Part shown: one piece after another, positions 1 through 25,015 of the stretch
How positions within the stretch are numbered: position 1 is the stretch's first letter
How the letters are laid out: every line of letters begins with the position of its first letter
From: a virus
DNA: 25,015 nt
Direction: 5' to 3' (one strand)
IMG/VR virus record: IMGVR_UViG_3300028743_000150
Span: 1 to 25,015 of that record
Position numbers and translations under genes: made by a program
The notes under the pieces: generated by a model
Seen by the model: only the letters and a program-made list of their open reading frames with translations
The model's database searches: none
Told to the model about the DNA's origin: nothing

Positions 1-1
1 C

Positions 2-61
2 GACGCCATCGCCGGTGCGGGACATTGGACGCTCGAGATCATCAAGCGGTCAGACAAGGCC
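2..61 (+). pseudogene. IS5-family transposase fragment (C-terminal part only)
   Basis: Frame 2 reads AGAGHWTLEIIKRSDKA, which resembles the conserved stretch just before the catalytic VVERTFAWL block of IS5-group DDE transposases (typically WTLEIVKRSD.AKGF). The reading stops matching at about position 58-61, where the IS91-type coding sequence begins in another frame. The expected downstream Glu-containing block is absent, and the 5' part lies outside the window. What is seen is 20 codons; the family call rests on that short motif. It appears to be one layer of a nested insertion pile and encodes nothing functional here. Confidence 0.6.
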
Positions 62-885
62 AGCTCAAGGTCATGACGGCCATCGAGAACTGCCGCACCG
101 CCGCGCTGGGCGGTCACGTCGAGGCCTGCGACGACTGCGGGCATTGGCGGATCGCCTACAACTCGTGCCGCAACCGGCATTGCCCCAAATGTCAGGGCGC
201 CGCCGCGCGCACCTGGCTGGCCGCGCGCGAGGCCGATCTGTTGCCGGTCGGCTACTTCCATGTGGTGTTCACCGTGCCTGCCGAGATCGCCGACATTGCC
301 TGGTAAAACAAGGCGGTGGTCTATGACCTCCTCTTCCGCGCGGCTGCGGACACGATGCTGACCATCGCCGCCGATCCCAAGCACCTCGGTGTGCGGGTCG
401 GCATCACCGCCGTGCTGCACACGTGGGGATCGGCACTGACCCACCACCCGCATGTACACATGATCGTGCCCGGCGGAGGTATCGCGCTGGACGGGACGCG
501 CTGGATCTCGTCGCGCCCGGCCTTCCTGCTGCCGGTGCGCGTGCTAGGCGCCTTGTTCTGCCGGCTGTTCCTAACCCGCTTGCTGGCCCTGTTCGATGCG
601 GGAAGGCTCGGCTTCTTCGGCGCCTTGGCGGGTCTGGCCGCGCGCAAGGCCTTCCTGCGGCATCTATCGCCGATCAGGAAGAAGCGCTGGGTGGTCTATG
701 CCAAGCCCCCCTTTGCCGGACCGCAGGCAGTGCTGACCTATCTCTCGCGCTACACCCATCGCGTCGCCATCTCGAACCGGCGGCTCATCGGCTTCGACAA
801 GGCTGGCGTGACGTTCCGGTACAAGGATTATCGCCGCGACGGTGCTGAACGCCAGCAGGTCATGACGCTGGCCACCGACGAGTTC
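58..885 (+). pseudogene. IS91-family (HUH, Y2-type) transposase remnant with in-frame ochre stop
   Basis: The protein from GQLKVMTAIENCR onward matches the core of IS91-like transposases. It has the zinc-finger-like CDDCGHW and CRNRHCPKCQG cysteine clusters, then HTWGSALTHHPHVHMIVPGGG with the His-hydrophobe-His metal-binding pair of HUH single-strand transposases, then AVLTYLSRYTHRVAIS with candidate tyrosines. The frame is continuous from about 58 to 885 except for a TAA at 304-306, where relatives have Gln (W-Q-N-K-A-V-V-Y), so a single C-to-T change would explain it. The N-terminus is replaced by an IS5-type fragment. The homology stops at MTLATDEF, where the C-terminal third of the family is missing. 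It is a dead fragment, and the remaining open frame runs into the phage gene O tail. Confidence 0.85.
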
Positions 886-975
886 AAGCTCGACAATACC
901 GCCGCGCCCAACGGCTTCACCCGCGCGCCGCATAACGGGCAGCAGCAGGCCGCCGCCTTCACCACCGACTGCTGA
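886..975 (+). pseudogene. O: Capsid scaffold/protease gpO, C-terminal tail only
   Basis: After the IS91 homology ends, the same frame continues for 29 codons with a Gln/Ala-rich tail ending in FTTDC and a stop. P2 gpO ends in a closely similar way (ALMTDC), and O sits directly before the capsid gene N in P2-like phages, as this tail does. In P2, gpO is the internal scaffold and the serine protease that trims the capsid, scaffold and portal proteins. Only its extreme C-terminus, which acts in scaffolding, is left here. The rest has been replaced by insertion-sequence debris. The identification comes from the terminal motif plus position, so it is good but not certain. Confidence 0.65.
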
Positions 976-1036
976 TCGCCGCCCTCAACCCCAAAAACCT
1001 GCCCGCGCCCATTCTACCCCACAGAAAGCTGCCCTC

Positions 1037-2095
1037 ATGGACGAAATCACCCGTCAAAAATTCAACACTTTCGCGGCCAATGTCGCGCGCCTCAACAACG
1101 TGGCGGCGGATCGCGTGGGCGTGCCCAACGCCGGGCATTTCAGCGTCACCCCGTCGGTGCAGCAGACGCTGGTCAAGCGGATGCAGGAAAGCATCGAATT
1201 CTTGCAGAGCGTCAACATCCTGCCACGCGACGAAATGGTCGGGCAAAAGCTGGGCCTGTCGATCAGCCAGTTGATCGCCCGCACTCAGAAGGCCAACCCC
1301 GCCAATCCGCGCACCGGCACCGATCCCACCAGCATGGACGGCTTTGGCTATACGCTGCGCAAGACCAATTTCGACACCTGGCTGGGCTATGACACGCTCG
1401 ACACCTGGGCGAAATTCCCCGAATTCGAACAGTTCTGCCGCGATCTGATCGTTACCGCCATTGCGCAGGATCACATCAAGATCGGATTCAACGGTATTGA
1501 ATGGAATGAAACCTCCGATCCGGTGAATAACCCGCTGGGGCAGGACGTAAATCGCGGTTGGCTGCAAGCCATGCGCGAGGAAAACCCCACGCGCGTTATC
1601 TCCACCGGCAAGGCCGAGCCGGGGAAGGTCACTTACGGCGCGGCGGGCGATTTCAACAATATCGACGAACTGGTCTACAAGCTGAAGCAGTCCACGCTGC
1701 CGAGCTGGGCGCGCAAGGCGCCGGGCCTGGTGGCCATCGTGGGCGATGATCTGATCTATCAGAAATATGGCGCGATCATCGCCAAGAGCGAAGGTTCGCT
1801 CGACACCATCGCGCGCCAGGTGCTGATGGGGCAGATGACGTTCGGCGATCTGCCCGGCGTGCGCGTGCCCTATTTCCCGTCCGACACGGTGATGATCACC
1901 ACGCTGGCCGAGGCCGACAAGCCGCTCTCGTCCAACCTGTCGATCTATTACCAGAACGGCAAGAACCGCCGCAAGCTGTGGGACCGTCCCGATCTGGACG
2001 GCGTGTCCGACCTGCAATCGTCCAACCTCGCCTTTGTGGTGGAAGATTACACCTACGCCTGCATGGCCGAGAATATCACCCCCAAGGAAGCGTGA
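1037..2095 (+). CDS. N: P2-family major capsid protein gpN
   Basis: This is a 352-residue protein, about the length of P2 gpN (357). It forms the icosahedral head shell. The start region MDEITRQKFNTFAANVARLN and the later blocks GFGYTLRKTNFDT, YDTLDTWAKF, IGFNGIEWN and the C-terminal VVEDYTYACMAENI are typical of the family. In P2 the precursor is matured by the gpO protease, whose gene here survives only as a tail just upstream, so correct head maturation is doubtful. No strong Shine-Dalgarno site is visible; there is an AGAAAG stretch about 10 bases upstream. The reading frame is intact. It is followed by a 102-base gap with two hairpins before the terminase gene. Confidence 0.95.
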   Translation: MDEITRQKFNTFAANVARLNNVAADRVGVPNAGHFSVTPSVQQTLVKRMQESIEFLQSVNILPRDEMVGQKLGLSISQLIARTQKANPANPRTGTDPTSMDGFGYTLRKTNFDTWLGYDTLDTWAKFPEFEQFCRDLIVTAIAQDHIKIGFNGIEWNETSDPVNNPLGQDVNRGWLQAMREENPTRVISTGKAEPGKVTYGAAGDFNNIDELVYKLKQSTLPSWARKAPGLVAIVGDDLIYQKYGAIIAKSEGSLDTIARQVLMGQMTFGDLPGVRVPYFPSDTVMITTLAEADKPLSSNLSIYYQNGKNRRKLWDRPDLDGVSDLQSSNLAFVVEDYTYACMAENITPKEA

Positions 2096-2102
2096 TCCCC
2101 TT

Positions 2103-2170
2103 GGGCTGGTGCGGTCCCTCCTGCGCACCGGCCCACACCCGCCGCCGCCCGTTCCCTGCCGGGCGGCGGC
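2103..2170 (+). other. Tandem GC-rich hairpins in the N-M gap
   Basis: There are two adjacent stem-loops. The first pairs 2103-2113 with 2124-2134 (GGGCTGGTGCG against CGCACCGGCCC, one U-G wobble). The second is a perfect 11-bp stem, GCCGCCGCCCG (2141-2151) with CGGGCGGCGGC (2160-2170), and an 8-base loop. No T-run follows, so they are not classic intrinsic terminators. Their position after the most highly expressed gene suggests mRNA 3'-end protection or partial attenuation before the terminase gene. That role is inferred. Confidence 0.45.
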
Positions 2171-2197
2171 ATCCTGTCCCATCCATAGGGCCATCCC

Positions 2198-2962
2198 GTG
2201 ACCGATATTTTCCGCGATCATTACGAACGCATGAGCGCCAGCCAGGCCGCCGCCACGGCCCAGCCCTATGCTTCGCCCCAGCATACCCCCGCGCGCCCCG
2301 GCATCACGCCTTCGGCCCCCGTGGCCACCGAATACCGGCTGAAACTGGCCGAGCTGGGCGGCGATCTGGAACGCCTGCGCAATATCCAAAGCCTTGAGCG
2401 GAAAATCGCGGCCAAGCGCGAGATGATCGGCGCCTATCTGCCCTGGCTGGATGGCGCACTGGCCGCGCCCAAGCCTGCCCAGGACGAGATTGTCACCACC
2501 ATGATGATCTGGGCCATCGACATTGCCGATTGGCCGCTGGCGCTGCGCTTGGCGGGCCATGTGCTGGCCCACGGCCTCGCGCTGCCCTCGCGCTATGATC
2601 GCACCCCCGGCTGCCTGATCGCCGAAGAAGTGGCCGAGGCCGCCCTTGGCCCGAATGCCGCTGTTCCGCTGGCCGTGCTGCAACAGGTGGAAGGCCTGAC
2701 CGATCTGGAAGACATGCCTGATCAGGCCCGCGCGAAACTCTACAAGGCCAAGGGGTTGGCCCTGCGCGCCACGCTCGATGCCTTCGATCCGGAAGCCGAA
2801 AGCGCCCGCGCGGGCGGCAAGTCCGCCCTGATCGCGGCGGCCACCGATGCCTTCACCCGCGCCCTGTCGCTCGACCGCTCCTGCGGCGTGAAAGACCACC
2901 TGCGCCAACTCGAACGCCTCGCCCGCGCGCTGGCCGCCGACGCCCCCCAAACCCCCGCCTGA
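2198..2962 (+). CDS. M: Terminase small subunit gpM, P2 family
   Basis: This is a 254-residue protein starting at GTG, with AGGG seven bases upstream. In P2-like phages gpM binds the cos region and, with the ATPase/nuclease gpP, cuts and packages DNA. The family signature is seen from about residue 95: QDEIVTTMMIWAIDIADWPLALRLAGHVLAHGLALPSRYDR, then a helical region and a basic end. The N-terminal 45 residues are Ala/Pro-rich and vary in the family. The gene sits in its usual place after N. Its stop overlaps the start of the methyltransferase by one base, so the two are probably translated together. The large subunit P and the portal Q should lie left of the window if they survive. Confidence 0.88.
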   Translation: MTDIFRDHYERMSASQAAATAQPYASPQHTPARPGITPSAPVATEYRLKLAELGGDLERLRNIQSLERKIAAKREMIGAYLPWLDGALAAPKPAQDEIVTTMMIWAIDIADWPLALRLAGHVLAHGLALPSRYDRTPGCLIAEEVAEAALGPNAAVPLAVLQQVEGLTDLEDMPDQARAKLYKAKGLALRATLDAFDPEAESARAGGKSALIAAATDAFTRALSLDRSCGVKDHLRQLERLARALAADAPQTPA

Positions 2963-3774
2963 TGGACCGCGCCCCTATGCTTCCCCCCGAAACCCTCGCC
3001 CGCCTTGCCGCCATCGGCGCCACGGTGATCACCATCGGCGACGCCGTGCTGATCCATGGCGATTGCCTCGCTGCGCTGCCCTATCTGCCCCCGGTGGACG
3101 ATGTTCTCACCGATCCGCCCTATTCCAGCGGCGGCGCCTTTCGCGGCGACCGCATGGCCCCCACCAAGGCCAAGTATCAGCAGACCGGGCGGGTCGATCT
3201 GTATCCCGATTTCAGCGGCGATAACCGCGATCAGCGGGCCTATGCCTATTGGTCCACCCTGTGGCTTTCCGCGTGCCAGCGCATCATGCGCCCCGGCGGC
3301 CTGATCGGCCTGTTCTCCGATTGGCGCCAAATGCCCACAACCACCGATGCCTTGCAGGCAGGCGGCTTCGTGTGGCGCGGGATTGCTGTGTGGGACAAGA
3401 CACAGGCCACGCGCCCGGCGCTGGGCCGCTTTCGCAACCAGGCCGAGTATCTGGTGTGGGGCACGAACGGCCCGCGCCCGCTGGCCGGTGCCTGCATTCC
3501 CGGCGTCTACCGCCTGTCGGCCACCTCGGAAAAGAAGCAGCATATTGCGGGCAAGCCCACCGCACTTCTGGCCGACATGATGGCCCTGTGCGGCAACGTG
3601 GTGCTCGATCCCTTCATGGGCAGCGCTTCCACCGGAGTGGCCGCGATCAAGACCGGGCGCCGCTTCATCGGTGTGGAAATGAACGCGGACTATTTCGCCG
3701 TCTCCTGCCGCCGCCTGGCCGAAGCACAGGGCCTGCCCGTGCCCGATTTCGCCGCCATGCCCATCGCCGCCTGA
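2962..3774 (+). CDS. DNA methyltransferase, DPPY (N4/N6 beta-class)
   Basis: This 270-residue protein has the catalytic motif IV TDPPYSSGG (residues 50-58) ahead of the S-adenosylmethionine-binding motif I VLDPFMGSASTG (214-225), followed by RRFIGVEMNADYF. That order is the beta class of amino-methyltransferases, which methylate adenine N6 or cytosine N4. The region between holds the presumed target-recognition part, and HIAGKP at 194-199 resembles motif X. No restriction enzyme lies beside it, so it is probably an orphan used to protect phage DNA or change gene expression. It overlaps M by one base and so is expressed with the late head genes, close to packaging. The recognition site cannot be told from sequence. 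Confidence 0.88.
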   Translation: MDRAPMLPPETLARLAAIGATVITIGDAVLIHGDCLAALPYLPPVDDVLTDPPYSSGGAFRGDRMAPTKAKYQQTGRVDLYPDFSGDNRDQRAYAYWSTLWLSACQRIMRPGGLIGLFSDWRQMPTTTDALQAGGFVWRGIAVWDKTQATRPALGRFRNQAEYLVWGTNGPRPLAGACIPGVYRLSATSEKKQHIAGKPTALLADMMALCGNVVLDPFMGSASTGVAAIKTGRRFIGVEMNADYFAVSCRRLAEAQGLPVPDFAAMPIAA

Positions 3775-3791
3775 CCCCCAAAGAGGCCACC

Positions 3792-3983
3792 ATGTCCGCC
3801 CACATCAAAATCACCGCCGCCGCAAAGCCCATGGACGTTCACACGCTGCGCCTTGTGGATGGCCAGCCCGCCCAGGGCGCCGATTGGGTGCACCACACCC
3901 TGATCCCCGCTGGCCACAGCGAAACCTTTTACGCCACCGACCGGCGCGCCGTGCTGATCATGCCGCCGACCGGCACGGACTGA
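3792..3983 (+). CDS. Small hypothetical phage protein (63 aa)
   Basis: ATG at 3792 follows an AAAGAGG ribosome-binding site at 3780-3786, and it sits 17 bases after the methyltransferase stop. The 63 residues begin MSAHIKITAAAKPMDVHTLRL and end LIMPPTGTD. The pattern of short beta strands, with a HTLIPAGHSETFYATDRRAVLIM segment, would fit a small beta-sandwich such as a decoration or accessory head protein. That is only a structural guess. I do not recognise a named family. It has no signal peptide and no membrane segment. The good ribosome site and its fit in the operon support it as a real gene. Confidence 0.7.
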   Translation: MSAHIKITAAAKPMDVHTLRLVDGQPAQGADWVHHTLIPAGHSETFYATDRRAVLIMPPTGTD

Positions 3984-3998
3984 ACCCTTCCCCCACCT

Positions 3999-4030
3999 GT
4001 ATGCCCGCATACCTGTATACAGGCATACAC
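3999..4030. promoter_or_regulatory. Four-unit GTATRC octad array (candidate partition-protein binding site)
   Basis: Four consecutive 8-bp units begin at 3999, 4007, 4015 and 4023: GTATGCCC, GCATACCT, GTATACAG, GCATACAC. Units 1, 2 and 4 are the same hexamer in alternating orientation (GTATGC is the reverse complement of GCATAC). Unit 3 lies inside the perfect palindrome CCTGTATACAGG (4012-4023). The same hexamer at the same spacing forms the six-unit array upstream of parA. Ribbon-helix-helix proteins commonly bind short repeats at fixed spacing, so the RHH protein of the par operon is the obvious candidate binder. The array ends 30 bases before the acidic-protein gene and could regulate it. 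Confidence 0.7.
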
Positions 4031-4060
4031 CCAAACCCCACCTCAATGGAGTATCCCAAC

Positions 4061-4435
4061 ATGACGAAGATCATCGAAACCGCTGTCAACGCGATCACCG
4101 GCCTGGTCCACGACGCTGAAAGCGTCATCGAGCGCCTGGTCCATGGTGCCGAGGCCACCGTCGACAATCTGGAAGCTGACGGCGAAGGTCTGGTCGATCG
4201 CCTGACCGGCAAGGCTGACATTGCCGACACCGAGGGCGCCGACACCGAGGGCGCCGACACCGAGGAAGGCAGCACGGTCGAGGCCGACACCTCCACCGAG
4301 AACGCCAGCACGGACAGCAACCTGACTGCCACCGATCCGGCGCCCACCGCCGACGCCCCCGCCGCCGATCCGGCCCCCACCGCCGATGCCCCCGCCGCCG
4401 CCCCGGCGGCTGATGCTCCGGCCGCCACCGAATAA
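4061..4435 (+). CDS. Acidic, repeat-rich small protein of unknown function (124 aa)
   Basis: The start at 4061 is set by GGAG at 4048-4051. Residues 1-50 are a predicted amphipathic helix rich in hydrophobic heptads (MTKIIETAVNAITGLVHDAE and onward). Residues 55-68 are tandem DTEGA units encoded by 15-bp direct repeats. The rest is low-complexity Ala/Pro/Asp/Thr with two copies of PAPTADAPAA. There is almost no Lys or Arg after residue 50, so the protein is strongly acidic. I do not recognise it. An acidic tail of this kind could mimic DNA or act as a flexible linker, but nothing proves that. It sits between head genes and directly behind the GTATRC array, which may make it the one virion-region gene controlled by the partition protein. 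Confidence 0.75.
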   Translation: MTKIIETAVNAITGLVHDAESVIERLVHGAEATVDNLEADGEGLVDRLTGKADIADTEGADTEGADTEEGSTVEADTSTENASTDSNLTATDPAPTADAPAADPAPTADAPAAAPAADAPAATE

Positions 4436-4444
4436 GAGCTGCGC

Positions 4445-4497
4445 CACCGCGCCGGGGGGGCGGTGAAGGGGAAAGCAGGCAAGCCTTGCTTCGCCCC
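4445..4497 (+). other. Two hairpins in the gap before gene L
   Basis: CACCGC (4445-4450) can pair with GCGGTG (4460-4465). GGGGAAAGCA (4468-4477) can pair imperfectly with TTGCTTCGCCCC (4486-4497). No T-run follows. The remainder of the 107-base gap is C-rich leader with no clear promoter. They may be a weak attenuator or an mRNA-stability element. Confidence 0.3.
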
Positions 4498-4542
4498 TGA
4501 TCCCCACCCCCCCACCCTTTCCCCGATCCAAAGGCCGCGCCC

Positions 4543-5181
4543 ATGTCCACCTCGCCCCTGATCGCTATCGGCGCCCCTAATCCGGCCACACTGGCAGGCA
4601 CTGTCGCGGGTGATGGCTGGTGGCCCGATGTCGATTGCGCCGATGCGCGCGCAAAGCTGCGCCTGCCTGATTACGTCACCGGCCCGCGCCTGACCGGCGC
4701 CATCGAGGGCGCCTATCTCACCGTCGCGCGCCAGCTTGGCCAGTGGCGCGCAAAGATGGAGCGGGCAGGGGCCACCAGCCTGTCCGCGATCACCGCCACC
4801 GAACTGGCCGCCGCCTGCGCCGCCGATGATCCGCGCCCGCTGGGCTATGCCATGGATGACATTTTCGGCGATAGCTGGGCGCGCCTGCCTTGCCATCATC
4901 ACCTGCGCCGCCGCCCGCCGCCCGACGCGCTGCCCTCCGAAATCGCCGATGTGGTCGTGATGGTCAACGGCAAAACCGGCCTGATGGTCCAATGGCAGCG
5001 CGCCGTGTATTATCTGGCCATGGCCGAGGTGTCCGACGAATATCGCGACATGGCCACAATCAGCACCAAACAGCCGCGCGTGGACGCCATCGAATCCACG
5101 GGCCGGGACTATAGCCGCATGGCATCCGATGCTATCCGCTACATTCTGGGCACCACTGCTGTGGCGGTCGATCTGATCTGA
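4543..5181 (+). CDS. L: Head completion/stabilization protein gpL, P2 family, with an insert
   Basis: This is a 212-residue protein. The N-terminal part (WWPDVDCADARAKLRLPDYVTGPRLTGAIEGA, then LGQWRAKMERAGATSL) and the C-terminal part (VQWQRAVYYLAMAEVSDEYRD, then YSRMASDAIRYILGT..VAVDLI) follow the gpL pattern. P2 gpL plugs and stabilizes the filled head before tail joining. The protein is longer than the roughly 150-170 residues usual for the family. The extra stretch, about residues 106-140, contains the odd basic run CHHHLRRRPPP. The frame is continuous, so this is an insertion rather than a frameshift. The stop codon overlaps the start of X by one base. Confidence 0.85.
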   Translation: MSTSPLIAIGAPNPATLAGTVAGDGWWPDVDCADARAKLRLPDYVTGPRLTGAIEGAYLTVARQLGQWRAKMERAGATSLSAITATELAAACAADDPRPLGYAMDDIFGDSWARLPCHHHLRRRPPPDALPSEIADVVVMVNGKTGLMVQWQRAVYYLAMAEVSDEYRDMATISTKQPRVDAIESTGRDYSRMASDAIRYILGTTAVAVDLI

Positions 5182-5402
5182 TGGCCACCTTTACCACCAC
5201 CACACTGGACGGGGACACACTAGACGCCCTGTGCTGGCGAGAGCTGGGAACCACAGAGGGCGGGGTGGTGGAACAGGCCTATACGCTCAACCGCGCCCTT
5301 GCGGCCTATGGCGCCTTCCTGCCCGGCGGCATTGATGTGGTGCTGCCCGTGCCCACGTCTACCCAAATTCTGGCGGTGGAAACCGTCAACCTGTGGGATT
5401 GA
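5181..5402 (+). CDS. X: Tail protein gpX (LysM-like), P2 family
   Basis: This 73-residue protein has the typical layout: a Thr-rich strand, then GDTLDALCWRELGTTEGGVVEQAYTLNRALAAYGAFLPGGIDVVLP. The GDTLD..C and Y.LN..LA......P.G..V.LP pattern matches the LysM-like tail protein X family. In P2 the protein is an essential tail component needed for assembly. The start overlaps the L stop (TGATG), and gene R begins three bases after its stop. P2 has its lysis genes between X and R, but here X and R touch. The lysis genes are instead on the other strand further right. Confidence 0.92.
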   Translation: MATFTTTTLDGDTLDALCWRELGTTEGGVVEQAYTLNRALAAYGAFLPGGIDVVLPVPTSTQILAVETVNLWD

Positions 5403-5405
5403 TCC

Positions 5406-5909
5406 GTGCGAAAGCCCCAAACCTTGCGCAATGCCCTGATGGCCGCCGTGCCCTCACTGGCCGCCAATCCAGACCTGTTCTGGATGGAGATTTCAGAGGG
5501 CCAGATCCACGCCCGCAATCTAGGAGCGCCGACCGGCTTTGAATGGGCCTACACGCTGGAAATCGTCATCGTGGATACGGTGGAGGAACCGGCCTTGATC
5601 GCCCTGGCCATCAACACCTGGGCCGCAAGAAACCAGCCCGATTTGCTCACCGCGCCGGGCATCCTCTTTGAAGCGCCCCGCGTGGATAGCGAAAAAGTAG
5701 ACCTCGTTTTCCGCCTGCGCCTGCGCGAAGTCGTTGCCCTGGTCGATGATGGCACCGGCACCGGCACCCAGGCAATCCAGTATCAGGACGAGCCAGACAT
5801 GGCCGATCTGTTCGACGCGGCCTTTCCCGCCATTCCCGGCACCGTCCTGAAATCCGATACCAGCACCGGCACAGGCCGTAGCGGCATGGTCCGCCCACGC
5901 CATGGCTGA
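5406..5909 (+). CDS. R: Tail completion protein gpR, P2 family
   Basis: This 167-residue protein starts at GTG. The start MRKPQTLRNALMAAVPSLAANPDLFWM and the block GFEWAYTLEIVIVDTVEEPALIALAINTWAARNQPDLL match gpR, which caps the head-proximal end of the tail together with gpS. The C-terminal 40 residues are Gly/Thr-rich and variable. It overlaps gene S by eight bases, which fits coupled translation of the two tail-completion proteins. The frame is intact. Confidence 0.9.
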   Translation: MRKPQTLRNALMAAVPSLAANPDLFWMEISEGQIHARNLGAPTGFEWAYTLEIVIVDTVEEPALIALAINTWAARNQPDLLTAPGILFEAPRVDSEKVDLVFRLRLREVVALVDDGTGTGTQAIQYQDEPDMADLFDAAFPAIPGTVLKSDTSTGTGRSGMVRPRHG

Positions 5910-6411
5910 CGCGATCGGTGGCCTTGGCGCATTTGACGAGCTGGAAACGTGGCTGGCAACCCAAATGCTGGCCCTTTCGCCCGCGCGCCGGGTGATGCTG
6001 GCCCGCCGCGTCGGCATGGCCATGCGCCAGGCCAACGCTATGCGCGTGGCCGCAAACGTCACACCCGATGGCCGAGCCATGCCCGCACGTAAGGAAAAAA
6101 AGGGCCGCCCCTCCAAAAAGGCCCGCAAACAGCGCCCCAGCGGTGGCCGCAAGGGCCTGATGTTCCGCCGCATCGAAATGATGCGCAACATGCAGATCAG
6201 CGCCTCGCCGGAACAGGCCGTGTTATCCTTCCAGCCCTACGTCGCCGAAACCGCGCGCGTCCACCACTACGGCCTGACAGCCCCCGTCGATCCCCGCATC
6301 CGCAATTCGATCAGCACCCAATACCCCGAACGCCCGCTGCTGGGCTTTTCCGAAAGCGATAAGGCCTTTGTGATGGCCAGCGTGATGGAGTGGATGGCTG
6401 GTAAATTGTAA
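5902..6411 (+). CDS. S: Tail completion protein gpS, phage virion morphogenesis family
   Basis: This is a 169-residue protein with an N-terminal helical part (LSPARRVMLARRVGMAMRQAN). A long Lys/Arg-rich central stretch (KEKKGRPSKKARKQRP, about residues 65-81) is followed by the family block MFRRIEMMRNM, then VAETARVHHYGLTAPVDPR and a C-terminal YPERPLLGFSESD. P2 gpS works with gpR at the tail terminus before head joining. It is the last gene of the left rightward virion operon. Its stop lies inside the operator-like repeat in front of brnT. Confidence 0.9.
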   Translation: MADAIGGLGAFDELETWLATQMLALSPARRVMLARRVGMAMRQANAMRVAANVTPDGRAMPARKEKKGRPSKKARKQRPSGGRKGLMFRRIEMMRNMQISASPEQAVLSFQPYVAETARVHHYGLTAPVDPRIRNSISTQYPERPLLGFSESDKAFVMASVMEWMAGKL

Positions 6412-6452
6412 TAACAAATTTCCTTGACGGGGAAACAAATTGTTACTACAGG
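6408..6452 (+). promoter_or_regulatory. brnTA promoter/operator with imperfect inverted repeat
   Basis: GTAATAACAAATTT (6408-6421) is an inverted repeat of AAATTGTTACTAC (6437-6449), with one mismatch and one extra base. Between the arms lies TTGACG (6424-6429), a good -35 match; a -10 near 6447-6452 is weak. The stretch is much more AT-rich than its surroundings. BrnA-type antitoxins repress their own promoter through a ribbon-helix-helix domain, so this dyad is a likely BrnA operator. The operator role is inferred. Confidence 0.55.
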
Positions 6453-6458
6453 TTTCCC

Positions 6459-6704
6459 ATGATAATCGTATGGGACGAACCAAAGCGCCTTTTCAATCTC
6501 GAAAAGCACGGGATTGATTTCAGGGACATTGACGAGGCTTTCTTTGCCTCTGCCCTGATCGGCCCGGCTAAGGCAGGGCGCTGGTTTGCCATCGGTGAAA
6601 TGGATGGCGTGAAGGTAGTGATCTTTGCCCGCCTTGGCACCGAAGGCCTGTCGATCATCTCGGCACGCCCTGCAAGCCGCAAGGAAAGGAACCTGATCGC
6701 ATGA
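6459..6704 (+). CDS. brnT: BrnT-family toxin (ribonuclease)
   Basis: This 81-residue protein has the BrnT layout MIIVWDEPKRLFNLEKHGIDFRDIDEAFF, with the conserved WDE.K...N..KHG.DF block, then VVIFARLGTEGLSIISARPASRKER, where relatives carry the IISARkAs.rEr ending. BrnT toxins have a RelE-like fold and cut RNA. Binding of BrnA neutralizes them. Catalytic-type residues (Lys/Arg/His in the first block and Arg in the last) are present. The gene lies directly after the AT-rich operator and overlaps brnA by four bases (ATGA). A toxin-antitoxin pair inside a phage genome could act in stable maintenance or against competing phages. Confidence 0.9.
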   Translation: MIIVWDEPKRLFNLEKHGIDFRDIDEAFFASALIGPAKAGRWFAIGEMDGVKVVIFARLGTEGLSIISARPASRKERNLIA

Positions 6705-6979
6705 CAAAGCTGCCATATACCCAAGCCGATATGGACGCCGTGTCGGACAATCCCGAACTGACGGCGGCGGATATTGCCGCCGCCCGCCCCTTTGCCGAGG
6801 TATTCCCTGAACTGGCCGCCACGATGCGCGGCGGGCGCGGCCCTCAAAAAATGCCGACTAAGGTCAGCACCACAATCCGGCTCTCGCCCGAAGTGATCGC
6901 CCATTTCAAACAGGGCGGTACAGGGTGGCAGGCTCGGATCGATGCAGCGCTCAAGGAATGGGTGGCGGGGCATTCTTGA
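6701..6979 (+). CDS. brnA: BrnA-family antitoxin, ribbon-helix-helix
   Basis: This is a 92-residue protein. The N-terminal half is a flexible toxin-binding part (YTQADMDAVSDNPELTAADIAAARPFAEVFPEL), and the C-terminal half holds the DNA-binding motif VSTTIRLSPEVIAHFKQGGTGWQARIDAALKEWV. That motif is the BrnA form of the ribbon-helix-helix. The start overlaps the brnT stop by four bases. BrnA both blocks BrnT and represses the operon. It is the second RHH protein in this region, the other being the partition protein. The two have different sequences and should bind different sites. Confidence 0.9.
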   Translation: MTKLPYTQADMDAVSDNPELTAADIAAARPFAEVFPELAATMRGGRGPQKMPTKVSTTIRLSPEVIAHFKQGGTGWQARIDAALKEWVAGHS

Positions 6980-7016
6980 GGAGCGCCAGCCACAACCCGA
7001 ATGCACCAGATAACGC

Positions 7017-7048
7017 ATCGCTAGGCAGGTTCTAGCATGAACAGCGAT
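7017..7048. other. Nested dyads between convergent brnTA and par operons
   Basis: ATCGCT (7017-7022) pairs with AGCGAT (7043-7048), and inside it GCTAG (7020-7024) pairs with CTAGC (7032-7036). They lie in the 91-base gap between two converging operons, where a shared terminator would be expected. No T-run is visible on either strand, so the terminator role is weak. Confidence 0.25.
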
Positions 7049-7070
7049 TGAGGTGCAGTCAGCCATCCCA

Positions 7071-7463
7071 TCACCGTCGCCGCCCCCCGCCTTTCTTCAC
7101 CAGAAGATCGCTGATCGCCTCCTCTAGTAGCGCCTGCACGGTAGTGTTCTCCTCGGCGGCCAGGATGCGCAATTGGGTAGAGATTTCGGGGGCGAAGTGG
7201 CCGCCGATCAGCTTTTTGCCCTCGCGCCCCCTGCTGGGCAGGGGCGCCGTTGCTCCACCGCGCTCGCCGGAGCCTGTCACAGTGCTTGATTGATGTGCCG
7301 CCGCCGCGACTTGTGCCGCAAGCTGCCCCAGATCCACGATGGGCAGGGAAACAGTGTTCGGCGCGCTGCTGGCGGGGGCATGGTCGGTCGTGTCCCCCTT
7401 GGCCGCTGCGGCCAAAGCTGCGGCTAGTCCACGTCCTGCACTCTTGCGGCGCTTGTCAGTCAT
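7071..7463 (-). CDS. Ribbon-helix-helix partition protein (ParB/ParG-like centromere binder)
   Basis: This is a 130-residue protein. The chosen ATG at 7463 has AGGAAGGG just upstream and overlaps the stop of the 55-residue gene. The C-terminal part (residues 84-124: KLIGGHFAPEISTQLRILAAEENTTVQALLEEAISDLL) is a ribbon-helix-helix fold, as in the centromere-binding partners of type Ib partition ATPases such as ParG. Residues 8-20, KSAGRGLAAALAA, resemble the N-terminal GRGLxALL motif by which ParB proteins touch ParA. The middle 45 residues are a flexible Ala/Ser/Gly linker. It most likely binds the GTATRC octads, represses the operon and stimulates ParA. The partition role is inferred from operon and fold. 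Confidence 0.8.
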   Translation of the reverse strand: MTDKRRKSAGRGLAAALAAAAKGDTTDHAPASSAPNTVSLPIVDLGQLAAQVAAAAHQSSTVTGSGERGGATAPLPSRGREGKKLIGGHFAPEISTQLRILAAEENTTVQALLEEAISDLLVKKGGGRRR

Positions 7464-7623
7464 GGTTTTGCCCTTCCTCTTTTTCACTGGCGCGGATGGC
7501 CTTGCGCAGCGCCACCAGCTTGGCAGCGGCTTGCGTATCGGGCTGCCCAAACGCCTCCACAAATTCGCGGGCTGCGTCGCGTACTAAACGCAATCGAACA
7601 ACTTCCTCACACAAATCAGGCAT
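7456..7623 (-). CDS. 55-residue protein between parA and the RHH gene
   Basis: ATG at 7621-7623 overlaps the parA stop by eight bases, and its TGA at 7456-7458 overlaps the start of the RHH gene by eight bases. The frame is fully open. The protein is MPDLCEEVVRLRLVRDAAR, then a helical FVEAFGQPDTQAAAKLVALRKAIRA, and a Glu-rich end. It is almost all predicted helix with alternating charge, like a small coiled-coil dimer. I do not recognise a family. The tight coupling on both sides argues that it is made with the two partition proteins and could be a third subunit or modulator. It could instead serve only to couple translation of its neighbours. Confidence 0.7.
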   Translation of the reverse strand: MPDLCEEVVRLRLVRDAAREFVEAFGQPDTQAAAKLVALRKAIRASEKEEGQNHD

Positions 7624-8260
7624 TATCGCCAGTCTCCATCACCTTACACGCATACGTGTATACGTCCGCAATCTCCTGCGCCGCCGCACTTTTGGGCGCG
7701 TATTCCTGCACGGCCAGGCCATCCACCTGGGCGCGAGAATAGTCTTTGCGGTTGCCGATCAGGATCGGGCAAACCTGCGCCCCCATCGCGGCTACGGCCT
7801 CCATGGTTTCTGCTGCCTCTGCTCCGCGCGGGGCCACTTGGGTCAGTATCACGCGGGCGGGCTTGCCCAACTGGCGCACCAGATCGAGCGTGTGCCCCAT
7901 GCTGATCGTATCGAACAGGGCAGGGCGCGTGGGGATCAGCACCAGGTCGGCTACGCTGGCCGCCGCATGGGCTACATCGCGCGCCACCGCTGCGCCATCA
8001 ATCACCACCAGATCAGCCCCGGCGCGCTCTGCCGCCTTGATCGTATGGGACAGGCGCACCGCCTGGATGGATTGCACCGTGGGTTCGTCCAGCCCCGATG
8101 CCTCCAGGCGCCGGTCGGCCCATGCGGCGGCGGTGGCCTGTGGGTCCAGATCGAGCAGGCAGGTTGCCTTGCCATCGGCCTGCGCGGCCACGGCAATACA
8201 CGTGGCCAGCGTGGTTTTGCCCACGCCGCCCTTTTGCGAGAGAATAGCGATAACTTGCAC
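7616..8260 (-). CDS. parA: ParA-family partition ATPase (small, type Ib-like)
   Basis: This is a 214-residue protein starting at GTG, with AGAAGGA eight bases upstream. The deviant Walker A KGGVGKTT (residues 10-17) with its signature lysine, the switch region LLDLDPQATAAAW (35-47) and the Walker B-like LVVIDGA (84-90) define a ParA/MinD ATPase. It lacks the N-terminal helix-turn-helix of type Ia ParA proteins and has the length of type Ib ParF/Soj-like ATPases, which form ATP-dependent dimers on the nucleoid and move plasmid copies. The order ATPase, then RHH protein, with repeats upstream matches type Ib plasmid partition loci. Its presence in a P2-like prophage is unusual and hints at plasmid-like maintenance. 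Confidence 0.93.
   Translation of the reverse strand: MQVIAILSQKGGVGKTTLATCIAVAAQADGKATCLLDLDPQATAAAWADRRLEASGLDEPTVQSIQAVRLSHTIKAAERAGADLVVIDGAAVARDVAHAAASVADLVLIPTRPALFDTISMGHTLDLVRQLGKPARVILTQVAPRGAEAAETMEAVAAMGAQVCPILIGNRKDYSRAQVDGLAVQEYAPKSAAAQEIADVYTYACKVMETGDNA
7642..7665. repeat. Octad pair of the GTATRC type inside the 3' end of parA
   Basis: GCATACGT (7650-7657) and GTATACGT (7658-7665) are two direct octads with the spacing of the upstream array, preceded by the degenerate CCTTACAC (7642-7649). They lie in codons for DVYTYACKV of ParA. They may be a secondary binding site or chance from codon choice. The exact 8-base spacing makes them worth noting. Confidence 0.45.
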
Positions 8261-8308
8261 GAAAGCTTCCTTCTGTTTTGCAGCTTGAAGGGTGTTTCGG
8301 CCCTACCT

Positions 8309-8357
8309 GTAAGCTTGTATGGTCGTATGCGTGTATACAGGTATACGACCATACAAG
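8309..8357. promoter_or_regulatory. Six-unit GTATRC octad array: candidate par centromere and operator
   Basis: Direct reading from 8309 gives octads GTAAGCTT, GTATGGTC, GTATGCGT, GTATACAG, GTATACGA, CCATACAA, strictly every 8 bases. The block is also a 44-bp inverted repeat: CTTGTATGGTCGTATGC (8314-8330) against GTATACGACCATACAAG (8341-8357), 16 of 17 pairing, around a 10-base centre. It lies 49 bases upstream of the parA start and overlaps its predicted promoter. Type Ib systems place the centromere in exactly this spot, where the RHH protein binds phased short repeats to repress the operon and seed the partition complex. Confidence 0.8.
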
Positions 8358-8360
8358 CAA
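8332..8360 (-). promoter_or_regulatory. Predicted parA operon promoter within the octad array
   Basis: On the minus strand TTGCTT (8355-8360) and TATACA (8332-8337) are 17 bases apart. The -10 matches four of six consensus bases; the -35 matches three. Transcription would start near 8325 and give a leader of about 65 bases before the GTG of parA. Both boxes lie in octads, so binding of the RHH protein would block RNA polymerase. Confidence 0.5.
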
Positions 8361-8382
8361 GGCCTCTATGCCCTTGGCACAT

Positions 8383-8412
8383 AAAAAAGAGGCCGAAGGT
8401 TTCCCCCCGGCC
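8383..8412 (-). terminator. Intrinsic terminator of the lysis/tail operon
   Basis: Read on the minus strand, GGCCGGGGG (8404-8412) pairs with CCTTCGGCC (8391-8399), nine pairs including two G-U, closed by a GAAA tetraloop. It is followed at once by TCTTTTTT (8383-8390). This is a textbook Rho-independent terminator. It lies 25 bases after the last gene of the leftward operon and isolates that operon from the par promoter downstream. Confidence 0.9.
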
Positions 8413-8436
8413 CCCGTCAAATTCTGCCCCTACGCC

Positions 8437-8580
8437 TCACGCCTTGGGCTGCGCCGCCATCCATGCATCATACGCGGCCTTGGTGGCGGCCTCGTCCCAA
8501 TCGTCCCCGGCCTCATTCAGCACCTGAAACACCGTGCCGTCCTGCGCCGTGATATAGGCAATATCCGAATTATAGGCCAT
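8437..8580 (-). CDS. Small protein after the tail gene (47 aa), hypothetical
   Basis: ATG at 8580 is preceded by AAGGGG at a good distance and follows the tail-protein stop by 12 bases. The 47 residues (MAYNSDIAYITAQDGTVFQVLNEAG then DDWDEAATKAAYDAWMAAQ) look like a short beta hairpin plus helix. I do not recognise a family. As the last gene of the operon, directly behind a fibre-like gene, it could be an assembly helper or a small tail component, as short genes after fibre genes often are. That is inference from position only. Confidence 0.7.
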   Translation of the reverse strand: MAYNSDIAYITAQDGTVFQVLNEAGDDWDEAATKAAYDAWMAAQPKA

Positions 8581-8592
8581 GTCGATTACCCC

Positions 8593-10197
8593 TTATCCTG
8601 CGGTAAAGCTGCTGGTGAGACGCATCGTGGCCTGCGCGGTGGCCCCGTTTTTATAGACGACGCGATAGAGCGCAGCGCTGCTGAACGGCCCCGTCAGCGG
8701 CGCGCGCGCCTGTGCCACGTAATAGGTCGTGCCCGCCGCATTGGTCACCGCCGTCGCGGTCACGCTCTGCACCGGGATGTAGGTCGTCCCCGTGTCATAG
8801 CTGGCCTCGATATACAGTGTCCCGGCCTGATCGGCCTGGGCCTGGGCATTATAGAACGAATATTGCGGCCCAAACGAGGAGTTGAAGGTGCGCCCCGTGC
8901 CGGTGAACGTCGCCGCCGCGCCCAGCGCCGTGGTGCTGTCGGAATAGCCGGTGGACGTGTTCACGGTGCCCGTCACCGCCCCGATGGTCGACGAGCTACC
9001 CGCCAACGAAATTCCGGTGAAGGGCGCCACAGCGCGCTTCTGTGCCAGAACCACCGTCACGGTGCCACTGACATAGGTCGAGACGCGGGCGCGGACGTAG
9101 GCCGCCGACGAGGCAAAGCCATAGATGCCGAGCGCGTTGGAAATCGATCCCGGCGAAGATGTACTCGACGCCGTGCCCACACCAATAACGGGTAGGGTAA
9201 TCCACGTCACATTGTCGTTGGATTGCTCAAAGGTAATCGTGCTGCTGGTGCCGGTCGCGGTGACCTGAAACGAACCGCCCGCAAAGCCCGCCGTGCTGGC
9301 GCTCACCACTACCGCGGCGCTGGTCGCGCTGCCGCTGGTCACGGCGGCGTCGGCAACATCATCCACGGATACACCGCCAATATGCGCCATGCCCGCCACC
9401 AAGGGCGCAGCACTGGCCTTGTAGATGGCCGACAGCCACCCGGTCAGGCCCAACCCGCCCGCAGGCATGGCCGTGCCCGTGATGGCGCTGCCGGCAGGCT
9501 CGAGATTGGACAGATCGGTGGCAGAGGCAAACGACAGGCTACCCGCCCCGGCCTTGGCGCCCAGGCTGGCGGGCAACTGCCCGCTGATGGCGGCCAGCGA
9601 GGTGTTGGCCACCGCCTGATTGCCCGCCGTCGCCGCGCCAGCGGGCAGCGGCAGAGCAGCAGCGGAAATCGCCTGCGTCGCGGGCAGATTGGCGACGTTC
9701 ACCGATCCGCTCACGGCCTGCGTCGCGGGGAAATTGGCGACGCTCACTGCCCCGCTCACCGGCTGCGTCGCGGGGAGATTGGCGACGACCACCGATCCGC
9801 TCACCGGCTGCGTCGCGGGGAAGTTGGCCACGCTTACGGCCCCGCTCACCGGCTGCACCGCCGGGAAGTTAGATACCGCTACCGATCCCGCGATACCGCC
9901 GCCGGATGATCCCGGCGCGGCCATCGCCGATCCCAGCCCGATCGCCAGAGTGGCGGGCATCGCGGCATGATCGAGGCTGGCCCAGATATGCAGGCCAGTA
10001 GCCCCCCAGATTTCGCCCGGATCAACCAGCGCGCCGCTGGTGGGCGCATCGGCGCTGTCGGTATAGGCTAGCAGGATCTGCCCAGGCCCCTTGTTCTGGA
10101 CCCAGCTCGCCACCGCCGATGCGCTGGCAAACTGCGTGGTCAGGTCTACCCAGCTATCATCATTTAGGGCGCGGTCGCCCAGATAGGCGTCGGTCAT
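8593..10197 (-). CDS. Phage tail stalk/fibre-like protein with 15-residue repeats
   Basis: This is a 534-residue protein. The N-terminus (about 1-100) is a compact domain with WVDLTTQFA and ILLAYTDSADAP segments. Then five 15-residue repeats of the form V.VANFPATQPVSG.. follow, alternating NFP and NLP, a pattern common in phage stalk and neck proteins. The C-terminal 300 residues are Ser/Thr/Ala-rich beta structure, with an ITFEQSNDNVTWITLP block and a repeated LYIEASYDTGTTYIPV-like strand set. There is no Cys. It is probably an extended surface or tail appendage; which one is not clear. The gene overlaps the i-spanin stop by four bases, so it is co-expressed with lysis functions, unlike the main tail genes. 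Confidence 0.75.
   Translation of the reverse strand: MTDAYLGDRALNDDSWVDLTTQFASASAVASWVQNKGPGQILLAYTDSADAPTSGALVDPGEIWGATGLHIWASLDHAAMPATLAIGLGSAMAAPGSSGGGIAGSVAVSNFPAVQPVSGAVSVANFPATQPVSGSVVVANLPATQPVSGAVSVANFPATQAVSGSVNVANLPATQAISAAALPLPAGAATAGNQAVANTSLAAISGQLPASLGAKAGAGSLSFASATDLSNLEPAGSAITGTAMPAGGLGLTGWLSAIYKASAAPLVAGMAHIGGVSVDDVADAAVTSGSATSAAVVVSASTAGFAGGSFQVTATGTSSTITFEQSNDNVTWITLPVIGVGTASSTSSPGSISNALGIYGFASSAAYVRARVSTYVSGTVTVVLAQKRAVAPFTGISLAGSSSTIGAVTGTVNTSTGYSDSTTALGAAATFTGTGRTFNSSFGPQYSFYNAQAQADQAGTLYIEASYDTGTTYIPVQSVTATAVTNAAGTTYYVAQARAPLTGPFSSAALYRVVYKNGATAQATMRLTSSFTAG
9671..9895 (-). repeat. Five tandem 45-bp repeats in the stalk gene
   Basis: Five imperfect copies of a 45-bp unit, each containing a version of GCTGCGTCGCGGGGAAATTG on the plus strand, encode the 15-residue repeats. 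Copies diverge mainly at third positions and at the Phe/Leu site. Repeat number could change by slippage or recombination and so alter stalk length. Confidence 0.85.
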
Positions 10198-10760
10198 CGC
10201 GCGCCCTCCTGTCCGTCCAGGCCATGCACCAAAACATAGGACGCATGGGCAATGTCATAATCCGCATCACAGGCGCGCCAATCGGCGCCGCTGATCCACA
10301 CCCGGTCTAGGCCCGCCACGACGGTTTCGGCGGGGGGGATTGCAGGAAGGTCGGGATCGGGATTTTGGGTGGGCTGGGCGGCAGGGGGCGGTGCGCCGGG
10401 GCGCAAGCTGTGGCCAGCAGAATAAGCGGCAAAGCGGCGGCCAGCGTCAGCCTGCCCCGCTTGATACGAAAGGGATGCAGCATGGGATGCGCTCCTGTAA
10501 TTGGTTTCAGCCTTGGCGGTGGCTTCCATCGCCGCCGCCAGATCGGATTTGCGGGCCGCTGCACAGCTTTGCGCGGCGGCGATGGCCTTGGATGCCCGGC
10601 AATGCTCCCACACGCCCCAGGCGGCCAAAATCAGGCACAGTGCGATCAGCAGACGGGCAGGGGAGGCAAACAGCCACTTGGCAATAGTGCCCAGCACGCC
10701 CAGGGCCGGGGCAAACACCCCGCCCAAAACACGCCAGACGATCATGGCGATGGAAATCAT
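10194..10760 (-). CDS. i-spanin (Rz-like) inner-membrane lysis protein
   Basis: This 188-residue protein has two N-terminal hydrophobic stretches (about 5-30 and 36-52), then a helical periplasmic part (CAAARKSDLAAAMEATAKAETNYRSASHAASLSY) and a Pro-rich and then mixed end. This is the layout of inner-membrane spanins, which join an outer-membrane lipoprotein to fuse the two membranes at the last step of lysis. The decisive sign is a lipoprotein gene nested in another frame inside it, as with Rz/Rz1. It overlaps the SGNH hydrolase gene and the tail gene by four bases each. The C-terminal 60 residues after the spanin part are longer than usual. Confidence 0.75.
   Translation of the reverse strand: MISIAMIVWRVLGGVFAPALGVLGTIAKWLFASPARLLIALCLILAAWGVWEHCRASKAIAAAQSCAAARKSDLAAAMEATAKAETNYRSASHAASLSYQAGQADAGRRFAAYSAGHSLRPGAPPPAAQPTQNPDPDLPAIPPAETVVAGLDRVWISGADWRACDADYDIAHASYVLVHGLDGQEGAR
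10307..10483 (-). CDS. o-spanin (Rz1-like) lipoprotein embedded in the i-spanin gene
   Basis: A 58-residue frame starts at ATG 10483, fully inside the i-spanin gene in another frame. It has a basic start (MLHPFRIKRGR), a hydrophobic core (LTLAAALPLILLATA) and a lipobox-type Cys at residue 27. The mature part is very rich in proline (HRPLPPSPPKIPIPTFLQSPPPKP), the hallmark of Rz1 proteins. The residue at -3 of the box is Ala rather than Leu, a mild departure. The mature lipoprotein, anchored in the outer membrane, would complex with the i-spanin. No strong ribosome site is visible, but GGAT-type purines precede the start. Confidence 0.8.
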   Translation of the reverse strand: MLHPFRIKRGRLTLAAALPLILLATACAPAHRPLPPSPPKIPIPTFLQSPPPKPSWRA

Positions 10761-11152
10761 GCCGCGTCCTTTCGGGTAATCTCGCGCGCGATCTGGCGAT
10801 AGCCGCGCGGCGTGGGGTGGATGCTGTCAGGCGAAAGTGCCGGGATCGGCACCACCGCATCACCATGCGCGGCGGCCACAGCCAGCACCGGCGCAGCATG
10901 GTGGGCAGGCGCAATCCACACCACCTGGCGCGCCTTGACCTGGGCGCGGATGCTTTCCAGCGTGGGGCCGGTGTCGGCCCCAAAATCATTGCTGCCCAGG
11001 CTGATCACCACGCGGTCGGCATCAATCCGCCGCGTCTGGTATTGGTGGCGCCACCGGGCGCTGGTCCAGCCCTTATGTGCCAGCGCCGCGCATTGCGGCA
11101 TTTGTGCGGCCACGCCCTGGGCGATGCTGTCGCCAATCACCGCGCAGCTCAT
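10757..11152 (-). CDS. SGNH/GDSL-family hydrolase in the lysis cassette
   Basis: With the ATG at 11152, which overlaps the lysozyme stop as ATGA, the protein has 131 residues; an in-frame ATG at 11170 would add six. All SGNH blocks are present: AVIGDSIAQG (Ser9), Gly28, LGSNDFG (Asn55) and the DSIHP triad end (Asp109, His112). SGNH enzymes remove acyl or acetyl groups from sugars, lipids or peptidoglycan. At about 130 residues it is minimal for the fold. There is no signal peptide. Placed between endolysin and spanins, it may act on acetylated peptidoglycan or envelope polysaccharide during lysis. The substrate is inferred, not shown. Confidence 0.85.
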   Translation of the reverse strand: MSCAVIGDSIAQGVAAQMPQCAALAHKGWTSARWRHQYQTRRIDADRVVISLGSNDFGADTGPTLESIRAQVKARQVVWIAPAHHAAPVLAVAAAHGDAVVPIPALSPDSIHPTPRGYRQIAREITRKDAA

Positions 11153-11751
11153 GCCGCGTCCATCATGCAAACGGCGCGCTCGCGCTGACGGCGGCTCTGC
11201 AAGCCCCGCACCACGCGGCCACCGGCCCGATCAAAATAGGTCAGGCTGGTGCAGCTCGCGCGGATATGGCCCGCATTGATCTGCGCGCGCATGGTCGATC
11301 GGCAATAGGTTGGCCACCCGATGTTATGGGCGAGGCTGACAGCGGCAAAGCGCACATTGTCCCGGCGGGGCATGGTCAGGGCAAGGCCGGGAGTGCAGGC
11401 CATGACATGGCTGGCCGTGTCGGCCAGGCGCGCCTCGAGCATGGTGTCGCACTGGGCTTCGGTAAAGTGCTGGCCCAGCTTGATACCCTCGCCGGTCAAG
11501 CCATCGCAGGCCGTGGGCACGCCCACCAGATCGAGATAGACCCGCAGATATTGGGGGCCGCTGACGGCGCGCATGGTGGTCTGCCCGCTGGGCGCCACAC
11601 TCACGGCTACCTTGCGCCCGCTTTCCGCCGCCGGGACATTGGTCAGCAACAGCGCGGCGGTGGCCGATCCGACAATCGCCACCAGCTTGCCCACCAGAAT
11701 CACTGCCGGTCGGTTGCCGGTGCTGTCCGGCGTGTCCTGGTCATTGGGCAT
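11149..11751 (-). CDS. Phage lysozyme-like endolysin (GH24-type fold) with N-terminal anchor
   Basis: This is a 200-residue protein. Residues 17-37 (VILVGKLVAIVGSATAALLLT) are a hydrophobic segment like a signal-anchor-release domain. Residues 68-84 (YLRVYLDLVGVPTACDG) and the later blocks HFTEAQCDTMLEARL, SLAHNIGW..YCRSTM and AGGRVVRGLQSRRQRERAVC match the T4/P21-type muramidase fold. Asp74 and Thr80 keep the family D-x5-T spacing, but the Glu expected eight residues before the Asp is replaced: residue 65 is Gly and residue 64 Ser. It is probably still the endolysin, since the cassette holds no other. Several Cys residues suggest disulfide control. It overlaps the holin gene by 11 bases. Confidence 0.85.
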   Translation of the reverse strand: MPNDQDTPDSTGNRPAVILVGKLVAIVGSATAALLLTNVPAAESGRKVAVSVAPSGQTTMRAVSGPQYLRVYLDLVGVPTACDGLTGEGIKLGQHFTEAQCDTMLEARLADTASHVMACTPGLALTMPRRDNVRFAAVSLAHNIGWPTYCRSTMRAQINAGHIRASCTSLTYFDRAGGRVVRGLQSRRQRERAVCMMDAA

Positions 11752-11980
11752 TGGCGGTGCCCCCCTGTTTCAACAGGCGCGCCAGCGTGGGCGCGGCAAA
11801 TGCCAATACCCCGGCCAGAGAGGAGGCTACCGGGCGCCAATGGGTGGGGACATAGGCCACAAGACCAGTGAGGATTTCCGGCTGAGCGACCAAAGCGGCT
11901 ACCGCCACCCCGGCAACGGCGGCCAAATGCACACTCCACCAGCGCCATGCCTGGCGCGCATCATCCACCAGATGCATCAT
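11741..11980 (-). CDS. Probable holin, two transmembrane segments
   Basis: This is a 79-residue protein starting at ATG 11980, with GAGGGAGA just upstream; the start overlaps the previous stop. It has a short charged N-terminus (MMHLVDDARQAWRWW), TM segments at about 17-44 and 50-70, and a short basic tail (KQGGTANAQ). Size, two hydrophobic segments and its place directly before the lysozyme gene fit a holin, which opens the inner membrane to start lysis. If the endolysin is of the signal-anchor type, a pinholin is also possible. Confidence 0.75.
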   Translation of the reverse strand: MMHLVDDARQAWRWWSVHLAAVAGVAVAALVAQPEILTGLVAYVPTHWRPVASSLAGVLAFAAPTLARLLKQGGTANAQ

Positions 11981-12219
11981 TCGTCTCCCTCGGGTTTTGC
12001 GCGCCAGGCGCGCCAATGGTTGGCCCAACCCTGCACCGTGTCGGTTTCCCACAGACGGATGATCACCAGCGCCCCCGCGCCGATCTGGATGATATGGGGC
12101 AGGGCATCGCTGGCCGCCGCGATCAGGGCAGCGGCAATCGTGGTCAGATCGAGCGCCAAACGGGCGGCATGATCATGCGCAGCGGCGCCAGCGATGCCAT
12201 GGGCGGTGTCAACAATCAC
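11977..12219 (-). CDS. Small membrane protein, first gene of the lysis operon
   Basis: This 80-residue protein starts at GTG 12219 with AAAGG upstream. It has hydrophobic segments at about 24-38 (DLTTIAAALIAAASD) and 42-57 (HIIQIGAGALVIIRLW), then a basic/Trp-rich end (WANHWRAWRAKPEGDE). It could be a second holin or an antiholin that times lysis. Paired small membrane proteins before an endolysin are common. The stop overlaps the holin ATG. The class is inferred from topology and position. Confidence 0.7.
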   Translation of the reverse strand: MIVDTAHGIAGAAAHDHAARLALDLTTIAAALIAAASDALPHIIQIGAGALVIIRLWETDTVQGWANHWRAWRAKPEGDE

Positions 12220-12293
12220 GGTGGGCCTTTCGCGGCAGGTTGGGCGTTACTGGCCCACAAAGCCCCACCGCCTGCCCCCTGACAACGCGCGCG

Positions 12294-12337
12294 CATTGTG
12301 GGCGCGCGGGCCACAATGGCGGGCGCTGGCCCGCGCG
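12294..12337. promoter_or_regulatory. 44-bp dyad element between divergent lysis and tailspike operons
   Basis: CATTGTGG (12294-12301) and CCACAATG (12311-12318) form a perfect 8-bp inverted repeat. Overlapping it, CGCGCGGGCCA (12303-12313) pairs perfectly with TGGCCCGCGCG (12327-12337). A related element lies at 17790-17833. The TGT-N13-ACA core is close to the TGT-N12-ACA dyad that the P2 late activator Ogr binds about 55 bases upstream of late starts. A site centred near 12306 would allow starts near 12361 (+) and 12251 (-), each just ahead of a gene. The rest of the gap 12220-12396 shows no clear -35/-10 pair. Confidence 0.5.
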
Positions 12338-12396
12338 AAATTACCCGGCCACCCTTGGGCATGGCTCCGCTGGGGCCACCATCCACAGGATCGTCC

Positions 12397-15189
12397 ATGC
12401 CCCTAGACCCGATTGCCCGCAAACTGGCGGAAAACGCTGTAAGCTATGCCGAACAGGCTCTGGCGATTTCGCAGGATGCCGTGGGCAGCGCGACCGCGCA
12501 GGCCAATGCGTCCGCCGCCGCCGCGCAAACGGCCAGCACCAAGGCGGACACCGCCACCACCGCCGCGTCCAGCGCCAGCACGAGCATGATCGCCGCCATG
12601 CAGCAGGCCGCCGCCGCACAGGATGCCGCCACCACCGCCACCACTGGTGCCGCTACCTCCACCGCGCAGGCCGCCCTTGCGGTTGCTGCCGCAGATAACG
12701 CAGGTGCCGCCGCACAGAGCGCGGTGCAGGCCATCGCCGCCACGCTGCCCTATCCCTATTATCCCAGCGTGGCGGCGGCGCAGGGCGATGCCGCCCTGGC
12801 GGCGGGGCGGCCCTATACCTGCACGGCCAATGGGCAGGTGCAGATCTACACCAAGACCTCCGCTTCCGCGTCCAGCCTGACCGGGGTAATCCCGACCACG
12901 GCCTATACTGATCGGCTGAAATCCCGTGCCGCCATTCCGACCGTGGATTACGGCGCAGTGGGCGATGGTGCCCATGCTGCCGCCGATCAGGCCGGTTTCG
13001 CCGCTGCCTTCGCCGCCGATCAGGCCAGCGTGACGTCGCCGCTGGGGGTGACCTCCACCTATCGGCAAAGCGTCGGTGTTATCGTGGAGCCGGGCACCTA
13101 TGACGCAGGTGATTTCGCCTTTTCCGGGGGTGCCCCCATCCGCATGGTGGCCCGTGTCCCCGGCACGGTGTTGATCATCATCCCAGCGGGGAAATACTTT
13201 TTCAACCAGACCGGGAACCCGTTTGCTGTCGATACTCAGGGCATTGTGTTCACTGGTGGCCTTGGCGTTCTGAATGCGGCCAATACCGGCACGAATATCA
13301 CGTGGGGCGTAAAGTTCACCGACTGCTATTTCTTCAACTATACGGAATGCGCCATCGGAAATCGGGGGTCTGATAGCCCATTCCTGAAAGTCCTGCGCTG
13401 CGGTTTTGGCGGCGGACTGGCGTCGGGTAATCAGGTGGTGGGCATCGCCTGGGGCGGCCTGATCGACGAATGCGTGATCGAGGATTGTAACTTTGGCGGC
13501 AACACCTACCACATCGCCATTGGCCCCTCGCTGTCCGGCCATATCTCCATCGTGCGGAATTATTTCCAGGGCGGAGACAACGCGACCAATGGCTCGCGCA
13601 CGCTGGCCGACATTTGGGTTAAGCCCAACGCGGGCGGCCAGACCAACAGCGGCTATGGGACGGTCATTTCCTACAACAAATTCGGGAATGAGCTGCAAAA
13701 TACCGCCTATCCCATGCCGCGCATCCTCTGCGCTTCCGAGGATACCTCGACCGGGGCCTATCGCGCGCAATACAAGCCGCTGATTACGGTGGCGGGGGAC
13801 GTTGGCTATATCTCGGGCGTGCATATCCTGCACAACCGCATTGCCCACCTTAGCCCGTGGAACGCCCCGTTTATCCAGTCCTATATCTCGGGGCTGGCCT
13901 ATTGGGTCTGCAAAGACAACACGTTTGATGGCGGCCAGCCCACCTATGTCGTCGCGTTCCCAAACGGCAAGCGCATCGACTATTCCACCTCAACGTCCAT
14001 CTTCGCATTCAACAACGCCTCGTGCGGCGTCCCGCTGCGGTTCTCGACGCACGCCTTTTGCCAGTTGGAGGACAAGGCCTGCGCATGGCCGGGTGATCCC
14101 AATTCTGTACAGCCCTGGCCGCTGTCGGATGATCCCAGCCTCGCCCTGGTCGGGGCTGCGCTGTCGCCCTACGATGCCTCGTTCTTCTCGGGCACCATCG
14201 CTTCCATCGCCGCTGATCCTTACGGCACGCAGGAATATGCCAGCGTTACCGGGGGCATGTATTTTGGCTTCACCGATCCCTATGCCGGGGCGGGCGGCCC
14301 GATGTTTACCGAGGTCAACCTTGCCGCGCCGGCCACGCAGGCTGTCACCCAGGTGGTGGTGGATATGGTCAACACGGTTACGTCATCCTACGCCATCAAG
14401 GCCCAGGTGACCCTGCCTTCGGTTGGGTCTTTCGGCAAATTCGCGGTGCCGATCATCCTGCCGCCCACTGCCAACCCCGCCTCGTGGCAGTTCCGGGTCT
14501 ATGCCTATAACCCCGTCTCGGGCACGGCGGATACGTTCATCGGCGGCGATATGATCCTGTCAAAAGGCATCGGGCGCTATGGCCGCGACCGGGTGCTTAA
14601 GGCCTATGCCGCGCAACCGATGAATCGCGATCTGATCGGCGGCGGGCCGGGCGCCTATCCATCGGATTGGGCGTTCGGCGTCGCGAATGGCACGCTGAGC
14701 GGCATCACCACGACCATCAACAGCGTCGGCACCGATCAGTTCGGGGCGTTTGCCGAAATCACCATGGCCGGAACCGCGACCACGGCAGGCGCGCCCTATC
14801 TGCGCGTCAACCGCCAACGGGCGATGAGCATGGCCTATGGTCCGTCGATCCGGTCATTTGTCGGGATACGGCTTATCAGCGGGGACTTTTCGGCATCCAG
14901 TCCAAGCACCGGCGCGGATGGGTCAACCGGCCCTGTTACGCTGCAAATAGGCAGCTATGCCATGACCGCTGGACAGCCGGTGGCCTCGGACACGCTGCTT
15001 GGTCAAAAGGGCGTGGCCTTCACGCCCGGCACCATGTTCAAGCTTTACGGGCGCACGTTCAACGTCAGCTATTTCAACAGCGCAATGGTCTACGCTTGGC
15101 CGTTGCTTGGCCTTGGCACCTATGCCGCTGGCGCCGTCATTAACGTGACTTTCCGCGTTTACAGCCCCTTGTTTCAGCGCTCCAAATAA
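12397..15189 (+). CDS. Tailspike / tail fibre with coiled-coil stalk and beta-helix
   Basis: This is a 930-residue protein; the ATG at 12397 has AGGA upstream. Residues 1-112 are Ala/Ser/Thr/Gln-rich, with the heptad pattern of a trimeric stalk. Residues 120-175 form a small linker domain (PYYPSVAAAQGDAALAAGRPYTC). From 184, DYGAVGDG.HAAADQAGFAAAF is the usual opening of a right-handed beta-helix of the pectate-lyase superfamily, followed by about 350 residues of short strands. The C-terminal 350 residues are beta-rich. Such proteins bind and often cut host capsule or O-antigen. No catalytic site can be picked by eye. It is the first gene of the rightward baseplate operon. Confidence 0.85.
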   Translation: MPLDPIARKLAENAVSYAEQALAISQDAVGSATAQANASAAAAQTASTKADTATTAASSASTSMIAAMQQAAAAQDAATTATTGAATSTAQAALAVAAADNAGAAAQSAVQAIAATLPYPYYPSVAAAQGDAALAAGRPYTCTANGQVQIYTKTSASASSLTGVIPTTAYTDRLKSRAAIPTVDYGAVGDGAHAAADQAGFAAAFAADQASVTSPLGVTSTYRQSVGVIVEPGTYDAGDFAFSGGAPIRMVARVPGTVLIIIPAGKYFFNQTGNPFAVDTQGIVFTGGLGVLNAANTGTNITWGVKFTDCYFFNYTECAIGNRGSDSPFLKVLRCGFGGGLASGNQVVGIAWGGLIDECVIEDCNFGGNTYHIAIGPSLSGHISIVRNYFQGGDNATNGSRTLADIWVKPNAGGQTNSGYGTVISYNKFGNELQNTAYPMPRILCASEDTSTGAYRAQYKPLITVAGDVGYISGVHILHNRIAHLSPWNAPFIQSYISGLAYWVCKDNTFDGGQPTYVVAFPNGKRIDYSTSTSIFAFNNASCGVPLRFSTHAFCQLEDKACAWPGDPNSVQPWPLSDDPSLALVGAALSPYDASFFSGTIASIAADPYGTQEYASVTGGMYFGFTDPYAGAGGPMFTEVNLAAPATQAVTQVVVDMVNTVTSSYAIKAQVTLPSVGSFGKFAVPIILPPTANPASWQFRVYAYNPVSGTADTFIGGDMILSKGIGRYGRDRVLKAYAAQPMNRDLIGGGPGAYPSDWAFGVANGTLSGITTTINSVGTDQFGAFAEITMAGTATTAGAPYLRVNRQRAMSMAYGPSIRSFVGIRLISGDFSASSPSTGADGSTGPVTLQIGSYAMTAGQPVASDTLLGQKGVAFTPGTMFKLYGRTFNVSYFNSAMVYAWPLLGLGTYAAGAVINVTFRVYSPLFQRSK

Positions 15190-15203
15190 AGAGAGGTATT
15201 ACT

Positions 15204-15446
15204 ATGTCTTCTGGATTTTCATTTACTGTCAGCGGGACAATGGACGCGGCGCTGGCCGAGGTCAAAGGCCGCCCGGCGATTGATCCGAATATGCCGCAGC
15301 CGGTGGCGGACTTCATCGCCGCCCAACTGGCGGTCATCCCCGAGGACCGCAATATCTCGCTGACGGTGCAGGGTATGCTGGGCTGGGATGCTGGCCAAGT
15401 GGCCGGTCCTATCCTGCTGAGCGTGTTCGGGACTGTCGGCAACTAA
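15204..15446 (+). CDS. Small hypothetical tail-region protein (80 aa)
   Basis: ATG at 15204 follows GAGAGG at 15191-15196, and the stop TAATG overlaps the gpJ start by one base. The protein (MSSGFSFTVSGTMDAALAEVKG, then VADFIAAQLAVIPEDRNISLTVQGMLGWD) alternates strand and helix and has no membrane segment. It looks like a small alpha/beta protein with a secondary-structure rhythm similar to tail chaperones. I cannot name the family. Position directly before baseplate genes suggests a role in spike or baseplate assembly. Confidence 0.75.
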   Translation: MSSGFSFTVSGTMDAALAEVKGRPAIDPNMPQPVADFIAAQLAVIPEDRNISLTVQGMLGWDAGQVAGPILLSVFGTVGN

Positions 15447-16360
15447 TGACCGTCACCGCATCCTCGTTCACCGGCGTGGATTTCACGCGCCTGCCCACGC
15501 CCAGCGCGGTGGATGCGCTGGACTATGAAACGATCCTCGCCGCACGCAAGGCAAGCTTTCTGGCGATCTGCACAGCGGCGGGGATTGATTATTCCGCGCT
15601 GAGCGAAAGCGATTCCGCCATCAAGCTTTTGGAGGCAGGCGCCTATCGCGAGATGGTGGTGCGGGCCGATTTCAACGCGGCGGTCCTGTCCATTCTGGCC
15701 CCCTATGCAGAGGGCGCCGATGCCGACGCGCTGTTTGCCCTGCTGGACGCCGAACGACTTATCCTGACGCCCGCCGATGCCGCCAACGGCGTGGCCGAGG
15801 TGGACGAGGACGACACGACCTTCCGCAACCGCGCGGTGCTGTCCACGCAGGGCTATTCGGTGGCCGGTCCATCGGGCGCCTATCTGGCCTGGGCAAAGGC
15901 GGCGGACGGGGCTGTGGCCGATGTTTCGGTGGATAGTCCCACGCCTGGCACAGTGGTGGTCACGGTGCTGGCCACCACAGAGGACGGCACGCCCACGGAT
16001 ACCACCCTTGCCAATGTGGCCGCCAAATTGTCCGACGCTACCATCCGCCCGCTGACCGATAATGTGGTGGTGCAGGCTGCGCAGATCCTACCCTATGCCG
16101 TGGTGGCCGCGCCCACCTTCTTTGCCGGGGCATCGCGCCCGGTGGCGCTGGCGGCGGCGCAAAGCAAGGTGGCCGCCTATGTAGCCGCTTGCAAGCTGCT
16201 GGGCTGGCCGATCACGCGCGACGGGCTGACGGGCGCGATCGTGCAACCGGGCGTGGCCGAGGCCAACCTGTCCAGCCCCGCCACCGATATTTTGCCCACT
16301 GGCGCGCAGGCGGGCAATTGCACCAGCATCGCCATCACCGATGGGGGCCTGTTCGGCTGA
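15446..16360 (+). CDS. J: Baseplate wedge protein gpJ, P2 family
   Basis: This is a 304-residue protein, matching the P2 gpJ length (302). Family traits are the early TRLPTPSAVDALDYETILAARK block, EAGAYREMVVRADFNAAVLSILAPYAEGADADALFALLDAERL, the DDTTFRNRAVLSTQGYSVAGPSGAYLAWAK core and VVVTVLATTEDGTP. gpJ forms the outer baseplate wedge and anchors fibres through gpI/H. The stop overlaps the gpI ATG (TGATG). Unlike P2, where V-W-J-I-H form one operon, J and I here come before V and W with a fibre gene between. Confidence 0.95.
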   Translation: MTVTASSFTGVDFTRLPTPSAVDALDYETILAARKASFLAICTAAGIDYSALSESDSAIKLLEAGAYREMVVRADFNAAVLSILAPYAEGADADALFALLDAERLILTPADAANGVAEVDEDDTTFRNRAVLSTQGYSVAGPSGAYLAWAKAADGAVADVSVDSPTPGTVVVTVLATTEDGTPTDTTLANVAAKLSDATIRPLTDNVVVQAAQILPYAVVAAPTFFAGASRPVALAAAQSKVAAYVAACKLLGWPITRDGLTGAIVQPGVAEANLSSPATDILPTGAQAGNCTSIAITDGGLFG

Positions 16361-16902
16361 TGCAGACCATCCTGCCCCCCAATGCCACCGCACTGGAAAT
16401 CGCGCTCGAGCTGGTGGAGGCCGAGCGTATGGAGGCGCTACGGGCCGAGGTCACGACGCTGGTCCGCTTGCTTTACAAACCGGATGCCTGCCCGGAGGCG
16501 TTCCTGCCCTTCCTCGCCTGGTTTCTGGGCGTCACCCAATGGTCCAACGATTGGCCCATCGCCATCCGCCGCGCGAAAATCAAAAGCGCGATCGCCATCC
16601 ATAAACACGCGGGCACGGTGCAGGCGGTGGCCGATGTAGTGGCCAATTATGGGGGGGCGATGCGCCTGGTAGAATGGTGGCAAATGACCCCGCCGGGTGA
16701 TCCCTACACGTTCGCTATCACCATCACGCTGGGTGGGCAGTCCGCTGCGCCCAGCGCCGATCTGCTGACCGCAATGACCGCTGATATTGACCGGGCCAAG
16801 CCTGCCCGCGCGCATTACGCCATCGACATTACCACCAGCGCCACCGCCCAGATCGGCCTGCGCGCCGCTGTTCGCGCGGCCATCTATCGCCGCCTTGATT
16901 GA
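16360..16902 (+). CDS. I: Baseplate protein gpI, P2 family
   Basis: This 180-residue protein has the gpI pattern: ILPPNATALEIALELVEAERM, LVRLLYKPDACPEAFLPFLAWFLGVTQWSNDW, then AIRRAKIKSAIAIHKHAGTVQAVADVV. The end is RAKPARAHYAIDI. The block PFLAW.LGV..W...W is the clear signature. gpI joins gpJ at the baseplate edge, where tail fibres attach. The start is set by overlap with the gpJ stop. The frame is intact. Confidence 0.94.
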   Translation: MQTILPPNATALEIALELVEAERMEALRAEVTTLVRLLYKPDACPEAFLPFLAWFLGVTQWSNDWPIAIRRAKIKSAIAIHKHAGTVQAVADVVANYGGAMRLVEWWQMTPPGDPYTFAITITLGGQSAAPSADLLTAMTADIDRAKPARAHYAIDITTSATAQIGLRAAVRAAIYRRLD

Positions 16903-16921
16903 TCCACAGGAACCTACCGCC

Positions 16922-17782
16922 ATGTCCATCGCCATCACACTGACCACCGCCGGGCTTGCTGCCCTGGTCAATGCCGACAACACCGGCACCGCCGCCGCCG
17001 CCATCGCCGCCGTAGGCGTATCGTCCAGCGCGATCACGCCCAGCGCATCGGCCACCGTCCTGCCCAGCGAAATCAAACGCCTGACCACGTTTGGCAGTAC
17101 GGTGGTGGATGACCAGACCATCCATGTATCGGTGGAGGATGACAGCACGGACGTTTACGACCTGCACGCTTTTGCGCTCTATCTGGCCGATGGCACCCTG
17201 CTGGGCATCTATGGTCAGGCCGATGCGATTATCAGCAAGACCGCGACTTCGATCGGGATGCTGTCCGCCGATATTGCCATCACCGGGGCAGACGCCAGCG
17301 GGATCACTTTTGCCGGATCGGGCTTTACCAACCCGCCCGCCACCACCACCGCCATGGGCGTGATCCGTCTGGCCACCAATGCCGAGGCCAAGGCCGGGGA
17401 CGATGCCACCATCGCGCTGTCGCCCGCCGCCGCCGCTGCCGCGTTCCCCCTGCGTAGCGAGAGCCAGGGCAGTAAAACCAGTGGCATTTATTGGGAGTCG
17501 CGGCCCAGCGGTGTGATCGAGCAATGGGGCACTATTACCCTGGGCGGCGGCAGCAATATCGCCAGCGGCACCATCGCCCTGCCGATGGCCTATTCCGATC
17601 TGGCCAGCATGAGGCCATCGGGCAATCTGTGCGATGCGCCTGCCGGGAATTGGAGCGCGGCCACGGTCATCATCCGCGCCGTGGATACCAAAACGCTGGC
17701 CTATACCGTAGACACTACCGATGTGGGACATAGCATTGGCGGCGGAACGCGCATGGCATTTGGCGTGATCGGGATGGCCTGA
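16922..17782 (+). CDS. Tail fibre protein, gpH-like N-terminus, short
   Basis: This is a 286-residue protein; P2 gpH has 669. ATG at 16922 has AGGAAC upstream. The N-terminal part (ITLTTAGLAALVNADNTGTAAAAIAAVGVSSS, then LPSEIKRLTTFGSTVVDDQTIHVSVEDDSTDVYDLHAFALYLADGTLLGIYGQA) matches the collar-attachment domain of P2-type fibres. Next comes a fibre repeat (TAMGVIRLATNAEAKAGDDATIALSPAAAAAAF). The C-terminal part starts at YWESRPSGVIEQWGTITLGGG, a typical tip domain of short fibres. The protein is complete but short, without a long shaft. No gpG-type chaperone follows; the next gene is gpV. Confidence 0.88.
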   Translation: MSIAITLTTAGLAALVNADNTGTAAAAIAAVGVSSSAITPSASATVLPSEIKRLTTFGSTVVDDQTIHVSVEDDSTDVYDLHAFALYLADGTLLGIYGQADAIISKTATSIGMLSADIAITGADASGITFAGSGFTNPPATTTAMGVIRLATNAEAKAGDDATIALSPAAAAAAFPLRSESQGSKTSGIYWESRPSGVIEQWGTITLGGGSNIASGTIALPMAYSDLASMRPSGNLCDAPAGNWSAATVIIRAVDTKTLAYTVDTTDVGHSIGGGTRMAFGVIGMA

Positions 17783-17789
17783 CGCCTCC

Positions 17790-17833
17790 CATTGTGGCCA
17801 GCGCGCCCACAAGCGCGCGCGCTGGCCCGTGCG
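17790..17833. promoter_or_regulatory. Second 44-bp dyad element, upstream of gene V
   Basis: It begins with the same CATTGTGG (17790-17797) as the 12294 element. The two 44-bp blocks agree at about three quarters of positions without gaps, including CCACAA and GCGCTGGCCCG at the same offsets. Here the second dyad is GGCCAGCGCGC (17796-17806) with GCGCGCTGGCC (17817-17827), a strong hairpin. TGT-N13-ACA spacing is kept. It may be a late-activator site for the V operon, a fibre-operon terminator hairpin, or both. No T-run follows. Confidence 0.5.
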
Positions 17834-17858
17834 TGCGGGGGCAGGCAATGCTGGCCCC

Positions 17859-18395
17859 ATGTTCCAGCCCCCTATCCGATCCCCAGAGGATGCCCCCACC
17901 GATCCTGATCGGCTGCTGCGCGAAGGCACGGTGGCTAGCGTGGATTTGGGCGCGGCGCGCATGGTGGTGAAACTGGACGACGGGGCCGTTACTGGCCCGA
18001 TCAAGTGGTTCGAATTTCGCGCGCGTAGCTGGTCCCCGCCCGAGGAGGGCGAACTGGTCATGCTGCTGTGCCCCGGCGGCGATATTGGCCGCGCCGCCGC
18101 CCTGCGCGGGCTGACCAATCCGGCCTTTCCCCCGGTGGGCGATGATGAAACCGAGGTAGACACGTTTTCCGATGGCGCGCGTATCACCTATGATCCGGTG
18201 GCCCACCATCTCGATTTCAGCCTGCCTGCTGGCGGCACGGTTTCCCTGGCGGCCAATGTCGCGATTGATGGCAACTTATCGGCCACCGGCACCATCACCA
18301 GCGCCAAAGATGTGATCGCCGCCGGGATCAGCGGTAAGGGGCACCACCATGGCCAGGTGAAGGCTGGCACCGATACATCGGGCGGCCCGCAATGA
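17859..18395 (+). CDS. V: Baseplate spike protein gpV, P2 family
   Basis: This is a 178-residue protein. The OB-fold start is seen in REGTVASVDLGAARMVVKLDDG, TGPIKWFEFRA and SWSPPEEGELVMLLCPGGDIGRAAALRGL. Then FSDGARITYDPVAHHLDFSLPAGGTVSLAANVAIDGNLSATGTI is the triple beta-helix. The tip has GKGHHHGQVKAG (His 162-164), like the metal-binding His cluster at the point of P2 gpV. It forms the central membrane-piercing spike. ATG at 17859 is chosen because homology begins near there; an in-frame GTG at 17829 would add 10 residues. The last four bases overlap gpW. Confidence 0.92.
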   Translation: MFQPPIRSPEDAPTDPDRLLREGTVASVDLGAARMVVKLDDGAVTGPIKWFEFRARSWSPPEEGELVMLLCPGGDIGRAAALRGLTNPAFPPVGDDETEVDTFSDGARITYDPVAHHLDFSLPAGGTVSLAANVAIDGNLSATGTITSAKDVIAAGISGKGHHHGQVKAGTDTSGGPQ

Positions 18396-18760
18396 CCGAG
18401 CTTGTCGGCATAGACCGCACCACCGGCCAGACCATCACCGGCGCCGATGTGACCGTGCAGCAGATCGCCGATGTTCTGACCACGCCGCTGGGCACCCGCG
18501 TGATGCGCCGCGACTATGGCAGCCTGCTGTTCGATCTGGCCGACATGCCGCTGAATTCCGCCACCATGCTGTTGCAGAATATGGCCGCCGCGCAGGCAAT
18601 CACCCAATGGGTGGACGGCGTAACCGTCAACCGTGCGGCGATCAGCGGCGATTTCGCCAGCGGGCAGGCCATCCTCAATCTGTCGGCCACCATCGCGAGC
18701 AACGCGCAAAACCAGACCTCCCTCGCTGTCCTGTCCATCCCGCTATCCACGCAAGGATAA
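18392..18760 (+). CDS. W: Baseplate wedge protein gpW (gp25-like), P2 family
   Basis: This 122-residue protein contains ADVTVQQIADVLTTPLGTRVMRRDYGSLLFDLADMPLN, the gp25/gpW signature with the conserved RR.YGS..F.L.D block. Like T4 gp25 it links the baseplate wedge to the sheath and has a lysozyme-like ancestor fold without catalytic residues. It overlaps gpV by four bases. Sheath gene FI starts seven bases after its stop. In P2, W is followed by J; here the order goes straight to FI, since J and I lie upstream. Confidence 0.94.
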   Translation: MTELVGIDRTTGQTITGADVTVQQIADVLTTPLGTRVMRRDYGSLLFDLADMPLNSATMLLQNMAAAQAITQWVDGVTVNRAAISGDFASGQAILNLSATIASNAQNQTSLAVLSIPLSTQG

Positions 18761-18767
18761 ACCCATC

Positions 18768-19919
18768 ATGGCCCGTTCCACGATTTTCCACGGCATCAAG
18801 ACCAACCTGCTGTCGACCACCTCGCTGACCATCACCAGCGTTTCCACCGCCGTGATTGGCCTTGTGGCGACGGCGGATGATGCCGATGCCACCGTGTTTC
18901 CGCTCGATACCCCGGTGGCCATCACTGATGTGCGCGCCGCGATCACCAGCGCCGGGGCGACCGGCACGCTGGCGCTCTCGCTGGCGGCTATCGCCGATCA
19001 GTGCCAGCCCGTGGTGGTGGTAGTGCGCGTGGCCACGGATGCCACCGACGCCACCGGCCAGGACGCGCTGGTCACGGGGGCTACGCATGGCGGGTATACG
19101 GGTATGCAGGCCCTGCTGGTGGCCGAGCTGCATACGGGCAGCAAGCCGCGTATTATCGCTGCGCCGGGGCTGGAAAGCCCTACGGTGATCGGCGCGCTGG
19201 CCACGGTGGCCAAGGGGTTGCGCGGGGTGGCCTATTGCTATCTGCCCGCCGCCGCGCGCGATGACGCGATCACCGCCGCCGCCAGCTATGGCCAGCGCGA
19301 GCTGATGCTGTTTTGGCCCAATGCCACGGGAACCTATGTCGCGGCGCTGGCTGTGGGCTTGCGCGCGCAGATTGATGCCAGCACTGGGTGGCACAAGACG
19401 GTTTCCAACGTGCTATTGGCGGGCGTCACCGGGCTGGATCATGCGATCACCTGGGCGCTGGACGGCGGATCGAGCGACGCCACCTTGCTCAACAATGCGC
19501 GGATCACCACGCTGATCAACCGCAATGGCTGGCGCTTCTGGGGCAATCGCACCACCAGCGACGACGACGCCTACAGCTTCGAAAGCGCCACGCGCACCAG
19601 CCAGGTGTTGCAGGATAGCATCGACGAGGCGTGCTTTGTCTATGCCGACAAGCCGCTGACGCTCCAACTGGTCAAGATCATTCTGAGCGACATCAACACC
19701 TATCTCAAGAAGCTGGCCAAGGCCGGGCAGATCATCGGGGGCAAGGCCGAGTATGATCCCAGCCTCAATAATGACAGCGCGCTGAACAATGGCCAGTTGG
19801 CGATCAGCTATGATTTCACCGCCGTGGCGCCGCTGGAAGGTCAGACCTACAACCAGACGATCACCGACACTTACTATGTCAATTTCAACGCGCTGGCGAC
19901 CACCACCACGGCGTCCTGA
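18768..19919 (+). CDS. FI: Contractile tail sheath protein FI, P2 family
   Basis: This is a 383-residue protein (P2 FI has 396). Family blocks are MARSTIFHGIKTNLLSTTSL, VIGLVATADDADATVFPLDTPVAITDV, RIIAAPGLESPTVIGALATVAKGLRGVAYCYLPAA, INRNGWRFWGNRTTSDDDAYSFESATRTSQVLQDSIDEA and the C-terminal VAPLEGQTYNQTITDTYYVNF. The C-terminal part interlocks sheath subunits. The protein contracts to drive the tube through the envelope. GGAT precedes the ATG. Codons 109-114 (GYTGMQ) contain two GTATRC octads. Confidence 0.96.
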   Translation: MARSTIFHGIKTNLLSTTSLTITSVSTAVIGLVATADDADATVFPLDTPVAITDVRAAITSAGATGTLALSLAAIADQCQPVVVVVRVATDATDATGQDALVTGATHGGYTGMQALLVAELHTGSKPRIIAAPGLESPTVIGALATVAKGLRGVAYCYLPAAARDDAITAAASYGQRELMLFWPNATGTYVAALAVGLRAQIDASTGWHKTVSNVLLAGVTGLDHAITWALDGGSSDATLLNNARITTLINRNGWRFWGNRTTSDDDAYSFESATRTSQVLQDSIDEACFVYADKPLTLQLVKIILSDINTYLKKLAKAGQIIGGKAEYDPSLNNDSALNNGQLAISYDFTAVAPLEGQTYNQTITDTYYVNFNALATTTTAS

Positions 19920-19958
19920 TCGCTGCCTGCCTGCCCCTGATTTTGCGGAGCCAATGCC

Positions 19959-20471
19959 ATGCACTATCCCTACAAGCTCAAGAACATGCGCCTGACGGCG
20001 GACGGCGACACCTATATCGGCGTCATCGGTGAAATCACCCTGCCCAAACTGGCGGCTAAGCTGCTGGAATATCAGGGCGGCGGGATGATCGCCCCGATTG
20101 ACATCAACGTGGGCGTGGAAAAGCTCGACATGGAAATCACCTGGGGCGGCCTGGTCGATGTAGCCCTGCGCGCGTTTGGTTCGCCGGTGCATGATGCTTC
20201 GGCCCTGTTGTTCCAGGGCGCGTTTCAGGAGGACGGCACTGGCCTGGTCAAGGCGGTGGAAGTTTTGGTGCGTGGCCGCCCCAGCACGGTCGATATGGGC
20301 AGCGCCAAGATGGGCGGGGATACCGCCCACAAAACCAACTACCGCCTGTCCTATTACTGCCTGACCGTGGACGGCGAGGTCTGGATCGAAATCGACATCA
20401 TGAACGAGATTTTCACGGTGTTTGGCGTGGATCGCATGGCCGATATTCTGGCCGCGATGGGCTATTCCTAA
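19959..20471 (+). CDS. FII: Tail tube protein FII, P2 family
   Basis: This 170-residue protein matches the P2 tube length. It shows LKNMRLTADGDTYIGVIGEITLPKLAAKLLEYQGGGMIAPIDINVGVEKLDMEITWGG and VKAVEVLVRGRPSTVDMGSAKMGGDTAHKTNYRLSYYCLTVDG, both characteristic. It forms the inner tube through which DNA passes, paired with FI. A GCGGAG site precedes the ATG at 19959. The frame is intact. Confidence 0.96.
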   Translation: MHYPYKLKNMRLTADGDTYIGVIGEITLPKLAAKLLEYQGGGMIAPIDINVGVEKLDMEITWGGLVDVALRAFGSPVHDASALLFQGAFQEDGTGLVKAVEVLVRGRPSTVDMGSAKMGGDTAHKTNYRLSYYCLTVDGEVWIEIDIMNEIFTVFGVDRMADILAAMGYS

Positions 20472-20488
20472 GCCCCCGGCCACCCCCA

Positions 20489-20528
20489 TTCCCCCCATGC
20501 GTGAAGTTGCGGGCGCGCATGGGGGGAA
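20489..20528. other. 13-bp perfect hairpin between FII and E
   Basis: TTCCCCCCATGCG (20489-20501) and CGCATGGGGGGAA (20516-20528) form a perfect 13-bp stem with a 14-base loop, 17 bases after the FII stop. There is no following T-run on either strand. It may be an attenuator or RNA end that keeps FI/FII message levels above those of the E-T genes, which are needed in small amounts. Confidence 0.55.
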
Positions 20529-20570
20529 ACCTCAAAGCCCGCCGATCATCACCCCCAAGGAAACCCGCAT

Positions 20571-20951
20571 ATGACCACCAAGCCCATGGCCGAGCGCGCC
20601 AAGCCCCGTTCGCCCATTGCCGCCGAATTCGCCGCCAAGGCCGCCGAAGTGCCCACGGCCATCATCACCCTGTCGCAGCCGATCGCGCGCACGGGCGGGG
20701 GCATTACCGAATTGAGCCTGCGCGAGCCGCGCGGCGCCGCGCTCTATGGCCTCAATCTGCGCGAAGTGATGCAGGGCGATTTTCAGGCGGCCATGGCGCT
20801 GGCCCAGCGCATCACCACGCCCGCGATCCATGCCGGTGATCTGGCCAACCTGCCCGCCGCCGATGTGGCCGCGATCACGGGAGCCATCGGCAGTTTTTTT
20901 ATGAGCCGCCAGGAGAAGGAAGCGATCTCGCGCATGATGGGCGAGGGGTAG
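20571..20951 (+). CDS. E: Tail assembly chaperone gpE, P2 family
   Basis: This is a 126-residue protein; ATG at 20571 has AAGGAA upstream. The core (ITLSQPIARTGGGITELSLREPRGAALYGLNLREVMQGDFQAAMALAQRITTPAIHAGDLANLPAADVAAITGAIGSFF) matches the phage tail assembly chaperone family PF10109-like proteins (E of P2). It coats the tape measure during tube assembly. Codons 108-110 overlap a T7 slippery run, after which a -1 shift continues as E'. The zero-frame product ends with 16 residues, MSRQEKEAISRMMGEG. Confidence 0.9.
   Translation: MTTKPMAERAKPRSPIAAEFAAKAAEVPTAIITLSQPIARTGGGITELSLREPRGAALYGLNLREVMQGDFQAAMALAQRITTPAIHAGDLANLPAADVAAITGAIGSFFMSRQEKEAISRMMGEG
20894..20900 (+). promoter_or_regulatory. 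Programmed -1 frameshift site (T7) joining E to E'
   Basis: The zero frame reads AGT TTT TTT ATG, so the seven Ts (20894-20900) form a T TTT TTT slippery heptamer. A -1 slip moves into a frame that stays open from 20900 to the TAG at 21116-21118 and carries E'. P2 makes its E+E' fusion in the same place through a run of Ts. Confidence 0.88.
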
Positions 20952-20986
20952 GCGGCCTAAGCCAGGATCTGTTTATCGAGGACGTG

Positions 20987-21118
20987 ATGGCCGATATTGC
21001 CGCTATTCTGCACTGGCCGCCCGCTACCATGGAAGCCATGCGCTTTGTGGAAATTCTCGATTGGCATGGCCGCGCCGTGGATCGGTGGAACAAAATGCAC
21101 AGCGGCGGCGAGGAATAG
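20987..21118 (+). CDS. E': Tail protein gpE' (GpE family), made mainly as E-E' fusion
   Basis: In the -1 frame relative to E, after the slippery run at 20894-20900, the reading runs on to GLSQDLFIEDVMADIAAILHWPPATMEAMRFVEILDWHGRAVDRW. The DIA.I.HWPP..M..M...E...W block is the P2 GpE/E' signature. The fusion would span 20571-21118 with 182 codons. An internal ATG at 20987 could give a 43-residue stand-alone form, and I give that start. The fusion is essential for tail assembly in P2. It ends three bases before the tape measure start, and GAGGAA in its last codons serves gene T. Confidence 0.88.
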   Translation: MADIAAILHWPPATMEAMRFVEILDWHGRAVDRWNKMHSGGEE

Positions 21119-21121
21119 GCC

Positions 21122-22522
21122 ATGAGCGACAACAAGTTGAATCTGATCGTGCAATTCATGGCGCTGGACAACCTGTCCAGCACCATGAAAGGCATCATCG
21201 GCCTGGGCAAGACCGGCAAGCAGGAGCTTGCGGGGATGAAGCGCGAAGCGGTTGATCTGAACAAGCAAATGGCCGGAGTTACCCGCGAGATTGGCGGGGC
21301 CACTGGCAATGTCACCAAATTGATTGATCGCGAGCGCGCGCTGGGCGCGGCAATCCAATCGGTAAACGGACGGATCGAGCAACGCGCCCGGCTTAACGCG
21401 ATTGATGCGCGCACAGCCGCGATCAAGCAGCGCAGCAGCCAGTTAGTGTCTGAAGGGCAGGCGGGGCTGATGGGCGCAGCGATGATGGCGGCTCCCTTAT
21501 ATGGGGTCATCAAGGAATCGCAGCAATATGAGCGCGAGATGGCGCGGATTGACGCGCTAGGCCTTGGAGAAGGTATCTCGCAGCACGCGGATAAGTTTGC
21601 CCGTTCAGCGCATATTATCGGAAATTCTACCCGTGATATTGCCCACGCTTATGGCGACGCCTTGTCGATTTTCAAAAATACCAAGGAAGCAGATTTCGTA
21701 ACGCCGTTCATGGCGAAAATGAAATTCGCCAACCATGTTCTGTATGGTGAAGAGGGAAGCCATTATGACGAGGCCTTGATGAGCCTTATGAAGGTCATTG
21801 AGGCGCGCGGTGGCACCAAGAGCGAACAGAGTTTCGCCCAGCAGGCAGAGTTTGCCCAAAAGGTTGTCAACGGTTCGCGCGGTCGTGTGAATGGCGAGCA
21901 AATGCTGCAAGTTATGCAGACAGGCGGAATTCTTGCCAAGACCATGACTGATAAGGCCATGTATCTTGATTCTGAACCACTGATGCAGGAAGTCGGTGGA
22001 CATAGGTTCGGCACAGGCTTGAGTGCTATTTATAGCAACATTGGCCAAGGTCATGGAACATTGGCAGCGCAACGAGAGATGCTCCGCCTTGGGCTTCTGG
22101 ATCGCACAAAGGTGCAGTTCAACGCCATGGGGAAACTCAAGAAGTTTCAGGCTGGCGCGTTTGACCTTTCATCCTTGCGGAATGGCGGTGTTCAGGGCCT
22201 TGTTATGAATACTCTGATGCCTGCATTTGCAAAGGCCGGGATCAAAGGCGATCAGGCTATCGTGGATGAAATCGGGCGTATTTTTTCCGGCAAGGCAGCA
22301 TCTTTGGTCGCAACAGCTTATCTTCAGCGTGATAAGCTGAAAATACAGTCGGATGCCAATGAAAAGGCTATGGGAATTACCGATAGCACTAAAGCGGCGA
22401 AAAACACCTTTGCGGGAAAATCGGCTGATTTGGTAGCGAAATGGCAGAGCTTTGAGGAGGTTCTTGGCAAAAAAGGCGGTGTTATGGATGCCGCTGCGAT
22501 TGGCCTGACAAAGATAGCCTGA
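21122..22522 (+). CDS. T: Tape measure protein gpT, C-terminally truncated
   Basis: This is a 466-residue protein; P2-like tape measures usually exceed 800. It follows E' as expected. The N-terminus (LNLIVQFMALDNLSSTMKGIIGLGKTGKQELAGMKREAVDLNKQMAGVTREIGGATGNV) is coiled-coil-like. From about residue 120 it shows the minor tail block SEGQAGLMGAAMMAAPLYGVIKESQQYEREMARI and a long DKFARSAHIIGNSTRDIAHAYGDALSIF segment. The frame ends at LTKIA where gpD sequence begins. From about 21,500 the DNA is visibly richer in A and T than the neighbouring tail genes, a sign of mosaic origin. As it stands it cannot set a normal tail length. Confidence 0.85.
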   Translation: MSDNKLNLIVQFMALDNLSSTMKGIIGLGKTGKQELAGMKREAVDLNKQMAGVTREIGGATGNVTKLIDRERALGAAIQSVNGRIEQRARLNAIDARTAAIKQRSSQLVSEGQAGLMGAAMMAAPLYGVIKESQQYEREMARIDALGLGEGISQHADKFARSAHIIGNSTRDIAHAYGDALSIFKNTKEADFVTPFMAKMKFANHVLYGEEGSHYDEALMSLMKVIEARGGTKSEQSFAQQAEFAQKVVNGSRGRVNGEQMLQVMQTGGILAKTMTDKAMYLDSEPLMQEVGGHRFGTGLSAIYSNIGQGHGTLAAQREMLRLGLLDRTKVQFNAMGKLKKFQAGAFDLSSLRNGGVQGLVMNTLMPAFAKAGIKGDQAIVDEIGRIFSGKAASLVATAYLQRDKLKIQSDANEKAMGITDSTKAAKNTFAGKSADLVAKWQSFEEVLGKKGGVMDAAAIGLTKIA

Positions 22523-22995
22523 CCATCGCCATCCATGATCACGATGGCGCCATGGAGCTACCCAGCAAGGGTGCGGTGCTGTCCGTGGAAATCGGGTGGG
22601 AGCGTGGGGCAGGGGTGCCCATTGGGATGTGGAAGCGTGGCAGTTTCAAGGTGGACAGTATCGAGTGGGAAGGCCCGCCCGATATGATCAGCATCACCGC
22701 CCATTCTGCCGATCTGACGGCTGAATTCAAAAAGCGGCGGAACGCCACCTATCACGGTGCCACGCTGGGCAGCGTCACTGATCAGATCGCCAAGCGCGCC
22801 GGTCTGACCGCGCGGTGCCATCCCGATCTGGCCAGCCAGGTGGTCGATCATGCCGAGCAGGCTAACCAGAGCGACATGGAGTTCCTGCGCGATCTGGCCC
22901 GGCGCTATGATGCTGTGGCCACGGTCAAGGCCGGGGCGCTGATCCTGGCGCCGGTGGAGGCCACCACCACGGCCACCGGGGCGGAGATAGGCATA
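22513..22995 (+). pseudogene. D: Tail hub / late control protein gpD, internal fragment
   Basis: From GAT at 22513 the frame gives DSLTIAIHDHDGAMELPSKG, then a GW-containing strand, SIEWEGPPDMISITAHSADLTAEFKKRRNATYHGATLGSVTDQIAKRAGL, and EQANQSDMEFLRDLARRYDAVATVKAGALILAP. This is the middle of the gpD hub family, including the S-D-M-x-F-L-x-x-L-A-x-R-Y-D signature. The N-terminal 70 or so residues and the C-terminal third are missing. The left junction overlaps the T stop, and the genes between T and D (gpU in P2) are gone. The right limit near 22995 is approximate. An ATG at 22552 leaves a long open frame, but the product would be a chimera. Confidence 0.85.
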
Positions 22996-23115
22996 GACCA
23001 TGCGTGCTCTGAAACTTGGGCTATTCCAATAGACTCCCGTTCCTTATTGCGGACCCGAAATATGCGCGGTCGTTGCATGCCCGATGGCGTGCGCCGCCAA
23101 ATAAAGGAGGCCCAT

Positions 23116-23439
23116 ATGCTCTTGCTTGCGATCCTTGCCGCCACCCCAAGTGCCGCCGCTCAGATCGATTATGGCCAGCCTGTCACTTACGAGCAGGGCA
23201 TAAAGGCCGGTGAAAAGGCGATTAAAGCTGATTTGATCGATCCAAGCTCCGCGCAAATTGAGTGGCCCTACAACTTTGTGAAATTTTCTGAGAAGGTGCC
23301 TCTCTTCAAGCGCACAACCGGCTATGCCACCTGCGTCACGGTTAACTCTAAAAATCGGCTTGGTGGGTATGTTGGGTCTAAGGCCTATCGGATCACCATT
23401 CGTGACGTCGCCCATGCCATCGCGAGCAGAGAACGCTGA
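23116..23439 (+). CDS. Small secreted protein with DPSSAQ...C.VN.KN.GGY pattern
   Basis: ATG at 23116 has a strong AAAGGAGG site. The protein has 107 residues: a signal peptide (MLLLAILAATPSAAA, cut before Gln16), then VTYEQGIKAGEKAIKADLIDPSSAQIEWPYNF and CVTVNSKNRLGGYVGSKAYRITIRD. The DP.SA......C..VN.KN..GGY.G pattern is seen in small exported proteins of many Proteobacteria and their phages. Their function is unknown to me. The last residues may not be original, since an unrelated tape measure fragment on the other strand abuts or overlaps the stop. The same frame runs back into the gpD fragment, but the ribosome site and signal peptide define the true start. The 100 bases before it show nothing I recognise. 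Confidence 0.75.
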   Translation: MLLLAILAATPSAAAQIDYGQPVTYEQGIKAGEKAIKADLIDPSSAQIEWPYNFVKFSEKVPLFKRTTGYATCVTVNSKNRLGGYVGSKAYRITIRDVAHAIASRER

Positions 23440-23971
23440 GACAGCGGCGAAAGCCCCGGCTGCGGCAATAGGGGCGAGAAAGGGGCCGACAACCGGGATT
23501 GCTGCCACCGAATTATAGGCCTTGCGCGCCGCCGACATCGCATCGCGCACGACATCTTTGCTATCAGCGGCTTTAGAGACCGCCTCCTTGGTAACGAGTC
23601 CCATGATCCAATGCTCGATCATCTGGGCGATCATCTTCTGAAACGCTCCGACGATGCTCTGCCAGGATTGTTGCAGCGTGGCCATGAAGCCTTGCTGGAA
23701 AGTCGCCATTTGGGATATGGCAGTGCCGAAGCCGGTCGCCATATCCTTGAAATACTGATTATCTTTGGCAGCGCCTGCGGCGATAACTTTAGCTCGGTCA
23801 GCTTCACCCTTGGCCTTGATAACCGTCATCTGGTTCTCATGCTGGGCAGCGAGAACCTCAAGGGCGTTATTGCCTTTCTGTTGGTACGCCTGAATCTGGT
23901 TGGCCAGATTGTTGAACTTGGTGGTGTAGTCCTTATCGTTCTTATCGAGCGCGGTCTGCTTGGCCTTGACC
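23430..23971 (-). pseudogene. Tape measure C-terminal fragment of another phage, inverted
   Basis: Read on the minus strand from about 23971, this gives KAKQTALDKNDKDYTTKF, a Gln/Lys-rich coil (LANQIQAYQQKGNNALEVL), then GFMATLQQSWQSIVGAFQKMIAQMIEHWIMGL and AMSAARKAYNSVAAIPVVGPFLAPIAAAGAFAAVSAF. The end pattern (AY...A.IPVVGPFLAP.AAA.AFA) is typical of the C-terminus of lambda- or Mu-type tail tape measure proteins, unlike the P2 gpT that lies upstream. Both ends are cut: the start by a helicase gene on the other strand and the end by the secreted-protein gene. It is lower in GC than the surroundings. The open frame on this strand is longer (23044-24174) but its outer parts are shadow sequence. 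Confidence 0.8.
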
Positions 23972-25015
23972 GACGCCGACGGCACCCTGTCGCCCAGCCT
24001 GTGCAACATCGAAGCCGAAGCCGCGCTGCTGGGCGCGCTGATGATCGACAACCGCCAGATTGACGCCACCGCCGACCGATTGACCGGCGCAGCCTTTGCC
24101 GAGCCTCTGCATGGCCGCATCTTTGAGGCCATCACGCGCGAATCCTCTTTGGGGCGGGCGGTAAACCCCGTCACCTTGCGCCCCTATTTTGAAGGCGACG
24201 AAGCCATGCAGGCTTTGGGCGGGCTGGCGTATCTGGCGCGGCTTACCACTGACGGGCATGGTCTGTTCTCGATCCGCACCATGATCGACCAGATTGCGGA
24301 ACTGGCCCGCCGCCGTATCTTGCGCGCGGGCCTGATCGACAGCGCCGCCGCCTGCACCGACCTCGCCCAGCCCCTTGCCGACATTATCGCCGGTGCCGAT
24401 GCCGCCTTGGTGCTGCCCGATGCCGATCGCGAGGCGCGCGACATGCTGGCGGTGGAAGCGCTCGCCGCCATGCGGGAAACCAGCGCGACCAACACCCCCG
24501 GCGTGATCTGTGGCAGCATTCCACCTGCCGATGCCCTGCTGGGGCCGCTGCGCCCCGGCCAGTTGGTGGTGATCGCCGCGCGCCCCGGCATGGGGAAGAC
24601 GGCTTTTGCCGTGTCCTATGCCGCAGGGGTTGCACTGCAAGGGCATGGGGTGCTGTTTGTCAGTCTGGAAATGCCCGCTGAGGATCTGGCCGAGCGGCTG
24701 GCCGGTGATTTGGCCTATGGCAAGGATGGGCGCGAGGGAGTGCCCTACGCCGCCATCCGCGCGCGCGACCTGACCGATTGGCAACGCCGCCGCCTGGCCC
24801 AGGTGGAAAGCTGCGCGCACAATCTGCCCTTGCGCATCACCGACCCGGCACAGATGCGCATCACCCAGCTTGATCGCACAATTCGCCGCACCGCGCGGCG
24901 GATGACGGCGCGGGGCCAAGGCCTCGCTCTGGTGGTCGTGGATTACCTGCAATTGCTGCAACCTGACACCAAGGGGCGCAGCGAATACGAGGCCATCAGC
25001 GAAGTTTCACGCCTG
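23972..25015 (+). CDS. dnaB-like: DnaB-type replicative helicase, truncated at N-terminus, runs off the window
   Basis: The frame from 23972 gives LSPSLCNIEAEAALLGALMIDNRQID, the usual start of the DnaB N-terminal domain. AELARRRILRAGLIDSAAA follows, then the RecA-like core: LGPLRPGQLVVIAARPGMGKTAFA (Walker A), VLFVSLEMPAEDLAERL and LALVVVDYLQLLQPD (Walker B with the DnaB DYLQL block). It is open for 348 codons to the window end. No start codon with a ribosome site exists; a stop lies at 23927-23929, and the sequence before 23972 belongs to an inverted tape measure fragment, so the first few codons are lost. It differs from the usual chromosomal DnaB and may be a phage or plasmid replication helicase. 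Confidence 0.9.

Follow-up and report, generated by a model that had tools for sequence, protein, structure and literature searches.

Array A, a row of four 8-bp units lying between the head genes of a P2-like phage, is very likely a remote site for the RHH ParB-like protein that the phage itself encodes. It probably serves as a dispersed parS/operator of that protein, acting as the promoter-operator of the accessory gene behind it and probably also as an auxiliary centromere. The phage is represented by a virus record of 25,015 bases, which was analysed whole and is referred to below as the window.

Array A, its neighbours and the par operon

In the window, P2-type genes for the capsid, the small terminase, head completion (L) and the tail follow the P2 order; downstream of L, the tail genes are followed by a BrnT/BrnA pair and then by rhh and parA on the minus strand. 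The features considered are as follows.

1037-2095, capsid
2198-2962, small terminase
2962-3774, DNA methylase
3792-3983, plus strand, small conserved ORF upstream of array A, with relatives in G587, G592, L285 and L119
3999-4028, plus strand, array A
4012-4023, CCTGTATACAGG, a 12-bp palindrome with its centre in the third octad of array A
4061-4435, plus strand, accessory gene behind array A, encoding a small acidic protein of 124 aa
At 4543, head completion L
7074-7463, minus strand, RHH ParB-like protein of 130 aa when counted from the likely ATG (the listed ORF extends to 7562)
7456-7623, minus strand, small ORF between parA and rhh, with a partial relative in G588
7616-8260, minus strand, ParA partition ATPase, 214 aa, GTG start
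7650-7663, site C, a pair of octads at the parA 3' end and ahead of the following ORF
8309-8354, minus strand, array B of the par operon, roughly six octads in a promoter-proximal position to parA
8388-8415, minus strand, stem-loop resembling a terminator, located between array B and the fibre gene, from a consensus scan only

Array A consists of four octads in exact phase at a period of 8 bp, with the cores GTATGC (3999), GCATAC (4007), GTATAC (4015) and GCATAC (4023) separated by CC, CT and AG. It starts 15 bp past the stop codon of ORF 3792-3983 and ends 32 bp ahead of the ATG of ORF 4061-4435, upstream of which a GGAG was seen by eye. Four phased units with a 12-bp palindrome upstream of a small gene had been described in an earlier sequence-only reading of this DNA, and the cores and the palindrome were all located. 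The same reading had reported that the par-type array recurs about 4.3 kb away, and array B was found there. The best resemblance of array A to this parA array was in the same gene-ward orientation, with 26/30 bases identical against 24/30 in reverse, a small contrast because the units are near-palindromic. Each of the two arrays departs from GTATAC by at most 3 mismatches over 4 units (24 core bases). No sigma-70-like promoter was called in 3780-4560 or around array B by a scan that suits alphaproteobacterial promoters poorly.

The ORF behind array A encodes 28 D+E against 4 K+R among its 124 residues, and its codon-position GC (0.72/0.55/0.81) is like that of the neighbouring genes and follows the phage pattern. 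A single-sequence scan of viral contigs returned no homologue, and no convincing one was found either among 195 Novosphingobium genomes, where a single match was weak (E 0.009), or among 159 further loci; NCBIfam and PADLOC gave no match, and matches in Pfam and PHROGs were sub-threshold. The closest relatives of the window, G587 and G592, have the homologue of ORF 3792-3983 and lack the acidic gene, which looks like an accessory cassette inserted between that ORF and L. Rather than a core virion gene, array A thus has behind it an accessory ORF for which no convincing homologue was found. In the same two relatives, the methylase homologue (61% and 57% identical, respectively) sits near a CI-like gene.

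Directly left of the capsid gene, an IS91-like transposase stretch (58-886) is about 90% identical to copies on Novosphingobium and Sphingobium plasmids, and the head genes expected ahead of the capsid are absent from the window record. In a near-DNA plasmid search, matches among the best 20 of 23 records were confined to this IS91-like end. The BrnT/BrnA toxin-antitoxin pair (6459-6979) closes the tail-completion cluster, and close relatives of it occupy the corresponding position in G592 (72/68%) and in a par-less Novosphingobium prophage (L118, 84%).

A small Walker-type ParA adjoins a DNA-binding gene in the par operon of the window. ParA matched a PHROG ParA-like family (E 1.4e-41) and Pfam CbiA (62.3 bits), and scored 156.8 bits against NCBIfam NF041546, under the cut-off of 180; the RHH protein matched Pfam PF20605 at 78.7 bits (cut-off 27.2). 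In the structural model of the RHH protein the C-terminal helices alone were confident (pLDDT about 86-91; overall 64.8), and the top Foldseek matches of the model included Arc, CopG and AmrZ, all with E above 1, while sequence searches of the PDB matched nothing useful. The small ParA, its small RHH partner and the short, contiguous repeats at the par promoter mark the operon as a candidate RHH-type (type Ib) ParABS module, in which the RHH protein would bind the repeats and activate ParA, and which would stabilise the replicon. Site C had escaped the earlier reading; its place holds a full array in G586, G593, G594 and all nine of the plasmids described below. A further two-unit match at 19094, in the tail sheath gene, lies over the conserved coding motif YTGMQAL and was rejected as coding.

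Association of octad arrays with the ParA/RHH pair

Octad arrays were found near-exclusively with this ParA/RHH pair. Twelve par-bearing replicons, comprising three phages (window included) and nine plasmids, were scanned for three hexamers at a period of 8 with at most three changes to GTATAC. They yielded 40 arrays at period 8, 7 at period 16, a multiple of 8, and none at periods 6, 7 or 9-15. GTATAC was the best of 64 palindromic cores in these replicons, the runner-up giving 10 sites. No array was present in 90 P2-like loci without this ParA/RHH (1,347 kb), of which L297 and L334 carry a distant ParA, or in 60 loci with other ParAs (912 kb). The exceptions to the co-occurrence were L200 (ParA 46%) and L218 (ParA 31%), each with one weak three-unit site bearing 3 mismatches and neither with an RHH match.

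Chance would have to produce the array from a short unit, and nothing else speaks for it. First-order shuffles of the whole window (n=200) reached 6 mismatches at best, once, and never fewer; second-order shuffles (n=150) contained no three-unit site, and dinucleotide shuffles searched with a related pattern (n=100) gave no match. The exact three-unit pattern occurred once, with a different make-up, in 397 Sphingomonadaceae genomes, a scan that measures background only because the pattern is stricter than the plasmid arrays. Against the shuffles, the empty control P2-like loci and this single genomic match, a chance origin of array A, which the sequence-only reading had called unlikely, can be set aside with near certainty.

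The period also bears on the proposal that the repeat works as RNA, as a hairpin terminator or attenuator between the head genes, and not as DNA. The outer octads do pair, with an MFE of -13.5 kcal/mol and a z of -2.1, and 7/200 shuffles folded equally well; any row of palindromic units folds so, and the rule of period 8 across replicons is a DNA-face rule. There was no T run, no terminator call and no Rfam match at array A, and an RNA role, highly improbable on these grounds, was rejected for want of both the T run and the Rfam match.

The beta strand of the RHH protein was compared with the repeat. The strand K[LM]IGGHF, found in the window, G586, G587, G593 and most plasmid relatives, pairs with GTATAC-type octads, and the N. 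umbonatum prophage (G588) combines the strand KQIAGHF with the octads GTAGAC/GTCTAC/GTCGAC ahead of parA. The beta strand and its predicted operator have changed together in one clear instance, not in a series. More distant ParA/RHH pairs in L025 and L026 have the strand KTM[IV]AGYF and GC-rich repeat rows upstream of parA; no clear co-change emerged from a de novo scan of these rows, and they were not used as proof of it. The co-occurrence and the one strand/operator co-change strongly support a link of the octad array to the RHH partition protein, the tie that the sequence-only reading had drawn.

Relatives in viral contigs were recovered by profile scans, single-sequence scans with the capsid, ParA and the acidic protein having returned 0, 1 and 0, respectively. 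The pattern scan of viral contigs gave 12 matches, two of which hold this ParA/RHH; in the other ten, no window protein matched within the stored stretch. Three of those ten (L140, L132 and L137) were covered by a further pattern scan. Rows of GTATAC octads were seen in the lower-GC viral contigs L133, L139, L142, L131, L134 and L141, where neither ParA nor the RHH protein of the window had a match within the stored part; these rows possibly serve another repeat-binding protein. The betaproteobacterium Nitrosomonas sp. JL21 (L009) has a ParA 56% identical to that of the window and the same octad arrays; thus, the module has crossed classes.

Distal arrays in phages and plasmids

The comparison took in the six P2-like phage records that carry this ParA/RHH and reach 25 kb or more: the window, G586, G587, G588, G592 and G593. 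Duplicate loci of G586 and G587 (L196, L198, L274 and L318) were counted once, and G594, a short fragment of 6.9 kb, was excluded. By sequence alone, four of the six have arrays distal to par, seven in total, with one in the window and two each in G587, G592 and G593; G586 and G588 have no distal array of the searched cores. One match in G588, GTATAA-GTCGAC-GTCGAC at L182:11208, falls within a tail gene and was left out of the count, GTCGAC being frequent in GC-rich DNA.

In G587 and G592, whose CI-like repressors are 76.5% identical, one distal array overlaps or abuts the stop codon of the repressor gene, and the second has the portal gene on one side and, on the other, the small conserved ORF with which the early operon toward parA begins. 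Both positions are kept while the bases of the arrays differ. In G593 one array follows tail gene S directly, and the second lies between tail tube FII and tail gene E, immediately before E. The early operon of G587 also contains, upstream of parA, an ORF (L181:9332-9907) in which an FtsK gamma domain is fused to a GapR-like DNA-binding domain; a similar ORF was seen by eye in L195 and L179.

The sequence-only reading had named, as grounds against itself, the absence of the array from this spot in related phages with the par operon. None of the five others has an array between terminase and L; however, the acidic gene is missing from them as well, and three of the five bear distal arrays elsewhere. 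With its sites at tail genes, G593 shows that the window is not alone in having a site in the virion region; what sets the window apart is the exact place, between terminase and L.

Each of the nine plasmids (L006, L185-L192) has three par-local arrays: one ahead of parA, a second at the parA 3' end, preceding rhh, and a third beyond rhh. Three of them have a distal fourth array: those of pUT1 (30753) and pDC07 (17976) both lie about 1 kb upstream of repA, and that of pHMP9 (41527) lies at the end of an integrase gene. The Caulobacter plasmid record L191 (NZ_CP114873.1) is a head-to-tail duplicate of about 13.9 kb, and its six arrays therefore count as three.

The singular place of array A and the lack of a homologue of the acidic gene would suit a relic, that is, a duplicated promoter captured with the accessory gene and no longer mattering to the phage. 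Such an origin is improbable: four perfect, phased G[TC]AT[AG]C units would be difficult to maintain in the absence of selection, and the two distal positions shared by G587 and G592 have outlasted the divergence of their bases.

The main rival to the reading as operator and centromere is that array A is an auxiliary centromere alone, which reinforces the partition complex or brings remote regions of the genome together, its location being simply an available intergenic gap. Several distal arrays are not clearly promoter-proximal, namely those at the CI-like stop codons, at the end of the pHMP9 integrase gene and upstream of repA in pUT1 and pDC07, and dispersed centromere-like sites are listed for N15, RK2, pSM19035 and pMF1 in PMC3235114. 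Array A itself, however, stands 32 bp ahead of a start codon, just as the parA array stands ahead of parA, and the sites before gene E in G593 and before the early operon in G587 and G592 are likewise ahead of genes. A purely centromeric function is on balance unlikely.

We favour the reading of array A as both operator and auxiliary centromere, and infer RHH binding, repression and centromere activity there. RHH dimers would bind side by side and cooperatively, one per octad, like omega on the heptads of pSM19035, and would cover the promoter/start region of ORF 4061-4435. The acidic ORF would then be repressed while the prophage makes the RHH protein, in parallel with the autoregulation of parA at 8309-8354. 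The nucleoprotein patch formed at array A would join the partition complex as an auxiliary centromere, a role open to it because four contiguous repeats are the minimum that activates ParA in pSM19035. The sequence-only reading had proposed that array A ties virion-region expression, or a second centromere, to the partition protein; this still gives the best account, with the corrections that the gene is accessory and not a core virion gene and that sequence cannot separate operator from centromere.

More tentatively, a plasmid-derived RHH protein may have turned into a genome-wide regulator in a group of P2-like phages. Through octad operators beside the CI-like repressor and before the early operon, a tail gene and accessory genes, one protein would in that case link the segregation of the replicon, or its copy state, with lysogeny and with transcription of the virion region.

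Comparison with known partition systems

Searches of an open-licence library turned up no publication describing octad arrays of RHH proteins in the plasmids or phages considered. The analysis brings out a layout that recurs in P2-like phages with integrases and in plasmids of alphaproteobacteria, namely an RHH ParA/ParB module accompanied by dispersed 8-bp arrays, and it supplies exact candidate sites. Should the remote arrays be operators, lysogeny and accessory genes would come under direct control of the partition proteins of phage-plasmids; should they be centromeres, the prophages must spend time as segregating extrachromosomal replicons despite their integrases.

Plasmids of sphingomonads and acetic acid bacteria (pUT1, pDC07, pHMP9 and pAPA42C_030) resemble the window in ParA (about 58-61% identity), in the RHH domain (about 60-80%) and in having the same octad arrays. 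They differ in their rep and transfer genes and in a third par array after rhh, which the window lacks. In parCAB of the Myxococcus plasmid pMF1, ParB-bound iterons likewise lie upstream, downstream and dispersed toward the replication region; pMF1 differs in being a plasmid.

SopB of N15 is not known to be an RHH protein. The likeness to N15 Sop lies in a temperate phage with plasmid-type partition and centromere sites scattered over the genome, and several candidate partition-protein sites away from the par operon were found here too, judging from sequence. N15 is a low-copy plasmid prophage with four IR sites, according to PMC7205306. The prophage state of N15 is a linear plasmid, whereas integrase genes occur in relatives of the window: both G587 and the prophage of N. 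umbonatum have integrases together with only weakly supported replication-initiation-like genes, the window itself being a 25-kb fragment.

In pSM19035, the arrays overlap the copS, delta and omega promoters, and at least four repeats are needed for ParA activation, as stated in PMC9499535. The octad system resembles delta/omega in its small ParA and small RHH protein, in several contiguous arrays of short repeats in mixed orientation, and in the placing of arrays before parA and rhh and also at remote genes. The repeat of pSM19035 is a 7-bp non-palindromic WATCACW, in contrast to the 8-bp unit with a near-palindromic GTATAC core described here. Unlike pSM19035, the octad system is found in P2-like phages and alphaproteobacterial plasmids, and its remote sites lie at phage genes.

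Follow-up and report, generated by a model that had tools for sequence, protein, structure and literature searches.

The phased octad array in front of parA in this viral DNA quite probably serves as both operator and centromere for a type Ib (ParF/ParG-like) partition module that was captured by P2-like phages. The window, namely the whole stretch of DNA that was analysed, is the entire IMG/VR record of 25,015 bp and covers a fragment of a P2-like alphaproteobacterial phage. Besides the major capsid protein, its P2-type late genes encode Phage_tube FII, a terminase small subunit, a head-tail adaptor (connector), baseplate, sheath and endolysin. The features concerned are as follows.

1037..2095, + strand: P2-family major capsid protein (PF05125, 5.6e-104)
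3999..4028, no strand assigned: third octad array, four exact units (GTATGC, GCATAC, GTATAC, GCATAC), intergenic
6459..6979, + strand: BrnT/BrnA toxin-antitoxin pair (Pfam BrnT 6.2e-15, BrnA 2.1e-23)
7071..7463, - strand: RHH protein, 130 aa (PF20605 Antitox_RHH, Pfam 3.5e-22), the proposed centromere-binding protein
7616..8260, - strand: ParA, ParF-like, 214 aa, GTG start (Pfam CbiA 5.8e-17, AAA_31 8.4e-13)
7642..7663, - strand: second octad array, three units, in the 3' end of parA and ahead of the RHH gene
8309..8354, no strand assigned: parA-proximal octad array, six units with an 8-bp period, the proposed operator and centromere

No replication or integration genes are visible in the 25-kb window. 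At its left end an IS91-type transposase sequence (15-975), similar copies of which are found on many sphingomonad plasmids, lies immediately ahead of the P2 capsid gene, and the phage may have been interrupted by this element. Taken together, the lack of visible replication and integration genes and the transposase at the left end suggest that the window may be a decayed prophage. The BrnT/BrnA pair, a probable second stabilisation module, adjoins the par operon and is convergent with it in the P2-like late region, placing two plasmid-type stabilisation modules side by side.

The parA-proximal array reads, octad by octad on the + strand from 8309, GTAAGCTT GTATGGTC GTATGCGT GTATACAG GTATACGA CCATACAA. 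Its units are GTAAGC (8309), GTATGG (8317), GTATGC (8325), GTATAC (8333), GTATAC (8341) and CCATAC (8349), the last in the inverted orientation (GYATAC). Three of the six match GTATRC exactly and the other three differ by one mismatch, which bears out the six GTATRC-type units at an exact 8-bp period described in an earlier note on this DNA. The inverted repeat around them, put there at 44 bp, is present but measures 46 bp (8313-8358), with 23-nt arms that are 91% complementary and no spacer, and the array lies inside it or overlaps it. Upstream of parA, the near edge of the array comes within 48 bp of the GTG start at 8260. An overlap with a predicted parA promoter was not confirmed, as no sigma-70-like site was found in 6900-8700; a promoter of alphaproteobacterial type may nonetheless be present. 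Allowing up to two mismatches, GTATRCN2GTATRC matches the window 20 times against 3.3 expected, a count reached by none of 100 shuffles. Three-octad arrays matching at 16 or more of 18 positions begin at 8 positions in three clusters, compared with 0.1 per shuffle, and the control of 922 kb of real viral sequence from other loci yielded one array of such quality.

The octad site beside parA does not stand alone but is one of several in the window: the arrays at 7642-7663 and 3999-4028, the latter 3.6 kb away from the par genes, had been overlooked in the earlier note. Also overlooked was a match of two exact octads (GTATACGGGTATGC) at 19094-19107 within the tail sheath gene, which may be due to chance. 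The array at the 3' end of parA is spelled in the codons of a conserved peptide (LYEYTxIRLY in plasmids), so that constraints on DNA and on protein overlap there.

The ParA protein carries the Walker-type sequence SQKGGVGKTT (residues 8-17, a deviant Walker A) and no N-terminal HTH; its only Pfam domains above the cut-off are of the P-loop type. A search of its profile against the PDB matched ParA (5u1g) and ParF (4dzz), with ParF of TP228 among the best matches, and its identity to plasmid and phage homologues is 56-69%. The RHH protein scores 78.7 bits against PF20605, for which the Pfam gathering cut-off is 27.2. Alignments of homologues place its start at the ATG at 7463, while the start at 7562 chosen by the ORF caller has no support from homologues. 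In the AlphaFold model the N-terminus is disordered, two C-terminal helices are predicted with confidence (pLDDT >90), and the ribbon strand of the RHH fold is unformed in this monomer model. The fold search returned Arc first (E 0.43, probability 0.95) and ParG second (E 0.61, probability 0.84), with E-values that are not significant, and a search of PDB sequences with the RHH alignment gave no match. The RHH gene lies downstream of parA in most loci, whereas in L007 it is 2.2 kb away. Most of the RHH family shares an N-terminal motif SLQAxLxRA, the conserved arginine of which is a candidate arginine finger. In the window protein this arginine is replaced by alanine, with GLAAALAAAAK at residues ~12-22 in place of the motif. 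Stimulation of the ATPase may thus be altered in the window's copy of the RHH protein, which may itself be altered or decaying.

The octads were then looked for in homologous par loci, the check that the earlier note had called for, and were found upstream of parA in both plasmid and phage homologues. The RHH protein occurs on plasmids of Sphingobium, Sphingomonas, Rhizorhabdus, Polymorphobacter, Komagataeibacter and Acetobacter. In the six plasmid regions that were read, its gene follows parA beside a replication initiator (rep) gene; in one of them (L012) parA is frameshifted and unannotated. GTATAC octads stand at up to three fixed places on the plasmids of sphingomonads and acetic acid bacteria. 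All five plasmids scanned in full have three arrays: one precedes parA, one is in its 3' end and one follows the RHH gene. Among 19 further plasmid and genome loci, several of which are near copies of one another and which thus represent fewer than 19 independent cases, 18 have an array before parA, 17 have one at +585/+593 counted from the parA start, and 14 show one at +907 to +930. Similar to the plasmids, two phages (G004 and G005) also have an array at the 3' end of parA.

The 8-bp period was measured by a lag score in 42 non-redundant par loci in which an RHH gene could be detected, each represented by its best 40-bp segment ahead of parA. The mean match at lag 8 is 0.562 compared with 0.374 ± 0.011 in shuffles, and lag 16 gives 0.566, while other lags remain near background (0.32-0.43). 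No such 8-bp signal is seen within parA or at -1000 in these loci. The core word differs between lineages, being GTATAC, GTMGAC (L007/L015), GTGGAC/GTCCAC (Caulobacter and relatives, plus a second locus of Novosphingobium umbonatum) or CATG (L052, L055, L057, L063, L064). Thus the 42 loci share the 8-bp period ahead of parA but vary in core word. The beta-strand of the RHH protein varies alongside the word (TKLIGGHF, TKQIAGHF, GKTMIAGYF, GKKAMTGYF). This covariation, which is confounded with descent, agrees with a strand that would read the word.

Perfect 8-bp minisatellites do exist in unrelated phages (L227, L236), and the arrays could in principle be chance repeats or minisatellites that lack a function. 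The units here are imperfect, however, they keep phase across divergent loci and they occupy fixed places in the cassette, making such an origin extremely improbable; it was ruled out by the family-wide 8-bp phase in the 42 loci together with the fixed places of the arrays. When GTATRC and GTMGAC arrays were sought across the viral collection with no bias towards any protein, 39 stretches were found. ParA and RHH genes accompany 3 of them, so that an octad array alone is not diagnostic, and the others are minisatellites or probably due to chance. Long perfect GTAGACCC octad minisatellites were seen in 35-kb phage contigs (L229, L230, L232, L235, L236). One of them, at L236:3593-3814, lies between two small genes that resemble HigB/HigA by eye, with no par genes adjoining. 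The long GTAGACCC arrays (L229-L236) were examined and set aside. The RHH protein had no match in the INPHARED phage records, nor in an initial viral scan that used this protein alone, and the same measure revealed no clear octad array in VP882 and a faecal phage contig with weaker ParA.

Five other viral records with a P2 capsid (G001-G005) carry the ParA-RHH pair, and all five have an array before parA. The words are GTMGAC only, with no GTATRC, in G001 and GTATRC only in the other phages. Distal arrays, with the phage's own word as the core, are found in the window and in four of the five relatives, the exception being G005. They lie at 11208 in G001, 2725 and 27560 in G002, 3929 in G003, and 4570 and 27015 in G004. 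The arrays at 2725 in G002 and 3929 in G003 lie at the 3' end of a repressor-like gene, and the one at 27560 in G002 follows the portal gene. In G004, the array at 4570 is at the end of gene S and that at 27015 is in the tail operon between tube and gpE. Distal arrays thus stand mostly at gene ends or within operons, not at promoters, which leans towards centromere-type sites over operators. This position bears directly on the proposal that the arrays are operators only, by which the RHH protein, with or without ParA, would autoregulate the pair and the distal arrays would control other phage genes, with no partition of the phage. RHH proteins of such kind do repress, and each of the three separate parS sites of pSM19035 (9, 7 and 10 iterons) overlaps a promoter (PMC5016525). 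The absence of the candidate arginine finger from the window RHH protein and the integration of one relative (G001) also agree with this proposal. Nevertheless, the distal arrays of G002, G003 and G004 are mostly not at promoter positions, the proposal leaves ParA without an obvious role, and the cassette stands beside rep in the plasmids read. We therefore regard an operator function alone as unlikely.

Integration was established in the G001 relative, which corresponds to a contig of N. umbonatum. The prophage there is bounded by two copies of a 22-bp direct repeat, at 65960 and 105734. The copy at 105734 lies at the end of tRNA-Asn next to the integrase, indicating that these are att repeats and that the phage is integrated. 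Partition would not be needed while it is integrated, which counts against the partition reading, as do the arginine replaced in the window RHH protein, the possible decay of the window prophage and the octad arrays that occur without ParA and RHH genes. Integrase domains were found in G001, G003 and G004. In the tree, the ParA proteins of the window and G001 are sisters with full support. Their core words differ, as do the RHH beta-strands (KKLIGGHF in the window versus TKQIAGHF in G001). A switch of word within a sister pair is therefore indicated, and the change in both word and strand is as expected if the RHH protein reads the word. A further ParA-RHH locus of N. umbonatum bears GTCCAC octads (L189:3736-3784) beside an apparent replication gene, so that two words are present in one cell. 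Sister phages that differ in word (GTATRC in the window, GTMGAC in G001) and a host that combines a GTMGAC prophage with a GTCCAC locus would also suit competition between elements. A resident RHH-ParA pair would then capture or silence incoming phages or plasmids of the same word through incompatibility at the distal arrays, selecting for a change of word. Drift in an autoregulated pair, however, would give divergent words as well, and we consider competition very unlikely as the role of the distal arrays.

The operator and centromere reading is strengthened by comparison with known partition systems. Type Ib sites consist of direct and inverted repeats upstream of the operon, and the RHH protein doubles as repressor (PMC5016525). 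The octad module has a small ParA without an HTH, a downstream RHH gene and phased direct and inverted repeats upstream of the operon; judged from its sequence, it would be a form of type Ib partition and not a separate type. In the type Ib system parFGH of TP228 (ParF ATPase, ParG RHH protein, parH centromere), as in the window, a repeat array lies upstream and a small RHH gene downstream. The boxes of parH are 4 bp long with 4-bp AT-rich spacers, also giving an 8-bp phase. TP228 ParF is among the nearest PDB matches of the window ParA, and ParG is a weak second fold match of the RHH protein. However, the window RHH protein belongs to PF20605 with no PDB sequence match, its core is a 6-bp near-palindrome (GTATAC, GTMGAC and others) instead of degenerate tetramers in AT-rich spacers, and the octad family has further arrays in parA and after the RHH gene. 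The delta/omega/parS system of pSM19035, also type Ib, shares phased short direct and inverted repeats at several separate sites with the window, but it has 7-bp heptads and genes in more than one operon on a Gram-positive plasmid, whereas the window has 8-bp octads and one operon in P2-like phages. The par region of the Agrobacterium plasmid pTAR contains phased short palindromes.

Among phages, Burkholderia phage KS14 is P2-like with a plasmid prophage, and encodes ParA gp40 and a small downstream protein gp41 (PMC3091744), which looks like an RHH centromere-binding protein. We found phased repeats of ~11-bp period with a GTTGATATC-like word upstream of its parA and at the parA 3' end:

L195:3187-3436 and 4050-4127: KS14 repeats

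KS14 resembles the window in being P2-like, in its ParA with a small downstream protein and in phased repeats at two matching places, but it differs in the ~11-bp instead of 8-bp period, in a ParA that is not closely related and in a betaproteobacterial host. The phage-plasmid N15 has several centromere sites, IR1-4 (PMC7205306); its sop system is of type Ia (SopA/SopB) with single palindromes, unlike the RHH octad arrays of the window. The srpMRC locus of the SXT/R391 ICE is a plasmid-type partition locus on an integrating element that serves the excised form (PMC4489591). It is of the ParM/ParR type and on a conjugative element, not a phage. Precedents therefore exist for par on an integrating element (SXT/R391, PMC4489591) and for a ParA-bearing P2-like plasmid prophage (KS14, PMC3091744). 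In the open-licence literature, we found no paper on ParA, RHH proteins and partition in Sphingobium and no octad centromere for the PF20605 family.

Direct observations comprise the arrays with their conserved phase and positions, their linkage to ParA and RHH genes, the match of words within a genome, the P2 context and the integration of one relative; we infer RHH binding, repression of the operon, partition and a benefit to the phage. RHH dimers would bind successive octads, one dimer to each 8 bp whether the unit is direct or inverted, coating the array, and the bound protein would repress the parA-RHH operon. The RHH-array complex would be moved over the nucleoid by the ParF-like ParA ATPase, and the distal arrays would be further binding sites of the same RHH protein. 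The assignment of a ParG/Omega-type RHH partition site made in the earlier note is supported by the conserved octads, the ParF-like ParA and the weak ParG fold match, with the centromere itself as a putative one. The module would belong to a family that is common on small plasmids of alphaproteobacteria, from which P2-like phages would have taken it up. Its most likely role in the phage would be to guard against loss at division of a genome that is not integrated, be it a plasmid-like prophage, an excised copy or one that has newly entered the cell.

A broader picture can be put forward tentatively, and we hold it possible though doubtful. P2-like phages able to integrate would have a dispersed, multi-array RHH centromere, whose word switches with the RHH beta-strand between sisters. 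They would lead a double life, either integrated or partitioned as plasmid-like elements, and would fall into incompatibility groups by octad word. PF20605, a family named 'antitoxin-like', is here the standing partner of a ParF-like ATPase beside phased arrays, making its role predictable and testable. The fixed 8-bp phase with many core words offers a natural series on how RHH proteins choose their sites. P2-like phages with par genes would blur the boundary that separates phages which integrate from plasmids, and the short length of their sites allows direct testing.
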